Shown here piece by piece: positions 1 to 64,000 of a DNA stretch of 64,000 bases; position 1 is the first letter of the stretch; every line of letters starts with the position of its first letter. The stretch spans positions 1-64,000 of the forward strand of contig JACPAK010000004.1 of the NCBI GenBank assembly GCA_016180845.1, written 5' to 3'. The stretch is from Deltaproteobacteria bacterium. GTDB lineage: Bacteria; UBA10199; JACPAL01. Made by a program: the position numbers and the translations under genes. Under the pieces are notes generated by a model. The model had not been told where the DNA came from. It was given only the letters and a program-made list of their open reading frames with translations, and did no database searches.

Positions 1-887
1 AGGAGAGAGAGGAACTGAAGAAACAAGATCAAGAGGCCAAACAATTGGCGGATAAGATCAAGAAAGAAAAGGCAGAACTGGAAAAATTAAGGAAAGAAGC
101 GCCGAAGAAAGAGAAGGCAAAAAAGATCAAAAAAGAAAAATTGAGCAAGAAGGAATTAAAGGAAAAGGCACAGGCGACCGCCTATTTTGGAGTGGGGGGC
201 ATTGACCCTACACCGGAATTTCTAGGACCGATCCGTGAGGTCGCACTCCTCTTGAAGCAGCATCCGGAGGTGAAACCTGTAAGGATCGAAGGACATACCG
301 ATAACACCGGAAGTCATACGCTGAATCTGGCCCTGTCACTCCGTCGGGCAGAAGCGGTCAAAGAAATTCTTATCCGCGAAGGGGTTGATCCTTCACGAAT
401 CGTTACAGCCGGTTTCAATGCCGACCGTCCCGTTGCGCCGAATATCACACGCAGGGAAAGACAACTGAATCGACGGGTCGAGATTTTTATTGGAGACAAA
501 GAGAAGAAGCGGGAACGTCATCGGATCAAAGAGAAGGAGCTCCGAAAAAATATCCATACCACTGCCTATTTTAGTGTTGGTGCCAACCACCCGAGCCAGG
601 AATCCACGCAATGGATCCGCAAGGCGGCTGCGCTGTTGCGTGAGCATCCGGAAATCAAAGAGATCGCCGTGGAGGGACATACCGATAACATTGGAGATCG
701 TTCCAAGAATGTCGACCTCTCACTTCAACGAGCGGAGGCGGTAAAAGAGATTCTGGTTCGGGAAGGGATCGATCCCTCCAGGATTATGACCTTCGGATTC
801 AATGCCGATCGCCCGGTGGCAGCCGATAACACACCCAGTGAGCGACAATTAAATCGGCGGGTTGAAATTATGGTTGGGGATTATTAA
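1..887 (+). CDS. Tandem OmpA-C domain protein (5' end outside window)
   Basis: The frame is open to the left edge, so the apparent TTG start at 45 is probably internal and the gene begins upstream. A Lys/Glu-rich, probably coiled or peptidoglycan-proximal linker (about 45 residues) is followed by two OmpA-C copies, at about residues 45-150 and 170-280 counted from the TTG. Each copy carries EGHTDN, an LS-x2-RAEAVKEIL helix, an F-N-A-D-R-P-V-A stretch and the RQLNRRVEI motif typical of peptidoglycan-binding OmpA/Pal/MotB domains. Family knowledge: this fold binds meso-diaminopimelate in the periplasm. The two copies are close paralogues, indicating a recent duplication. The stop overlaps the stop of the convergent gene. 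Export signal and true N-terminus cannot be seen. Confidence 0.85.
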   Translation, partial: EREELKKQDQEAKQLADKIKKEKAELEKLRKEAPKKEKAKKIKKEKLSKKELKEKAQATAYFGVGGIDPTPEFLGPIREVALLLKQHPEVKPVRIEGHTDNTGSHTLNLALSLRRAEAVKEILIREGVDPSRIVTAGFNADRPVAPNITRRERQLNRRVEIFIGDKEKKRERHRIKEKELRKNIHTTAYFSVGANHPSQESTQWIRKAAALLREHPEIKEIAVEGHTDNIGDRSKNVDLSLQRAEAVKEILVREGIDPSRIMTFGFNADRPVAADNTPSERQLNRRVEIMVGDY

Positions 888-1186
888 TGACGGTGGTAAC
901 CACGCTGCTGTCCTGGAGAAGTCGGCCGTCCTAGGAGAAGATTCCCTTCATGCCAAACTCGAATCGACCGATGCATCGGTTCAGGCCCCATTTTCTGGAG
1001 TTGAATCAGGATCTCCACCACACGGGCCAGTCGATCATTGTTCTTTTGGAGTAATTCAAGCGCCCTTTTTTGGTCCGGCGACAGTGGCCCCGAACGTTTG
1101 TCCGTCATCACGATCTCGGTAGCCAGCTTGATATTGCACAGGGACGACCTTACTTCTCGCCAAAGAAATTGCTTCGTCATTCTCAC
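884..1186 (-). CDS. Stand-alone HisKA-like helical protein lacking the phospho-His
   Basis: A 100-aa protein with a strong Shine-Dalgarno (AGGGAGG) directly before the ATG and 21 bp after the repeat-protein gene, so probably the last gene of that unit. Residues about 9-65 follow the pattern of a histidine-kinase dimerisation helix pair: WREVRSSL aligns with the usual S/F-H-E-L-R-T-P-L, then GPLSPDQKRALELLQKNNDRL matches the second helix. The phospho-accepting His is replaced by Arg and there is no ATPase domain. By inference it cannot autophosphorylate and might act as a dimerisation or docking partner of a kinase. The C-terminus is basic and unstructured-looking. The family assignment rests on pattern reading only. 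Confidence 0.6.
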   Translation of the reverse strand: MRMTKQFLWREVRSSLCNIKLATEIVMTDKRSGPLSPDQKRALELLQKNNDRLARVVEILIQLQKMGPEPMHRSIRVWHEGNLLLGRPTSPGQQRGYHRH

Positions 1187-1207
1187 AGTCCTCCCTTCCT
1201 GCCTGTC

Positions 1208-4200
1208 TTATGGCACCGTCATTTCGATAGACCAACTTAAAAAACCGGCACAGGTACCTGCTGATTCCGTAAATGAGATATCAATACAATCATTCGCCGT
1301 AATCGCTACCGTATTAACAGCATCGGCACACGTCTGACTGTTTGAGATCGAGCAGGTCAGTGCGGTATTAGAAAAGACACCGGTACAGCCGGTTGCCTTG
1401 CGTACGGTCAGCACACAGGTATCCCCCGATGCCTGAGCCGCACTCATATAAAAGTTCAAATTCTTGAGCGTCGCGGCAAAGGGGATATGAGTGCCAAGAG
1501 AGGCCTCCGCGGCACCACAAACCCCACCATAAGGATGGCAGGTGGTGCTGGCCGTAAGTGACACACTCGATCGGCCACTGATTAACGATCGATCGACACC
1601 GGTAGAGGCTGATGTAAGTCGACCATCCGCATCGACAGTGATCGAGGCGACGGTGTAACTACCCGGCGTGACAGCAGTCGAAGCAAGCTCCGAGGTTCCG
1701 ACCGCATCCGCGGCAATATCGGCCGCCGCTATTGTATCCGCTGCGATATCATCGGTCGTGATCGTCGAATCCGTGATCTCCGCTGATTCAATCGTTTGTC
1801 CCAGAACCGAAAGCTCTCCAGCGGCATTGGGTAATGTGATTGATCTGTCGGCGGTCGGGTCAGCAGCGGAGAGCGTGATCTCAAAAAGATCGGCAGTCGC
1901 CCCTTCAAAGATCAGGCTTTGATTCGTCCCATCAATAAAGCAATCGCCACTCAAGCAGGAACCAACCGCTGTAATATCACCCGATCCCGAAGCGGTGGCC
2001 CAGGCGGGATTGGCCCCTGTTCCCAAGGTTTGGAGGAACTGCCCGGAGGTTCCGGCAGCAAGCCTGACCCAATCAGTACCACTATAATACATGACATCCC
2101 CCTGCGCATCGGAACCGAGCGCAATATCGGTCCCATCCACAGAGTTGTCAGCAACCGTCGGATTTGGATATGACCCCGTTAAATCCCCTCCCGCACTCGT
2201 CCCCGACGTCACGATGGTCCCCGTCTCATTCGGAATTGTCACAATCGTATCGGCACCCGGATCGCCCGTGAAGGCCAATCGATTCTCGAAGGTATTGACG
2301 GTGGCCCCTTCATAGACCAGCTCAGTTCCATTGTTTGTCCCATCAACAAACGCCGCCCCCGTCGTTGCATCCCCTACCGCTGATATATCTCCTGTCTCCG
2401 ATCCGGATGAGGCAGCGGTCAATCTCCCGTCCGCATCCACCGTGATCGAGGCGATCGTGTAACTCCCAGCGGTCACTGCCGTCGCCGCTAACTCGGAGGC
2501 GTCAACCGCATTCGCAGCGATCTCGGTACTCCCAACCGCATCCGTTGCAATCTCATCACTCCCGACCGCATCGGTCCCGATATCCGCAGCGGCAATCGTT
2601 GCATCGGTGATCTCGCCTGATTCGATCGTCTGTCCCAAAACTGAGAACTCACCGCTCGCATCCGGTAATGTCACCGACCGGTCCGCCGTTGGATCGCCAG
2701 CCGAAAGAACAATTTCGAAAAGATTGGTGGTCGCCCCCTCGAATGTCAGGTTCTGATTCGTCCCATCAATAAAACAATCACCGGTTGTGCACGAACCGAC
2801 AGAGGAAACATCACCTGTCTCGCTTCCCGTTGAGGCCGCTGTGAGTCTTCCGTCGGCGTCGACTGTAATGCTCGCCACGGTGTAGCTTCCCGCTGTCACC
2901 GTAGTGGCAGCAAGTTCGGAAGCCCCGATAGCATCGACAGCGATCTCTGCGGAACCGACGGCATCGGTGGCTATTTCAGAGCTGCCCACAGCGTCCGCAG
3001 CGATCTCATCACTCCCGACCGCATCGGTCCCGATATCCGCAGCGGCAATCGTTGCATCGGTGATCTCGCCTGATTCGATCGTCTGTCCCAAAACCGAGAA
3101 CTCACCGCTCGCATCCGGTAATGTCACCGACCGGTCTGCCGTTGGATCCCCAGCCGAAAGAACAATTTCGAAAAGATTGGTGGTCGCCCCCTCGAATGTC
3201 AGGTTCTGATTCGTCCCATCAATAAAACAATCACCGGTTGTACAGGAACCGACAGAAGAAATATCACCGGTCTCGCTTCCTGTTGAGGCCGCTGTGAGTC
3301 TTCCGTCGGCGTCGACTGTAATGCTCGCCACGGTGTAACTTCCCGCTGTCACCGTAGTGGCAGCAAGTTCGGAAGCCCCGATAGCATCGACAGCGATCTC
3401 TGCGGAACCGACGGCATCGGTGGCTATTTCGGAGCTGCCTACAGCATCCGCAGCGATCTCTAACCCACCAACGGCATCGGTCGCAATTTCCGAGCCCCCA
3501 ACAGCATCGGCAATAATCTCGGCGCTTCCGACAGCATCCGTCGCAATCTCTGCCGATCCGACACCGTCAGTCGCAATATCTCCTGCTGTAATCGTGTCCG
3601 CCGCAATCTCAGTCGTCGTGACGGCATCCGTTGCGATCTCCGCTGACCCAACGGCATCGGTCGCAATTTCAGAGCTGCCGATTGCATCCGCCGCGATATC
3701 GGCTGCAAGAATCGTATCCAGAGAAATCTCCGCGGTTGTGACCCCTCCCGCAGAAATTCCGATGACATCAGCGGCAACCGTAAGACCGTTACCAGCCCCC
3801 ACATCGAGTGTCACACTGCCGGTGCTCCCACCCCCCGTCAGACCGGCCCCCGCAGTCACATCCGTAATATCACCACCACTCCCTGAGGGGGTGTCCCACG
3901 AGAGAACGCCGGCGCCACTTGTCTTCAAAAATTGACCAGAGGTTCCGTCGACGGAAGGCAAGGTCCAGATCTGGTTCGCGGAAATATCGTTGGGCGCCTT
4001 AAGGCCGACATAATTGGAACCGGTCGCCTCCAGTTCGCGAAACCTGAGCTCTGCCGTTTGTCCCGCGTCGGTACCAAAGGCCATCAGGACAAGACCATCA
4101 GCAGTCGTCCCATCAATTGTCACAAGGGTAAAAGTTCCTGTCGCTGGGGTTGTCCCGCCGATCACTGAATTATTGATCGTCCCCCCCGAAAGTGTCAGAT

Positions 4201-5026
4201 TGTTATCCACCTCGGCATCGGAAACGACAGAACTTCCGGCAACGAGATCCGAGGCGGTCAAGGTATCCGAAACCTGCGTATCAGTGATCCCGGCCGCCGT
4301 GCTGATATCGGCACTGGTAATCGTCCCATCAGTAATCTCCGAAGATTCAATCGAAGTCCCCAGAACAGAACTGAGCGTCACATCACCCGATGCCCCACCC
4401 CCACTGAGACCCGTCCCTGCCGTCACGGCCGTGATATCACCTGTCCCACTGCTCACCATCCCATTCGCCGCCGAGGTAATACGACCATCGCCATCCACAA
4501 CAATAGTCGCTAAGGTATATGTCCCCGGAGTCACTCCCGAAGAGGCGAGTTGGGTCGGACCGATAGCCCCCGTCCCGATATCGGATTCCTCAATGACACC
4601 GGCCCCGATATTCTCGCTCGTAATAATATCCTCCGCGAGAGAAAGCGCGATTTCAGCCACATCGGCCCTCTGGGACCAGGGAATGCTAAAGATTGCCAGA
4701 CGCGGAGAAAACTCCCGATCCCCCTCAATCTGAACACCGAGGTAAAGCGACTCATTTTCAAAGAGATCCACGGGAAATGGAACAGTCGCCCCTAATTCTG
4801 CGGTAAAGACACCTTGATCAAAAGAAAGATTCTGTGCCTCTTCCCAAACGGGATCTGCCGAACTGGAATCAGGGTAGAGACGAAAGGTGACTTCCAAAAA
4901 ACCACCGAGCGGGTTCCCTTCTTCATCCACAACAAAACCCTGGTGAAAAAGCCGATCCCGTGTCCCTGCAAGGGCAGCAAGGGGAAAAAGTAGAAGGAAA
5001 AGGAAGATGAGGATCTTGATCTTCAT
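1208..5026 (-). CDS. Secreted decapeptide-repeat fibre-like protein, 1272 aa
   Basis: Starts with a clear Sec signal peptide (MKIKILIFLFLLLFPLAALA), then a roughly 110-residue N-terminal beta domain (FHQGFVVDEEGNPLGG). Next come stretches of the type GSGDITAVTAGTGLSGGG and DGTSGQFLKTSGAG, seen in phage tail-fibre and other fibrous surface proteins, and long runs of a ten-residue repeat, consensus IATDAVGSAE. Two nearly identical 151-residue blocks lie in tandem. The last about 120 residues form a Cys-containing, jelly-roll-like C-terminal domain. Probably a surface or extracellular fibre; substrate unknown. Its ATG overlaps the stop of the small upstream lipoprotein-like gene by 4 bp, indicating translational coupling. 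Low-complexity repeats make copy number prone to variation and to assembly error. Confidence 0.8.
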   Translation of the reverse strand: MKIKILIFLFLLLFPLAALAGTRDRLFHQGFVVDEEGNPLGGFLEVTFRLYPDSSSADPVWEEAQNLSFDQGVFTAELGATVPFPVDLFENESLYLGVQIEGDREFSPRLAIFSIPWSQRADVAEIALSLAEDIITSENIGAGVIEESDIGTGAIGPTQLASSGVTPGTYTLATIVVDGDGRITSAANGMVSSGTGDITAVTAGTGLSGGGASGDVTLSSVLGTSIESSEITDGTITSADISTAAGITDTQVSDTLTASDLVAGSSVVSDAEVDNNLTLSGGTINNSVIGGTTPATGTFTLVTIDGTTADGLVLMAFGTDAGQTAELRFRELEATGSNYVGLKAPNDISANQIWTLPSVDGTSGQFLKTSGAGVLSWDTPSGSGGDITDVTAGAGLTGGGSTGSVTLDVGAGNGLTVAADVIGISAGGVTTAEISLDTILAADIAADAIGSSEIATDAVGSAEIATDAVTTTEIAADTITAGDIATDGVGSAEIATDAVGSAEIIADAVGGSEIATDAVGGLEIAADAVGSSEIATDAVGSAEIAVDAIGASELAATTVTAGSYTVASITVDADGRLTAASTGSETGDISSVGSCTTGDCFIDGTNQNLTFEGATTNLFEIVLSAGDPTADRSVTLPDASGEFSVLGQTIESGEITDATIAAADIGTDAVGSDEIAADAVGSSEIATDAVGSAEIAVDAIGASELAATTVTAGSYTVASITVDADGRLTAASTGSETGDVSSVGSCTTGDCFIDGTNQNLTFEGATTNLFEIVLSAGDPTADRSVTLPDASGEFSVLGQTIESGEITDATIAAADIGTDAVGSDEIATDAVGSTEIAANAVDASELAATAVTAGSYTIASITVDADGRLTAASSGSETGDISAVGDATTGAAFVDGTNNGTELVYEGATVNTFENRLAFTGDPGADTIVTIPNETGTIVTSGTSAGGDLTGSYPNPTVADNSVDGTDIALGSDAQGDVMYYSGTDWVRLAAGTSGQFLQTLGTGANPAWATASGSGDITAVGSCLSGDCFIDGTNQSLIFEGATADLFEITLSAADPTADRSITLPNAAGELSVLGQTIESAEITDSTITTDDIAADTIAAADIAADAVGTSELASTAVTPGSYTVASITVDADGRLTSASTGVDRSLISGRSSVSLTASTTCHPYGGVCGAAEASLGTHIPFAATLKNLNFYMSAAQASGDTCVLTVRKATGCTGVFSNTALTCSISNSQTCADAVNTVAITANDCIDISFTESAGTCAGFLSWSIEMTVP
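2545..3450 (-). repeat. Two tandem 453-bp coding repeats
   Basis: Bases about 2545-2997 and 2998-3450 are near-identical at a constant offset of 453 bp (151 codons), differing at only scattered positions. The unit encodes a C-T-T-G-D-C-F-I-D-G-T-N block, the F-E-G-A-T block, a beta-rich linker and several decapeptides. It keeps the reading frame, so copy number can change by recombination without disrupting the protein. A third, more diverged unit of the same design lies on either side. Confidence 0.85.
3363..3728 (-). repeat. Array of about twelve 30-bp (10-aa) coding repeats
   Basis: Reading the minus strand gives consecutive ten-residue units such as IATDAVGSAE, IAADAVGSSE and IATDAVGGLE with Ile at 1, Asp at 4, Val/Ile at 6 and Glu at 10. 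The strict period of ten suggests a beta-solenoid or stacked fibre stalk. The units are continuous coding sequence without unique spacers, so this is not CRISPR. Confidence 0.8.
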
Positions 5027-5373
5027 TCCTGACCCCCCTTCTCTCCCGCAAGACTTTGGGCCCCAAGACTGAGCGAAGGGGAAAACATCCGATAGCGGTC
5101 ACCTCGACTTTCTCCCCCGAAAATGAAACTAGATCCCCCTGTCCCTCTATAAACATCACCTGAGAAGTTCACCTGACCCAAACTTCCAACGAGCTGATGA
5201 CTGCCGCTCAAAGGAGGGATTAACCCTGGCTCTGTGGGCGGAGGTATCGGAGGCACCGGAGAAATCGCTGTCTCCTCCCGAGAGAGGAAAAGATGCGGTC
5301 CTGGACTGATACAACCCTCCCCAAGGCAGAGGAAACACCCCAGTAGGACAAAGCCTGGAGATATCCATTTCAT
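5023..5373 (-). CDS. Small Pro/Gly-rich lipoprotein-like protein
   Basis: A 116-aa protein with an N-terminal hydrophobic segment containing cysteines (FVLLGC near residue 13, then CLGEGC), compatible with but not a perfect lipobox. The rest is rich in Pro, Gly and Ser (VPPIPPPTEPGLIPP). The stop overlaps the start of the 1272-aa repeat protein (ATGA), so it is likely the first gene of that operon and may anchor or accompany the fibre at the outer membrane. I recognise no family. A second reading frame overlaps it, but coupling and the leader favour this one. Confidence 0.55.
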   Translation of the reverse strand: MKWISPGFVLLGCFLCLGEGCISPGPHLFLSREETAISPVPPIPPPTEPGLIPPLSGSHQLVGSLGQVNFSGDVYRGTGGSSFIFGGESRGDRYRMFSPSLSLGAQSLAGEKGGQE

Positions 5374-5524
5374 ACGCGATGAATGGTAAGGAAAAGTGTG
5401 TCCTAATGATATCGGCGCAAACCTGATGTTTTTGTCCGTTATTCTCCTACAAAAAGCAGGCTAAAAGCTGTCCTTATACTTTTCCCCTTGTACATATACT
5501 CGTCGCCTTGCTATTCTTTCTTCC

Positions 5525-5917
5525 GTGAAAATTCTATTCGTTTGCGAATACAATGCCTGTCGGAGTCAGATGGCAGAGGGTATGGCGCGAGTGTTCCTTC
5601 CAACCCATTTTTCTATTATGAGTGCTGGCCTCTACCCTGGTGAATTAAACCCGATTACGATCGAGGTCATGAAGGAGATCGGAATCGACATCTCACATCA
5701 GCGGTCGAAGCTGCTTGCGGAAGTGAAGGAGAAGCAGTTTGATCAGGTAGTTGTCCTTGCCGAACCGGCATGGGAAGCAATAGGGATGTTACAGATGGAT
5801 CACAAAATGCTTTGGGCTTTTCCCGATCCAGCATCTGATCCCGGTGACACTGAAACGGTGAAGGGGCGAATCCGCAGGGTTCGGGATCTGTTGAAGGAGA
5901 GAATTTTAACATTATGA
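5525..5917 (+). CDS. Low-molecular-weight phosphatase / arsenate-reductase-like protein
   Basis: A 130-aa member of the low-molecular-weight protein-tyrosine-phosphatase fold, which also includes thioredoxin-coupled ArsC. The catalytic P-loop C-x5-R-S is visible as CEYNACRS (residues 7-14), and the general-acid DP motif as FPDPASDP near residue 100. Start is GTG at 5525, giving the usual MKILFVC N-terminus. Its stop overlaps the next ATG by 4 bp. Two functions are possible: phosphotyrosine phosphatase or arsenate reductase. Coupling to a sensor-like trehalose phosphate synthase favours a regulatory phosphatase, while the arsenic genes 6 kb downstream favour the reductase. Sequence alone does not decide. 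Confidence 0.8.
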   Translation: MKILFVCEYNACRSQMAEGMARVFLPTHFSIMSAGLYPGELNPITIEVMKEIGIDISHQRSKLLAEVKEKQFDQVVVLAEPAWEAIGMLQMDHKMLWAFPDPASDPGDTETVKGRIRRVRDLLKERILTL

Positions 5918-8187
5918 GGATTTCCCGTTTCTGGATTTTAATCGTTGGATCTTTGCTGGTCGTTGCCGTCGCCGTCTCCTTCGGTCATTTTCGGCGGGAA
6001 CAGAACAGCCTTCGGGATGATCTCAATCGACGCGCCCGTGTGATCGCAAAAAGCCTCGCACCCCCTGCGATCCGCATCCTGAAAAATCCTCCCGCTGTTG
6101 ATGAAGAAGATGTTGCGGAACGATTGGAGGGACAAGGTCGCACCCTTGGACTTATGGTTTGCGATCTTGAGGGGAAGTTGATCGCTCGATCATCAACGCT
6201 CTCCGACATCTTCACCTGTAACGATGAAGTCATGGCAACGTTGCAGAGCGGAAATGAAGCGGTGCTTCTGGATGAAACAGGGGGCCAGTCTCTTCATCGG
6301 TTGGTCACTCCATTGAAAGATCGGTCTAGTTCCCTTGTTGGTACTCTCACCATCGTTCATGACGCCACCTACATTACAAAACGGGTCATGTCGGCTGTTA
6401 CCTGGATGACGCTTACCCTCGCCATTTTGGCGATTGTCATTGCCGTCGGAACTTATCTTGCTTCGCGTCGCTCATTTCAAAGATCGGTTGCCCATCTCCT
6501 CGACTGGATGAAATCGTCAAAGACCGAAGAGAACCTTTCTCCTCCCACCGAATCTCTTTTGAGGCCTGTCTCCAGAGAGGTTGAAAAGCTGACCGCCCGA
6601 TTGAGGGCGGCCAAGGAGACGGCCAAAGAGGTTTCGGAGGCAAGTCAGGTGAGCAATCTCTGGACCGCGGCCCGTCTGAAGGCCCACGCTACATCTTCTA
6701 TTGGAAACAAGTCACTGATCGTCGTTTCAAATCGGGAACCGTACATGCATGTTCGGCAAGAGGGTCAACCGCAGGTCATCATCCCGGCAAGTGGTCTGGT
6801 CACGGCGCTTGATCCTGTCCTTCGGGCGACCTCTGGCATCTGGATCGCCCACGGATCGGGGGAGGAAGACCGCGATTTTGTGGATAGCGAAGACAAGATC
6901 CTGGTCCCGCCGCAGTCCCCTCTTTATACACTCAGAAGAATCTGGCTCACGCGGGAGGAGGAAGAGCGGTACTATTATGGTTTCTCCAACGAAGCGGTCT
7001 GGCCTCTCTGTCACCTCACCCATCACCGGCCGCATTTTGAGGAGAAGGACTGGCAGTATTACAGGAAGGTGAATGAGAAATTCGCTGATGCCGTTGTGCA
7101 AGAATGCGGCAAAGAACGACCGTTTATTCTCGTCCAGGATTACCATTTTACCCTGCTCCCAAAGTTGATTCGTGAGCGGCGACCTGATGCCGTGGTTGGC
7201 TTGTTTTGGCACATCCCCTGGCCTACACCCGAATCGTTTCAAATCTGTCCTTGGAAGCGGGAGATATTAGAAGGGATATTGGGGGCAAACTTCGTCGGGT
7301 TTCATCTGCAATCGTTCTGTAACAACTTTCTTGATACTGTAAACAGTCTCCTCCCGGTGCGAATTGATTGGGATCGACCGGGCATCCTCCACGAGGAAGG
7401 ATTAACGACAGTCAAGCCATTCCCGATCGGGGTTCAGCCGTGGTCGGAGCGAGGAATCGCCTCAGATGAAGTATTTCGCGAGAAGGCAAATATGTGGCGA
7501 AAGGAATTGGAGTTGAACACTCGGCGTCTGGTCGTGAGTGTTGACCGGCTCGATTACACCAAGGGGATACCGGAGAGGATCGGAGCAATTGATCGGTTTT
7601 TGGAAAAATATCCGGCCTATCGCGGAAAGGTTTCCTTTGTGCAACTTGCGGCCCCTAGCCGGGTTCACATTCCACGCTACCGGGAATTTGTGACAGAAGT
7701 TGAAGCCTTTGTGGAGCAGGTCAATTGGCGGCACGGAACCGAGGATTGGAAACCGATTCTCTTTCTCAAATCACATCACGATGCCGAGACGGTTTACACC
7801 TTTCTTAGAATGGCTGATGTTTGCATCATCAGTTCTCTCTCAGACGGGATGAATCTCGTTGCCAAGGAATTTGTCGCGGCACGAGAAAAAACAGATGGAG
7901 TTCTTATTCTCTCCGAGTTTGCTGGCGTGGCGCGTGAGTTTCAGGATGCCTTGCAGGTGAACCCTTATTCTCGTGCCGATTTTGCGGAGGTCATCCGGGT
8001 GGCCCTTGAGATGCCGATGGAAGAACAAAAAAGACGGATCGGCCGCATGAAGGCACAAGTCATAGAACATAACGTCTACGGATGGGCCGCAAGTCTTATT
8101 ACTGAAATGACTCAGACCACGGAGGAAGTGTCTGCACAGAAAGTTCATTCGGTATTGAAAACAGCAAATAGCGACGAATCTCGTTGA
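5914..8187 (+). CDS. Membrane sensor fused to trehalose-6-phosphate synthase
   Basis: A 757-aa fusion. Residues about 5-25 and 160-185 are membrane segments flanking a roughly 130-residue extracytoplasmic domain, like the input part of a sensor kinase. A HAMP/coiled region (about 185-245) leads to a GT20 domain (about 260-735). GT20 hallmarks are visible: GIWIAHGSG, YYYGFSNEAVWPL, VQDYHFTLLPKL, FWHIPWPTPE, GFHLQSFCNNF, VDRLDYTKGI and SLSDGMNLVAKEF. Family knowledge: the reaction is UDP- or ADP-glucose plus glucose-6-phosphate to trehalose-6-phosphate. Soluble OtsA is about 470 aa, so the N-terminal 250 residues are extra. No OtsB phosphatase is in the window. By inference an extracellular signal may control osmoprotectant synthesis. 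Confidence 0.88.
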   Translation: MRISRFWILIVGSLLVVAVAVSFGHFRREQNSLRDDLNRRARVIAKSLAPPAIRILKNPPAVDEEDVAERLEGQGRTLGLMVCDLEGKLIARSSTLSDIFTCNDEVMATLQSGNEAVLLDETGGQSLHRLVTPLKDRSSSLVGTLTIVHDATYITKRVMSAVTWMTLTLAILAIVIAVGTYLASRRSFQRSVAHLLDWMKSSKTEENLSPPTESLLRPVSREVEKLTARLRAAKETAKEVSEASQVSNLWTAARLKAHATSSIGNKSLIVVSNREPYMHVRQEGQPQVIIPASGLVTALDPVLRATSGIWIAHGSGEEDRDFVDSEDKILVPPQSPLYTLRRIWLTREEEERYYYGFSNEAVWPLCHLTHHRPHFEEKDWQYYRKVNEKFADAVVQECGKERPFILVQDYHFTLLPKLIRERRPDAVVGLFWHIPWPTPESFQICPWKREILEGILGANFVGFHLQSFCNNFLDTVNSLLPVRIDWDRPGILHEEGLTTVKPFPIGVQPWSERGIASDEVFREKANMWRKELELNTRRLVVSVDRLDYTKGIPERIGAIDRFLEKYPAYRGKVSFVQLAAPSRVHIPRYREFVTEVEAFVEQVNWRHGTEDWKPILFLKSHHDAETVYTFLRMADVCIISSLSDGMNLVAKEFVAAREKTDGVLILSEFAGVAREFQDALQVNPYSRADFAEVIRVALEMPMEEQKRRIGRMKAQVIEHNVYGWAASLITEMTQTTEEVSAQKVHSVLKTANSDESR

Positions 8188-8243
8188 GGCTAGACCCCTT
8201 CTCGTGTCTTTCTTTGATCTGGGCGACCCTTTAAAAAAACAAT

Positions 8244-8275
8244 TTGACCTTAGAGCCAGCTCAAAGGTTTATAAT
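8244..8275 (+). promoter_or_regulatory. MerR-type promoter/operator with 20-bp spacer
   Basis: TTGACC (8244-8249) and a perfect TATAAT (8270-8275) are separated by 20 bp, the over-long spacing typical of MerR-activated promoters. An inverted repeat fills the spacer: ACCTTAGAGC (8247-8256), 2-bp gap, GCTCAAAGGT (8259-8268), with one mismatched pair. Transcription would begin at or next to the regulator ATG at 8282, giving a leaderless or nearly leaderless message. Confidence 0.8.
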
Positions 8276-8281
8276 ACCTTC

Positions 8282-8719
8282 ATGCGTTCGGGTTTATTCG
8301 TTGGAGAATTGGCAAAGCAGGGCGGCGTCGATCCCTGGACGATCCGGTACTATGAAAAAGAGCGGTTGATCCCGCAAGCCCCTCGTTCCACCTCCCGATA
8401 CCGGATGTATCCCAAGGAAACCGTTGATCTGATTCGATTTATCAAAACGGCGCAAGGACTGGGCCTCACTCTCGAAGAGATCAAAAAGGTCATCGATGCA
8501 AAGAGGCTCAAAGGAAAGCCCTGCGAACATGTGGTCAAGCTCCTGGAGACGAAAGTCGGCGACCTGCATCGAAAGATTGAGGAGATGGGTCGGCTTAAGA
8601 AAACAATCGGAGGGCTTCTTAGAAATTGGCAAACGGTTCGCAAGAGTAAAACGACCTGTATCTGTGAAATCATCGAGTCGGCGGGTCAAAGAAGAGGAGA
8701 AAAGAAATGCAAAAGCTGA
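8282..8719 (+). CDS. MerR-family metal-responsive regulator
   Basis: A 145-aa protein with an N-terminal winged-helix (VGELAKQGGVDPWTIRYYEKERLI), a dimerisation coiled coil, and metal-type cysteines: one at KPCEH and a pair at CIC near the C-terminus, the pattern of the Hg/Cd/Pb/Zn MerR branch. The ATG at 8282 is chosen over an upstream GTG at 8204 because the promoter and operator lie between them and the conserved domain begins right after 8282. It presumably controls its own promoter and the overlapping MerT-like gene. The metal cannot be named from sequence. Confidence 0.85.
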   Translation: MRSGLFVGELAKQGGVDPWTIRYYEKERLIPQAPRSTSRYRMYPKETVDLIRFIKTAQGLGLTLEEIKKVIDAKRLKGKPCEHVVKLLETKVGDLHRKIEEMGRLKKTIGGLLRNWQTVRKSKTTCICEIIESAGQRRGEKKCKS

Positions 8720-9033
8720 CACGAATCACCGCCGTCGGGGCGAGTGCGGCCGCCCTTTTTGGCTCCTGTTGTGCCTTGCCGCTTCTTCTGGTGGGACTGA
8801 CGGGGACTGTTGGTTTTGCCTCTGTGCTCATTCCCTATCAGAAGTATTTTACGATTCTGACCATCCTCTTATTGGGAACCGCCTTTTATCTCGTTTATGG
8901 AAGGAAACAGGCAGTTTGCGAGAATCCTAAACTTTGTAGCCCTGCAAGTCAGAAATGGACGAGGATTCTCTTGTGGATCTCGACGGCATTGGCGGCGATC
9001 TTTTTGATCGGGCCGCATTTGATAGCACCGTGA
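8707..9033 (+). CDS. MerT-like inner-membrane metal transport protein
   Basis: A 108-aa protein with three hydrophobic segments (about 8-32, 45-62, 82-105). The vicinal Cys pair in the first helix (GSCCALPLLL) and a second Cys pair in the loop (CENPKLC) are the hallmark arrangement of MerT-type mercuric ion transporters. It overlaps the regulator by 13 bp and has a good ribosome site inside that gene. No MerP is present next to it. By inference it imports a thiophilic metal or metalloid for intracellular handling. Confidence 0.75.
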   Translation: MQKLTRITAVGASAAALFGSCCALPLLLVGLTGTVGFASVLIPYQKYFTILTILLLGTAFYLVYGRKQAVCENPKLCSPASQKWTRILLWISTALAAIFLIGPHLIAP

Positions 9034-9040
9034 GGGAACC

Positions 9041-9327
9041 ATGACAGAAAAATGCGCCGAAGGAGTTTGTGAAATCAGCGACAAAGAGACGGCTCAAGCC
9101 CCAGCGTCTGCAGTAAAAGAGAGGTATAATTCACCGCCGATCTGCTACTGTTTCCATATCTTTCGTGAGGATATTGAGCAGGAGATCGGAAAAACAGAAA
9201 AGACAACAATACCGGATTTTTAAGGGCGCAAATCAAGTCCGGCAATTGCCGGTGCGAGACTGTCAACCCAAAGAAGACCTGTTGCCTGGGAGATATCGTA
9301 AAGGTAGTCAAAGAAATTACAGATTGA
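9041..9327 (+). pseudogene. BFD/CopZ-N-like [2Fe-2S] protein interrupted by a -1 frameshift
   Basis: The ATG at 9041 has a GAGGGA ribosome site. The first frame (to the TAA at 9221) gives CYCFHIFREDIEQEI, the first half of a BFD-like [2Fe-2S] domain with its first Cys-x-Cys. From the T-run at about 9216-9220 the -1 frame continues through FLRAQIKSGNCRCE, then NPKKTCCLGDI, to a TGA at 9325-9327, giving exactly the missing second half with its C-x-C and CC ligands. Four cluster ligands are thus split between two frames. One extra T would restore one protein of about 95 aa. This may be a real mutation, stop-associated slippage at TTTTT, or a homopolymer sequencing error. Confidence 0.7.
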
Positions 9328-9607
9328 CCCGGAGGTGTCTTTTCAGGTCGGGAAGTTTTCCCTCAAGGACTTCCCTCGCATGGATTCGGCAATCGAGAAA
9401 ATGGGCAAGGAATTGAGGTTGGTCTTTGAGCATCTCCCTGACCTCTGACTCCGGGACATCGAGAAGGGCGATGGTGCTCACATATTCGGTTTCTTGATCG
9501 CCGGAATATCTTTGAAGGAGTGTCAGCGTCGGAGTCTTCTCGATAAACTTCTCCCGAACGATCTTCACGAGGAGGTCAGGGGGAATATGGCAGTAGCAGG
9601 TCTTCAT
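9317..9607 (-). CDS. Small Cys-containing protein of unknown function
   Basis: A 96-aa protein beginning MKTCYCHIP, otherwise helical and charged (EVREMLKDQPQFLAHFLDC). I do not recognise a family. The stop of the methyltransferase gene overlaps its start (9604-9607), so it is probably the last gene of the sigma-factor unit. It ends convergently inside the C-terminal half of the frameshifted [2Fe-2S] gene. The Cys-x-Cys at the N-terminus could bind metal, which would suit the metal genes around it; that is inference. Confidence 0.6.
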   Translation of the reverse strand: MKTCYCHIPPDLLVKIVREKFIEKTPTLTLLQRYSGDQETEYVSTIALLDVPESEVREMLKDQPQFLAHFLDCRIHAREVLEGKLPDLKRHLRVNL

Positions 9608-10230
9608 ATTTTTTCCCCTTCAATCAAGAGATAGGTATCTGCCTTCAAATAGGTCGTGCGGGTCACCTTGAGCGATTTGGTAGAACGAATGTGATCCAAG
9701 GTTTTACGATCGAACCGTGCCCCGTAAACAAGTTCAACAAAGGGGGCCAGGAGTTTTTGTCGAAGTTGTAACGAGCGGTCTTTGGAATAGAGGATTTCAA
9801 TCAGGCGGAACCGTCCTCCCGATTTGAGAATCCGCGCCATCTCGCGCAAAGCCAGCGGTTGAAGACTGTCGGGCATGACACAATACATAAAGGTCGAGAT
9901 GTACCAGTCGAAGGTTCCATCGGCGAATCTCTTTAAGCTTGTGGCATCTGCCTCTTGGAGGTCGACCTTGCATTGAGCCACACCCCTCCTTTTACGTGCC
10001 TGTCGGAGCATTCCTGAACTCAAATCAATGGCGGTGAGATTCACGGATGGGGAGTAATGGCGCAGGTTGTGTCCCGTTCCGACCCCGGCCTCCAGGACAC
10101 GACCATCGACATCTTTCAGAATCTCCGGCCGCCACTTTCGATATTGCCGCTCCCACGGATAATCCAAAATATCATAGAACCACGAGGTGATCTGATATTT
10201 TGATCGGAGGCGGTGATTTTCATCGGTCAC
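9604..10230 (-). CDS. Class I SAM-dependent methyltransferase
   Basis: A 208-aa Methyltransf_11/UbiE-like enzyme. Motif I is VLEAGVGTGHNLRHY (about residues 45-59), the post-I acidic residue is in LTAIDLSSGML, and motif II lies around FDWYISTFMYCVMP, followed by LREMARILKSGGRFRLIEI. The ATG overlaps the stop of the anti-sigma gene. It lacks the Cys set of ArsM, so arsenic as substrate is not indicated. The substrate is unknown. Confidence 0.78.
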   Translation of the reverse strand: MTDENHRLRSKYQITSWFYDILDYPWERQYRKWRPEILKDVDGRVLEAGVGTGHNLRHYSPSVNLTAIDLSSGMLRQARKRRGVAQCKVDLQEADATSLKRFADGTFDWYISTFMYCVMPDSLQPLALREMARILKSGGRFRLIEILYSKDRSLQLRQKLLAPFVELVYGARFDRKTLDHIRSTKSLKVTRTTYLKADTYLLIEGEKI

Positions 10231-10526
10231 ACCTTGCCTCCCGCCTTTTGCGCGAGAAACTCAAAGAGATTCTCCTTGAATTCCGGATCGAGTGTCGGCT
10301 TCTGAAATGTTTTTCCCAACGAGGCGGTCTTTCGATAGGCCGCTATGAAGCGCTGACAGTTTTTGCAAGCCTTGAGGTGCCGCTCGACCGCCTTCATCGT
10401 CGATGAATCCAGGACCCCTTCTAAAAAGTCGTAGGCGAACTGTTCTACCTCCTCACAAGTGGGGAGCCCCATGAGGCCAAACATCGCCCGGATCATTTTG
10501 TGCTTAACGGACATACTTTCCCTCAA
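10227..10526 (-). CDS. Zinc-finger (zf-HC2) anti-sigma factor
   Basis: A 99-aa cytoplasmic protein with the ZAS arrangement: Cys at TCEEVEQF, then ERHLKACKNCQRF giving H-x3-C-x2-C. Family knowledge: such proteins sequester ECF sigma factors and often release them on thiol oxidation or metal stress. It overlaps the sigma-factor gene by 23 bp if the first ATG is used; the ATG at 10511 (MSVKHK) is an alternative. It has no membrane segment, so sensing is probably intracellular. Confidence 0.78.
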   Translation of the reverse strand: MRESMSVKHKMIRAMFGLMGLPTCEEVEQFAYDFLEGVLDSSTMKAVERHLKACKNCQRFIAAYRKTASLGKTFQKPTLDPEFKENLFEFLAQKAGGKV

Positions 10527-11127
10527 TCCTCTTCCTCAAAAAAAGCCGTGCCCGATGGACCCGATTCTTCATTGCCGGTTTGGTCAGTTCCAAAATTTTG
10601 CAGACCTCATCCTCCGGCAGCTGCTCAACATCCTTCAAGAGGTAGGCGGTCTTCAAGTCATCGGGGAGGAGTTCGATCGACGCCTGAACAAACTCCTGAA
10701 ATTCTTTTTCGGCAAATCTCTCGTCGGGAAGTTTTGCCCAGTCAGAGAAATTTTCCAGATGGATGCCGTTTTCATATTTTGGCAAGGCATCCTCCCACGA
10801 GACCTGAACCTTCCCCTTGTTGGGCCGGAGCCTCATCAACGACTCGTTCACCGTCACCCGGTAGAGCCACGTATAGAGCGACGAGGCCTCTTCAAATGTT
10901 GCGATCTTCTCCACCACCTTCAAGCACACCTCCTGAACGATCTCTTGGGCCTCCTCCGGACGTTTCAAGAACTGGAGTGAAAGCCGGTACAGTTTATCCG
11001 ACCAGCGGGAGATCAATTCGCGAAAGGCCCAGTCGGCCTTCTCGCGAAGGCCCCGAATCAGATCCTTCTCACTGATGTTAGATGCGGCGGCTGACTGAAA
11101 ATCTCGCGATTTTGGAAGACTTTCCAC
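10504..11127 (-). CDS. ECF-type RNA polymerase sigma factor
   Basis: A 207-aa sigma-70 group 4 protein. Region 2 is visible at about 38-105 (AFRELISRWSDKLYRLSLQFL, then EEAQEIVQEVCLKV and TWLYRVTVNESL) and region 4 at about 145-200 (IELLPDDLKTAYLLKDVEQL, then the helix-turn-helix EVCKILELTKPAMKNRVHRAR). It heads a four-gene minus-strand unit with its anti-sigma and lies back-to-back with the arsenosugar operon, about 110 bp away. By inference it controls itself and possibly that operon. I saw no convincing GGAAC/CGTC promoter pair. Confidence 0.88.
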   Translation of the reverse strand: MESLPKSRDFQSAAASNISEKDLIRGLREKADWAFRELISRWSDKLYRLSLQFLKRPEEAQEIVQEVCLKVVEKIATFEEASSLYTWLYRVTVNESLMRLRPNKGKVQVSWEDALPKYENGIHLENFSDWAKLPDERFAEKEFQEFVQASIELLPDDLKTAYLLKDVEQLPEDEVCKILELTKPAMKNRVHRARLFLRKRIEGKYVR

Positions 11128-11236
11128 AGGGGCTGGAAATCTAACAAAATATCAAGGAATGGGAAGACAAAATCTCTCAAGACTTTTTCCTATCCCCAGC
11201 ATCAAAGCGTATAGAAACCAAAGAAAAGGGGGACTT

Positions 11237-11665
11237 ATGAAGATCAATATCAAGAAGGGGATTCTGGCAGGGATTTTGGGGACGGTGGCGATCACCATCG
11301 TTGCCACCTTCGGTGCGCCGATGATGGGGTTACCGAAGATGGACATCGCCGGGATGCTGGCCGGTGTCATGGGAGGTTCAGCCACACTCGGATGGATTGC
11401 CCACTTTATGATCGGGACAATCCTCGCCTTTGGTTATGCCCTGTTTCAGGGGAAACTCCCCGGACCTGCCGTCGTGCGAGGCGCCCTTTACGGGATCGCC
11501 CCATGGCTCATGGCCCAGATTGTCGTGATGCCGATGATGGGGATGGGATTCTTTTCGGGTGCCTTCACCCCGGCGTTTGGAAGTCTGATCGGTCACCTTG
11601 TTTATGGTGCGGTGGTGGGGATTGTTTACTCATCTGATGCCACGTGCAAATCATGCTCCGCATAG
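11237..11665 (+). CDS. Small integral membrane protein (DUF6789-like)
   Basis: A 142-aa protein with about four hydrophobic helices and many Gly and Met residues (APMMGLPKMDIAGMLAG, MGMGFFSGAFTPAFG), ending in CKSCSA. The ATG at 11237 follows an AAGGGGGA ribosome site; the longer frame from 11159 would run through the divergent promoter region. It resembles the DUF6789 membrane family. First gene of the ArsS/ArsM operon. The terminal Cys-x2-Cys could bind a soft metal or metalloid. Function unknown. Confidence 0.75.
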   Translation: MKINIKKGILAGILGTVAITIVATFGAPMMGLPKMDIAGMLAGVMGGSATLGWIAHFMIGTILAFGYALFQGKLPGPAVVRGALYGIAPWLMAQIVVMPMMGMGFFSGAFTPAFGSLIGHLVYGAVVGIVYSSDATCKSCSA

Positions 11666-11670
11666 AAGGA

Positions 11671-13101
11671 ATGGAAACACAACGATATCATCTCATCGTC
11701 ATCGGTGCCGGATCAGGAGGACTTGTGGCGGCGGCTGGTGCGGCGGGGCTGGGGGCCAAAGTCGCCTTGGTCGAGAAGCACAAGATGGGAGGCGATTGCC
11801 TCAACACCGGGTGTGTTCCCTCGAAGGCGATTATTCGGACGGCGAAACTGATCTACGATACGAAAACCGGACACCGGTTTGGGCTTTGCGATCTCCATCC
11901 CGAAATCAATCTCTCCCGCATTATGGAATCGGTTCGCTCTGTACAATCGAAGCTCGAACCTCATGATTCACCCGACCGATTCCGTGGACTCGGTATTGAC
12001 CTTCACTTTGGTTCCTTTCGATTCATCTCCTCGCACGAAATCACCGATGGAAAGGTCACGCTGTCGGCCAAACGGTTTGTGATCGCCACCGGCGCAAGTC
12101 CCTTTGTCCCGCCGATCAAGGGGATCAACGAGATACCGATCCTCACGAGCGACAATGTCTGGGGACTTAAGGAACTCCCCAAGCGACTTGTTGTCTTGGG
12201 TGGCGGCCCGATCGGTGCGGAGCTGACACAAGTCTTCGCACGGTTGGGGTCGAAGGTCACTGTTGTTGAAATGTTGGACTCCCTTCTCATCCGGGAAGAC
12301 ACCGAAGTCTCACAGTTCATCAAGGAACGTTTTATAAAAGAAGGGATCGAGGTCTTGATCGGTCACAAGGCGGTTGAAGTCAGAAAATCGGGCGATTCTT
12401 TTGAGCTGATTGCGCAAGAGGGTCAGAAGGGAAAACATATCCCGTTTGACCAGATCCTTGTTGCCGTAGGCCGTGCCCCGAATGTGAATGGTCTCGATCT
12501 TGAAAAGGCGGGGGTCAAATTCTCCAAGAAGGGAATCGAGGTGGATGAATACCTTCAGACCTCCGCAAAACATATCTTTGCTTGTGGGGATGTTGTCGGC
12601 CCTTATCAATTCACCCACACCGCCGATTTTCAGGCAAGACTGATCCTCCGAAACGCCCTTTTCCCCGGAAGATCAAAGATTAACTACCGAGTCGTTCCGT
12701 GGTGCACGTTCACCGATCCTGAAGTCGCCCGTGTCGGTTTTAACGAAAGAGAGGCGAAAGAAAAAGGGATTCCTTATGATCTCTATTCTTACTCATTCAA
12801 CGATCTCGACCGTGCGGTTTGTGATCGTGAGGAGGGAGGATTCATCAAGATATTGACTGAAAAGGGATCGGGTCAGTTATTGGGAATCACCATCGTCGGC
12901 TCCCACGCCGGGGATCTTCTGCATGAACTCGCCTTGGCGATGCACCAAAGAATCGGGCTTAAAAAAATCGCCTCGATGATCCATGTCTATCCGACACTGG
13001 CGGAAATCTCCAAACGGATTGCCGACACCTATCAAAGATCACACATGACACCTCGGCTCAAGCAATGGCTGGCAACATATTTCAAATGGAGGTTTGGATG
13101 A
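11671..13101 (+). CDS. Mercuric-reductase-like flavin disulfide oxidoreductase
   Basis: A 476-aa class I pyridine nucleotide-disulfide oxidoreductase. Visible are the FAD motif VIGAGSGGLVAAAGAAG, the redox-active pair GGDCLNTGCVPSKA (C-x4-C near residues 43-48), the NAD(P) motif VLGGGPIGAE and the second FAD motif IFACGDV, plus the C-terminal dimer domain. ATG 11671 is preferred (AGAAGGA just upstream). It lacks both the N-terminal HMA domain and the C-terminal Cys pair of true MerA, so mercury reduction is not supported. Its place before ArsS and ArsM suggests a role in reducing an arsenic intermediate or keeping thiols reduced; that is inference. Confidence 0.85.
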   Translation: METQRYHLIVIGAGSGGLVAAAGAAGLGAKVALVEKHKMGGDCLNTGCVPSKAIIRTAKLIYDTKTGHRFGLCDLHPEINLSRIMESVRSVQSKLEPHDSPDRFRGLGIDLHFGSFRFISSHEITDGKVTLSAKRFVIATGASPFVPPIKGINEIPILTSDNVWGLKELPKRLVVLGGGPIGAELTQVFARLGSKVTVVEMLDSLLIREDTEVSQFIKERFIKEGIEVLIGHKAVEVRKSGDSFELIAQEGQKGKHIPFDQILVAVGRAPNVNGLDLEKAGVKFSKKGIEVDEYLQTSAKHIFACGDVVGPYQFTHTADFQARLILRNALFPGRSKINYRVVPWCTFTDPEVARVGFNEREAKEKGIPYDLYSYSFNDLDRAVCDREEGGFIKILTEKGSGQLLGITIVGSHAGDLLHELALAMHQRIGLKKIASMIHVYPTLAEISKRIADTYQRSHMTPRLKQWLATYFKWRFG

Positions 13102-13730
13102 TAAGCGTCATTATTCCTTCTTTGAATGACGGGGTTCATCTCAAACGGAATCTTCCCGCACTGGAGAAAGATCATCGGATTGAGGTGATCGTGATTGAAG
13201 CGGAGAAGGTTGGCATCGCCAATCGTGCCCATCAGATGAATGTGGGTGCGACAAGGGCAAAAGGAGACTTGCTCGTTTTTCTTCATGCCGACACGAAGAT
13301 CAATCCGGATGATCTCACCAACCTCGCCGAGCAGATGAAACAAAGGCCTGAACTGGTAGGCGGAGCCTTCCGGTTTGCATTGGATGGTGAAGGCATCAAG
13401 TCCCGCTTGATTGAGTTCGGTGTGAGGTTAAGGGAGTTAGCGTTTCGACTCCCGTACGGCGATCAAGCGATCTTCATCCGAAAGACCCACTTTGAAAATT
13501 TGGGTGGTTACCCGGAGGCACCGCTTTTGGAGGATGTCCTGCTCGCACAAAAGATGAAAACGTTAGGATCGCTCTATTTCTTCCCTAAGAAAGCGGTGAC
13601 GAGTGCGCGCTGCTGGGAACAACACGGTTACCTCAAAACCACATTCGTGAATTTGGCGACGATGATTTTTTGGCGATTGGGGGTTTCGTTAGAAAGAATT
13701 GTCAATTTTAGACGGAGGGTTTTTCAGTGA
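13098..13730 (+). CDS. GT2-type glycosyltransferase (rSAM/selenodomain-associated transferase 2 family)
   Basis: A 210-aa GT-A fold protein. ISVIIPSLNDGVHLKRNLPAL is the nucleotide-binding start, and LLVFLHADTKI holds the D-x-D-like motif. It matches the family usually called rSAM/selenodomain-associated transferase 2 (TIGR04283 type). ATG 13098 overlaps the stop of the reductase (ATGA). In other bacteria this family repeatedly neighbours ArsS-like radical SAM genes, which suggests a sugar-transfer step or pathway accessory. The acceptor is unknown. Confidence 0.82.
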   Translation: MISVIIPSLNDGVHLKRNLPALEKDHRIEVIVIEAEKVGIANRAHQMNVGATRAKGDLLVFLHADTKINPDDLTNLAEQMKQRPELVGGAFRFALDGEGIKSRLIEFGVRLRELAFRLPYGDQAIFIRKTHFENLGGYPEAPLLEDVLLAQKMKTLGSLYFFPKKAVTSARCWEQHGYLKTTFVNLATMIFWRLGVSLERIVNFRRRVFQ

Positions 13731-14683
13731 TCCCGTTCGAGGAGACATTAAGAAAGAACCGGCTCGAAATCAGACGGAAGCCGCTTGAAATCTTGCAAAT
13801 CAACCTCGGGAAGCTCTGTGATCTCGCCTGTCTCCATTGCCATGTCGAGGCCGGGCCGAAACGCAAGGAGATGATGGAACGGAAGACTGCCGAGCGACTT
13901 ATGGAACTTTTGAAGAAGTCACCCTCTATTCAGACGGTTGATCTGACTGGCGGGGCACCGGAACTCAATCCAAACTTCCGCTACCTCGTTCAAGAGTCAC
14001 GAACATTGGGGCGGGAAGTGATCGACCGCTGTAACCTTACAGTTCTTTTCCAGAAAGGTCAGGAGGAAACCCACTATTTCTTGAAACAGCATCGAGTTCA
14101 GATCGTCGCCTCACTCCCCTGTTACTCCAGAGAGAACGTTGAGAAACAACGTGGCCGAGGCGTCTTTGACAAGAGCCTCCGGGCCTTAAAGCTCCTGAAT
14201 GAGTTGGGTTACGGAAGAGAGGGAACCGGTCTTATTCTTGATCTTGTTTATAATCCGATCGGGCCTTCTCTCCCGCCGCCTCAGGCAGAATTGGAGTTGG
14301 ACTACAAAAAGGAACTCAAGGAACTTTTTGGAATTGAATTTAATCGCCTATTGACGATCACGAACATGCCGATCAAACGGTTTCATGGTTATTTGGGACG
14401 ACGAGGTGAACTGGACCGATACGCAGACCTCCTTGTAAATAATTTCAACCCGGAGGCGGCCGGGCATGTGATGTGCCGCAACCTCATTTCCGTAAGCTGG
14501 GACGGCAAAATCTACGATTGCGATTTTAATCAGATGTTGGAAATTCCCATTGGAGGAAAAAGAAAGACGATTTGGAAGATCGGGTCATTTGATGAAATTG
14601 CATCCGACCCGATTCAGTTTGCGAATCACTGTTACGGATGCACCGCCGGGGCGGGAAGTTCGTGCTCCGGTGCGCTTATTTAG
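13727..14683 (+). CDS. arsS: ArsS-type arsenosugar biosynthesis radical SAM protein
   Basis: A 318-aa radical SAM protein with the cluster motif CDLACLHC (C-x3-C-x2-C, about residues 32-39), a D-L-T-G-G-A-P-E SAM-binding segment and the Cys-rich C-terminal domain CYGCTAGAGSSCSGAL (DUF3641 type). This combination is the ArsS family. Family knowledge: ArsS attaches the 5'-deoxyadenosyl group of SAM to dimethylarsenic, giving an arsenosugar precursor. The start is GTG overlapping the previous stop. It is followed 12 bp later by ArsM, the enzyme that would supply the methylated arsenic. Confidence 0.9.
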   Translation: MIPFEETLRKNRLEIRRKPLEILQINLGKLCDLACLHCHVEAGPKRKEMMERKTAERLMELLKKSPSIQTVDLTGGAPELNPNFRYLVQESRTLGREVIDRCNLTVLFQKGQEETHYFLKQHRVQIVASLPCYSRENVEKQRGRGVFDKSLRALKLLNELGYGREGTGLILDLVYNPIGPSLPPPQAELELDYKKELKELFGIEFNRLLTITNMPIKRFHGYLGRRGELDRYADLLVNNFNPEAAGHVMCRNLISVSWDGKIYDCDFNQMLEIPIGGKRKTIWKIGSFDEIASDPIQFANHCYGCTAGAGSSCSGALI

Positions 14684-14695
14684 GAAAGGAGATAT

Positions 14696-15742
14696 ATGCA
14701 AAACCTAATATCAGAATCGGTGAAGGAGTATTACGGCAAGGTCCTCACGGGGAAAAAAGACTTGAAGACCAACGCCTGTTGCGGCACCGACAGTTTCCCG
14801 CCCCACGTTCGCTCGATTGCAAAGATGATCCACCCGGAGATTATCGAGAAATGCTACGGTTGTGGTTCGCCCATCCCATCAGTATTGGCAGGGTTGACGG
14901 TACTTGATCTTGGGTGCGGCACCGGACGAGATTCCTATATCCTTTCCAAGCTCGTTGGCACGGAAGGCAAAGTCATCGGCGTCGATATGACCGATGAGCA
15001 ACTGGAGGTGGCCAGGCGCCATCTCCCCTTCCAAATGAAACAATTTGGTTACACACAACCGAATGTCCGTTTCTTAAAAGGATACATTGAGGACCTTGAA
15101 TCGTTGGAGATCAAAAACAACTCCGTTGATCTTGTTGTTTCCAACTGTGTGATCAACCTCTCCCCCGACAAACGCCGGGTTTTCTCTGAAATCTTTCGTG
15201 TCCTGAAACCGGGCGGGGAACTCTATTTCTCCGATATTTTTACGGGACGCCGGATGCCCAAAGAGTTGTCGGAAGATCCGGTCCTGTTGGGTGAGTGTCT
15301 CGGTGGTGCTCTTTACCTCGAAGATTTTCGTCGACTGCTTGTTGAGGTTGGATGCCATGACTATCGCATCACCTCCCGTTCCCGAATTGAATTAAAGAAT
15401 CCGGAGGTTGAGGCAAAGGCCGGGATGATCGACTTCTGGTCGATGACGGTCCGGGCGTTCAAACTGAAACTCGAAGATCGATGTGAAGATTACGGTCAGA
15501 TCGCCACTTATTTGGGAACAATCCCGGAATCTCCCCACGCCTTTTCGCTGGACGACCATCACCTGTTTGAAAAGGGACGACCGGCGCCGGTATGCAGTAA
15601 CACAGCGGTGATGCTCCAAGAGACACGATATGCCTCACACTTCAAGGTGACGGGCGATCTTTCGACTCATTACGGGCTTTTTGATTGTGGGACAGGCGGG
15701 AAGGGTGCGGCAAGGGAGACCCCCACAGGGGGATGTTGCTAA
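14696..15742 (+). CDS. arsM: Arsenite S-adenosylmethionine methyltransferase ArsM (long form)
   Basis: A 348-aa methyltransferase. Motif I is VLDLGCGTGRDSYILSKL; ArsM-type cysteines occur at ACCG (about residues 28-29), CYGCGSP (about 56-59) and SNCVINLS (motif with the conserved Cys). The C-terminal half with further Cys (MLQETRYASHF, ending GGCC) is the extension seen in arsenosugar-associated ArsM proteins. Reaction: stepwise methylation of As(III) bound by thiols. A good AGGAG lies upstream of the ATG. It is the direct metabolic partner of ArsS upstream. Confidence 0.92.
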   Translation: MQNLISESVKEYYGKVLTGKKDLKTNACCGTDSFPPHVRSIAKMIHPEIIEKCYGCGSPIPSVLAGLTVLDLGCGTGRDSYILSKLVGTEGKVIGVDMTDEQLEVARRHLPFQMKQFGYTQPNVRFLKGYIEDLESLEIKNNSVDLVVSNCVINLSPDKRRVFSEIFRVLKPGGELYFSDIFTGRRMPKELSEDPVLLGECLGGALYLEDFRRLLVEVGCHDYRITSRSRIELKNPEVEAKAGMIDFWSMTVRAFKLKLEDRCEDYGQIATYLGTIPESPHAFSLDDHHLFEKGRPAPVCSNTAVMLQETRYASHFKVTGDLSTHYGLFDCGTGGKGAARETPTGGCC

Positions 15743-16314
15743 TGAACAAACTCCTCATCTTTGCCAAATATCCGGAGCCAGGACGGGTGAAAACACGGCT
15801 AGCCAAAACGATCGGACCGGAGAAGGCGGCCATTCTCTACAAGGAGATGGTTGAGACGGTCATGCAAAAGAGTCTTCCCGTGGATGGCGAGTATCGAAGA
15901 ACTTTGTGCTTTGACCCTCCTCAAATGGAGAACGATTTTAGGGAATGGTTTCCTTTGTTGGAGATGAGACCCCAATGTCGTGGGGATTTGGGGCAACGGA
16001 TGTCAGCCGTTTTTCAAGAGTCGTTGGAGAATGGTTCAACCAAAACGGTCTTGATTGGAACCGATTGTGTCGAGATCGACCGATCTCTTTTGTGCGATGC
16101 CTTTGATCGTCTGGAAAAGAGTGATCTCGTCCTCGGCCCCGCGAAAGACGGCGGCTATTATCTGATCGGAATGAAGAAGCCGCATCCCTTTCTCTTTGAA
16201 GGAATCCCTTGGAGTACGGAAAAGGTTCTTGGGCTTACGCTTGAGAAGGCCAAAGAGAGCGATCTCAAGGTTGAATTGTTAAAAACACTCTCGGATCTCG
16301 ATGAAGAATCTTAA
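15742..16314 (+). CDS. Nucleotidyl/glycosyltransferase-like protein (DUF2064, TIGR04282 type)
   Basis: A 190-aa GT-A-like protein: LLIFAKYPEPGRVKTRLAK at the start, LIGTDCVEIDRSLL in the middle and GPAKDGGYYLIGM before the C-terminus, which are the hallmarks of rSAM/selenodomain-associated transferase 1. ATG 15742 shares a base with the ArsM stop. It forms a pair with the transferase 2 family gene on the other side of arsS and arsM. Family knowledge: both co-occur with ArsS-type genes. By inference it prepares or transfers a sugar or nucleotide group for the arsenosugar product. Confidence 0.82.
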   Translation: MNKLLIFAKYPEPGRVKTRLAKTIGPEKAAILYKEMVETVMQKSLPVDGEYRRTLCFDPPQMENDFREWFPLLEMRPQCRGDLGQRMSAVFQESLENGSTKTVLIGTDCVEIDRSLLCDAFDRLEKSDLVLGPAKDGGYYLIGMKKPHPFLFEGIPWSTEKVLGLTLEKAKESDLKVELLKTLSDLDEES

Positions 16315-16957
16315 ACCGATACTGTTTCTTTTGATTCTCATTGGAGGTGTAGCGGCCTATTTCTTTACGCCACTTCGACAACTCCTGACACCCGGCCGTC
16401 TTATAGCCTTAACCCAGTCGGCACACGAAGTTTGGTGGATTCCGATTGTTCTCATTCTTGTCTATGGCATCGGGGGGTTGTTTGGTTTTCCCGGTTCTGC
16501 CCTGACTTTAGCCATTGGTGCCCTGTATGGAGTCATCCCCGGATTTTTCTACAACGTGATCGCCTCGAATCTTGCCGCTGGTGCCGGTTTCTTCGGGGCA
16601 CGATACTTGGGACGCGATTTTGTCTCCCGCTTTCTCAAGGGGAGATGGAAAGAGTTCGATGAAAAAGCGGCGAGACATGGTTTTCGATTCATCTTCTATC
16701 TTCGACTTGTTCCGCTCTTTCCATTCAACGGAATCAACTTCGGCGCCGGTCTTTCCAAGATCCGATTCACCGATTATGCCCTTGCCTCGCTCTTGGGAAT
16801 GATTCCCGGCACTTTTGTCTATACCTACTTTGCCTCCTCCCTTTTGAGTGGAGCAACCGGAGCAAAAGAGAAGGCCACCTTCCATCTGATACTCTCAACA
16901 ATTCTGTTCGTGCTGTTGTCGCTCGTCCCGGTGGTCTATAAGCGACTCAAGAGGTGA
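16301..16957 (+). CDS. TVP38/TMEM64 (DedA-superfamily) membrane protein
   Basis: A 218-aa membrane protein with about six hydrophobic segments, the re-entrant-type motif FGFPGSALTLAIGALYG and the conserved Arg-Pro element FIFYLRLVPLFPFNGINFGAGL. These mark the VTT/TVP38 family of lipid scramblase- or transporter-like proteins. It overlaps the previous gene by 14 bp and ends the seven-gene operon. It could move an arsenic-containing lipid or sugar precursor across the membrane. That is inference from position. Confidence 0.85.
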   Translation: MKNLKPILFLLILIGGVAAYFFTPLRQLLTPGRLIALTQSAHEVWWIPIVLILVYGIGGLFGFPGSALTLAIGALYGVIPGFFYNVIASNLAAGAGFFGARYLGRDFVSRFLKGRWKEFDEKAARHGFRFIFYLRLVPLFPFNGINFGAGLSKIRFTDYALASLLGMIPGTFVYTYFASSLLSGATGAKEKATFHLILSTILFVLLSLVPVVYKRLKR

Positions 16958-17157
16958 TGCACCCTGTCTCAAAAACCCTCCTTACCGACACCTAAAGGTT
17001 GATTCATGTCGCTCCTAACTTTTCCAACAGAGCGAGATCTTTCTTCTCCCTCTTCTTTCTTCTCCCTCTTATCGAATCAATTTAAGACATCGGCAAAGTT
17101 ATCGGTGATAAAGAAGGGAGGTTGTGGATTGATTTTAAAAGCTGATATCGCTTAAGT
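16958..17157. other. Intergenic region after the arsenosugar operon
   Basis: No convincing gene. It holds a pyrimidine-rich stretch (about 17035-17072) and a short palindrome TTATC-GGT-GATAA near 17100. No clear rho-independent terminator for the operon was found here. Confidence 0.5.
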
Positions 17158-17700
17158 TTAATTTGTTGTCAGCGCAAAAGGAACAAACCCGATCCGGAAG
17201 GCGGGAGAGCCGGGTCGCAGATTAAAATTCTGACGAGCTGGATCCTGAAAGAGTGGGTCCGCGTTGATTGAATTAAGATCCTGTCTCATCTCCCGTTGCC
17301 ATTGCCAGAGATTCCCCGGCGACGTCGGTGTCCTCGGACGATAGAACAGGTTGTGATTCGACGTGACGAATCGAAACGGCCATTGGTCATAGTGAATCAG
17401 TTTTCGATCATTCTCAGGCGGTGAATCGTAAACGATGTTATGTCGGAAAACATTTCCCTGAGGTGGTGCCCGCCCCCGTGCAGCCTCGGGACAACTTCCG
17501 GTTTCTGGATACAGGTACAACCCCTTCCGGCTCGATAACCCCGAATCATAGGGACAGGTGGAAGGTTCAGGAGTTGCAAAGCCGATCTGTCCATAATCAT
17601 TCATCAAAGCCTCCGCTGAATTCCCGTTAACAAAGATATTATTTTCAATCCTGTTGAAAGACCCCCGATGAATGAGATGACGCCTTGCGTGTCCGATTTC
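17158..17700 (-). pseudogene. C-terminal remnant of a right-handed parallel beta-helix protein
   Basis: The frame is open from a stop at 17701-17703 and reads NRIENNIFVNGNSAEALMN, a typical beta-helix coil, then HNIVYDSPPENDRK, and ends with SINADPLFQDPARQNFNLRPG plus SPAFRIGF, the standard C-terminal cap of secreted beta-helix (pectate-lyase-like) proteins. No signal peptide or upstream coils exist; the first possible start is TTG at 17607. I read it as the last third of a larger secreted gene whose 5' part has been lost at the junction with the AT-rich 32-mer and repeat cluster. Confidence 0.65.
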
Positions 17701-17729
17701 TCAAAATGGGAAAATTATCAAAACGAGAA
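17698..17729. repeat. AT-rich dispersed 32-mer, copy 1
   Basis: It begins TTCTCAAAAT and ends GAGAA. It matches the 32-mer at 59032-59063 at 28 of 32 positions. The outer TTCTC/GAGAA arms are inverted. It sits at the broken 5' end of the beta-helix remnant. It could be an operator or the terminus of a small mobile element. Confidence 0.55.
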
Positions 17730-17734
17730 AAAAT

Positions 17735-17752
17735 AAGCGGGCGACGGGGTTC
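17735..17752. repeat. 18-bp partial copy of the tRNA-Gly 3' end
   Basis: Identical to 17968-17985, the T-arm/acceptor 3' end of the neighbouring tRNA gene, at an offset of 233 bp. Such a duplication is the usual scar of integration at a tRNA 3' end. Here it brackets a segment that contains the dual-hairpin element. Confidence 0.7.
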
Positions 17753-17829
17753 CCCCTCCATTCGCTGTACAGCTCTCTCCGGGGCCGCGGCCTACAGAAC
17801 GATTCACTGGATCGTTCTGTTACGGCCGT

Positions 17830-17963
17830 TCTCACCCCGTCATAAATAGAGTGAGTGAGCATTGATCGGATCGGATTCACTCCGTCCGATCAAGCGGAAC
17901 GAACGATGTACCTTGGGAATTATAGATGGGGTTGTTAAGGGGAGAGCGGGATCTCCCCTTAAT
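17830..17963 (+). repeat. Dual-hairpin element, copy A
   Basis: Aligns without gaps to 41545-41678 (constant offset 23715). Hairpin 1 is 17864-17891 (stem GATCGGA / TCCGATC plus inner CGGA / TCCG). Hairpin 2 is 17935-17962 (11-bp perfect stem TTAAGGGGAGA / TCTCCCCTTAA). The linker is 43 nt in both copies. Stem positions differ between copies by compensatory changes. Strand is arbitrary, given as the strand read. Just upstream (about 17792-17818) is another perfect 10-bp stem, ACAGAACGAT / ATCGTTCTGT. Confidence 0.75.
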
Positions 17964-17968
17964 TTAAA

Positions 17969-18041
17969 AGCGGGCGACGGGGTTCGAACCCGCGACCCCG
18001 AGCTTGGGAAGCTCGTGCTCTACCAACTGAGCTACGCCCGC
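17969..18041 (-). tRNA. tRNA-Gly (anticodon CCC)
   Basis: Reverse strand reads GCGGGCG acceptor, D-arm AGCTCAGTTGGTAGAGC, anticodon arm CGAGCTTCCCAAGCTCG with loop CTTCCCAAG, variable loop, T-arm CGGGTTCGAACCC and acceptor CGCCCGC. All four stems pair and the discriminator is U, usual for tRNA-Gly. CCA is not encoded. The 3' end is partly duplicated 233 bp away. Confidence 0.96.
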
Positions 18042-18145
18042 AATATTGAAGCTGTATCTACCGATATCAATGGGTCTCATCAATAGAAAAGAACGACAAA
18101 AAAACTCTTCCCAATAACCCCAAATCCCTTCATGATGAGAATGGG

Positions 18146-19504
18146 ATGCAACTCCAGTTCATTGGCGCCACCGGAACCGTCACTGGCTCAAAATACCTCC
18201 TCCAGGTCGATAAAAAACATTTCCTGGTCGACTGCGGTCTCTTCCAGGGCTTGAAACAGTTACGCCTGAGAAACTGGAACCCCCTCCCGATCCCCCCAAA
18301 AGCAATTGAGGCGGTGATCCTGACCCATGCCCATATCGATCATTCCGGATACCTCCCCCTGCTGGTCAAAAACGGTTTCCGGGGAAAGATTTACTGCACA
18401 CGAGGGACCCGAACACTCTGTGAGATCCTCCTCCCAGATGCCGGCCATCTGCAGGAGGAAGATGCCAGCTTTGCCAACAAACACCGATTTTCAAAACATC
18501 ACCCTGCCCTTCCCCTTTATACCGAAGAAGATGCCATTCTGTGTCTCAAGTATTTTGAATCAGTCCCCTGGCACAAACAAATTAACCTGGCACGACATCT
18601 GAGTTTTCATTTTGAACCGGCAGGACATATTTTGGGGGCTGCCAGCATCCAATTTTCCAATCAAAAAACACGCCTCACCTTTTCCGGTGATTTGGGACGA
18701 CCCAAACAGATCATGATGCCTCCCCCCAGCTCCCAACATGATACAGACTATCTCGTTGTCGAATCTACCTATGGGGGACGGCGCCATCCCCCTGAGAACC
18801 CGAGGGAGATTCTCAAAAACTTTATCAACCCAACCCTCAAGCGTGGAGGGATTGTGCTGATCCCCGCCTTTGCTGTCGGCCGAGCCCAGGAGGTCCTTTA
18901 TCTTTTAACCCAACTTAAAAAAAACAAGGAGATCCCGAATGTCCCGATTCACCTCAACAGTCCGATGGCGATCCAGGCGACACGGCTTTGTTCGAGTTTT
19001 GTCGGGGAACACAAACTGACCGAAGAGGAATGCCAAGAAATCGACCACTCCACACATTTTGTCACAACAATAGATGAGTCCAAACGCCTCAATACCCTCC
19101 ACGAACCTTCGATCATTATCTCAGCGAGTGGAATGGCAGAAGGGGGACGCATTCTTCATCACCTCAAGGTGCTCGCCCCGCACCCCAAGAATCTGATCCT
19201 GTTTGTCGGATTTCAGGCGGCAGGGACACGAGGAGAGGCGATGGTCAATGGAGCGACACAAGTAAAGATCCATGGATCGATGATCCCTGTCCGTGCCCAG
19301 GTTGAACTCCTCGAATCCCTCTCGGCGCATGCCGATGAAAACGAAATTGCCGGCTGGCTCAAAAAATTTCCGTCCAGGCCGAAGATGACCTTCATCACGC
19401 ACGGAGAACCGGAGGCCTGTCAACAGATGAAAAAGAAAATCGAGTCAGAACTTCACTGGAAATGTACGGTGCCTCATTATCTCGACACCTTTAGCCTCTC
19501 TTGA
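18146..19504 (+). CDS. Beta-CASP metallo-beta-lactamase-fold RNA metallohydrolase
   Basis: A 452-aa protein with a metallo-beta-lactamase core (FIGATGTVTGSKYLL at the N-terminus; zinc motif LTHAHIDHSGYLP; FSGDLG; PAGHILGAAS) and a beta-CASP insertion (VLIPAFAVGRAQEVLYLL). C-terminal elements are SASGMAEGGRILHHL, SLSAHADENE and FITHGEPEA. This matches the CPSF-100/YSH1-like RNA endo/exonuclease family found widely in bacteria. Single gene, downstream of the tRNA. Role in RNA processing is family inference. Confidence 0.9.
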   Translation: MQLQFIGATGTVTGSKYLLQVDKKHFLVDCGLFQGLKQLRLRNWNPLPIPPKAIEAVILTHAHIDHSGYLPLLVKNGFRGKIYCTRGTRTLCEILLPDAGHLQEEDASFANKHRFSKHHPALPLYTEEDAILCLKYFESVPWHKQINLARHLSFHFEPAGHILGAASIQFSNQKTRLTFSGDLGRPKQIMMPPPSSQHDTDYLVVESTYGGRRHPPENPREILKNFINPTLKRGGIVLIPAFAVGRAQEVLYLLTQLKKNKEIPNVPIHLNSPMAIQATRLCSSFVGEHKLTEEECQEIDHSTHFVTTIDESKRLNTLHEPSIIISASGMAEGGRILHHLKVLAPHPKNLILFVGFQAAGTRGEAMVNGATQVKIHGSMIPVRAQVELLESLSAHADENEIAGWLKKFPSRPKMTFITHGEPEACQQMKKKIESELHWKCTVPHYLDTFSLS

Positions 19505-19561
19505 AAAACACCTGACGAGGATCATGTTGTCATAAAAATCGCCCTCCCTTATCCTGAGGTT

Positions 19562-19655
19562 GCCATCAAAAAGGGGGCATTAGTCATCTCCTCCCCCACC
19601 CATAAAGTGCCGGCCCGTCTGGGCTAGGAGCCCCGGCGGGCCTGATGGCTTTTTT
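19562..19655 (+). terminator. Branched hairpin with T-run (terminator-like)
   Basis: GGCCCG (19612-19617) pairs with CGGGCC (19637-19642), with an inner GGGCT / AGCCC stem. An outer pair GCCATCA (19562-19568) and TGATGGC (19643-19649) encloses the whole, with a G5/C5 stem between, and a six-T run follows. It most likely ends the RNA hydrolase transcript. The extra closing stem makes it larger than an ordinary terminator. Confidence 0.6.
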
Positions 19656-19698
19656 AGCGTGACACCTATATTTCAAATGCTGTAAAACGCATTTCAAA

Positions 19699-21441
19699 AT
19701 GAACCAAGAATACGATGTCGTGATTGTCGGTGCCGGGCTTGCGGGGCTCACCTCGGCTTACTACCTGAAAAAAATCAAACCCTCTCTGAAGATCGTGATC
19801 CTGGAACGCTCCGGAAGCGCCGGAGGACTCACCGGCAACTGGATCGATCATCGCCTGGGACCGAAAAAGAAGTTCCAGATGCCGATGCATATGATCTTTG
19901 TCGAAAAATATAAAAATCTTTTGAAGCTCGTTTCTGAAATCGGTGGGATCCTCTCCCCCCTTTATACCGGTTATCGAATCATCACGAGTGACGGAAAGAG
20001 ACATCGGATGGAGATGGACGATTGGGCCGCGAAGATCCTCCCTCCGCCTCTCCATGCCACAGGGATGATTTCGAAACTCGATCTCTCGCTCCTCGCAAAA
20101 TGGGACCTCTTCAAACTTGCCCTCGCCTCCTGTTACTGTTACCGGGAGTTGGTTCGTGGGGCCGCTGAACCGAAACTGGTCCCGAACACCCTCTCGTTCG
20201 AGAGCTTCCAGCTTTTGCTGAATATGGGTCCTCGTGCCCGCGATTTTATTGAGACCGCAACCCCGAGCATTTATAACCCTCATCCTTGGTACGTAAGCGC
20301 CCCTCGGATGGCGGCGGTCGCCGCCGGGACCATGGCAGTCAATCGTGGCTCCCTTCACCACCATGTCTTTGGAAAGAACTATAACAGTGCCTTTATCGAT
20401 CGATTTGTTGAGAAGTTGGTCGCGATGGGAATAGAGATCCGTTATTGGACCGAGGTTCGACGAATCGACAGCAACGCCCACGGAAACCAGATCGATCAGA
20501 TATGGTGCCGATCGTATGGGACTGAATCGGGAGGCAAGCGGTATGTTTGTGATAATTGTGGCGCTGAAAATTACTCGCTGGATCGTGCCTTCTGTACCCG
20601 ATGCGGATTGAATACAACCCTTGATCAAATCCGTCAGGGGCAGATTCATCAATCAACCTCTCGTGAGCTTTGGAACCAACCAGAGGAGACTGGCTGTCAA
20701 CCCCTCAAGTGTCGATGGTTGATTACCGCGATGTATCCCCATATGATTGCGAAGTTGATCCCCGATCATTCCCCTCTCAGACGCCTTCCTGTGGTGAAGT
20801 CGTTTTTCTCCTCCCGTGGAAACCAAACCCAGCTCTCAATTGGACGCGTCTACTATAAAAAGCATGTCACGAACGGGGAACAGTTTATCACCGGGACACA
20901 CAACCCGACCTTCTGTTTCAACGGCTGTCAGTCGGTTTACAACAACTTCGGAGGAGAGGACCTGGATCACCATTACGGAGATGTGATCGATGTGCTCCTC
21001 GATGTCGGTGTGATCCAGGAGGCACACCTGCGGGAAGAGATGATTGAAAAAATTGTCAAAGACCTCCAGAGGGTCTATCCCAATGCCGATCCCTCGCTCG
21101 TCGAATCGGTCTCCTTTGCGAAGATTCAATCGGACGTCCTCTACCTGACGGAACAACCGGCGATCACGAATCTTCACCGCTTCTTCAATACCCATCAGAC
21201 CGGCACCTCAAACTGGTTTGTTGCCGGCTGTCACAGCGGCCAGATCGGGATCGGAATGGAATCAGCGGTCGAGAGCGGGATGTCGACGGTCAATCAAATT
21301 CTCGAAAAAATGGGGGGGACCGACCGGATCCCTGTGGAATCGTATGCCATGGGGGTTGGAAGTCGAATTGCTGCGATGGTAGGGGCAGGACTCTTAAGAT
21401 GGAAAGGAGGAGGAAGAAGTTTTCGCCGACTCGCTTCCTAA
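19699..21441 (+). CDS. FAD-dependent amine-oxidase/desaturase-like oxidoreductase with zinc-ribbon insert
   Basis: A 580-aa flavoprotein. The FAD motif VVIVGAGLAGLTSAYYLKK is at residues 4-22, and a C-terminal FAD segment (WFVAGCHSGQIGIGMESAVESG) resembles phytoene desaturase/squalene-associated enzymes. At about residues 283-303 lies a four-Cys ribbon, CDNCGAENYSLDRAFCTRCG, uncommon in this superfamily. It is followed after 6 bp by a membrane protein, suggesting a shared job on a lipid-soluble substrate such as a carotenoid or quinone. The exact reaction cannot be read. Confidence 0.75.
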   Translation: MNQEYDVVIVGAGLAGLTSAYYLKKIKPSLKIVILERSGSAGGLTGNWIDHRLGPKKKFQMPMHMIFVEKYKNLLKLVSEIGGILSPLYTGYRIITSDGKRHRMEMDDWAAKILPPPLHATGMISKLDLSLLAKWDLFKLALASCYCYRELVRGAAEPKLVPNTLSFESFQLLLNMGPRARDFIETATPSIYNPHPWYVSAPRMAAVAAGTMAVNRGSLHHHVFGKNYNSAFIDRFVEKLVAMGIEIRYWTEVRRIDSNAHGNQIDQIWCRSYGTESGGKRYVCDNCGAENYSLDRAFCTRCGLNTTLDQIRQGQIHQSTSRELWNQPEETGCQPLKCRWLITAMYPHMIAKLIPDHSPLRRLPVVKSFFSSRGNQTQLSIGRVYYKKHVTNGEQFITGTHNPTFCFNGCQSVYNNFGGEDLDHHYGDVIDVLLDVGVIQEAHLREEMIEKIVKDLQRVYPNADPSLVESVSFAKIQSDVLYLTEQPAITNLHRFFNTHQTGTSNWFVAGCHSGQIGIGMESAVESGMSTVNQILEKMGGTDRIPVESYAMGVGSRIAAMVGAGLLRWKGGGRSFRRLAS

Positions 21442-21447
21442 AAACAT

Positions 21448-22398
21448 ATGAAGGGGATCAAACTTTCACAACTTATCTTGTTCAAACGTGTTGGTTGGCT
21501 CTTTGCCGGTCTGCTGATCATCATCGTTTTTGGATGGAAAAGCTGGGATGAAACCGTCTCTGCCTCACTTCCTTCGATCCTGACTGCTTCCCCATGGACT
21601 CTCCTTTTCCTTTTTCTCTCCTATCTCCTGCAAGCAGAGGCGACACGATCGCTTTTTAAAAAAAGCCCCCCGTCCCTCCTCTTCCTTCTGAAACTTAAAA
21701 TCGTCTGCGACACCTACAATAAAATCTCTTACCTAGCCCCCTTTCGAGGGGACACGATGTTTCGACAGATTCTCGAGAAGAAAAAGAAGATTTCAGAGGG
21801 GACAGAGATTCTCATCCTGGATCGGGCGATTGCCGGGATTTCTTCTTTCTGGACAACCACGATGCTCCTTCTCTTTGGAGTTGTTCTGTCTCTACCTCTC
21901 CCTTCTCTTGCAAGCATAGGTATTGGAATCCTGGCAGGGCTTGGTCTCCTGAAGTGGATGCCATTCGAACGATTACGATTTTACTTCTCCTCTCAAGCCC
22001 AAAAAGGACACTCCGAAGAGGCGGATCGTTCACTCGCCCGTTTCGTCGAGGGAAACCGCGCTCGATACTGGTCCTCACTGATCTTTCACATTTTAAGCCA
22101 GCTCATTCTTTGTCTCGTCATTTACTGGCTCGGAAAAAGTTTTTTTGAGTCCTTTTCACTCTCCCAGGCCTTTCTCCTGACAGGGATTTTCCCTCTCTTA
22201 TCCCGCTTGCTCCGGTTCCTCCCGGCGTCTCTCGGTTTTTTTGAAATCGCCTGTGCCACCCTGATGGCCCTGTTTTACGGAAGTGAGGGGCTCGCTCTCG
22301 GTTTCCTCCTCGCTATCATGTTCCGATTGGTCGTGTTGGCTGGAGTGACAGCCGGTCTTCTTATCGGTGGGAATCCGACCAAAGTCTTATTCCGATGA
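21448..22398 (+). CDS. Flippase-like integral membrane protein (LPG-synthase TM-region family)
   Basis: A 316-aa protein with about eight hydrophobic segments. The fold and motifs (YLAPFRGDTMFRQIL, LDRAIAGISSFWT, FPLLSRLLRFLPASLGFFE) resemble the lysylphosphatidylglycerol-synthase transmembrane/UPF0104 family of membrane proteins. It has no catalytic C-terminal aminoacyl-transfer domain. It follows the FAD enzyme by 6 bp and ends overlapping the convergent lipoprotein gene by 12 bp. Function is inferred only as lipid handling. Confidence 0.65.
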   Translation: MKGIKLSQLILFKRVGWLFAGLLIIIVFGWKSWDETVSASLPSILTASPWTLLFLFLSYLLQAEATRSLFKKSPPSLLFLLKLKIVCDTYNKISYLAPFRGDTMFRQILEKKKKISEGTEILILDRAIAGISSFWTTTMLLLFGVVLSLPLPSLASIGIGILAGLGLLKWMPFERLRFYFSSQAQKGHSEEADRSLARFVEGNRARYWSSLIFHILSQLILCLVIYWLGKSFFESFSLSQAFLLTGIFPLLSRLLRFLPASLGFFEIACATLMALFYGSEGLALGFLLAIMFRLVVLAGVTAGLLIGGNPTKVLFR

Positions 22399-23484
22399 AA
22401 CCTTGATGGAGATTTTACCCTCAATAAGAAGGGCCATCGTCGTCCCCTTCATCCCGTTGAAAATACCATCCGCACCGGGATCCAGTGTCGAATCCACAAT
22501 CTTTGTCGTCCCGACAAGGGTGATATTCCCCTCTTCATCGATACGACTTCCAAAGATCTTTTTCCCAACAGAGTCATAATGATCATTGCCAAATGAGGAT
22601 TGAAGCGCGTTTGAGTTCGGCATGACACCCAGGGCCTCCAGAGAAACCTCATCCGTCGTCAATGTCACAACAACAGTCGTATTAAAATCAGCGTCCATTT
22701 TAACAGAGACATCTTCCAGTGTGATACTGCCGACAGCCGAATCGTATTGACCACTCGCCTCAGCAACCGTGGTAATCATGGTGTCCTGTTTGACTCGAGG
22801 GCCAAGGGTCGGAACCTCTTTTTTCGGTTTCGGCAAAATAAAAATCCCCTCCGCAATCGGCGGAAGAGTCGCCTCAGCTTCCTTCAGATTCAATATGAGC
22901 GTAAGATCCGTCGGTTCAAAAACCCTTTCTCCATCATCAGAACTGATCGGTGCATCCAGTTTTGAAGTCGCCGCCACCAGCCGGGTGACCGTCAAGGCAA
23001 CTTCACCATCAAAACTCACCTCGCTCCCTTCAGAAAGATTCACACACCCGCCTGCCGAGTCCCCTTCAGGTGTTCCGGAAAGCGCCACTTGATAGACCCC
23101 CATCTGAGGACTTTGATAGGCGATATCTAAAAGGGCATCGTGTTCCTCGCCAGCCGTTTTCGGGGTATAGGTCAGAGTGAAGATATAATCAGCGCCGGGA
23201 GGAACCCTGATTTCAGAGAGAGACCCGGCAACACTGGGAATTTCAACCTCACCAACCGTCACCCCCTCCAGGACAAAATTTTTCAGGGGATCGGTCCCCG
23301 GAGCGATCGAAGCCCCACCGATGACAACCTCTTCAGCCGTTGAATTGGAAAATTTCAGGCGTTCTGTCCTGGGAACACAGATATTGGAGGTCCCAAAGTT
23401 TAGGTCAAAACGACCATACAATTGATCATCTGCCCCACAACCGGCCACCAGAAAAAACAGGAATCCTAGAAAATAGTGCCTCAT
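22387..23484 (-). CDS. Lipoprotein with ASPM/Hydin-like Ig domain
   Basis: A 365-aa protein with a canonical lipobox (FLVAGC at residues 11-16). Residues about 35-135 have the beta-sandwich pattern of abnormal-spindle/Hydin-like or choice-of-anchor D domains (LKFSNSTAEEVVIGGASI, then VPPGADYIFTLTYTPKTAGEEH). The rest is beta-rich, without recognised catalytic motifs. Probably an outer-membrane or periplasm-facing lipoprotein; role unknown. No partner gene in the same direction upstream. Confidence 0.75.
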   Translation of the reverse strand: MRHYFLGFLFFLVAGCGADDQLYGRFDLNFGTSNICVPRTERLKFSNSTAEEVVIGGASIAPGTDPLKNFVLEGVTVGEVEIPSVAGSLSEIRVPPGADYIFTLTYTPKTAGEEHDALLDIAYQSPQMGVYQVALSGTPEGDSAGGCVNLSEGSEVSFDGEVALTVTRLVAATSKLDAPISSDDGERVFEPTDLTLILNLKEAEATLPPIAEGIFILPKPKKEVPTLGPRVKQDTMITTVAEASGQYDSAVGSITLEDVSVKMDADFNTTVVVTLTTDEVSLEALGVMPNSNALQSSFGNDHYDSVGKKIFGSRIDEEGNITLVGTTKIVDSTLDPGADGIFNGMKGTTMALLIEGKISIKVSSE

Positions 23485-23543
23485 ACGTTAGTCATTATTA
23501 GTATCGGTCAAAAGGGCCAAAAGTTGCCTTCCGAAAGGAGGCC

Positions 23544-23960
23544 TCACAAAACGGAGAGATAGCCTGAAAACCCCTTTTCTTTTAAATAGTTAGGGTACAT
23601 TTGGTATGCTGGCTTAATGATCGGTAAGAGGCGCAGGATCTTCGGGATCGGTCCCTTCGCGACCATCTCTCGTCTCGCAAGCGCGATCATCAAGTTCACT
23701 TTACCCATCCAGAAACGGTGCGCGATATCCGCCTTCATGCTCATTTCAACTTCAGGACTCTTGGAGGCATCATTAAAAGTGATCTCCGGTTTTTCTCTTG
23801 AAAGATCGACCGTAATGGAGAGATCAGGCTCTTTGTAGTTAAATTTCAAGACAAGTTTGGAGTTGATCAATTTAGGGCCCATCTGAGGATCGCTCAGCAG
23901 ATACTCAAAAAAACCACCCAGCACTTGTTGGAGACGATCAGAATTTTCGAATGTCGGCAT
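23544..23960 (-). CDS. SCP2 sterol-carrier-domain protein
   Basis: A 138-aa protein with the SCP2 pattern: KLVLKFNYKEPDLSITVDLS, PEVEMSMKADIAHRFWMGKVNLMIALARREMVAKG and a C-terminal hydrophobic stretch. Family knowledge: SCP2 domains bind lipids or fatty acyl groups. It lies 9 bp after the alcohol dehydrogenase gene, so they are probably cotranscribed; both could act on a lipid-derived aldehyde or alcohol. Confidence 0.8.
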   Translation of the reverse strand: MPTFENSDRLQQVLGGFFEYLLSDPQMGPKLINSKLVLKFNYKEPDLSITVDLSREKPEITFNDASKSPEVEMSMKADIAHRFWMGKVNLMIALARREMVAKGPIPKILRLLPIIKPAYQMYPNYLKEKGFSGYLSVL

Positions 23961-23969
23961 AATTCCTCC

Positions 23970-25139
23970 TCAGTAAGCTTTCTTAACCTGTTTCAAAACT
24001 TCCTCTTTTACGACCTCTCGCGGATTATAAAAACTGGTCCCATCATTCACCGCCCCTTCGGCGATCGCCTCCAAAAGACCCTCACTCACACCGGCATCAC
24101 GGAGACGATAGGGCAGGCCACAGGCATGATAAAGCTCCTCTCGTAATCTCTTCACCGCCTCGATCGCCGCACGTGCCGCCGCCTCCTCATCCATTCCCGA
24201 TTTTCTGACTCCAAGGTGTTCTGCAATTTCTGCATATTTTTCTTCGGCAGCTTCCAGATTATACTCCATCCCCCAAGGCAAAAAGATGCTGTTCGCCGTC
24301 CCATGATGAAGACCGGTCAAACCACCTGTTGCATGGGCCATTCCATGGACGACCCCTACCATCGCATGATCAAAGGCGATCCCGGCCATCGTCGCTGCGG
24401 TCAAAAGGTCACCACGTGCCTCAAGATCCTCTCCGTGAAGGACCGCCCTCATGAGACTTTTCCTTATTAACTTCATCGCGACGGTAGAAAAACCTTCTGA
24501 AATCGGATTCGCCTGTAGACTCGTGTAGGATTCGATCGCGTGAGTCAGGGCATCCATCGCGGTCGCTGCGGTTAACTTGGGCGGTAGGCCGATAGTCAAT
24601 TCAGGATCGAGGATCGCAAGATGAGGGGCGAGGTGACGATCCACAAACGAAAGCTTGACATGGGTTGATTCATCCAAAATGACAGCAGCGGAACTCACCT
24701 CACTTCCGGTCCCTGCGGTCGTCGGAATCGTAATGTGCGGTTTTAAAAGACCAGGGAGCGTCTGGGCCCCTGAATAGTCCTGAACAAGATCGCCACCATG
24801 CGTGAAAAGGATATTGGCTGTCTTCGCGGTATCGATCACGCTCCCACCACCGATAGAAAGAATCCCTTCCGCCTCGGATCGAATCGCTTGTTCCGCCGCC
24901 TTTTTCACAATCGAAAGTTCCGAATTGGATGGGACCTCCGAGAAAATACCAGCCACTTCAACCCCGCCTTGCTTGAGTCCCGCAACAATCGGATCAATCA
25001 ACTTGAGTCCCATCAAGACCTTGTCCGTGATCAGAAAGAGTCGCGAGAGGTTAAAAGAGGCCAGCTCGGCATTGAAATCGCGTGCAATCCCATTATTAAA
25101 AACGACACGCGTGGGGCAGTTGAATTGGTAGAATTCCAT
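23970..25139 (-). CDS. Iron-type (group III) alcohol dehydrogenase
   Basis: A 389-aa protein with the Fe-ADH layout: NAD-binding GGGSVIDTAK, the PTTAGTGSEVSS signature, and metal-ligand segments ATAMDALTHAIESYTS and FDHAMVGVVHGMAHATGGLTG, then LHHGTANSIFLP. Length is normal for the family. Reaction: NAD(P)-dependent interconversion of an alcohol and aldehyde. Upstream of the SCP2 gene in the same unit. Substrate unknown. Confidence 0.92.
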   Translation of the reverse strand: MEFYQFNCPTRVVFNNGIARDFNAELASFNLSRLFLITDKVLMGLKLIDPIVAGLKQGGVEVAGIFSEVPSNSELSIVKKAAEQAIRSEAEGILSIGGGSVIDTAKTANILFTHGGDLVQDYSGAQTLPGLLKPHITIPTTAGTGSEVSSAAVILDESTHVKLSFVDRHLAPHLAILDPELTIGLPPKLTAATAMDALTHAIESYTSLQANPISEGFSTVAMKLIRKSLMRAVLHGEDLEARGDLLTAATMAGIAFDHAMVGVVHGMAHATGGLTGLHHGTANSIFLPWGMEYNLEAAEEKYAEIAEHLGVRKSGMDEEAAARAAIEAVKRLREELYHACGLPYRLRDAGVSEGLLEAIAEGAVNDGTSFYNPREVVKEEVLKQVKKAY

Positions 25140-25197
25140 TGAAGTCGATGCGACCCTTAACCCCGCCTTATTTGATTATCAAGAAGAAGAGTTCTCG

Positions 25198-26046
25198 CTA
25201 CGCGTCAAGCTGGGAGGCCCCATAAAGGGCCGCAGCAAAGGAAAGTCCGATAAAAACCGCCACGCCAGATCGGCAAAATTTTGTGAGACTCCAGATCGCT
25301 GACCGAGGCTGACCACTACAGATAAACCATCCCGACCGGGCCGCTTCGGCCGCCCCCATCGCAACATCTCGAACCTCCCCTCTCATCAAACCAGGACAAG
25401 GGGTGAGCTTCATCGCCACTTCGGAGAGATCTCCCCTCCCACCAACGAGCCAACCAACTCCAGTCCCGCGCAGGGTCAGAAGCTGTTGATCTCTATCCAA
25501 GGAGGCAATAATGCGCCCTTCAAATGGTCCCAGCGAGGTTGCAGAGACAGACTCCGCTCCATCGAGAAGCAATGGTTTTAAATCGATCAAAATTCCACCC
25601 AATCGAAGCCCATCATTACGTAAAAGCTTCACCCGCGAGGCAAGTCCTCCCTCGGCCGTCTCCGAGCGGAAAATCTCACGAATTTGGGTAAAATTATGCT
25701 CCCTCGTCAGAACTGTTGTCCCAAAGAAATACTCGTCATGGTCGCCTCGGAAGAATTGATCATAACGATGGGCATTGCCTGAGAAAAAATCCCCTTTCAC
25801 CTTATAGACGACTCCGGCACGTTGTGCCTCGGCCTCAAAACGGACCTGTGACTGCCTCTGTTGTGCCTCAAGGATCACCTCATCCATCACAATCGTCTGA
25901 TCTTCCTCTAGAGGAAGGGGTTGATGATAGTTGGCCGTGTCATCGAGTCTTTGCTGAAAATTTCCGTCTACGAGGGGAAGGAGGCGGGACTCAGCACAAA
26001 AACGTTGAACCAGGGCAAAAACAAGGGTTGGAACACGAGATAGCAT
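25198..26046 (-). CDS. Hypothetical protein with C-terminal membrane anchor
   Basis: A 282-aa protein from the ATG at 26046 (MLSRVPTLVFALV); a longer frame from 26238 would run into purF and is rejected. The middle is soluble with many acidic and Arg residues. A hydrophobic C-terminal segment (SGVAVFIGLSFAAALYGAS) suggests a tail anchor. I recognise no family. It lies 52 bp downstream of purF, so it may be read through with the purine genes. Confidence 0.6.
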   Translation of the reverse strand: MLSRVPTLVFALVQRFCAESRLLPLVDGNFQQRLDDTANYHQPLPLEEDQTIVMDEVILEAQQRQSQVRFEAEAQRAGVVYKVKGDFFSGNAHRYDQFFRGDHDEYFFGTTVLTREHNFTQIREIFRSETAEGGLASRVKLLRNDGLRLGGILIDLKPLLLDGAESVSATSLGPFEGRIIASLDRDQQLLTLRGTGVGWLVGGRGDLSEVAMKLTPCPGLMRGEVRDVAMGAAEAARSGWFICSGQPRSAIWSLTKFCRSGVAVFIGLSFAAALYGASQLDA

Positions 26047-26098
26047 AGTCTTGATTATTCTCGGATGAGAAAAACAAAGGTTGTTTCCTAAAAAGGGG

Positions 26099-27499
26099 TT
26101 ATTGGGACCTGGCCAGTTTGAGCTTGTCAGTCGTATCCTCAACAGCGAGCGGGTAGTCGCCGGTAAAACAGGCGTCACAGAACCATTCGCCGTGATTTTT
26201 CTCGAACCAGTAGAGCCCTTCCGTCGAGAGATAGGCAAGCGAATCGGCCCCCAGGAATTTCCGGATCTCCTCCACAGAATGGGATGAGGCGATCAATTCA
26301 GACTTGTTAGGGGTATCAATTCCATAAAAACAGGGGTCAGTGGTCGGCGGGGAGGAGATTCGCATATGAACCTCCTTCGCCCCGGCATCGCGAATCATTT
26401 TGACAATCTTTTTCGAGGTCGTCCCTCGGACAATCGAGTCATCGACAACAATCACCCTCTTCCCTTTCAAAACCTCTCGAACCGGATTCAGTTTGATCTT
26501 CACCCCGAAATGCCGGATCGAATCCTTCGGCTCAATAAAAGTTCGTCCGACATAGTGATTTCGAATCAGACCGGTTTGAAAAGAAATCCCGGATTCCTCC
26601 GAATACCCCAACGCCGCGGGAACACCGCTGTCCGGAACCGGGATCACAACATCGGCCTCGACCGGATATTCACGAGCGAGCTGTTTCCCAAACCCTTTCC
26701 GCATCTCGTAAACGTCACGACCAAAAATATGACTGTCCGGACGTGCAAAATAGATGAATTCAAAAATACACATCGCCTTTTTTCTGGGAATCGGAAAGGG
26801 ACGGAGGGAATGCATCCCATCCTTGTCAAAAGTCACGACCTCCCCCGGCTCCACCTCCCGAACAAATTCCGCCTCAACAAGATCCAAGGCGCAGGTCTCG
26901 CTGGCCACAACCCAAGTGGGGCCGCCGGGATCTGATTCCGAACCCTTTTTCCCGATCACGAGAGGCCGCCACCCAAAAGGATCACGAACTGCAATCAGCC
27001 GACTCTCCGTCAGGAAAACCAGTGAGTAGGCCCCCTTCACCTTCAGCAACGCCTCGATGATCCGATCGACGAGGGAACTTTTTCGAGAGGCGGCGATCAG
27101 ATGGATCAGAACCTCTGTGTCCATCGTCGACTGAAAAATAGACCCGTGTGCCTCGAGTTCAGCACGTATTTTTTGGATATTGATGAGATTTCCGTTATGT
27201 CCACAGGCAAGCCATCCACGGGAATAATTGATCAGGATCGGCTGACAATTTTTGAGACTGCTCTCTCCCGCGGTTGAATAACGGGTATGACCAATGGCGC
27301 ACAACCCAGGGAGTTTTTTTAAAACCTCTTCTGTATAGATATCGGCAACAAGCCCCATCCCGCGATGCGAGAAAAGCTCTTTCCCATTGGATGAAACAAT
27401 CCCGGCCGACTCCTGCCCTCGATGCTGGAGGGCATACAACCCCAGATAAGCCAGATTAGCCGCTTCGGGATGGTTGTAGATGCCGACGATTCCGCACAC
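26099..27499 (-). CDS. purF: Amidophosphoribosyltransferase
   Basis: A 466-aa protein starting with GTG and the sequence [10 protein letters not shown], so Cys2 is the Ntn-type catalytic nucleophile with no propeptide to remove. [11 protein letters not shown] marks the glutaminase domain and [16 protein letters not shown] the PRPP-binding loop. Reaction: PRPP and glutamine to phosphoribosylamine, first step of purine synthesis. AAGGAGG lies 10 nt before the GTG. It follows purL with an 89-bp gap holding a hairpin, in the order purB-S-Q-L-F. Confidence 0.96.
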
Positions 27500-27516
27500 C
27501 TAAAATTACCTCCTTG

Positions 27517-27536
27517 GTAACGCCCTTAGGCGTTAC
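27517..27536. repeat. Perfect 8-bp-stem hairpin between purL and purF
   Basis: GTAACGCC, loop CTTA, GGCGTTAC. No T-run follows on the transcribed strand, so it looks like a small intergenic palindrome or attenuation point, not a terminator. Confidence 0.55.
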
Positions 27537-27588
27537 ACCCCATAATACTTATTACCTCGAGGGCAACTTTCAAAGGGAGGCTTCCCCC

Positions 27589-29943
27589 CTATGACGTCGC
27601 TTCGCTCCTGTTACCCCCCTTGTTAAAAACCACGTTTTCAAATGAAGCAGCCCAAATATCCTTGATTTCCTTAACCGACAGATCAATCTCCTCGCCAATC
27701 TTCAGCCGATTACCTCCCACCTTCCCCAAGATCGTCGCCGGAGTTTTTTTAAGCTTAGCCAATTTGAGAAACTTCTGCAAATGATCCTCGTTCAAACTGA
27801 CAATGATCCGGGATTGGGTTTCGGAGAACAAGTGAAGCCACTGCCGATTTTGACTTACGCCAGACGGGTGACTCGGGTCGGGCGCCCGCCCGCGCGCAAC
27901 GGGTGAGCACGGGTGGGCGGAACCCGAGGCAGGACCCGTCCCATTTGGGTCAAAATCGATAGTGGCTCCAAATAACGCCGGTCCCGATACACAACACTCC
28001 GCCAGCGCCACTGCCAGACCTCCCTCTGAGCAATCATGGGCCGAGCGGACCCAACCTTTTCGAATCCCTGTGAGCACCAACGCCTGGACCCTCTTTTCAA
28101 GCGGGATATTGAGCCGAGGCGGACGACCGGCGACAATGCCGTGAATTACTTTGAGATACTCACTCCCTCCAAAATCTTCACCCCACTTTGAAAAAGGGGG
28201 GCTGGGGGGGATTTTTCCAAATGCCGGGCCTACCATCGCAACAACATCCCCCTCCTGCTTAAACCACTGCGTACAGTGCCTTTCGACATCATCGAGAAGC
28301 CCGACCATCCCGATTGTTGGTGTGGGATAGATGCTTCCTTGTTGGCTCTCATTATAAAAACTGACATTCCCGGAAACGATCGGCGTCCCGAACGCCTTAC
28401 ACACCTCACTGAGACCTTGGGTCGCCTCTTTAAACTGCCACATCACCTCAGGGTTCTCAGGACTCCCAAAATTCAGGCAATCAGTGACGGCGACCGGTTT
28501 TCCACCCGAGCAGACGATATTCCGTGCCGCCTCGGCAACTGCAATCTTCGCCCCTTCCCTCGGATTCAGATAACAGTAACGACTGTTACAGTCGGTCGTT
28601 AACGCAAGCCCCTTTTTCGTCCCCTTGATCCGGATCACCGCCGCATCGGATCCGGGAAGAACAGTGGTATCGGTTCCCACGGTGTGATCATACTGGCGGT
28701 AGACCCAATGCTTGCTGGCGAGGTTAGGGGAACTAAGGAGCCTCATGAGAATTTCATTCGGCTCCTCGATCGCGATCGGGTAACGCGATCGCGGCCGCCG
28801 TACCGGCCGCCGTACCGGCCGCCGATACACCGGCGCCTCTTCACTGATTGGAAGATTCGGGACAACTCCAACCACCGTCCCGTTCGACCGAATCACCACC
28901 TCATGTCCCTTTGTAATCTCCCCCACCTGTACCGCATCGAGGTCCCACTTCTGAAAAATTTTAAAGACCTCCTCCTCATGCCCCCTCTTCGCCACAAGAA
29001 ACATCCGCTCCTGGGACTCCGAAAGCATGACCTCATAAGGAGTCATGCCGGTTTCCCGTTGAGGAACATGATCCAGTTGCAGGGTCATGCCGACACGTCC
29101 CTTTCCCGACATCTCGACCGAGGAACAGGTCAACCCCGCCGCCCCCATATCCTGAATCCCATAAACCACCTGTCTCCCGCTGTCTGACTCCATGAGCTCC
29201 AAACAGGCCTCCATCAGTTTTTTTTCGGTAAAGGGATCGCCAACTTGAACTGTCGGACGTCGCTCCACAGACTCCTCATCAAAAACATCACTCGCCATCG
29301 TCGCTCCGTGGATTCCATCACGACCCGTCTTGGCCCCGACATAGATCACCGGATTCCCAACTCCACCCCCCTTTGCATAAAAGATTTTTTTCTTTTCAAT
29401 GAGTCCGACACACATCGCATTGACCAAAATATTACCATTATAACATTCATCAAAATAAACCTCCCCACCGACCGTCGGAATCCCCATGCAATTTCCGTAA
29501 CCACCAATCCCCGCAACAACGCCATTCACAAGAGAGTCTGTCTTGGGATGATCCGGGGAACCAAACCGAAGTGAATTCAAGAGCGCGATCGGTCGCGCCC
29601 CCATCGTAAAGACATCGCGCAGGATCCCACCCACACCGGTCGCCGCGCCCTGATACGGCTCTATAAAGGAGGGGTGATTATGACTCTCCATCTTGAAAAC
29701 GACAGCGAGTCCTCCACCGATATCGACAATCCCGGCATTTTCACCGGGACCACAGATAACCTGCTTTCCTTTGGTCGGGAGTTTTTTGAGATAAGTCTTG
29801 GAACTTTTGTAGGAACAATGCTCGCTCCACATCACAGAGAAGATCCCGAGTTCGACGAGGTTCGGCTCACGACCGAGGATCTTCAGGATCTTTTTATACT
29901 CTTGTAGCGACAAACCATGTTGTTCAATCAATGAGGGATTCAA
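27589..29943 (-). CDS. purL: Phosphoribosylformylglycinamidine synthase subunit PurL
   Basis: Small-type PurL (about 784 aa) acting with PurQ and PurS. Motifs: [14 protein letters not shown], the [23 protein letters not shown] signature region and [15 protein letters not shown]. The start is taken as TTG 29943 because GGAGGAGG lies just before it; an ATG at 29958 would lie within that site. The protein carries three inserted segments absent from normal Pur[31 protein letters not shown], and [20 protein letters not shown] with its flank. All coincide with DNA repeats listed separately. The frame stays open, so the enzyme is presumably functional with loop insertions. Confidence 0.95.
27875..27943. 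repeat. GC-rich palindromic element inside purL
   Basis: A 69-bp segment sharing most of its sequence with 55963-56032 in the biotin carboxylase gene, with one single-base length difference. It folds through the arms GGGT/ACCC, GCCC/GGGC and CCCG/CGGG. In purL it encodes [20 protein letters not shown] in a region where PurL homologues have no such insertion. Confidence 0.75.
28180..28217. repeat. G/C-run element inside purL ([10 protein letters not shown] type)
   Basis: Nearly identical to 51507-51541 in the deacetylase gene, differing only in homopolymer lengths. It starts CCCCACTTTGAAAAAGG and then GGGGCT followed by a G-run. On the minus strand it encodes [10 protein letters not shown] in both genes. 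It interrupts the VGPAFG...GGSEYLK region of PurL. Confidence 0.75.
28792..28826. repeat. Three 12-bp tandem repeats in purL
   Basis: Unit CGGCCGCCGTAC occurs twice exactly and a third time with a changed end, encoding [11 protein letters not shown]. An inverted repeat CGATCGCG / CGCGATCG lies directly beside it (about 28768-28792). Confidence 0.75.
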
Positions 29944-30580
29944 ACAACCTCCTCCCATCTTCGTTACCGAGAAGCACCTCCGAGCATCTCTCCGGATGCG
30001 GCATCATCCCAAGGACATTCCCTTTCTCATTCATAATGCCAGCAATATCGTGGATCGCCCCATTCGGATTCCGTGGATGATAGCGAAAAACAACTCGCCC
30101 CTCCCCCTCCAATCTCTTCAATGTCTCTTCATCGGAAAAATAATTCCCATCTCCATGCGCGATTGGCATTGTAACAACAGTGTTGGGTGCGTAGTGTTTC
30201 GTGAATAGCGTCTGGTTATTTTCGACACGCAGTGAAACATTCTCACAAATAAATTGAAGATTTGCATTTCTCATAAGGACGCCTGGCAAGAGACCGGCCT
30301 CGGTCAATATCTGAAATCCATTACAAATCCCCAGAACCAAACCACCCCGCTCCGCATGCCGGATCACTTCTGTCATGATGGGAGAAAAACGGGCGATCGC
30401 GCCGGTCCGAAGATAATCGCCATAGGAAAAACCACCCGGGAGTATCACACAATCAACTCCCCTAAGATCAGTCTCTTTGTGCCAGAGGTAACGAACAGGC
30501 TGCTTCAGGAGGTCTTTCAGGACATGAAAGGCATCGCGGTCGCAATTGGATCCGGGAAAGACAACGACGCCAAATTTCAC
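29924..30580 (-). CDS. purQ: Phosphoribosylformylglycinamidine synthase subunit PurQ
   Basis: A 218-aa class I glutamine amidotransferase: [12 protein letters not shown] at the start, [21 protein letters not shown], the nucleophile elbow [10 protein letters not shown] and the His/Glu pair in [10 protein letters not shown]. It supplies ammonia to PurL. It overlaps the end of PurS by 4 bp and PurL by about 20 bp. Length is normal. Confidence 0.96.
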
Positions 30581-30807
30581 TTCTCTACCTCAAACCGATA
30601 ACTCTCAATCACCGTATTCGCCAAAAGCTTTTCGCACATCTCCTTGATTCGCTCCTTCGAGTTTTTCTCCAGTTCCAGTTCTATATACTTCCCGATCCTC
30701 ACATCCTGAACCTCATGAAACCCCAACGAGGCAAGCGCCTGCTGGACCGCCTTGCCCTGGGGATCGAGGACGCCAGATTTCAGTGTGATGTAGATGCGCG
30801 CCTTCAT
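30577..30807 (-). CDS. purS: Phosphoribosylformylglycinamidine synthase subunit PurS
   Basis: A 76-aa PurS from ATG 30807 ([20 protein letters not shown]). [16 protein letters not shown] is the typical core. An upstream frame extension would overlap purB and is rejected. PurS bridges PurQ and PurL in the small-type complex. It begins 4 bp after the purB stop. Confidence 0.92.
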
Positions 30808-30811
30808 GCCC

Positions 30812-32104
30812 TCACCCAAACACCCTCTTAAAGATTGTGTCGACATGTCTCAAGGTGTGATCGAGATCAAAAACCTGATCCAACTCTTTTTTTGTCACCC
30901 TCTTTGAAATCGCGGGATCTTTCCGGATCGCCTCTTCAAAATCAGCCCCCTCCTCCCAGCACCGCATCGCCTGTCTTTGCACGAGTCGATACCCCTCCTC
31001 ACGACTTAAACCCGACTCAATCAATTTCAGGAGAACCCCTTCGGAAAAAACCAGTTTCCCCATTTTCTCGAGGTTCTTTTTCATGTTTTTCGGATAGACG
31101 AGCAGTTGGTCAACAATCTTTGTGAAACGAACAAGCATAAAATCAGTGAGGATCGTCGCTTCTGGCGCTAATATCCGCTCCGCAGAGGAGTGGCTGATGT
31201 CGCGTTCGTGCCAGAGGGCGATATTTTCTAGTGCTGGAACAACCGTCGATCGGACGAGGCGGGCCAACCCACAAATGTTTTCCGAGAGCACAGGGTTTCG
31301 TTTGTGTGGCATCGCCGAAGAACCTTTTTGCCCTTCGGCAAAAAACTCCTCGACCTCGAGAACCTCTGTTCTCTGAAGGTGCCGAATCTCCGTCGCCATC
31401 CTTTCCAAAGAAGAGGCGAGCAACGCGAGCCTGGAGAAAAAAGCGGCATAACGATCGCGAGAAATCACCTGGGTGGCAACCGCATCAGGGGTTAATCCCA
31501 ATTTCCGACAAACAAACGACTCGACCTCCGGCTCCAGATGGGCATAGGTCCCGACCGCACCGGAAATTTTTCCGACAGAGATCTCCTCTCTGACCGCCTC
31601 GATCCACAAGAGGTGACGCCTGATCTCCTCGTACCAAGAAGCCAGTTTTAACCCAAAAGTGGTCGGTTCCGCATGGATCCCATGGGTCCGTCCGATCATC
31701 GGTGTCTCTTTGTGCTCGAAGGCCCGTCTCTTCAAGACCTGCATCAACCCCTTCAAGTCAGAGACAATCAGATCGGAGGCCTGTCGAAGCTGCAGGGAAA
31801 AACAGGTATCGAGGAGGTCGGAAGAGGTCATCCCGAAGTGGAGCCAACGCGCCTCGGGACCGACCGACTCACCGACATTCGTCAGGAAGGCGATCACGTC
31901 GTGCTGAACCTTTTTTTCGATCTCGTCGATCCGTGCGATCTCAAACGTCGCTTTTTTCCGAATCTTGGCGGTTGTCCCCTTTGGGACACGACCAAACTGC
32001 TCCCATCCCTCACAGACGAGGAGCTCGATCTCGAGCCAGAGCTTGAATTTATTCTCCGGCTCCCAGATTTTTGCCATTTGAGGACGACTGTATCGAGGAA
32101 TCAT
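30812..32104 (-). CDS. purB: Adenylosuccinate lyase
   Basis: A 430-aa fumarase/aspartase-superfamily enzyme. The signature loop GSSAMPHKRNPVLSE is present, with TSSDLLDTCFSLQL and GRTHGIHAEPTTFGLK for the two other active-site regions. It acts twice in purine synthesis (SAICAR and adenylosuccinate cleavage). First gene of the purBSQLF unit. Confidence 0.96.
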   Translation of the reverse strand: MIPRYSRPQMAKIWEPENKFKLWLEIELLVCEGWEQFGRVPKGTTAKIRKKATFEIARIDEIEKKVQHDVIAFLTNVGESVGPEARWLHFGMTSSDLLDTCFSLQLRQASDLIVSDLKGLMQVLKRRAFEHKETPMIGRTHGIHAEPTTFGLKLASWYEEIRRHLLWIEAVREEISVGKISGAVGTYAHLEPEVESFVCRKLGLTPDAVATQVISRDRYAAFFSRLALLASSLERMATEIRHLQRTEVLEVEEFFAEGQKGSSAMPHKRNPVLSENICGLARLVRSTVVPALENIALWHERDISHSSAERILAPEATILTDFMLVRFTKIVDQLLVYPKNMKKNLEKMGKLVFSEGVLLKLIESGLSREEGYRLVQRQAMRCWEEGADFEEAIRKDPAISKRVTKKELDQVFDLDHTLRHVDTIFKRVFG

Positions 32105-32142
32105 GGAAAAAGTCTCTAGCAGGAAGGAAAAAAAGAATCAAA

Positions 32143-35100
32143 TTACTTAGAAGACCCCCTGAGGAGCTTATACAACCGTTTCACATCCAGCTCGATCCCA
32201 TAATATTTGGCTTTTTCCCATTCCCCTGGCTCTTGACTATCAGGATACCATCTCCAGTCTTTTTTAAGAGACAAGACGCCACCGGCAAGCTCTAACCCAA
32301 GTCCCACCCCAAGAAGACCGGTGGCATCGGAACCTCCCCCATCCCCTCCCGCCACCTCATGCAGTGAGGCGCCACCCAGGAGGAATCCCCGAATTGCCAG
32401 GACACCCAAGGGATCTCCAATCGTTGCTCCCAGTTCAACCGGCAGATCGATATCGAGACGAAAGAGAGAGGCATTGAAACTGTTGCTTGGACCGGTAGTC
32501 CCATCCTGATTGACAACCAGAACCTCCCCCTCTCGCACCTGACCAATAAAATGGGCCGAAACGGATCCATAGGCCTGGATCATCGGCCTGTAGGCATGAT
32601 CTAACAGACGCCAGAGATGGCCGTAACCAAAGTAGGGACCACCATTAAATCCAGATAATTCCTGACGTCCACGGGAGGTCCCAAAACGACTTTGGCCCGA
32701 TCCCATCTCAAACCCCAAGATCCATGTCTTTGTATCCCATTTTTCCCACGGTTCACCATTCTTAGGCGGAGGAGGAAGCAGTGCCCGAACACCGCCCGGG
32801 GTATGGAGAAGCGATTTCTCCCAGGGACTCGTCGACCGCTCCTTGATTTCATCCTCCGTCGGCATTTCTATGGAGAGATCGACATATCTTTCCTTCTCTG
32901 ATCCCAAATGTTCGACGACACGGATCCGATCCGGGATCTGATGGGAGTATGCCTCCTTAAGACGATATTTGCGATATTCATACCCGATCCTCTGCGCCTC
33001 CAACTGGACATGGACACCAAAGGCAGCTGCCCAGGTGCCGCGTTGAAATTTCTGACCATACCATTCGAGGGATCGCGCATGATCCCCACCAAAAAGATCC
33101 ATGTGGCTCAGCCACTCGTGATCCGGTCGATCCTTCCGCTTCAAACTTTCGTATCCGTTGATCCAGTCCCGAAACTCGCGCGCCATAAAACCATAGAGAT
33201 GCGGAAGCATGTGGGACATCTGCTCGAGCAGGTGCCGCCGCATCGGGTCCTGTTCCGTTTCAAGCTGTTCCCGGATCTTCGCCACAAGCGGAAGTGTCGC
33301 CCCATTGAGATTCAGTTCCAGCTCCTTTTCGATCTTTTCGTCCCTCATCCGCTGAAGCTCCTCTTCATCGAGAGGACCGCCATTCTTATCGTACCGTTTG
33401 GACCAGACCTCCTCATACGTGGCGACCAACTCCTTCGCATATTTTCGATAGGTCACACCGAGCTGGCTGGCCTCTTCTGTCAGACCCGCTTGCCGCAATG
33501 AAAGTTCAATCTGACGAAGATAGAGCTCGACAGCGGTCTCCCCTTTGGCATTGACGGCATGGAGTACATCATTTTTTGTAATCCCGGCATACCCTTGTTT
33601 CATAATAAGCCCATGGAAGAGATGTCCAATCAGATAAACCCTCTTATATAAGGTTGTCTCGGGATGAGATGCCTCCTGAGTCTGTTTGTCCGTTATCTTC
33701 TCAAGCGCGCGGCGGTAATCAAACAGGAGCGGTGCCACTTCTTCCATCACCTGACGTACTTCAGGCCCACTTCCGGGGACCGCTTTTTCATCGACACCGA
33801 TAAATTCGAACTCGGTCACAAGGTCATTGGTCCCCGGCTTGACCCAAAATCGCTCCTGCATCACCTCGGTGCGATAATCCATGACAGACGGCACACCGAC
33901 AACTGGAAGCGGATTTTTGCGGACGATATCACTCGCCTCAGCAAACGTCGCATAGGCAACTTCTGTTGAATCAGAGAGCGTCGGTTCATAACGAACCTTC
34001 ATCAGATCAAAATAGGAGCGGTGGTGTTCGTGACCATGGATGTAGATTTTTGTCCTCGGATCGCTCAACACCCGATTAAAACCAGAATCTCTCAGATTAT
34101 GGATTAGAAGCGGCGAATAGTGGGTCACGAGATCAAATCCGACATTCCGGTCACCCGAGGTCTGGGCATCATAGAACGCCTCGATCAGGTAGGTCTGGAT
34201 ATAGCTGATATGCCCCTTCAATGAACCTAAAAGACTGGAACCGGTTGTTTCATCCGTCGTATCGATCGCCATCTTCCATTTGGTGTAACGCCGACCCGAG
34301 GCGAGATCGACCTCTTCTGCCTTGTAGGCCTGCAGATGGATCCATTTCTGCTCAGCCTGGCTCCCTCCTTTTGGAAAATAAACAACCGCCTCCCAAGTCC
34401 CATCCTCTTGCTCCCTCCAGAAATGTTTAAAAACCCGCAGCCGATCTTCCCAACGACCAATCACCCTCTCCCCTGCCCGATTCTTCGCCACAAAGTCATT
34501 TTTGGTTGAATCAAGAACCTCCGTATAAAACCGCGGCTTCGCTCCCAGAGGTTGAAAAACGGCAAGCGGGTTTTGCTTCAACATCTCGGCATAAAAAGAC
34601 TCGAGAATTTTTTGCCGATAGGCATCAATATCAACCCCTTCATGCCCTTCCTTCTCTATTTCGATCGCGTAGGTCGGTTGGACCCTTCCGTCCGGAAGTG
34701 TCTTTTCATTTTTTAGGAAAACGCTCAGATGAACCCAGGCTGGTTTTTTCTTGCGTTTTTTGGGGTCACCACGAGGTGGGATGTAGGTATAGTCAGGAAG
34801 ATAAGCGACCGCCTCCCATTCGCCGGTCCTTGTCTTTCTCCAAAAATCCTTAAAGACCCTTTCTTTATCGAGCCAACTCGCCTCGGTCTCCTTTCCTTCC
34901 CGATCAACACCGCGATACCAGTCACGATCGGTCTTCGCATTGAGTGTGATGCGAGGTTTCGTCTTTTTCCCATGAAAGAATTCAAACTTCCTCCGGACGA
35001 GCACATCTTTGGAAAGTCTTCTCGCCTTATGACCATGCTCAGGGAGGATAACATCCTTGTTGAATTCACTTTCCCCCTGGGCCCTGAAAACGATTGCCAT

Positions 35101-35706
35101 CCCCCCGGCGAAATTGGTTGGGGAATCAAACGTCCCCCTCCATTTGACGCAATGATTCCCTGGCGAGGCGAGGCGCAGCTTGAACGCAGGACCGTTTTGT
35201 TCGAGTTCTGTTTGTGTCCTCACAAATTTTTCCCATTCAATGGTACTATTCAGATCGGCAATATCCCCCTCATCAATAATCCCTTGGGCACAACGTCTGG
35301 ACTCCGGGGGAAGCGCCTGCAGCACCACCTCGCGGTGGAGCATATTGATCATCGTTGTCTGACCGGTGAGTCGAAATCCGGGACCAATCATATTGGCAAA
35401 AGAACCACCCAGCATCCCGGTCGTGTCCGGTTCGGTATAGTATTGGAGGTCGGAGACATTCAGACGTGAGCCTTTATTGACACAACTATAATCGCTCTGG
35501 GAGGAAGGCTGACTTGGTAAAGAGTCCGCCTCTGAAGGAATCGAAGGCTCATCATAGGGGAATGAGGCTGACTCTTCCGGGACCTCGAATGAGGCAGGCC
35601 GAACCGAGATGCGTGGTGTGTCTCCCCCAGCCATTTCATCCCGACCATCGACGAACGAGATTAATATGTTGCGCCGAAAGTGAAAACGAACTAAACGAAT
35701 CTTCAA
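32143..35706 (-). CDS. Giant metallophosphoesterase-like protein with duplicated insert
   Basis: An 1187-aa protein. Calcineurin-like phosphoesterase motifs appear in order but far apart: SDLQ (about 85-88, in place of the usual D-x-H), GDIAD (147-151), GNH (183-185), VTHYSP (527-532) and HGHEHH (557-562). Between GNH and THYSP lie two homologous segments (about 285-330 and 425-462): VFKDFWRKTRTGEWEAVAY and VFKHFWREQEDGTWEAVVY. The C-terminal half is helical, then ends in a Gly-rich, beta-barrel-like section. No clear signal peptide, though the N-terminus after ATG 35706 is basic and ATG 35634 is an alternative. Substrate unknown; a normal enzyme of this fold is 250-400 aa. Confidence 0.6.
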   Translation of the reverse strand: MKIRLVRFHFRRNILISFVDGRDEMAGGDTPRISVRPASFEVPEESASFPYDEPSIPSEADSLPSQPSSQSDYSCVNKGSRLNVSDLQYYTEPDTTGMLGGSFANMIGPGFRLTGQTTMINMLHREVVLQALPPESRRCAQGIIDEGDIADLNSTIEWEKFVRTQTELEQNGPAFKLRLASPGNHCVKWRGTFDSPTNFAGGMAIVFRAQGESEFNKDVILPEHGHKARRLSKDVLVRRKFEFFHGKKTKPRITLNAKTDRDWYRGVDREGKETEASWLDKERVFKDFWRKTRTGEWEAVAYLPDYTYIPPRGDPKKRKKKPAWVHLSVFLKNEKTLPDGRVQPTYAIEIEKEGHEGVDIDAYRQKILESFYAEMLKQNPLAVFQPLGAKPRFYTEVLDSTKNDFVAKNRAGERVIGRWEDRLRVFKHFWREQEDGTWEAVVYFPKGGSQAEQKWIHLQAYKAEEVDLASGRRYTKWKMAIDTTDETTGSSLLGSLKGHISYIQTYLIEAFYDAQTSGDRNVGFDLVTHYSPLLIHNLRDSGFNRVLSDPRTKIYIHGHEHHRSYFDLMKVRYEPTLSDSTEVAYATFAEASDIVRKNPLPVVGVPSVMDYRTEVMQERFWVKPGTNDLVTEFEFIGVDEKAVPGSGPEVRQVMEEVAPLLFDYRRALEKITDKQTQEASHPETTLYKRVYLIGHLFHGLIMKQGYAGITKNDVLHAVNAKGETAVELYLRQIELSLRQAGLTEEASQLGVTYRKYAKELVATYEEVWSKRYDKNGGPLDEEELQRMRDEKIEKELELNLNGATLPLVAKIREQLETEQDPMRRHLLEQMSHMLPHLYGFMAREFRDWINGYESLKRKDRPDHEWLSHMDLFGGDHARSLEWYGQKFQRGTWAAAFGVHVQLEAQRIGYEYRKYRLKEAYSHQIPDRIRVVEHLGSEKERYVDLSIEMPTEDEIKERSTSPWEKSLLHTPGGVRALLPPPPKNGEPWEKWDTKTWILGFEMGSGQSRFGTSRGRQELSGFNGGPYFGYGHLWRLLDHAYRPMIQAYGSVSAHFIGQVREGEVLVVNQDGTTGPSNSFNASLFRLDIDLPVELGATIGDPLGVLAIRGFLLGGASLHEVAGGDGGGSDATGLLGVGLGLELAGGVLSLKKDWRWYPDSQEPGEWEKAKYYGIELDVKRLYKLLRGSSK

Positions 35707-35716
35707 TTATTTCAGT

Positions 35717-36913
35717 ATGAAACCAACCAAAGCAGCCCTCTTGATCGCCTCCGCCTTTTTTCTTTGCCTTCAATGGGTTTTCTTTCGTTTTTCCGGGAGT
35801 CATCTTCCAACACCCTGGTCTGCCCTCTTGCCAGGAATCGCGATTTTCGGTGCGGCATTTATCCTTTCCTGGGGGGCAGAACTGGCCCAGTTCTATATCC
35901 CCCAGTCGCTTGCGATCGCCTTTCTCGCTTTGATCGCCGTCTTACCCGAGTATGCGGTCGATATGTATTTCGCCTGGGAGGCAGGAAAGAATCCTGAATA
36001 TATTCATTTCGCTACCGCGAATATGACCGGCGCCAATCGGCTCTTGATCGGTGTGGGATGGGCAACAGTCGCCTTCGCTTATTTCTTCCGGACAAAACAG
36101 AAAGAGGTCGTCCTGGAACCAAGTAATCGTATTGAGCTTTTTGGCCTGGGGGCTGCGACCATTTACTGCTTCGTCATACCGATGAAAGGAACGATTTCAT
36201 GGGTCGACTCGATCTTTCTTTTGAGTATTTTTGCCGTCTATATTTTTCAGACGACGCAAAGCCATCATGAAGAGCCCGAAGTCGAGGAACCGCTGATAGC
36301 GATTTCTAAATGGTCATGGGGACGACGCCTCGCGGTCACCATCTTTTTCTTTCTCTTTTCTGGTTTCACGATTTTTACCTCTGCAGAACCTTTTGCTGAA
36401 GGACTTTTGGAGACAGGCCGCCACTGGGGAATCGAGGAATTTATCCTTGTGCAATGGCTTGCCCCCCTCGCCTCCGAATCCCCCGAATTTATTATTGCCA
36501 TCCTCTTCGCCTTAAGGGCGAAGGCGGCATCGAGCCTCGGAACCCTGCTTTCTTCAAAGGTCAATCAATGGACGCTCTTGGTTGGAATGCTCGCGCTGGT
36601 GTATAATCTCTCCGCAGGCCATATCCTCCCGATGACACTTGATGCGAGGCAATCCGAAGAAATTTTTCTGACTGCGGCCCAGTCCCTCTTCGCCTTTGTG
36701 GTGATTTCCAACTTGAGATTTTCGCTGATCGAAGGCCTGTTGCTCCTCGTGCTTTTTGCAACGCAGATCTTCTTTACATCACCTGTTTCCCGTCATTACT
36801 ATGCCTTTTTCTATCTGCTACTCTCCATTGGGTGGTTTGCCTTCGGACCAACGAATCGACAGGGGATTTTTGAAATCGCCAAGGTTTTTTCAAAAAGGGC
36901 GAGAAGGGATTAG
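35717..36913 (+). CDS. Sodium/calcium (cation) exchanger family membrane protein
   Basis: A 398-aa protein with ten or so membrane helices and two inverted alpha-repeats: LIAVLPEYAVDMYFAWEAG with ANMTGANRLLIGVG, and LAPLASESPEFIIAILFALR with SSKVNQWTLLVG. The acidic residues in each (PEY, ESPE) are the cation ligands of the NCX/CAX superfamily. Divergent from the giant phosphoesterase, with only 10 bp between the starts. The ion is not determined. Confidence 0.85.
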   Translation: MKPTKAALLIASAFFLCLQWVFFRFSGSHLPTPWSALLPGIAIFGAAFILSWGAELAQFYIPQSLAIAFLALIAVLPEYAVDMYFAWEAGKNPEYIHFATANMTGANRLLIGVGWATVAFAYFFRTKQKEVVLEPSNRIELFGLGAATIYCFVIPMKGTISWVDSIFLLSIFAVYIFQTTQSHHEEPEVEEPLIAISKWSWGRRLAVTIFFFLFSGFTIFTSAEPFAEGLLETGRHWGIEEFILVQWLAPLASESPEFIIAILFALRAKAASSLGTLLSSKVNQWTLLVGMLALVYNLSAGHILPMTLDARQSEEIFLTAAQSLFAFVVISNLRFSLIEGLLLLVLFATQIFFTSPVSRHYYAFFYLLLSIGWFAFGPTNRQGIFEIAKVFSKRARRD

Positions 36914-36918
36914 GAATC

Positions 36919-38193
36919 ATGGTTGACCAACACTCGGTAGAATGGGATTCGCCACTTTTTCGGAGCACCCAGAGCCAATTTGAGACAGTCGCGAAGAGGA
37001 TGAAGATGGATGAAAATGTCTTCAACCGCCTCCGGTGGCCTGAGCGCGTGCTGGTTGTTTCTGTTCCTTTCCGGATGGATGATGGGTCCGTCCGGGTTGT
37101 CCCTGGTTATCGTGTCCAACACAACGATGCCCTCGGCCCCTGCAAGGGGGGGATCCGCTATCACCGCAGTGTCAATCTCGGTGAGGTCGCCGCCCTCGCG
37201 ATGCTGATGACCTGGAAGACCTCACTGGTCGGCCTTCCTCTCGGTGGCGCCAAAGGGGGGGTTGCCGTCGATCCGAATCCCCTCTCAAGACAGGAGCTCC
37301 AGAGGCTCACGCGTCGTTACACGGCAGAGATTATTAATTTCATTGGGCCCGATCATGACATCCCGGCACCCGACATGGGGACAAGCGCGCAGGTGATGGC
37401 CTGGATGATGGATACCTATAGCTCAGTAAAGGGGTACTCGATCCCAGGCGTGGTCACCGGCAAACCGATCGCGATCGGAGGATCACTCGGTCGACTCGAG
37501 GCACCCGGGCGTGGGGTTGTTTATTGCATCATGGAGGCGGCGGAAAAATTGAAGTGGAAATTAAATGAAAAGATCACTGTCGCCATACAAGGGTTCGGTC
37601 AGGTCGGAAATGCCGCGGCAAGAAAGATCTCGAAGATCGGATGCAAGATCATCGCCGTCGGTGATCATACAACGACCCTCTATAATGAGAAGGGGTTCTC
37701 TTATGAGTCGCTTCAACAGCATGTCATGACCCATCAATTTCTGAAGGGGTATCCGGAGGGGGAAGAGATCCCGTGGGGAGATCTGATCACATTAAAATGC
37801 GATATCCTGATCCCGGCGGCTACCGGCGGGGTCATCACGGAGGAGAACGTCAAAAAGCTCCGTTGCCGAATGATCGCCGAGGGGGCGAATGGCCCAACAA
37901 CGACAGAGGCTGACCTTATCCTGCAGGAACAGGAAGATATCTTTGTCATCCCTGATATCCTCGCCAATGCAGGGGGTGTCATTGTCTCTTATTTTGAATG
38001 GGTTCAGGACCTCCAAAACTTCTTTTGGTCAGAGAAAGACGTGAATCAACGCCTCTTCGAGATCATGCAGAAGGCCTTCCATGAGGTCTATGAAAGGTCG
38101 CTCGAGGAAAAGGTCCGGATGCGAGAGGCGGCAATGCGGATCGCCATCCGCAAGATCTCCACGGCAATGCTGACGCGGGGATTGTTTCCTTAA
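36919..38193 (+). CDS. Glutamate dehydrogenase
   Basis: A 424-aa Glu/Leu/Phe/Val dehydrogenase. PCKGGIRYHRSVNLGEVAALA and LVGLPLGGAKGGVAVDP carry the glutamate-binding lysines, IPAPDMGT the catalytic Asp, and VAIQGFGQVGNAAARK the dinucleotide fold. Reaction: oxidative deamination of glutamate or its reverse. It begins 5 bp after the antiporter gene. Confidence 0.95.
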   Translation: MVDQHSVEWDSPLFRSTQSQFETVAKRMKMDENVFNRLRWPERVLVVSVPFRMDDGSVRVVPGYRVQHNDALGPCKGGIRYHRSVNLGEVAALAMLMTWKTSLVGLPLGGAKGGVAVDPNPLSRQELQRLTRRYTAEIINFIGPDHDIPAPDMGTSAQVMAWMMDTYSSVKGYSIPGVVTGKPIAIGGSLGRLEAPGRGVVYCIMEAAEKLKWKLNEKITVAIQGFGQVGNAAARKISKIGCKIIAVGDHTTTLYNEKGFSYESLQQHVMTHQFLKGYPEGEEIPWGDLITLKCDILIPAATGGVITEENVKKLRCRMIAEGANGPTTTEADLILQEQEDIFVIPDILANAGGVIVSYFEWVQDLQNFFWSEKDVNQRLFEIMQKAFHEVYERSLEEKVRMREAAMRIAIRKISTAMLTRGLFP

Positions 38194-38203
38194 ATAATTC
38201 AGG

Positions 38204-38231
38204 TTGACTCTAATTTATACATGACTAAAAT
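38204..38231 (+). promoter_or_regulatory. Putative sigma-70 promoter of the ATPase gene
   Basis: TTGACT (38204-38209) and TAAAAT (38226-38231) with a 16-bp AT-rich spacer, 24 bp before the ATG at 38255. Assigned by eye. Confidence 0.4.
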
Positions 38232-38254
38232 AGCATACAGTCTAATTCATTCAT

Positions 38255-39382
38255 ATGAAACGGTATCTCGAACAGAAGGTCCGAGAGGACTTAAAAGAAA
38301 AGATGGTCTTTGTCGGTGGTCCCCGACAGGTCGGAAAGACGACTGTCGCCTTTCACCTGCTGGGAGATGTCGATGAATCCCACCCCGCGTACCTTAACTG
38401 GGACTCCCCTCCTGTTAAACAGGTCCTCCTCAAGGGGGAACTTCCATCAGGTCAGAAGCTGATCGTTCTCGATGAAATTCACAAATACAAAGGTTGGAGG
38501 AATCTCGTCAAAGGCTTTTATGATCAGTATAAATCAAAACGTCAGTTCCTTGTTACCGGTTCGGCTCGCCTCGACTACTACCGTCGTGGAGGAGATTCCC
38601 TTCAGGGGAGGTACCATTATTATCGTCTTCATCCATTAACCCTTCCGGAATTGGGAAAAAATTCAACCGAAGATGACCTTGAGCAATTAATCTCCTTCGG
38701 TGGCTTTCCGGAACCATTTCTCAAAGCGAACGGGCGTCATTACAAGAGGTGGCAACAAGAACGGCTCACACGGGTTCTTCAGGAGGACCTGATCGGTCTT
38801 GAGCAGGTGAAAGAGATCTCCCAATTGGATCTCCTTGTCCATCTCCTTCCCAGCCAAGTTGGGTCCATCCTCTCCCTGAATAACTTAAAACAAGACCTTC
38901 AAGTCGCCTTTGAAACGGTAGAGCGGTGGATTCTCATCCTGGAAAATATCTATTATTGCTATCGGATTTCTCCGTTCGGACTTCCACACTTGAGGACGGC
39001 AAAAAAAGAGAAGAAGCTCTACCTGTGGGATTGGTCTCAGTGTGAAAATCCGAGCGCCCGATTTGAAAATCTTGTTGCCTCTCATCTGCTAAAGATGTGC
39101 CATTTCCTCCAGGACTCTCAAGGGGACGAGATGCAACTCCAGTTTTTGCGAGATGCCCAAAAGCGGGAGATCGATTTTGTAGTGTCAAAAAACCGGAAAC
39201 CGATATTTGCTGTCGAGTGCAAGACGGGCGAATCTCAACTGAGTCCAAATATTTGCTATTTTGCGGAACGATCCCCTATCCCAAAATTTTACCAGGTCCA
39301 TCTGGGGAAAAAGGATGTTGAAATCGAGAAGCATCGGGCTCGAATCATTCCCTTTGGAGAGTTTTGTCAGCTGTTTCCTTAA
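38255..39382 (+). CDS. AAA_14/DUF4143 ATP-binding protein
   Basis: A 375-aa protein with a Walker A (GGPRQVGKTT), Walker B (KLIVLDEIHKYKGW), sensor-like FLVTGSARLD and the C-terminal DUF4143 nuclease-like half (RDAQKREIDFVVSKNRKPIFAVECK). Many genomes carry several copies as accessory genes of unclear role. It has its own AT-rich promoter. Its stop codon falls exactly at the edge of the duplicated HMA fragment, which suggests rearrangement at this end. Confidence 0.9.
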   Translation: MKRYLEQKVREDLKEKMVFVGGPRQVGKTTVAFHLLGDVDESHPAYLNWDSPPVKQVLLKGELPSGQKLIVLDEIHKYKGWRNLVKGFYDQYKSKRQFLVTGSARLDYYRRGGDSLQGRYHYYRLHPLTLPELGKNSTEDDLEQLISFGGFPEPFLKANGRHYKRWQQERLTRVLQEDLIGLEQVKEISQLDLLVHLLPSQVGSILSLNNLKQDLQVAFETVERWILILENIYYCYRISPFGLPHLRTAKKEKKLYLWDWSQCENPSARFENLVASHLLKMCHFLQDSQGDEMQLQFLRDAQKREIDFVVSKNRKPIFAVECKTGESQLSPNICYFAERSPIPKFYQVHLGKKDVEIEKHRARIIPFGEFCQLFP

Positions 39383-39508
39383 ATCGCCTTACACTCCTTC
39401 GCCTCAAAGCCAAGCTTGTTGATCGCCTCCATCACCTTTAAAGGAGTCGTCTTCGCAGGATCGATCGTGACTATCCCACCATGCGCATCCGACTTGATAT
39501 CGGACTTT
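39379..39508 (-). pseudogene. Truncated 3' copy of the secreted HMA-domain gene
   Basis: About 129 bp, roughly 95% identical to 41138-41266 at a constant offset of 1758 bp. It covers the C-terminal third of the HMA protein including its stop. The start and metal-binding CxxC part are missing. The similarity breaks off sharply at 39508. Confidence 0.85.
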
Positions 39509-40343
39509 CACTCTGCAAGTCGTCCTGCCCGAAGAACGAAAGTCCTACATAAAGGGCAACAACGAAGGCAGGGACAATTGCCGCCCTGGTAAACACCTGA
39601 AGGCCTCCGAGCGCAGCAGGAATTTTAGGGTGCTCAATTCCGAGTGTAGTCCCCGCCCTGATCACAGCTTCTTTGAGACTCCTTGGTCGGGTTGGCACCC
39701 ATATCTTGAACCAAAGATTTTCATCTTCGGCTCTTAATAAATAGGCAAGAGGTTTCCCTCTCGCTTCGAAATATAGCCGCCCCGAAGCCGAACGCCTCAA
39801 TGGAGTCACTTCAATTGAACCCTCAAGTATTCCAGAGGTTGTAAAGGTCGGTCTCTCATTCATCTGAAAATCTTTGAAAATTATACTGTGAGGAACATCT
39901 TCTGCAGTACCATGATTTCGTACAGAGTAGTCCATGAAGGCTTTACAAGATAGATCTTCAACAATTATCTTAGATGGGAGTCTTTCAGAACCACTGCGAG
40001 CAAATATTGCCTGCAAGAAAACATCGCATTCATTCCCAGTTCTGGCATCAGGTGAATACCGTCTATTCAGCTGCCAATCTTCCTGCCTAACAGCTCCGAA
40101 TCCAGCAAAAGGTTTACCTATAACACGTTCCTTTCTCGTGACAGAGTAGTTATCATGGCTAACGGCTACCTCTGTAACAAGATCTGCGGATACAGAGCTG
40201 CGAAATAAGCCATATGGATCTTCAACCAAAGGTACATCTAAGCCAGGATGTGACATTCCTGAATCGGTGATGACTGTTTCGTGGGGGGGAAATCCCAAAC
40301 GACCCAGAATCGATAAGCCAATTTTTTTGAAATCCATTATCAA
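39471..40343 (-). CDS. Hypothetical protein, 3' end fused into the duplicated HMA fragment
   Basis: A 290-aa protein of no family I recognise, with a probable membrane segment near the C-terminus (AAIVPAFVVALYVGLSFFG). Its last dozen residues (SESPISSRMRMVG) are encoded by the HMA fragment in another frame, so the natural C-terminus was probably lost at the junction. It looks more AT-rich than its neighbours. Together with the adjacent toxin-antitoxin pair it forms a likely acquired segment of about 1.6 kb. Confidence 0.55.
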   Translation of the reverse strand: MIMDFKKIGLSILGRLGFPPHETVITDSGMSHPGLDVPLVEDPYGLFRSSVSADLVTEVAVSHDNYSVTRKERVIGKPFAGFGAVRQEDWQLNRRYSPDARTGNECDVFLQAIFARSGSERLPSKIIVEDLSCKAFMDYSVRNHGTAEDVPHSIIFKDFQMNERPTFTTSGILEGSIEVTPLRRSASGRLYFEARGKPLAYLLRAEDENLWFKIWVPTRPRSLKEAVIRAGTTLGIEHPKIPAALGGLQVFTRAAIVPAFVVALYVGLSFFGQDDLQSESPISSRMRMVG

Positions 40344-40444
40344 TTTTCCTTTCCCAAAATTCCGTTGACGAACGCGGAATGGTGGTTCCTTACTTTTTTT
40401 CGGAAAAATAAGAATAAAGTTGCGTTGCGCGTGTAAAAAAGCAG

Positions 40445-40487
40445 TTGTTTATTTATAATTGTATATTATACTCATACCCATGAGTAT
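40445..40487 (+). promoter_or_regulatory. Promoter and operator of the toxin-antitoxin pair
   Basis: TTGTTT (40445-40450) and TATACT (40467-40472) with 16-bp spacing. Inverted repeat ATACTCAT (40468-40475), 4-bp gap, ATGAGTAT (40480-40487) spans the -10 box and the start codon. A smaller palindrome GTATA-T-TATAC lies at 40461-40471. This layout suits autorepression by a ribbon-helix-helix antitoxin. Confidence 0.65.
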
Positions 40488-40719
40488 GAGTCATAGACTG
40501 CAGGTAATATTAAATCCAAAGGAATTATCAATAATTAAAAAGGCAGCTCATCTAGAAAAAAAGAGTGTCTCTGATTGGGTCCGTGGAATCATCCGGGAAA
40601 AACTCTCACGTAAAAAGGTGGAGTCGGAGATCGATCCTATTCAGGCCTTAAGTGACCTCAGGCTTCCAGCGTCACCGATTGATCAGATGCTCGAAGAAAT
40701 TGAGGAGGGGCGTTTTTGA
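40480..40719 (+). CDS. Ribbon-helix-helix antitoxin (VapB-like)
   Basis: A 79-aa protein: a short N-terminal beta strand (MSMSHRLQVILNPKE), then helices (LSIIKKAAHLEKKSVSDWVRGIIREKL) typical of RHH DNA-binding antitoxins, and an acidic C-terminal toxin-binding tail (MLEEIEEGRF). ATG 40480 is chosen because the promoter -10 lies just before it; TTG 40459 is inside the promoter, and ATG 40486 is an alternative. It overlaps the toxin start. Confidence 0.8.
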   Translation: MSMSHRLQVILNPKELSIIKKAAHLEKKSVSDWVRGIIREKLSRKKVESEIDPIQALSDLRLPASPIDQMLEEIEEGRF

Positions 40720-41123
40720 TCTTTGTCGACTCCAACATCCCAATGTATGCCGCAGGAAACAGTTCCCCTCAAAAAGAGGCCTGTCTCTCTTTTCTTAAAA
40801 AGATTAACGATACCAAGCTTGATGCGGCCTCATCAGCTGAAGTCCTGCAAGAAATTCTGCATCGTTACCACGCTATTCAAAGACTCATGGAAGGAATCAA
40901 GGTCTACGAAGCTTTTCGGTCACTCCCGATTCGGTGGCTGGAAATAGTTCCTGACGACGTCGATTATGCCAAGGAGACCTTGACAATCCACCCCCACATG
41001 CCAAGCCGAGATGCCATTCACTTGGCGGTAATGCACCGGAACGGCATCAAGAAAATTGCCACCTACGATCAGGATTTTTTAGGTATTCCGACAATTACTG
41101 TTTTTCTACCCGAACAGGTGTAA
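40716..41123 (+). CDS. PIN-domain ribonuclease toxin (VapC-like)
   Basis: A 135-aa PIN protein with the acidic residues in place: Asp in FVDSNIPMYAAG, Glu in SAEVLQEILHRY, Asp in PSRDAIHLAVM and Asp in IATYDQDF. Start is TTG overlapping the antitoxin TGA, giving translational coupling. Family knowledge: Mg-dependent RNase, often cleaving tRNA or rRNA. Located in the segment bounded by the duplicated HMA gene end. Confidence 0.88.
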   Translation: MIFVDSNIPMYAAGNSSPQKEACLSFLKKINDTKLDAASSAEVLQEILHRYHAIQRLMEGIKVYEAFRSLPIRWLEIVPDDVDYAKETLTIHPHMPSRDAIHLAVMHRNGIKKIATYDQDFLGIPTITVFLPEQV

Positions 41124-41136
41124 CTAAAACTATCAG

Positions 41137-41427
41137 CTAAATCGCCTTACACTCCTTCGCCTCGAAGCCGAGCTTGTTGATCGCCTCCATCACCTTCAGA
41201 GGAGTCGTCTTCGCAGGATCGATGGTGACTATCCCACCATGAGCATCCGACTTGATATCGGACTTTAGGACACCGGGGACCTCTTCGGTCAATGTCCGAT
41301 TGATTTTCTTCTCGCACATCGCACACGACATCTTCTCAACCTTGCAATCGAGCTTCTTTTCAGCGGCAAAAAGAACCGGGCTCAAAATAACGAGACCAAA
41401 AACCACGACAAGGATCTTTCGAATCAT
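41137..41427 (-). CDS. Secreted heavy-metal-associated (HMA) domain protein
   Basis: A 96-aa protein with a signal peptide (MIRKILVVVFGLVILSPVLFAA) and an HMA fold: VEKMSCAMCEKKINRTL carries the metal-binding C-x2-C, and PLKVMEAINKLGFEA closes the domain. It resembles MerP-type periplasmic metal carriers. It is intact, while its 3' third is duplicated 1.76 kb away. Metal unknown. Confidence 0.85.
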   Translation of the reverse strand: MIRKILVVVFGLVILSPVLFAAEKKLDCKVEKMSCAMCEKKINRTLTEEVPGVLKSDIKSDAHGGIVTIDPAKTTPLKVMEAINKLGFEAKECKAI

Positions 41428-41532
41428 AAAACCTCCTTAATTTGTTTGACAATTTTTCGAATTCTCCCTATCTCCTCTAAAAAAGTCAATCGATTCAAAC
41501 GTTTTTAATTTTCTAATTACTTAGATGCAACG

Positions 41533-41685
41533 TAACTATCCAGGTCTCATCAATATTCGCCGGTAGTGAGCGAGTATTGGCCGGATCGGATTCATTCCGT
41601 CCGGCCAAACGGAGTAAACGATGCAATCCTGGTTTAACAAATGGGGGTTTCAGGGGGAGAGTGGTATCTCCCCCTGAGTAGTAAC
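41533..41685 (+). mobile_element. Dual-hairpin element, copy B (MITE-like)
   Basis: Homologous without gaps to copy A over 41545-41678. Hairpin 1 is 41579-41606 (GGCCGGA / TCCGGCC plus inner CGGA / TCCG). Hairpin 2 is 41650-41677 (TCAGGGGGAGA / TCTCCCCCTGA). The element is flanked by a 9-bp direct repeat GATGCAACG at 41524-41532 and 41686-41694, like a target-site duplication. Its ends (TAACTATCCAGG and GTTACTACTCAGG on the other strand) are imperfectly inverted. It ends 2 bp before the ATG of the transporter gene. Confidence 0.65.
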
Positions 41686-41686
41686 G

Positions 41687-43267
41687 ATGCAACGAGAAAC
41701 ATGGAAGTCTCGTGTCGGAATCATCCTCGCCGTAGCTGGTAGCGCTGTCGGTCTCGGCAATTTTTTAAGATTCCCAGTTCAATGTGCCCAGAATGGAGGC
41801 GGAGCCTTCATGATCCCGTATTTTTGCGCCCTCCTCTTCCTCGGCATTCCACTCATGTGGGTCGAATGGGCGATCGGTCGTTACGGTGGGAGTTATGGGC
41901 ATGGGTCGTCACCGGGGATGTTCCAACGCCTCTGGAAAAATCCGATCGCGAAATACTTGGGCTCCTTTGCCCTCGTCGTCAACTTCAGCATCTGTGTCTA
42001 TTACGTCTATGTCGAGTCCTGGACACTCGCCTACGCCTGGTTCTCGATTTCAGGAAAATATTTTGGGATCACAGATCCGGTGGAGATGGGACTTTTTCTC
42101 TCAAGCTTTCAAGGGATTGGCACATCTTCCCATTTTTCCGGAATTGGAGCTGCCTATCTGTTCTTTCTGCTCACCTTTCTCGCAAATGTCTATGTCCTCT
42201 GGCATGGGATTCGGGGAGGGATAGAGAAACTTTGCAAGATTGCGATGCCAACCCTCTTTATCTTTGCGATTATTCTGATGTTCCGTGTCTTTACGCTGGG
42301 CACCCCGGATCCGACACAACCCGAAAACTCAGTCATCAACGGCCTCGGATTTATCTGGAATCCCGATTTCTCGAGACTGAGCGAGGCGAAGGTCTGGCTC
42401 GCTGCGGCGGGTCAGATTTTTTTTACGCTCTCGGTCGGATTCGGGTGCATCCATACCTACGCGAGCTATCTCAAGAGAAAAGATGACATCGTTCTGAACG
42501 GACTCAGCGCCTCTCTCACCAATGAAGTGGCGGAGGTGATCATTGGCGGTTCTATCGCAATACCGATTGCGGTCGCCTTTTTCGGGCTCACCGCAACGGC
42601 AATGATTGCGAAGGGAGGCGCCTTTAACCTTGGCTTTCAGGCAATGCCCCTGATCTTCCAGAAACTCCCGTTGGGACAACTCTTCGGCGCCCTTTGGTTT
42701 ATTCTCCTCTTCTTCGCCGGAATCACCTCTTCCGTCTCAATGACTCAACCGGCTGTTGCCTTTCTTCAGGATGAATTCCGCTTTTCTCGAAAAAAGGCGG
42801 TGACAACAATATCTGTCTTCTGGTTTCTCGCTGCCCATCTCGTTATCTATTTTCTGCGGTATGGTTATCTGGATGAGATGGATTTTTGGGTCGGAACCCT
42901 CGGAGTCGTCCTCTTTGCCTTCATGGAAACGATCATTTTCGTCTGGATCTTCGGTCCTAAAAACGCGTGGGAAGAGATTAATCTGGGGGCGGATCTGAAA
43001 CTCCCAAGATTTTTCCTTTTTGTCTTAAAATATATCACGCCGGTCTATCTGCTCTTTATCCTGATCTCCTGGGCCAAACAGGACGCCTATCGAATCCTTA
43101 TCATGGAAGGTGTGCCGGAAACCAATGTCCCTTATATCATTACCGCTCGATTGGTATTGGTCTTAACCATTACCGTTTGTGGCCTCTTGGTTTTCAAGGC
43201 GTTCCGTAAAAAGCCAGATACGGTCCCGAATTCGGTACCCAATACGGCGTTAGAGGGATCTCTATGA
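41687..43267 (+). CDS. Sodium-dependent NSS-family amino-acid transporter
   Basis: A 526-aa LeuT-fold protein with 12 helices. AVAGSAVGLGNFLRFPVQCAQNGGGAFMIPY is the unwound TM1 with sodium and substrate residues; FAGITSSVSMTQP is the TM8 region. Its start codon lies in the downstream 9-bp repeat of copy B, so its 5' leader was probably replaced by the element. It is translationally coupled (ATGA) to a 35-aa membrane peptide, as in two-component MetP/MetS-type transporters. The substrate may be a neutral amino acid; that is inference. Confidence 0.92.
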   Translation: MQRETWKSRVGIILAVAGSAVGLGNFLRFPVQCAQNGGGAFMIPYFCALLFLGIPLMWVEWAIGRYGGSYGHGSSPGMFQRLWKNPIAKYLGSFALVVNFSICVYYVYVESWTLAYAWFSISGKYFGITDPVEMGLFLSSFQGIGTSSHFSGIGAAYLFFLLTFLANVYVLWHGIRGGIEKLCKIAMPTLFIFAIILMFRVFTLGTPDPTQPENSVINGLGFIWNPDFSRLSEAKVWLAAAGQIFFTLSVGFGCIHTYASYLKRKDDIVLNGLSASLTNEVAEVIIGGSIAIPIAVAFFGLTATAMIAKGGAFNLGFQAMPLIFQKLPLGQLFGALWFILLFFAGITSSVSMTQPAVAFLQDEFRFSRKKAVTTISVFWFLAAHLVIYFLRYGYLDEMDFWVGTLGVVLFAFMETIIFVWIFGPKNAWEEINLGADLKLPRFFLFVLKYITPVYLLFILISWAKQDAYRILIMEGVPETNVPYIITARLVLVLTITVCGLLVFKAFRKKPDTVPNSVPNTALEGSL

Positions 43268-43371
43268 AGACGACCGGATGGCTCCTCATCATCATTTCTT
43301 GGTCGCTCTTGATTGCCTGGAGTGGATACTGCTTCCGAAAAGTCCTGCAAAAGAAAGACAATCCTTCCTAA
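43264..43371 (+). CDS. MetS-like small subunit of the NSS transporter
   Basis: A 35-aa peptide, MKTTGWLLIIISWSLLIAW then SGYCFRKVLQKKDNPS: a single membrane helix with a basic cytoplasmic tail. The ATG overlaps the transporter stop by 4 bp and its own stop overlaps the convergent gene. Family knowledge: small one-helix subunits (MetS type) directly follow NSS transporter genes and are needed for transport in some species. Confidence 0.8.
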   Translation: MKTTGWLLIIISWSLLIAWSGYCFRKVLQKKDNPS

Positions 43372-44429
43372 GAGCCGCTGGGGTATTCTTTTTTATAGAT
43401 TTGGATCAGCGTCAAAAACAGGGCGACAAGGACAGGGCCAAGAAAAATCCCGACAAAACCATAAAAACTGAGTCCACCAAGGATCGCGAAAAAGAGGAAG
43501 AGGATCGGAAGCCGTGTCTTCTCTCCGATCAGAAGCGGTTTTAGAAAATTATCCACCATACTGATCACCAACGTACCGTAGAGAAACAGGATCAACGCCC
43601 TCCCCCAGGATCCCTGAAAATAGAGGTAAACAGAAGAAGGGATCCAGATCATCGCGGCGCCACCAATCGGAAGAAAGGCGAGAAAGGCGATCAAAAGGGC
43701 CAGAAAAAGCGGATAGGGGATCCCCAATATCCAGAAGGCGAGACCTGCTAAAACGCCTTGGGTAATCCCTGTCAAGCCAACACCACGAACCACTGCGGAA
43801 ACTGTCTGCTCGATCCTTCCCAAAACCGCCTCCTTATGCTCCATCGACATCGGGAACATATCCTTGAGCCCTTTTGTCATTGATTCGCCATCTCGAAGAA
43901 AGAAAAAGAGGGTCATAATGGTGATCAGGTAATCAAAGACAAAGACAAAGAAGTTTTTGGCCCCCTGCTCCAATTGCCCCACAATAAGATTCGTCATTTT
44001 TTGAAGAAATTTGACGGTCAGCGGGACCACTTCGATGTTCAGGGCCGCCGTCTTTTCCTGAATCTGCAGCCAAAGACCCCCAAAAGGGGAAGTGGCAAGC
44101 CACTCCCAGGAAAGCCCCTTTCCCCTCTCCTGAATCCATGCAGCCACCTGGGTATAAAAACCAAGGACCTCGCGAACAAGGGCCCCCGAAAAGAAGACCA
44201 TCGGTCCTGTGGTCACAACAATCACAAGAAGCGTCACGATCAAAGAGGCAACCGTTTTCTTTCCACGCAGAATTTTTAAAAACCACCGGTAGACAGGAAA
44301 AACAGCGATCGCCAGGATGACCGCCCACATAATGGGAACCAGGAAAAGATCGAAGACCTTGAAAAGTTGAATCAGGATCAGAATGAGGAGGATAAAAAAG
44401 GCGGCTATGGAAAGTTGTTTAGAAGTCAC
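43368..44429 (-). CDS. AI-2E/PerM-family membrane protein
   Basis: A 353-aa protein with about seven hydrophobic segments and the family pattern: MWAVILAIAVFPVYRWFLKILRGK near the N-terminus, FFFLRDGESM in the middle, and VLAGLAFWILGIPYPLFLALLIAFLAFLPIGG near the end. This is the YdiK/PerM/TqsA family (AI-2 exporter or cation/proton antiporter). It overlaps the upstream MFS gene by 4 bp. Confidence 0.88.
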   Translation of the reverse strand: MTSKQLSIAAFFILLILILIQLFKVFDLFLVPIMWAVILAIAVFPVYRWFLKILRGKKTVASLIVTLLVIVVTTGPMVFFSGALVREVLGFYTQVAAWIQERGKGLSWEWLATSPFGGLWLQIQEKTAALNIEVVPLTVKFLQKMTNLIVGQLEQGAKNFFVFVFDYLITIMTLFFFLRDGESMTKGLKDMFPMSMEHKEAVLGRIEQTVSAVVRGVGLTGITQGVLAGLAFWILGIPYPLFLALLIAFLAFLPIGGAAMIWIPSSVYLYFQGSWGRALILFLYGTLVISMVDNFLKPLLIGEKTRLPILFLFFAILGGLSFYGFVGIFLGPVLVALFLTLIQIYKKEYPSGS

Positions 44430-45586
44430 GACTGTCTCGGCTTTACCAAAACTAAAAACAAAAGAGAAGCAAGAATCAAGATGGCCGAATAAATCGCAAA
44501 TCCCGGTCGATACCCGAGGGAGGCGATAAGGAAACCGGCTGAAATCGGCCCTGTAGCATGCCCTATATCGAGAATAGTCCCGAAGACCCCATGGGCGGCC
44601 CCATAATGTTCCCTCTCACAAAGATCGGTAATCAGGGCGGTAGTTGCCGAAGTCGTCAGGGCGACGGAAATTCCAAAAATGATGACCAGAAGGCAAAGAA
44701 AAGTGAACGACGTCTCCCAAGGAATTCTCCAGAGAACAAGCCCTCCCATAATAAGCCCCAAAATAATCTGGGGCTTCCGCCCAAACTGATCAGACAGGTA
44801 CCCCATTAAAGGTTTTAGAAGCAGCGTCGTCCCCATCTGGACACCAAACAGAAGGCCGATCTGCCACTCGAGAAGCCCCACCCCCTTTGCATACAGAGGG
44901 AGAAAGGCATCAACCACCCCAACAGCCAGATATTGAATCGCTTCGATCAGGCTTGTCATCAGTATGGAGAGATTCGATCCGACCTCTCGAAAACCTTTTC
45001 CCATCCGTTGAATCAAGGGCCTCCATTCAAAACCGTGCCGTTGGTCAGAAGACCATTGAAGCGCCAATCCAAGGGCAACAAGACCCGCCACGGCACTCGC
45101 GATAAAGGGATAGAAGAAACCACCCCAGAAGAGCAAGAATCCACCGAGGGATCGGCCGGCCATCGTTCCCAGGTTTGTCGAAGCGGTATAGGTTGAGAGC
45201 CAGTTCCCTCGCCGGTTTGCTGGAACAATATCCGCAACAAAGGCACGTCCGACCGGTCCCATGATCGCCGTCCCCAAACCATGAAAGACCCGAATGACAA
45301 TGAGCGAAGTTGCTGAATCAGCGAAAAAATAGAGGGTTGGGAGAACGGTGGCGACAAAACAAGCAACCACCATCATCACCTTGCGACCCAGCGAATCGGA
45401 AAGGGCCCCTGAAAGCATCTTTCCAAAAATGCCGGTCATCGTTGAAGCAGCGACCACAAAACCGATCGCCTCTGGCGGCAATCCCAGTTTCTGGGCATAT
45501 AAAGGAATGACAGGAAAACGAGAGAGGTCATACGCAAGCCAGAAGAAAAAACCTTGAAGACAGATTCGGGAAAAAAGAAGGCTCAT
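44426..45586 (-). CDS. MFS transporter
   Basis: A 386-aa, 12-helix major facilitator protein. The loop 2-3 motif GALSDSLGRKVMMV and its repeat GYLSDQFGRKPQII are visible, with RVFHGLGTAIMGPVGRAFVAD in helix 4. Typical of drug/metabolite efflux members. Substrate unknown. In a minus-strand run with CDF and AI-2E-type proteins. Confidence 0.9.
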   Translation of the reverse strand: MSLLFSRICLQGFFFWLAYDLSRFPVIPLYAQKLGLPPEAIGFVVAASTMTGIFGKMLSGALSDSLGRKVMMVVACFVATVLPTLYFFADSATSLIVIRVFHGLGTAIMGPVGRAFVADIVPANRRGNWLSTYTASTNLGTMAGRSLGGFLLFWGGFFYPFIASAVAGLVALGLALQWSSDQRHGFEWRPLIQRMGKGFREVGSNLSILMTSLIEAIQYLAVGVVDAFLPLYAKGVGLLEWQIGLLFGVQMGTTLLLKPLMGYLSDQFGRKPQIILGLIMGGLVLWRIPWETSFTFLCLLVIIFGISVALTTSATTALITDLCEREHYGAAHGVFGTILDIGHATGPISAGFLIASLGYRPGFAIYSAILILASLLFLVLVKPRQS

Positions 45587-45602
45587 AAATCAACTTGAGA
45601 AC

Positions 45603-46487
45603 TCACATCAAATCGGTTTGATCCAGTCCGGTCCCTTCCGGATCGGCATGAATCGTCACATGAACATTCCCCAACTCGCGACGGATCTCTCCCGCGATCC
45701 TTTCCTCGAGTTCATGCACCTGCTCGAAAGAAAGTTCTTTCTTGAGAACCAAATGAAACTGCAAAAATCGCTTTGAAGCAGCATGGCGTGATTTAAAGTT
45801 GTGCATCCCCAAGACCTCGGGATAATACCGCTTGACGATCTCTTCCACCGCTTGCCGGATCTCAGGGCGGAGCTCTCTATCCATGAGTTCATCGACTGCC
45901 TGTTTGCCGACACGAAACGCCAGCACGGCAATATACAAAGCGATCAGAAAAGTAACGATGGCATCGAGCCAGACCCAGCCGGTTAACTTGATCAGAAAAA
46001 AAGAAAGAAGGATCCCACCGTAGGCGTAGAGATCCATCGCGTAATGAAGGGAATCGGTCTTCAGAACAACAGAACCGGTTGAAGCAGCCTGCCTCTGGAG
46101 ACGCCAACTCAACCAATATCCAACCACCATCGAGAGGAGAACAATACCGATCCCTCCACTTAAGTGTTGAAGGGGAACCCCTCCCCGAAATCTTTGTACG
46201 CTGGCGTAAACCAGCGCAATGACCGATGCGAGAATCACGAGAGATTGAAAAAAACCGGCGATCGCCTCCGCCTTGCCATGACCGTAGGCGTGGTCCTCAT
46301 CGGGGGGACGATCGGCAACCTTTAACGAGAATAAATTGATACTCGAGATAAAAAAATCCATGAGGGAGTCGAGAGCAGAGGCCACCAAGGCGAGAGAACC
46401 GGTCCAGAACGAGGCAAGCCCCTTCCCCACCGCCAAGAGGAATGAAACCGAGATCGCAATGACTTCCTCTTTAATCTTTGGATTCAA
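45603..46487 (-). CDS. Cation diffusion facilitator (CDF) transporter
   Basis: A 294-aa CDF protein. Site A helices are visible as ALVASALDSLMDFF and HAYGHGKAEAIAGFF, and the C-terminal cytoplasmic ferredoxin-like domain follows from about residue 200. Start TTG 46487 is chosen: AGGGGGA lies just before it and it begins 10 bp after the pfkA stop, whereas the longer frame would overlap pfkA by 62 bp. Exports Zn, Fe or similar divalent metal; which one is unknown. Confidence 0.85.
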   Translation of the reverse strand: MNPKIKEEVIAISVSFLLAVGKGLASFWTGSLALVASALDSLMDFFISSINLFSLKVADRPPDEDHAYGHGKAEAIAGFFQSLVILASVIALVYASVQRFRGGVPLQHLSGGIGIVLLSMVVGYWLSWRLQRQAASTGSVVLKTDSLHYAMDLYAYGGILLSFFLIKLTGWVWLDAIVTFLIALYIAVLAFRVGKQAVDELMDRELRPEIRQAVEEIVKRYYPEVLGMHNFKSRHAASKRFLQFHLVLKKELSFEQVHELEERIAGEIRRELGNVHVTIHADPEGTGLDQTDLM

Positions 46488-46497
46488 CGAAATCCCC

Positions 46498-47532
46498 CTA
46501 GCCGAAGAAAACTTCGGCGATTGAAAATAGTTCCGAATCGACGGTCTTAAGTCGACCAACTATCGTCTCCAGCGGAACCGCTACAATTTGATTTCCCTTC
46601 AGGGCGGTCATGACACCAAAATTCTTTTTCTGAATACAATCGACGGCAAAAACACCAAAACGGCTCGCCAGAATCCTGTCAGCTACCACGGGGGTACCTC
46701 CCCGTTGAACGTGACCCAGCACCGTCACACGACTCTCGTATCCAGTCTTTGCCTCGATCTCTTTCGCAAGCACCGCCCCTATCCCTCCGAGTTGGACATG
46801 ACCGAATTCGTCCTTCCGACTTGAGGCGAGAAAAGTCTCCTCCCCTTCTTTGCGAACCATTTTGGCCCCTTCCGCAACGACCACGATGCTGAAACGCCTC
46901 CCATTTTTTGTCCTCTTGCGGATGATCCCGCAAACGTCGTCCAGGTGAAATGGTCTTTCTGGAATCAAAATAACATCGGCCCCCGCTCCAAGACCGGCAT
47001 AGGTCGCAAGCCAACCGACATGCCGCCCCATCACCTCCACCACCATGACCCGGTTGTGAGATTCGGCAGTTGTATGGATCCGATCGATCGCCTCGGCAGC
47101 TATCGCGACAGCAGTCTGAAAACCGATCGTGAAGTCAGTCTCCTCGAGGTCGTTATCGATTGTCTTTGGTATCCCTACCACCTTGTATCCGTCCTGGCTG
47201 AGCTTCGAAGCAACCCCAAGCGTATCCTCCCCACCAATCGCGATCACAACATCGCAACCGCTCGCGGTGAAACCTGTCTTAAACTTCTCCATCGTCTTGG
47301 AATCTTTGTAGGGATTAGTCCGGGAGGTCCCCAGGATCGTTCCCCCCAATGGAAGGATGCCGGTAATCTTCTCGCGATCGAACGGGATAAAGTTTTGATC
47401 GACAAAACCACGCCAACCCTCGCGGACACCAATGATTTTGTAGCTGTACGATTCCCCTCGCCGAACGACTGCACGGATCGCTGCATTGAGTCCCGGACAA
47501 TCGCCACCACCTGTGAGTACAGCAATCTTCAT
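46498..47532 (-). CDS. 6-phosphofructokinase, probably PPi-dependent
   Basis: A 344-aa enzyme from MKIAVLTGGGDCPGLNAAIRA (ATG 47532). The donor-specificity positions read IGGEDTLG and PKTIDND. Asp and Lys at the places where ATP enzymes have Gly are the accepted signature of pyrophosphate-dependent PFK, as in the actinobacterial PPi-PFK this protein closely resembles. Substrate motif MGRHVGWLA is present. It may run reversibly, in glycolysis and gluconeogenesis. Divergent from the LOG-like gene. Confidence 0.9.
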   Translation of the reverse strand: MKIAVLTGGGDCPGLNAAIRAVVRRGESYSYKIIGVREGWRGFVDQNFIPFDREKITGILPLGGTILGTSRTNPYKDSKTMEKFKTGFTASGCDVVIAIGGEDTLGVASKLSQDGYKVVGIPKTIDNDLEETDFTIGFQTAVAIAAEAIDRIHTTAESHNRVMVVEVMGRHVGWLATYAGLGAGADVILIPERPFHLDDVCGIIRKRTKNGRRFSIVVVAEGAKMVRKEGEETFLASSRKDEFGHVQLGGIGAVLAKEIEAKTGYESRVTVLGHVQRGGTPVVADRILASRFGVFAVDCIQKKNFGVMTALKGNQIVAVPLETIVGRLKTVDSELFSIAEVFFG

Positions 47533-47563
47533 TTTTCTTGCCCTATCACAAAATATTAAATAA

Positions 47564-48169
47564 ATGAAAGTTCTTATGAAGCTAAAAATAGGGGTGATGG
47601 GCTCAGCGACAGAGAAACTGACCCGCATTCAAAAAACAAAGGCAATCGAACTGGGGAAGGCGATCGCTGAAAAAGATTGTATCCTTGTCACCGGGGCCTG
47701 CCCCGGACTTCCCCATCTTTCAGCAAAAGGGGTCAAAAAGGCGGGGGGTTTTGTGATCGGCATTTCGCCAGCCCTTTCCCTGCTCGAACATGTCCAGAAA
47801 TATGACGCCCCAACCCGTTATCATGACGTTCTTATCTATACCGGCTCAGGTCTCATGGGACGAGAGGTTGTCAATATTCGTTCTTCGGAGATTGTTATTA
47901 TTATTGGTGGGAGGTCAGGCACGCTTGGTGAATTTGCTATCGCCTATGACGAAGGCAAACTGATAGGCGTCCTGCAAGACACCGGAGGAATCGCCGATCA
48001 GATCGAAACGATCCTTGACATCTGCCGTGTGAAACAAACCGGCGCTAAAATCGTCATGGATCCAGACCCTAAGAGGTTGGTCAGCCGCCTCCTGACAATT
48101 TACCAGAAGGAATTCAAAAAACACGGCTCGATCTTCGATGATTACGTCTCGAAGGCGTTCCGGAGTTAA
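47564..48169 (+). CDS. SLOG/LOG-like (TIGR00725-type) protein
   Basis: A 201-aa Rossmann-like protein related to lysine-decarboxylase-like and DprA folds: KIGVMGSATEKL at the start, LVTGACPGLPHLSAKGVKKAGG, and IIIGGRSGTLGEFAIAYDEGK in place of the P-G-G-x-G-T-x2-E motif of cytokinin-type LOG hydrolases. So the Pro of the motif is missing but the Glu is kept. Nucleotide binding is likely; the true substrate is unknown. Confidence 0.8.
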   Translation: MKVLMKLKIGVMGSATEKLTRIQKTKAIELGKAIAEKDCILVTGACPGLPHLSAKGVKKAGGFVIGISPALSLLEHVQKYDAPTRYHDVLIYTGSGLMGREVVNIRSSEIVIIIGGRSGTLGEFAIAYDEGKLIGVLQDTGGIADQIETILDICRVKQTGAKIVMDPDPKRLVSRLLTIYQKEFKKHGSIFDDYVSKAFRS

Positions 48170-48184
48170 TCCTCTATGGATCCC

Positions 48185-48382
48185 CTACTGCTGCGGAGCC
48201 GCTGGAGGAGGAGGAACTTCTCGAGGCTGATCAGCTGTGGGAGCTTCCGGGGCTGCTGGTTGTGCCGCCTCGGGAGCTGGTTGCTCAACTGCTGGCTGCT
48301 CGGCCTGTGGTGTTTCCCCCTTCTTCTCGAAGCTGCATCCGAGGAAAGCAAGGAGAACTGCGATTGTGAGTATTGATTTCAT
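48185..48382 (-). CDS. Small Pro/Ala/Glu-rich lipoprotein
   Basis: A 65-aa protein with signal peptide and lipobox (LLAFLGCS) followed by about 48 residues of Pro, Ala, Glu and Gln (PAVEQPAPEAAQPAAPEAP). This is a typical flexible outer-membrane lipoprotein tether. A plus-strand frame over the same bases is judged a shadow because the lipobox only makes sense here. Confidence 0.65.
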   Translation of the reverse strand: MKSILTIAVLLAFLGCSFEKKGETPQAEQPAVEQPAPEAAQPAAPEAPTADQPREVPPPPAAPQQ

Positions 48383-48433
48383 GAGTTAAGCGAATTACAC
48401 TGCCTGACAAAGAAATCAAGCTTAAAAAATTTT

Positions 48434-50914
48434 ATGCGCTCTACTCCCTCTCTCTTCGAAGGTATTGGACGGCTTATTAAAATTATTTCCACACTTATTG
48501 GAAGTGCCCTTCTCCTTGTCTTGATTGCCGCAGGGGCCTTGTACTTCAAGTTCGCAAGAGATCTTCCAAAGATTGGCACTCTCACCGATTATCACCCCCC
48601 CATCGTCAGTGAAGTCTACGCCTTTGATGGAACAAAAATTGGCGAGTTCTGGCAAGAATGCCGATTCCTCGTCCCCTATGAGCAAATTCCTGAGTTGGTG
48701 ATCAACGCCTTTATCGCAAGCGAAGATGAACGATTTTGGGAACATCGTGGTGTTGATTTGAGAAGTATCGTTCGGGCATTTATTGAAAACTTCAGGGCGG
48801 GCCGCGTTGTGCAGGGAGGATCGACCATCACACAGCAGGTAACACGATCTCTGCTGCTCACCCGTGAAAAAAAATTAGAAAGAAAAATCAAAGAGGCGCT
48901 CCTCGCGACTCAAATTGAACAAAATCTCACTAAAAAACAAATTCTTTACCTCTATCTGAACCAAATCTATCTCGGAAATCGAGCCTATGGAGTTACCGCG
49001 GCAGCGAGAAACTATTTCAAAAAGGAGCTCAAGGATCTCAATCTCGCCGAAATCTCCTTGATTGCGGGTCTTCCCTCGGCTCCTACCAACTACTCGCCGA
49101 TCAATAATCCTGAACAGGCACGCCGGAAACAGTTCCATGTCCTGTCTCGAATGCTCGAAAACGGCTACATCAAAAAAAAGGCGATGGATGAGGCGCTCAA
49201 AACAACGCTTCAGATTTATCATCATGGGACCGACAAAGAATATAACCTTGGTTATGCCCCTTATTTTGTCGAACATGTGCGAAGGGCCCTTGAGGAAAAA
49301 TATGGTGCTGACCTCTACCAAAAAGGCCTCAAGATCTATACCACCGCTGACTTGCGAGCTATAAAGATCGCCGAAGAAACACTCAAAAAGGGGCTGGAAG
49401 AATTTGATCACCAAAAAGAGTTTCGGGGACCTCTAGGAAAACTTAAAACCGAAGAGATCCCGGCCTATGCAGATTCGATTCATAAGACTCTTATCCTGGA
49501 GGAAGAAATTCCTTTTTCTTTTCCCGTTCCGGAAAAAAAACCTGAGGCGGTCGTTCCGATTCGTGAGGGGAAATATTATCGTGGGATCATCCTCAAGGTT
49601 GATTCCCAAGACAATGCCATCGTTCTGATTGGACATGTTCGAGGCACAATCCTGGGACGAGATCGAGGACGCGCCTATCGTACCCCCCGTGTCGGAGAAG
49701 TCTACTGGGTACGAAAGGTGGGGGACTATTTCAAAATCGATCAGGAGCCTGAAATCGAAGGGGCCCTTTTCTCCATGAACCCACTCACTCATGAAGTGAA
49801 GGCAATCGTCGGGGGTTATGACTACCACAGAAGCGAGTTCAATCGAGCGACCCAGGCGCTGCGCCAACCAGGCTCCGCCTTTAAGCCGATCCTTTACGCG
49901 GCCGCCCTCGACAAAGGGTACACCCCTGACACGATCGTCATGGATGCCCCTGTCACTTACGAGATTGGGAATGACGAATACTGGAGTCCCCGAAATTATG
50001 GGGAAAAATTCAATGGCCCGATGACGATTCGTTCCGCCCTCACGCATTCCGTGAACGTGATTGCCGTCAAGGTCATGCACGATATCGGAATCCATTACAC
50101 CATCGGCTATGCCCATAAATTAGGGATTGTTTCTCCTCTGCAAAAGTATCTCTCCTCGGCCCTGGGGGCTAATGTAGTCACCCTGCAAGAGCTTGTTCGT
50201 GCCTACGCCACTTTTCCGGCGGGCGGCATTCGTCCCAATCCCATTTTCATTCTCAAGATTGTTGATTCTACGGGAAAGGTTCTGGAAGAAAACAAGCCCC
50301 CCTCCCCTGATCCTGAGAAAATTTTCGAGGCGGTCTCGAAGGCAGATCCGGAGTCGATCAAGACCCGATTGATGGAAGAAGGGGCCAAGACGATCGAGGA
50401 AAAAAAATTGAAACTCTCGATGGATGAATTGAAAATTCTCTACGGGGGAACAATCCCGGAAGGACGTGTGATGACCCCTCAGACCGCCTTCATCATGATC
50501 CATATGATGAAAGATGTGATCGAACGAGGGACCGGTTACCGAGCCAGGGAATTGGGCCGACCCACTGCCGGAAAGACAGGGACGACAAATGAGGAGTCGG
50601 ATGCCTGGTTTATTGCAACGACCCCCGATCTGATCACCGGGGTCTGGGTTGGTTATGACAGCTTGAAATCCCTCGGTCCTAAAAAAACGGGGGGTATCGT
50701 CGCCGCACCGATTTGGCTGGATTATATGAAGGAGGTCTTGAAGGATACCGCGATCAGGGAGTTTCCCGTCCCTTCAACACTCGACCTCGCAAAAATCGAT
50801 TCAATGACCGGTGGATCGTCAATCACGGCAATGAAGAAGAAATCAAAGGAAGAATTCCCTGTCGCCGGAACCCCTAAGAGCCGGGGGATCGATTTTCTGT
50901 TTGAAGGATTTTAA
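48434..50914 (+). CDS. Bifunctional penicillin-binding protein 1A
   Basis: An 826-aa class A PBP: N-terminal membrane helix (about 15-38), GT51 domain with EDERFWEHRGVD, GGSTITQQVTR and KIKEALLATQIEQ, an OB-like insertion, and a transpeptidase with Ser-x2-Lys in PGSAFKPILYAAAL, Ser-x-Asn in LTHSVNVI and KTGTTNEESDAWF. It polymerises and crosslinks peptidoglycan. Its end overlaps the convergent deacetylase gene by 41 bp. Confidence 0.95.
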   Translation: MRSTPSLFEGIGRLIKIISTLIGSALLLVLIAAGALYFKFARDLPKIGTLTDYHPPIVSEVYAFDGTKIGEFWQECRFLVPYEQIPELVINAFIASEDERFWEHRGVDLRSIVRAFIENFRAGRVVQGGSTITQQVTRSLLLTREKKLERKIKEALLATQIEQNLTKKQILYLYLNQIYLGNRAYGVTAAARNYFKKELKDLNLAEISLIAGLPSAPTNYSPINNPEQARRKQFHVLSRMLENGYIKKKAMDEALKTTLQIYHHGTDKEYNLGYAPYFVEHVRRALEEKYGADLYQKGLKIYTTADLRAIKIAEETLKKGLEEFDHQKEFRGPLGKLKTEEIPAYADSIHKTLILEEEIPFSFPVPEKKPEAVVPIREGKYYRGIILKVDSQDNAIVLIGHVRGTILGRDRGRAYRTPRVGEVYWVRKVGDYFKIDQEPEIEGALFSMNPLTHEVKAIVGGYDYHRSEFNRATQALRQPGSAFKPILYAAALDKGYTPDTIVMDAPVTYEIGNDEYWSPRNYGEKFNGPMTIRSALTHSVNVIAVKVMHDIGIHYTIGYAHKLGIVSPLQKYLSSALGANVVTLQELVRAYATFPAGGIRPNPIFILKIVDSTGKVLEENKPPSPDPEKIFEAVSKADPESIKTRLMEEGAKTIEEKKLKLSMDELKILYGGTIPEGRVMTPQTAFIMIHMMKDVIERGTGYRARELGRPTAGKTGTTNEESDAWFIATTPDLITGVWVGYDSLKSLGPKKTGGIVAAPIWLDYMKEVLKDTAIREFPVPSTLDLAKIDSMTGGSSITAMKKKSKEEFPVAGTPKSRGIDFLFEGF

Positions 50915-51866
50915 GACAGGCCTCAACGCTCTCTGAAAGCCCCTCGAGACTGTATCCCCCCTCCAAGACCATCACGACGCGACCGCCACACGTTTTCTCT
51001 GCTACCTCCAAAATTTTTCCTGTCATCTGGGCAAACCCGTCGGCCGTCACATTCATCCCCCCAAGGGGATCCAAGCGATGCGCATCATAACCTGCCGAGA
51101 CCAAAATAAGATCAGGCTGATAATCTTTCATCACAGGAATAATCTGTTTATCAAAGGCTGTGAGATACTCCTCATCCCCTTCCCCACCGGGAAAGAGGAC
51201 ATTCAGCGTGTACCCCTTCCCTTTTCCCTTCCCCTCCTCTTTTCGGGCCCCAGTCCCCGGATAAAAAGGATACCGATGAGTGGAGATATAAAAGACATCG
51301 GGGCGATCATAAAACGACCACTGGGTTCCATTCCCATGATGGACATCGTAATCGACAATCAGGACCTTTTTGATCCCCGGTTTTCGCAACGCATATTCGG
51401 CGGCGATCGCCACATTATTAAAGAGGCAAAACCCCATCGCTCGGGCCCTCTCGGCATGGTGGCCGGGGGGACGCACGAAGGCAAAGGCGTTACGAGCTCC
51501 CCTCTTACCCCACTTTGAAAAAGGGGGGCTGGGGGGATTTTCCAACACCCAATCAACCGCCACCAACATCCCCCCCACCGCCAGACAGGCCGCTTCCCAC
51601 GATTTCGGCGACACAGGCGTGTCAGGGTCGAGTTGAATGTCGTGCCCTGCCGTTGTCTCAATCTTTCGGACATATTCAAAATCGTGAACCAACGCGATCT
51701 CTTCCGGAATTGCGAGACGGGGTTCGAGACGAATCAGCTTTTTCCCAATTTCGCTTTTATCGAGAACCTGCTTGATGGCAAGCAACCGTTCCGGCCGCTC
51801 AGGATGATAAAGACCGGTGTCATGAAGCAGATAACGTTCATCCCAAATAACCGCCGTTTGACTCAT
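50874..51866 (-). CDS. Histone-deacetylase-family (HDAC/acetoin-utilisation) protein
   Basis: A 330-aa metal-dependent deacetylase: HPERPERLLAIK, VRPPGHHAERARAMGFCLFNN with the catalytic His pair, VDYDVHHGNGTQ with the Asp/His zinc ligands, and SAGYDAHRLDPLGG. An inserted [10 protein letters not shown] stretch precedes ARNAFAFVRPPGHH and coincides with a repeat element also found in purL. Bacterial members deacetylate small molecules or acetyl-lysine. The active-site residues are intact. Confidence 0.92.
   Translation of the reverse strand: MSQTAVIWDERYLLHDTGLYHPERPERLLAIKQVLDKSEIGKKLIRLEPRLAIPEEIALVHDFEYVRKIETTAGHDIQLDPDTPVSPKSWEAACLAVGGMLVAVDWVLENPPSPPFSKWGKRGARNAFAFVRPPGHHAERARAMGFCLFNNVAIAAEYALRKPGIKKVLIVDYDVHHGNGTQWSFYDRPDVFYISTHRYPFYPGTGARKEEGKGKGKGYTLNVLFPGGEGDEEYLTAFDKQIIPVMKDYQPDLILVSAGYDAHRLDPLGGMNVTADGFAQMTGKILEVAEKTCGGRVVMVLEGGYSLEGLSESVEACLKILQTENRSPGS
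51507..51541. repeat. G/C-run element inside the deacetylase gene ([10 protein letters not shown] type)
   Basis: Matches 28180-28217 in purL except for homopolymer length. Same orientation and same encoded peptide. It is inserted between V-L-E-N and the conserved region before the catalytic His pair. Confidence 0.75.
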
Positions 51867-51908
51867 ACTATTTGACCTACCATAACCCTATTCGTTATAC
51901 CACTTTCC

Positions 51909-52064
51909 ATGTTCGGTCTCGGCACCTCAGAACTTTTAGTTGTTTTGGCCCTTGCCCTGATTTTTATCGGGCCGGAGAAACTCCCCCAAATCGCGACCAC
52001 CCTCGGGCAAGCGGTGAAAAAATTGAAGGAAGCGATCGACGATATCAAATCCGAAATCAAATGA
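51909..52064 (+). CDS. tatA: Twin-arginine translocase subunit TatA/TatB
   Basis: A 51-aa protein: MFGLGTSELLVVLALALIF then IGPEKLPQIATTLGQAVKK. One membrane helix followed by the F/I-G-P-x-K-L-P hinge and an amphipathic helix is the TatA/B signature. Its stop overlaps the tatC start by 4 bp. The short tail resembles TatA more than TatB, though single TatA-type systems may do both jobs. Confidence 0.92.
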   Translation: MFGLGTSELLVVLALALIFIGPEKLPQIATTLGQAVKKLKEAIDDIKSEIK

Positions 52065-52786
52065 GCGAACAGAAACTCACCCTCACACAGCATCTCCAGG
52101 AACTCCGGACCTGCCTGATCCGCTCCGTCGTGACGATCGTGGTCGGGATGGGAGTTTCCCTCTACTTCTCGAAAAGCATCTTTCGCCTCCTTCAGAAACC
52201 GCTTCTCACGACATTGCCTTGGGGATCCCATTTTATCGCGACCTCACCGCTCGAGGCCTGGACTACCTATCTAAAGGTCTCACTCCTGACCGGATTTTTC
52301 TTGAGCCTCCCTGTCATTTTTTATCAACTCTGGTCTTTCATCGCCCCAGGACTTTATCGAAACGAAAAAAAGATCGCGTTCCTTTTTGTTGCCTTCTCGA
52401 CCCTCTTTTTTGTGGGCGGAGGATTTTTCGGATATTTTGTCATTTTTCCGATCGGATTCAAATTTTTTGTGACCGCACTCGAGGGGACCGACATCACGCT
52501 CCTCCCGGTGATGAAGGATTATCTGGGGTTCATCATCCGGATGCTCTTCATCTTCGGTCTGATCTTTGAAACCCCCCTCATTCTCGTCCTTCTGGCACAA
52601 ATCGGGATTGTCAATCGTCGACAACTCGCCTCGGCGAGACGTTACCTGATCGTCCTCGCCTTTCTTATTGCCGGAGTTTTAACCCCCGGCCCCGATGTCG
52701 TCTCTCAACTCCTCCTGGCCCTTCCACTCCTTGGGCTCTATGAGATCTCCCTCATCGTGATCCGCCTTATCGAAAAGAAAAAATGA
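52061..52786 (+). CDS. tatC: Twin-arginine translocase subunit TatC
   Basis: A 241-aa protein from ATG 52061 (MSEQKLTLTQHLQELRTCLIR), six membrane helices, with the conserved N-terminal HLxELR element, SFIAPGLYRNEKK and FGLIFETPLILVLL. The longer frame would begin inside tatA and is rejected. It is coupled at both ends (ATGA) between tatA and mtgA. Confidence 0.95.
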   Translation: MSEQKLTLTQHLQELRTCLIRSVVTIVVGMGVSLYFSKSIFRLLQKPLLTTLPWGSHFIATSPLEAWTTYLKVSLLTGFFLSLPVIFYQLWSFIAPGLYRNEKKIAFLFVAFSTLFFVGGGFFGYFVIFPIGFKFFVTALEGTDITLLPVMKDYLGFIIRMLFIFGLIFETPLILVLLAQIGIVNRRQLASARRYLIVLAFLIAGVLTPGPDVVSQLLLALPLLGLYEISLIVIRLIEKKK

Positions 52787-53436
52787 AAAAGAAAATTATC
52801 CTGATCCTGATTGTTGTCTTTGGACTTGTCGTTGGGTGGTTTTCCTACGACATGATCTCACTCAAAAAAAAGAATCCTGGCCCGACCGCACTCATGCAGC
52901 AACGAGGAACCCCGATCCACCAGACCTGGGTGCCACTTTCGAGGATCTCTCCCTTTCTCAAAAGGGCTGTGATTGTCGCTGAAGACGCCTCTTTCTATGG
53001 GCATAACGGGATTGATTTTCACGAGTTCGTCGAATCTCTGAAGAAAAATATCGAGGAACGCGAATTCCATCGAGGTTTTTCAACAATCACGATGCAGGTG
53101 GCGCGAAACCTCTACCTCTCTCCGGGAAAAACAATTCCCCGGAAGCTGATGGAAATTGTGATCGCCTGGGTTCTGGAGCAAACCCTCTCCAAAAACCGGA
53201 TTTTTGAGATTTACCTGAATATTATTGAATGGGGAGACCATATTTACGGCGCCGAGGCGGCCTCACAACATTACTTTAAAAAATCAGCGATCGAACTCTC
53301 TCCAGCTGAGGCAGCCTTCCTCGCCTCAATCATCCCGAGCCCGCTTAAGTGGGGCCAATGGCCCCCAGGACCTTATGTCTGGCAACGTGTGCTCATTCTT
53401 CTGAATCGGATGAATCCGGAAAACCTGCAACCTTAA
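52783..53436 (+). CDS. mtgA: Monofunctional biosynthetic peptidoglycan transglycosylase
   Basis: A 217-aa GT51 protein with an N-terminal membrane helix. Catalytic Glu in [14 protein letters not shown], then [29 protein letters not shown] and IYLNIIEWG. No transpeptidase domain. It forms glycan strands from lipid II. Starts overlapping the tatC stop. Confidence 0.94.
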
Positions 53437-54956
53437 ATGACCACATTCTCTCGATACTCCCCAAACACCTTCCTGAGAGAATTGGAAATTTCACCAAGCG
53501 TCGCCTTGGATTTCACCGCTTCGATGAGGACCGGCATCAGATTTTCTTTTCCATTCGCCTTTTCTTCAAGAGTCTTCAAAATCTTCTCTGTCTTCTTCTC
53601 ATCACGAGAGGTTAGAAATTTCTTCAGTCTTTCTTTTTTCTCTTCCTCAATTTTTGGATCAATCCGATGGATCTTTGGAGCAGTCTCCTCTTTGAGCCGA
53701 AACTCGTTCAGACCGACGACAATCCGCTTCTTTTCCTCAATCTCCCTTTGATACTGAAACGCCGCCTCCTGGATCTCTCGCTGGACAAAACCGGACTCGA
53801 CCGCCCGAAGCATCCCCCCCATCTGATCGATCTTGTCCATCAGCTTTTTAGCCGCACTCTCAATCTCGTTCGTCTTCTGCTCGATGACATAAGAACCACA
53901 GCAAGGATCGGCGGTATTCATGACACCCGATTCACTCGCGATCAGTTGCTGTGTTCGAAGCGCAATATGGGCCGATTCTTCTGTCGGGAGCGCCAACGCC
54001 TCATCGTAGGAATTGGTATGCAAGGACTGACAACCACCCAAAACTGCCGACAACGCCTGAAGCGTGACCCGAACAATATTATTCCTCGGCTGTTGCGCGG
54101 TCAGCGTACATCCCGCGGTCTGGGCATGAAACCGGAGCATGCATGATTTATCCTCTTTTGCCTTGAATCGTTCTTTCACGAGCCGGGCCCAAAGGCGACG
54201 CGCCGCCCTGAATTTTGCAATCTCTTCAATAAAATCATTATGCACGCCGAAAAAGAATGAGATCTGAGGGGCGATATCGTCGACGGAAACACCAGCCTTT
54301 ATCAGCTCTTCCAGATACGTCCTTCCGTTCATGAGCGTGAAGGCGACCTCCTGAACTGCCGTACATCCCGCCTCTCGCATGTGATATCCGGAGACGCTGA
54401 TCGCGTTCCATTTCGGGACATTCTTTTGGCAAAAGGTGATCAGGTCGGTGATGATCCGGAGTGACGGTCCTGTGGGATAGATATAAGTTCCGCGAGCGAT
54501 ATACTCTTTTAAGATGTCGTTCTGGACGGTCCCGCGAAGCCTGTCCCACGAGACTTTTTGCTGATCGGCCACAGCAAGATAGAGTGCTAAAAGGATCGAT
54601 GCGGTCGCATTGATTGTCATTGAAGTAGAGACCTGATCCAATTGAATCCCATCAAAAAGCAGATCCATATCTTCTATCGAATCAATCGCCACACCGACAC
54701 GACCGACTTCTCCTTTCGCCATCGCATGATCGGAGTCATATCCCATCTGCGTCGGCAGATCGAAGGCGACCGAGAGACCGGTCTGACCATGCTCGAGGAG
54801 ATATTTGAATCGCGCGTTCGTCTCACGTGCATCGCCAAACCCGGCGTACTGCCGCATCGTCCAGGGACGACCACGATACATCGTTTCGTAAATGCCTCGG
54901 GTAAATGGAAACTGACCGGGGTTGTTAAGCTCTGTTTCGTAATCGATCTTTTTCAT
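53433..54956 (-). CDS. Methylmalonyl-CoA mutase large-type subunit without B12 domain
   Basis: A 507-aa MCM TIM-barrel: [23 protein letters not shown] at the start, [31 protein letters not shown]-type segment ([13 protein letters not shown]) and [12 protein letters not shown]. The usual C-terminal cobalamin-binding domain (D-x-H-x2-G) is missing, so a separate B12-binding subunit must be encoded elsewhere. Interconverts methylmalonyl-CoA and succinyl-CoA. The ATG overlaps the biotin carrier stop by 4 bp. Confidence 0.93.
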
Positions 54957-55465
54957 TCAATCACCACCAGTTCCTGCCCCGCCTCCACCGTCTGACCAAC
55001 CTTCACGACAATCTTCGACACCTTCCCCGCTTTCGGAGAGGCCAGCTCGTTCTCCATCTTCATCGCCTCGACGACAATAAGCCCATCCCCTTGCTTGACA
55101 ACATCTCCCTCGGTCACCTTGATTCCGATCACGCGCCCGGGCATCGGAGATTTAACCTTCCCGCTCTGTACAGCGGCAACGGATGGGCCCTTTCCGAGCT
55201 CACCGACCGGCAGGACCTCTATCAAATGACCCTTGAGATCGACCTGATATCCACCATTCTTCTCCCGGACAAAGACCTCGTAGGAATGGCCGTCCACAAG
55301 GATCGAATAATGCCCCGGACCGAGGACTCGATAATCAATCGAAGGGCTCGCGTCGCCCCCCCAACCGGCAAAGCCGGATTGGGTCCCCCCCTCAACGCCC
55401 CTTTGGGGCTGGTTATTCTCTTTCTCCTTCAACGCAAACCCTCCTGACGGGCGGTGGTTTTCCAT
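54953..55465 (-). CDS. Biotin carboxyl carrier protein of an acyl-CoA carboxylase
   Basis: A 170-aa protein from ATG 55465 ([18 protein letters not shown]). The biotinyl domain is C-terminal: [18 protein letters not shown] and the biotin Lys in [14 protein letters not shown]. The N-terminal part contains a repeat-like insert ([20 protein letters not shown]) encoded by a palindromic DNA segment. It overlaps the end of the biotin carboxylase gene by 37 bp. Likely partner of the carboxyltransferase at 62077-63627. Confidence 0.9.
55360..55383. repeat. Palindrome in the biotin carrier linker
   Basis: CCCAACCGGC, loop AAA, GCCGG-A-TTGGG, followed within 20 bp by a second small hairpin (GCCCC / GGGGC). 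It lies in the N-terminal linker, where added residues would be tolerated. Confidence 0.65.
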
Positions 55466-56994
55466 GGGGATTCTGTAGGGGTCCCGCTTGCTGGACCCCT
55501 CTCTTGGGCGCAGCAAGCAGCGCCCCTACATTTTCGATGAATCTCCACCGCAATCCTCGCGATCTCTTCATAACCGGTGTGGATCTCGCGTTTCAGATTT
55601 GAAAGTTCCCGTTCCACAAAACCGGTGTCATAGGAACCTTTTTGAAATTGGGGGTGGGCCAAAAGCGCCTCATGAAAGCAGAGATTCGTCTTCACTCCTA
55701 AAATCTGGTACTCCTGCAAGGCACGTCTCATCCTCTGGATCGCCTCTTCACGAGAATTCCCCCAAGCGATCAATTTCGCAATCATCGGATCATAATAAAC
55801 GGAGATCTCTGAACCGCTCGTCACTGCAGTATCGACCCGAATCCCAGGCCCCTCTGGGTTTCTGAGCTCCTCGATCCGCCCCGGCGAAGGAAGAAAATTA
55901 TTGTCCGGGTCTTCGGCATAGATGCGGCATTCGATGGCGTGGTATTGGGGGCGGGTGGCTGGGGGTCGGGCGCCCGCCCGAGCGGAACGGGTGAGCACGG
56001 GTGGGCGGAACCCCCAGACAGGACCCGCCCCAAGTATTGCACCAGCGGCAATTTCTATCTGCGCCCTGACCAGATCAATCCCGGTCACCGCCTCCGTCAC
56101 CGGATGTTCGACCTGAAGCCGCGCATTCATCTCAAGGAAATAAAAATTCTGATTTTTATCGACGAGGAATTCGAGCGTGCCGGCATTTTCATAGTGTGCC
56201 GCCTTGGCAATCTTCACCGCCGCCGCCATCATTTTTTTTCGGGTTGCCTGTTTTAGAAATGGAGACGGCGATTCCTCGACGATCTTCTGATGGCGCCTCT
56301 GGATCGAACACTCCCTCTCACCCAAAGCGATAATCTTTCCCGTACGATCTCCCAGGATCTGGATCTCGATGTGATGTGGCCCCTCGATATACTTCTCCAG
56401 ATAAAGCGAGGGATCACCGAACGACTGTTTCGCCTCCGACGAGGCAAGGCGAAAGGCGGATTCCACCTCATGTGCGGCATCAACCCGACGCATTCCCTTC
56501 CCTCCCCCTCCGGCACGCGCCTTCAAAAGAACCGGGTACCCAAATTTTTTCGCGACCTCCTTAGCCTCTGGAAAATCTTTGAGCGGGCTCTCCATCCCGG
56601 GGACGACCGGCACCCGAACCGACTGTGCCACCTTCCGCGCAGAAATCTTGTCTCCAAGCTTCCTCATTGATTCAGGTGAAGGACCGATAAATTTTATCTT
56701 TAGTTTGCGACAGGCCTCCGAAAAATCGGCGTTCTCAGAGAGAAACCCATAACCGGGATGGATCGCTTCAGCCCCCGATCTCTTCGCTACCTCCAAAATT
56801 TTTTGGATATTGAGATAACTTTCGGCAGCCAGTGCCGGACCGATCCGATACGCCTCATCGGCAAACCGAACATGGAGCGCCTCACGGTCGATCTCCGAAA
56901 AAACAGCAACTGTCCGGATCCCAAGCTCCCGACAGGCGCGAATAATGCGGACCGCGATTTCACCTCGATTGGCAATGAGAATTTTTTTGAACAC
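55429..56994 (-). CDS. Biotin carboxylase subunit of an acyl-CoA carboxylase
   Basis: A 521-aa ATP-grasp biotin carboxylase: FKKILIANRGEIAVRIIRA, AIHPGYGFLSENADFSEAC, the Gly-rich KARAGGGGKGMR loop, EKYIEGPHHIEIQILGD, SIQRRHQKIVEESPSP and NARLQVEHPVTE. Two segments are foreign to the family: [20 protein letters not shown], from the GC-rich element shared with purL, and a Cys-containing C-terminal tail from a second palindrome. Catalytic motifs are intact. It carboxylates biotin on the carrier. Confidence 0.94.
   Translation of the reverse strand: MFKKILIANRGEIAVRIIRACRELGIRTVAVFSEIDREALHVRFADEAYRIGPALAAESYLNIQKILEVAKRSGAEAIHPGYGFLSENADFSEACRKLKIKFIGPSPESMRKLGDKISARKVAQSVRVPVVPGMESPLKDFPEAKEVAKKFGYPVLLKARAGGGGKGMRRVDAAHEVESAFRLASSEAKQSFGDPSLYLEKYIEGPHHIEIQILGDRTGKIIALGERECSIQRRHQKIVEESPSPFLKQATRKKMMAAAVKIAKAAHYENAGTLEFLVDKNQNFYFLEMNARLQVEHPVTEAVTGIDLVRAQIEIAAGAILGAGPVWGFRPPVLTRSARAGARPPATRPQYHAIECRIYAEDPDNNFLPSPGRIEELRNPEGPGIRVDTAVTSGSEISVYYDPMIAKLIAWGNSREEAIQRMRRALQEYQILGVKTNLCFHEALLAHPQFQKGSYDTGFVERELSNLKREIHTGYEEIARIAVEIHRKCRGAACCAQERGPASGTPTESPWKTTARQEGLR
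55474..55530. repeat. 57-bp palindromic element at the carboxylase/carrier junction
   Basis: Ends TGTAGGGG and CCCCTACA are perfect inverted repeats, and inner GCTTGCTG and CAGCAAGC also pair. It encodes the C-terminal tail of the biotin carboxylase (RGAACCAQERGPASGTPT) and overlaps the region upstream of the carrier start. Confidence 0.75.
55963..56032. repeat. GC-rich palindromic element inside the biotin carboxylase gene
   Basis: A 70-bp relative of 27875-27943 in purL, in the same orientation relative to the gene. A one-base length difference means it is read in a different frame here, giving the Arg/Pro-rich [20 protein letters not shown]. Confidence 0.75.
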
Positions 56995-57048
56995 GCGACT
57001 CTTTTAGACAGGAGAAGTTTTATTGGCAATCTTTAAAAAGACAGGTGG

Positions 57049-58929
57049 CTAAGGAGTCGGCCAACTATCCGTAGCACCCGCAGGTGTGTATTTCCTGATA
57101 ATAATATCCTGTCTGCCAAGATCTACAAACTCCCCATTGATGAAGGAGCCGATTGTGTAGATATTTCCGGAGGGATCCAGCACAACACTCGAAAAGTTAA
57201 CCCATGCCCGATCACCCTCCATCGTGGGATCGTACGGAGCCATTCCGGGACGTCCGCGCCCCCCTGAAGGTCCTGCAAGGCTGTCCTCCCAAAACGAGGT
57301 CGACAGATCGGATGAGAATTTACCTATCCATAGAAGATCGGCATGGGCTTGAGTTGGTACTGGGCTCGGCGGGTCATCGGTCCACTTCCAACCGACAACG
57401 TACAGATTTCCGCCAGAATCAGAGGTAATCCCCCTTGAATAGCGATGCGGTATCACATCTGAACCATCCAAAACAAGATTGCCCAAAAGAGTCCCATCAA
57501 TAGCCGAAACCTTTTCCAGAAATCGTCCTTCGGAGGCTGTTGCCAGATAAAGATTCCCATCCGACGCAACCGTCAAACCACGAGGCAAGGCGTCATACTC
57601 GAGCGGACCAAGGGTTTTGGACCACCTGAGATCACCATCGACTGAATACTTGAGAAGGAGACTCTGTCTGCCCAAACCTTCAACATCATTCCACCCCAGG
57701 ATGTAAAGATTCCCCACTCCATCCAAAATAAGAGAAGCGGGATAATCCCTGTAACCAGATCCCGTATTATATGTGCGCTCCCATTCCAGAACAGGCTCAC
57801 CCTCTTCCTCCTTGTATTTCCTGATCCAGACATCGTCGGAGTTTTCGCTCGTCAGCCGAGTGCTTCCCGTAGCGTAGATATTCCCATCGCAATCGACAGC
57901 AATTGCCGTCCCGCCATTGAAATAGGAGATGGTATAGGCTTCTCGCGTTGAAATCGACCCTGTATAAGAGGTATCCCAGACAACCACCCCGCTATAATTA
58001 TATTTTCGAATCAAAATATCGTTGAACCGAGCGGTGATCACATAACTATTGCCATTTCCGTCGACCGCAATATGGTCGACCGATTGGGCGATTGTATTCG
58101 GAATCCTCTTTTCCCAGATAATCGTCCCACAGGTATCGATCTGCCGCACAGCGGTTTCATGGCGCCACTCCCCTCCGGCAACACCTATCCCCGGTGTCCC
58201 GTCTGGATTGTAATGAACATACTCCTGCGAAACAGTGTAGAGGGTACCGTTGGCATCGATCTCCAGACTTCTTCCGACATTGCTGAAACTTGTGCTCCCT
58301 CCTGTTGACCCTACAGTGCCTCTTGTATCAATGGTCCTTGTCCATGGCGAGGCCGAATCGGCACAAAACGGGTGGGAATCGGCAGCGCAATTTACCGGCG
58401 CCGGCGGTGTCATGACACAGGTGTCCACGGGACATCCTGCCGTAGAATCACAATTCTCCATCGGTCGATCGACGACCCCGTCCCCACACCGTGCCAGTTG
58501 ACAATCCTTACGACAAACAGATGAATAATCAGCAACAGGGGCATCTGTGTTTGCAGCACCGGCATCACACACCTCGCCCGAATCGATGACTCCATTGCCG
58601 CAACTGGTCGGACAATGCAGCGAGGCAACGGAACCGGGCCTCGTCGCACATTCAGGGAGACATGTTGAACTACATCCATCGCCAGAAACGGTATTTCCAT
58701 CATCGCAACCCTCAGTGCCGGCTCGAATCCCGTCACCGCAAACCGGAAATAGCCTCCACCACCAATCCTTCCATTTGCCTGTGGTAATAATTTCCCTCTT
58801 TATTTTTGCTTCTGTAGTTTTTTTGATAACTCCCCTCTTGGGTAAAATCGGTGGTGGTCCGGCAAAAATGGAAGCGGAATAGCCTCCAATTAAACTGAAT
58901 AGTAATAAGAAAAATGTCCCCCTTTTCAT
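57049..58929 (-). CDS. Secreted DUF4215 Cys-rich repeat and beta-propeller protein
   Basis: A 626-aa protein with a signal peptide (FFLLLFSLIGGYSASIFA). Residues about 64-180 hold Cys-rich repeats of the DUF4215/myxococcal type: CGDGIRAGTEGCDDGN, CGNGVIDSGEVCD and CGDGVVDRPMENCD. From about 195 on are SBBP-like propeller blades (VDGNGNSYVITARFN, VDCDGNIYATGSTRL, LDGVGNLYILGWND, LDPSGNIYTIGSFIN). Probably an extracellular or surface protein. Such repeats are most common in myxobacteria and related deltaproteobacteria. Confidence 0.88.
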   Translation of the reverse strand: MKRGTFFLLLFSLIGGYSASIFAGPPPILPKRGVIKKTTEAKIKREIITTGKWKDWWWRLFPVCGDGIRAGTEGCDDGNTVSGDGCSSTCLPECATRPGSVASLHCPTSCGNGVIDSGEVCDAGAANTDAPVADYSSVCRKDCQLARCGDGVVDRPMENCDSTAGCPVDTCVMTPPAPVNCAADSHPFCADSASPWTRTIDTRGTVGSTGGSTSFSNVGRSLEIDANGTLYTVSQEYVHYNPDGTPGIGVAGGEWRHETAVRQIDTCGTIIWEKRIPNTIAQSVDHIAVDGNGNSYVITARFNDILIRKYNYSGVVVWDTSYTGSISTREAYTISYFNGGTAIAVDCDGNIYATGSTRLTSENSDDVWIRKYKEEEGEPVLEWERTYNTGSGYRDYPASLILDGVGNLYILGWNDVEGLGRQSLLLKYSVDGDLRWSKTLGPLEYDALPRGLTVASDGNLYLATASEGRFLEKVSAIDGTLLGNLVLDGSDVIPHRYSRGITSDSGGNLYVVGWKWTDDPPSPVPTQAHADLLWIGKFSSDLSTSFWEDSLAGPSGGRGRPGMAPYDPTMEGDRAWVNFSSVVLDPSGNIYTIGSFINGEFVDLGRQDIIIRKYTPAGATDSWPTP

Positions 58930-59116
58930 TTAGCCTTTGATAGTGCAAAAAAAAGGCCAAGTTGCGGCTCGAGGAGGTTTTTCAACTATTCAATTTATAT
59001 AGATATTATTTTATCAAGCAACACATTACCATTCTCAAAATGAGAAAATTATCAATTTGAGAATCTAAAGAGGAATACTCTTTCACCTTCTCAGAGAGCC
59101 ACATCTTGATCAACGA
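58930..59116. other. AT-rich intergenic region upstream of the Cys-rich protein gene
   Basis: No gene. It contains the second AT-rich 32-mer (59032-59063). The rest is AT-rich and may hold the promoter of the secreted protein gene. Confidence 0.5.
59032..59063. repeat. AT-rich dispersed 32-mer, copy 2
   Basis: Outer arms ATTCTCAAA (59031-59039) and TTTGAGAAT (59056-59064) form a perfect 9-bp inverted repeat with a 16-bp gap. Within it TTCTCA-AAA-TGAGAA is a second palindrome. It matches copy 1 at 28 of 32 positions. It lies about 100 bp before the secreted protein start, where an operator would be. Confidence 0.6.
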
Positions 59117-60571
59117 TTAGATCTTGAGATGAGAATAGGTCTGCTGCCAAAGTCTCAACGCACCTGAAAACTCTTCCACGCTCTGCCAACGATTCTCCGG
59201 TCTAAACTGGGTCGCTCTCTGGCAGACCAATTCCAGATGGTCGAGCGCCTGACATTCTGAGGAACCTAGCTGATCATAACGCAGTAAATCTCTAAAACGA
59301 CGAGGTGGTTCCATTAATAATTTCCGAAAATAGACCTCATTCGACATAAAACTTTGGTAGTTGGACCATACTCGTAGATTATATGGGTGATGACCCGTAA
59401 CGATCTGAAAAAGGGTAATCCCTAAAGAATAAACATCGGAAGAAAAGGTCGGTTTGTGGAGTGGTTGTATCCCCAAACGAGGCGCAGCCTGATCAATCGT
59501 TGTCAATTCCACAAAAGTCTCAGGAGCCATGTAGGGCAAGGACCCCAAATTATCGGGTTCAACCGTTTTCAAAACAGGATCAACCGTACGGGCACATCCA
59601 AAATCAAAGAGCATTGCCTCATGCGACTTATGAAGCATAAAAACATTTTGTGGTTTGATATCATGATGAAGAATCCCCTTTCGATGCATCGCAGAGACAC
59701 CCTCCAGGACTTGAAGCATGATCGTCACTGATTCATGGGCCGTGAGTCTCTTCCCTCCCCTGTTCTGCACAAAATGCTCAAGCGTCGACCCTTCCATCAA
59801 AGGCATGACAATACCCACTTCGTCCAAAGGACCACGATAAACATTATGATAAACATCATAAAGAGGCATGAGGTGTGGGTCGGATGGACCTCTCATTTTT
59901 TCTACCATTGTCGCTTCTGTGCGAATCATTTTTTTAGTGGATTCGACATGTGCCCGCTTAAGAGCGACCCACTCCTTTCGCTTGGGATGCCAGACCTTGA
60001 CCACTGAAGTTCTACAACTCTCAAAAACAGGAAAAATCTGACGACTTGGCAGACCAAAGAGAAGCGTTATCCCACCTTGAAGAACAACCTGGCCCGCCGT
60101 CACCTGTTCTGGTTCTTTTTGGTGTCGATCGACTATACGGATCAACTCAATCGCATCAAAAAGACTCCCAGCCAAGGAAATCAAAAAACCACCGCTTCGC
60201 AAACCTTTCTGGGCAATATTGATACTGCAAACACCCAGCACAGCACCTGCTAAGAAGAGGAGGTCACTGATCGGGTCTTGAGATTTCTCGTGCCACTGGG
60301 TCGTCAGTCGATCTAAAGATCGGTACCCATTCCAATAAAGGGGGATTTTCCCGATGCCGGATGAAAATCGGAAAAAACCCATCCCCTCAGGAAGAAATGA
60401 CCGTCGAGTGGCTACTTGGCAAACCCTGGCCACCCCCCCTCCAACAAAAGAGGCCCATCCGAGCCAACAGGCGACATTGTCGATCCCTTCAACTTGAGAA
60501 ACCATATCAAGGCGATTATCGGGGAAAGTCAGAAAAAGTTTTGGTAAATTAAAGACAATTAACATTACCAT
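59117..60571 (-). CDS. Membrane-linked Ser/Thr protein kinase
   Basis: About 484 aa from ATG 60571; an upstream frame extension would overlap the phosphodiesterase gene further. The N-terminal about 180 residues have two or three hydrophobic segments. The kinase domain follows: VALKR for the ATP Lys, GILHHDIKPQNVF (HHD in place of HRD), LFDFGCARTV for DFG and GSLPYMAPETF for APE. Unlike the myxobacterial standard, the membrane part is N-terminal. Neighbours are surface proteins. Targets unknown. Confidence 0.87.
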   Translation of the reverse strand: MVMLIVFNLPKLFLTFPDNRLDMVSQVEGIDNVACWLGWASFVGGGVARVCQVATRRSFLPEGMGFFRFSSGIGKIPLYWNGYRSLDRLTTQWHEKSQDPISDLLFLAGAVLGVCSINIAQKGLRSGGFLISLAGSLFDAIELIRIVDRHQKEPEQVTAGQVVLQGGITLLFGLPSRQIFPVFESCRTSVVKVWHPKRKEWVALKRAHVESTKKMIRTEATMVEKMRGPSDPHLMPLYDVYHNVYRGPLDEVGIVMPLMEGSTLEHFVQNRGGKRLTAHESVTIMLQVLEGVSAMHRKGILHHDIKPQNVFMLHKSHEAMLFDFGCARTVDPVLKTVEPDNLGSLPYMAPETFVELTTIDQAAPRLGIQPLHKPTFSSDVYSLGITLFQIVTGHHPYNLRVWSNYQSFMSNEVYFRKLLMEPPRRFRDLLRYDQLGSSECQALDHLELVCQRATQFRPENRWQSVEEFSGALRLWQQTYSHLKI

Positions 60572-62096
60572 CCAGCCAGGACGGCGGATCCACTCCAATT
60601 GACCGCATGACAACAGGCATGAGATCAACGAGTCGAATCGGACACTGGCTTGCCTTTGCGGGACGATCCAGCCCATGGACAAGCATTGGAATACGCATCA
60701 CCTTTTCCTGTAGCCCTCCATGATCACCGAGCAGTCGATAGCCGGTATCATCCTCCAACTGAATCACCAGATCCGGCGAATCCTTTTGAACCATCGTATT
60801 GAGAATGGGAACAGGGGAAAGAAAATCCGGAACCTTTTCCCCTCTAAAAACGGAACAGAGTTGATACCCGGCGTCTTGAACCACCTCCTGTTTCTTATAA
60901 ACGGCAATGGCCCCCGGCATTTTTGAAAATGAACGGCATTGGCTCTCTGAATCTTTTTCTGCCTCCTCCGTCAACCAAATGCGTATCGCTGTGTCGGCGA
61001 TTCCGTGATCCACAATCTCCCTCTGAAACCATTTCTGGGCCGCCTGTGGCATCTCACGATGATCCTTTTTAGACAATTGGCCATAAATGAATTTGAGTTC
61101 CCTTGGGTCTCCATAAAAATTCTTGGCCGCTGAGAGCCCCCCATGATCCGCTGTCACGATAAAAAGGGTTTCCTCCCATTGATTTTGCCTTTTAAGTTCG
61201 GCGATGATTTTTCCAACCTGTTGATCGGCAACCTTGAGGATGCCCGAAAGACGGAAGGAAGGATTTTTGGGCTTATGCCCGTCCATCTCACCATAAATAT
61301 GTCCGATCTTGTCAATCCCTCCCATGGTGATGAGGAGTACTCGCCAATTCTTCTCCCTCCTCATAACTTCCAAGGCTGCATCCGCAGTCCAAACGTCGCC
61401 TCCTTGATGCCCCGGATCGTCGCCGGGAACATAATGATCCCCGTCGAGGGGATAGAGGGTCTTTTTGGTTCCGTAATCGCCAGAACAGTGCAGATAGAAT
61501 CGTCCCCCCTCCGGTTTTGAAATATAAGTCGGAACCCTGAGACCCGAGGGAACACACCAGCCCTTCCATTCCCCCTCCTTAACCCGCTCCAGAGTGATCA
61601 CTCGATCCGCATCCCTCCCGCCCAAAAGGATGGTCGCATAACTCTTTTGTCCGACGGCAATAGCAGTTCCCTTCAACTTCCTCTTAAGAAGGGAGAGGGC
61701 GCCTGGGCGTGGAGTAAATTTTTTGAAAAACCTTCGATATTGCGGAAGGGAAAGTTCATAAGAGCTGTGCCACGATCCTTTTTCGCCAACAAGTCCCTCA
61801 GCATCACGAAAAATCTCATCACCCCAACCAAATCGTTTGGGAAAGAGCCCCGTGCCGATCACGGCATGACTCACTGGTGTGATCGCCGGAAAGTGCCCCA
61901 CGGAGGCGTTGACAAAATCGACCGAATCCCTTCGCAAGCCCCGCAGATGAGTGAGGTCATAGTTATTGATGAAGTCAGGTCGCATCTGATCAAGCACCAC
62001 AATAACGACCCTTTTGGTCCCGGCCTCAGAGGACGAAAGAGAGAGGGTGATCAGAAAACCAGCAAGAAGAAATGATCTATAAAGGGATATTCCCAT
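60549..62096 (-). CDS. Alkaline-phosphatase-superfamily phosphodiesterase
   Basis: A 515-aa secreted protein from ATG 62096 ([25 protein letters not shown] is a signal peptide). [18 protein letters not shown] supplies the first metal Asp, [17 protein letters not shown] the nucleophile Thr/Ser region, and [12 protein letters not shown] and [16 protein letters not shown] the other metal ligands. It resembles type I phosphodiesterase/nucleotide pyrophosphatases and bacterial PafA-like phosphatases. It overlaps the carboxyltransferase stop by 20 bp. Confidence 0.88.
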
Positions 62097-63627
62097 GTTT
62101 TTTTGGCGGGTTTTTGTCGCGTTTATTTTTGAGCATCTCCAACGCATCGATGATCCGGCGGCGGGTGTCGCGGGGGAGGATCACATCATCGATAAATCCA
62201 AGTTCGGCTGCTTTGTACGGATTTGCGAAGGCCTTTCGATAGTCGGCAACTAGTCGCTCCTTCTCCCTTGCTGGATCCTTCGCTTGTGCGAGTTGATTTC
62301 TAAAAATTATATTAACCGCCCCCTCAGGTCCCATGACTGCAATCTCCGCCGTCGGATAGGCCAGATTAATATCGCCACGAACATGTTTGGAACTCATGAC
62401 GTCATACGCTCCACCATACGCCTTTCGCGTAATGATCGTGACCTTCGGGACTGTTGCCTCACAGAAGGCGTACAGAAGCTTCGCCCCATGCCGGATGATC
62501 CCACCATACTCCTGATCCGTTCCGGGTAGAAAACCGGGGACATCAACAAACGTGACGATCGGAATATTGAAGGCATCGCAAAACCGGACAAATCTGGCCC
62601 CCTTGATTGAGGCATTGATATCGAGACAACCGGCGAGATGGGCCGGCTGATTGGCGACAATCCCGACTGTTTTTCCATTCATCCGCGCAAATCCGATCAA
62701 CATATTCTTCGCCCAATCGGTCTGAACCTCCAGAAAGGAGCCTTGATCGACAACGAGCTCGATCAATCCCTTCATGTCGTACGGCTTGTTCGGATTGTCC
62801 GGGACCCACTCATCCAATTTCTCTTCGATGCGATCTGAGGGGTCATTTGCAGAAACGACTGGTGGATCCTCCAAATTATTCGAGGGGAGATAACTTAAAA
62901 GTCGACGGGTCGTCGCAAGACAATTTTTGTCGTTCTCGGTGATGAAATGGGCAACCCCTGATTTCGCGTTATGGGTCATCGCCCCACCGAGGTCCTCTTT
63001 GGAAACCTCCTCATGCGTTACCGCTCGGATCACGTCAGGGCCGGTAATAAACATATGACTCGTCTTGTCGACCATCAGCACAAAATCGGTCATGGCGGGT
63101 GAATAGACCGCCCCACCGGCACAAGGTCCCATCACCACGGAAATTTGAGGAATCACACCCGAGGCCAAGACATTCCTCAAGAAAATATCGGCGTAACCGG
63201 CGAGGCTCATGACTCCTTCCTGAATCCTCGCCCCGCCGGAGTCATTGAGGCCGATCACCGGTGCCCCCACCTTCATCGCATGATCCATCACCTTGCAGAT
63301 CTTCTGCGCAAACATCTCCCCCAGCGAACCACCGAAAACAGTGAAATCCTGTGAAAAGACAAAAACGAGTCTCCCTTCGACTCGGCCATAACCAACAATG
63401 ACCCCATCCCCCGGGATTTTTTGCTCACCAATCCCAAACTCGGTCGCGCGATGGACGGCAAATCGATCGATCTCGACAAAGGTCTCTGGATCGAGAAGGA
63501 GATCGATCCGCTCACGGGCCGTCAGCTTTCCGGCGGCATGCTGCTTCTCGACCCGCTCCGGGCCCCCTGACTCGATAGCCTCCTGATTACGACGGCTGAG
63601 CTCATCAACTTTTTCCTGTGAAGACAT
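62077..63627 (-). CDS. Propionyl-CoA (acyl-CoA) carboxylase carboxyltransferase subunit
   Basis: A 516-aa crotonase-fold carboxyltransferase from ATG 63627 ([14 protein letters not shown]). [57 protein letters not shown], and [29 protein letters not shown] are all typical of PccB. It transfers the carboxyl from biotin to propionyl-CoA. It precedes three unrelated genes before the other two carboxylase subunits. Confidence 0.95.
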
Positions 63628-63698
63628 AGAGTTAATCTCACGAAATATTTCTTTTCTATTGAACTTGCAAAGCATTTTTTCTTAGAGTCGGACGAACC

Positions 63699-64000
63699 AT
63701 GCTTCGCGAACATGTCAAAAAACTAAAGGCCTATTCGGTCGAACAACCAGCTCACCGGATCAAGCTGAATCAAAACGAATCTCCGTACGACCTTCCGGCT
63801 GAGTTAAAAAATAAGGTCATCGAAAAGATCCGTGATCTGAACTGGAATCGCTACGCCTCCCCTTTTGCCGATTCCCTGCGTCGCGCCATTGCCAAAAAAG
63901 AGGATTGGGATCCGGAAGGGGTTCTCCTGCAAAATGGATCAAACAGCCTTATCAATATTATCGTCACCGCAACGGCGATACGAGGCAAGCTCATGACGGT
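63699..64000 (+). CDS. hisC: Histidinol-phosphate aminotransferase (3' end outside window)
   Basis: The frame from ATG 63699 gives MLREHVKKLKAYSVEQPAH, then IKLNQNESPYDLPAELK, NRYASPFADSLRRAIA and LLQNGSNSLINIIVTA, the N-terminal part of a class II-fold PLP aminotransferase of the HisC type. It is cut by the window edge after about 100 residues, before the PLP lysine. Divergent from the carboxyltransferase gene. Confidence 0.88.
   Translation, partial: MLREHVKKLKAYSVEQPAHRIKLNQNESPYDLPAELKNKVIEKIRDLNWNRYASPFADSLRRAIAKKEDWDPEGVLLQNGSNSLINIIVTATAIRGKLMT

Follow-up and report, generated by a model that had tools for sequence, protein, structure and literature searches.

The window is a 64,000-nt stretch of a Deltaproteobacteria genome (contig JACPAK010000004.1) that includes two related double-hairpin elements on the plus strand, copy 1 (17849-17963) and copy 2 (41532-41685). 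The first-pass annotation had paired 17830-17963 with 41545-41678 in a gapless alignment at offset 23715, and this pairing holds, with 89 of 134 positions identical (74% across 17850-17958) vs. a median of 57 and a 95th percentile of 66 for the best match of random 134-mers elsewhere in the window. The limits assigned to the repeat do not hold, as the conserved unit starts at about 17850 and 41565, and copy 2 is longer (41532-41685) when its terminal inverted repeats are included. In a BLAST search of the genome with copy 2 as the query, copy 1 is recovered at E = 1.5e-14, and four other copies score higher (to 8e-30).

Copy 1 is a type A element, delimited by BLAST and covariance-model matches, and is without a recognisable left terminal inverted repeat. 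Its features include: (i) hairpin 1 (TTGATCGGA...TCCGATCAA, 17862-17893, with arms at 17862-17870 and 17885-17893), defined by folding, (ii) an outer tandem G.A helix that extends hairpin 1, in which the 5' strand GAGTGAGTGAG (17849-17859) partners with CGGAACGAACGATG (17895-17908) based on type A covariation, (iii) a conserved TAGATGGGG (17923-17931) located 5' of hairpin 2, and (iv) hairpin 2 (TTAAGGGGAGA...TCTCCCCTTAA, 17935-17962, with arms at 17935-17945 and 17952-17962), defined by folding and hairpin 2 covariation. On its right, copy 1 ends 6 nt short of the 3' terminus of a tRNA gene located on the minus strand (17969-18041). Part of the 3' region of this tRNA (17968-17985) recurs, as an exact direct repeat of 18 nt, upstream of copy 1 at 17735-17752, perhaps as the trace of a further insertion.

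Copy 2 is a full-length type A element, a MITE-like unit of 154 bp bounded by the terminal inverted repeats GTAACTATCCAGG (41532-41544) and CTGAGTAGTAAC (41674-41685). An 8-bp target-site duplication, GATGCAAC, is present on the left (41524-41531) and right (41686-41693), the latter of which holds the ATG (41687) of a 526-aa ORF. Hairpin 1 (TTGGCCGGA...TCCGGCCAA, 41577-41608, with arms at 41577-41585 and 41600-41608) and hairpin 2 (TTTCAGGGGGAGA...TCTCCCCCTGA, 41648-41677, with arms at 41650-41660 and 41667-41677) are defined as in copy 1, the outer tandem G.A helix is formed by TAGTGAGCGAG (41564-41574) with CGGAGTAAACGATG (41610-41623), and CAAATGGGG (41638-41646) lies 5' of hairpin 2. The stems first described for both hairpins are recovered by coordinates in both copies, as is the 43-nt linker (17892-17934). 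Both copies fold much better than dinucleotide-preserving shuffles (z = -5.4 for copy 1 and z = -6.4 for copy 2). Closely upstream of copy 2 is one unit of a 129-nt direct repeat (39380-39508 and 41138-41266, 95% identical).

A dispersed family with two module orders

Both window copies are members of a dispersed family of small mobile DNA elements of one uncultured bacterial phylum. The covariance-model search of the genome and its relatives that the first-pass annotation had proposed reveals many further copies, and the covariation is overwhelming. A hairpin 2 model based on twelve copies detects about 20 copies in the 2.1-Mb genome of origin (E <= 0.001), with matches in 19 of 60 relatives at the same threshold, all of the same class, and in 14 of 46 genomes of the phylum at E <= 1e-5. 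Outside the phylum, none of 339 genomes has a match to this model at E <= 1e-6. An exact pattern searched over 84,980 species returns one record, a groundwater Deltaproteobacteria MAG (NC_groundwater_355_Ag), while two element patterns used to search IMG/VR for viral carriers give no match.

Comparison of 107 copies with their flanks distinguishes two types. Type A is ordered as ATAGTGAGCGAG, hairpin 1, CGGAGCGAACGATG, about 15 nt, CAGATGGGG, hairpin 2 and a short tail. Type B is ordered as CMGATGGGG, hairpin 2, TTTAGCGAG, a short hairpin 1 and CGAGCGAAT. Thus, the order of the hairpin modules is swapped, and type B is a module-swapped relative of type A with a different right end (GAGCGAATNGA). 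In G016 (L121, L122, L123 and L128) and G001 (L062), type B makes up the right-hand portion of a longer unit, which starts with GTAG and carries further palindromes; this GTAG-starting palindromic stretch is about 110 nt and nearly identical in the four G016 copies.

The hairpins are retained by compensatory change. In alignments that are fitted to the model, and somewhat inflate the effect size, 93% of the type A pair cells (57 sequences) are standard pairs vs. 51% or less after the partner has been slid 1-3 columns, 27 of 31 base pairs are changed on both sides, double-change cells number 250 vs. 64 in shuffles, and hairpin 2 alone (95 sequences) is 94% paired vs. at most 75% when slid. The covariation is also visible by eye in the raw copies. 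An outer helix extends hairpin 1, with two tandem G.A steps alternating with covarying Watson-Crick pairs. The first tandem step of type A is G.A in 54 and A.G in 50 of 57 rows, and the Watson-Crick pairs beside the tandem covary (UA in 33 and CG in 13; GC in 29, AU in 16 and GU in 5). The G.A tandem is found in 25 of 34 scored type B copies, with CA/TG or AA/TT instead in three.

Stem sequences vary freely among the copies of one genome with pairing retained, and a second palindrome family (see below) is alike at its base; both would be expected if the compensatory changes of a mobile element were mutational, with template switching perfecting the palindromes, and not the outcome of structural selection. 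This account is rather improbable, however, as template switching should convert the G.A mismatches to Watson-Crick pairs, and the tandem G.A is kept in about 90% of the type A copies. Since purely mutational perfecting of palindromes would not retain the G.A steps, we infer that the hairpins and tandem G.A helix are under selection as a folded single strand, which may be either DNA or RNA. The conserved, non-canonical helix makes it testable what reads the hairpin, and whether as DNA or RNA.

Insertion sites, nesting and target duplications

Type B is inserted in frame in ileS (L011), RNase R (L038), mutY (L042), metH (L114), a GBBH-like_N protein (L133) and others, and type A is in frame in gatB (L096). 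The Pfam domains of IleRS, MutY, GBBH-like_N and GatB span the insert. The ileS orthologues of G002, G003, G004, G006, G017 and G027 are without the 26-residue insert, matching to about residues 490-493 and resuming at about 516-523, to 669. Type B is also within an RNase P RNA gene (L137), where the match to the RNase P class A model (850-1267) spans the element. At L106, a type B element with extra sequence on its left is nested in hairpin 1 of a type A. Some copies are translated as parts of host proteins; open frames are no commoner than in shuffled copies, in agreement with the initial view that selection on a peptide is unlikely.

Most type A copies are without the left inverted repeat. 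Eight retain inverted ends of 12 bp, which read GTAACTACTCAG and CTGAGTAGTAAC or vary slightly from these, and the 8 nt on either side of these copies, scored by eye at a fixed place, match at 8/8, 8/8, 7/8, 6/8, 6/8, 5/8, 4/8 and 2/8 positions. The exact 8/8 duplications are those of window copy 2 and L052 (GATTCGCG), followed by L100 (7/8). When the flanks of all type A copies are examined without fixing the position, 12 of 47 have at least 8/9 matches vs. about 4 expected, which is only modestly above the control. Dispersal, insertion in occupied protein and RNA genes and nesting, together with the exact 8-bp duplications at two inverted-repeat copies, demonstrate mobility. The first-pass annotation had left a choice between a structured RNA and a mobile DNA element built on hairpins; the in-frame insertions with empty orthologues, the nesting and the target duplications support mobility.

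An ATG is found at the same 1-2 nt past the hairpin-2 match in 19 of 37 type A copies, and in eleven of these the ATG opens an ORF of 150 codons or more. A GGAG...ATG signal is present within many copies. Other type A copies are a few nt from a tRNA 5' or 3' end or touch the tmRNA (L119), and a preferred short motif adjoins the right end of the element. These positions at start codons and tRNA ends could stem from target preference as well as from selection against damage.

The constant ATG offset, the GGAG...ATG signal and the RNA-like covariation would each suit a family that is foremost a cis-acting RNA or small RNA gene (e.g., a regulator before start codons) and not mobile. By contrast, the genes downstream are unrelated to each other, copies also occur within RNase P RNA, in the reading frames of proteins and in antisense orientation at the 3' ends of tRNAs, and no Rfam 15 family scores above its gathering threshold for the element; a non-mobile RNA is highly improbable. 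The right ends located at ATGs and a few nt from mature tRNA and tmRNA ends could likewise be explained by spread via RNA, in which a reverse transcriptase would copy the element RNA and the product would be joined at RNA ends. The 8-bp duplication and inverted repeats of the full-length copies instead fit DNA transposition, and in compact genomes such positions are also favoured by selection against damage; spread via RNA is very unlikely.

Mobilisation and relation to known elements

The family most probably represents non-autonomous, MITE-like mobile elements of about 110-155 bp that are peculiar to one bacterial phylum. A transposase acting in trans would recognise the element ends and move the element. 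The two hairpins and tandem G.A helix may be kept through being read as a folded single strand, either as DNA during mobilisation or as RNA transcribed with the host gene. Copies would survive where they are least harmful, against start codons, at tRNA ends or in frame in tolerant protein sites. The inverted ends and 8-bp duplication suggest a DDE transposase in trans, while the single-strand structure would also suit an HUH enzyme.

An HUH enzyme is central to the alternative of a REP-like element, in which a Y1 (HUH) tyrosine transposase of the RAYT/TIRYT kind would cut and join folded single-stranded DNA, and the structure would be kept for this enzyme. The subterminal hairpins, the structural conservation of a single-strand type and the short motif preferred beside the right end are consistent with such an element. 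In addition, type B is fused in G016 and G001 to a palindrome starting with GTAG, the tag of RAYT-type palindromes, and the hairpin-2 arm GGGGAGAG fits the GGGGWSAS motif of TIRYT repeats (PMC3733652). No Y1 transposase is present, however, in G000, G002 and G017, three of the five richest carriers, each with many copies. Twenty Y1 loci of the phylum are without element modules nearby and are flanked by their own, other repeats (GGGGTCAG/GGGGACAC). An 8-bp target duplication is also not expected of the Y1 (HUH) class. On balance, a REP-like element is unlikely.

For the MITE-like elements proposed here, the GTAA ends and 8-bp duplication prompted a search for IS66, the ends of which start with GTAAGCG and are associated with 8-bp repeats (PMC11946415). 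IS66 is absent from all carriers. An autonomous parent with the same ends was sought in G000, G006 and G017, where the inverted ends are spaced exclusively as in a MITE, with no longer pair. Thus, with no Y1 linkage, no IS66 and no longer end pair, the mobilising enzyme is not assignable, or is lost.

In lifestyle, the family is closest to the Rickettsia palindromic elements (RPEs), which are 105-146 bp and strongly folded, are inserted in the reading frames of many protein genes, and also occur in the genes of tmRNA and RNase P RNA (PMC2229807). RPEs and their Wolbachia counterparts (WPEs) include several families per genome, and the enzyme that mobilises them is not known (PMC2229807, PMC3733652). 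Similarly to RPEs, the elements described here are inserted in frame in conserved genes and in RNA genes (RNase P RNA), with type A adjoining the tmRNA. The family is distinct in its sequence, double hairpin with G.A tandem, module swap and ends. Unlike RPEs, it occurs in another phylum, has two separate hairpins with a tandem G.A helix, has many copies that abut start codons and tRNAs, includes full-length copies bounded by inverted repeats of 12 bp, with an exact 8-bp target duplication at two of them, and has the ends GTAAC.../GAGCGAAT without the CGTC tag of RPE-4/RPE-6, the separation from RPE sequences being based on their description.

Bacterial MITEs (e.g., Correia/NEMIS, RUP, ERIC and YPAL) share with the family a size below 200 bp, non-autonomy, terminal inverted repeats and highly base-paired transcripts, and also have a target duplication, which in the family is exact at two of the eight copies with inverted repeats (MITE features: PMC2229807). 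The family differs from these MITEs in its GC-rich internal hairpins, absence of TA ends, lack of a detected parent transposase and A/B module swap. REP/BIME (RAYT) and TIRYT repeats likewise have hairpins near their ends, positions beside genes and occasional intragenic copies, and further species also have REPs within their genes (PMC3733652). Types A and B are, by contrast, without a GTAG or CGTC tag, and three of the richest carriers are without a Y1 gene.

Protein-coding palindromic elements are known mainly from the Rickettsiales and a few REP-rich species. The Rickettsia-like lifestyle now extends to a largely uncultured phylum, in which at least two unrelated families of one genome are found in conserved enzymes. 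The double-hairpin elements of fungal mitochondria are also mobile, with two hairpins, and are inserted in genes and in the variable loops of RNA genes; these elements belong to a different genetic compartment.

Gene-end duplications and a second palindrome family

In six type B copies, long stretches of a host gene end occur as direct duplicates on the two sides of the element and abut it. The duplicated ends are of a tRNA (51 nt identical), pgk, purD, sdhB, the thrS 5' end and a kinase-like gene (names assigned by eye except sdhB). Loci with gene-end duplications next to type B include L008, L041, L063 and L078. Between the purD and sdhB duplicates, 21 codon differences are synonymous and 3 are non-synonymous. 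In purD, the orphan copy located 3' of the element retains the DIGLKG end of relatives, while the gene's own copy ends in GWKESME. Joint read-through translation was considered as the basis of the synonymous divergence; the copies are out of frame in 6 of 7 computed cases, with stops between, and, thus, joint translation is no explanation. Recombination that joins divergent alleles would fit the duplicated ends. A homing-like, one-sided exchange can be envisioned, in which type B would arrive with the adjoining gene end from another lineage, the imported end restoring the gene and the resident end orphaned exactly at the right end of the element; this route is doubtful. The predominance of synonymous differences between the gene-end duplicates suggests that the spread may follow an unusual route.

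A second, unrelated GC-rich palindromic family is present in the window at 27863-27940, within a purL-like ORF (27589-29958, minus strand), and at 55948-56031, within an accC-like ORF (55429-56994, minus strand). This family has 26 matches in the genome of origin, 12 in G003 and 2 in G005, nearly all inside long open reading frames, and is in frame in purL, accC and ileS. The outermost 3-5 stem bases vary per copy and remain complementary. The ileS of the genome of origin (L011) carries in-frame inserts of both families, at residues 496-520 and about 669-704, while its orthologues are without both. Elsewhere in the window, a large repetitive coding region (1653-4441) with 453-bp and 30-bp periodic repeats lies in a 1272-aa ORF (1208-5026).
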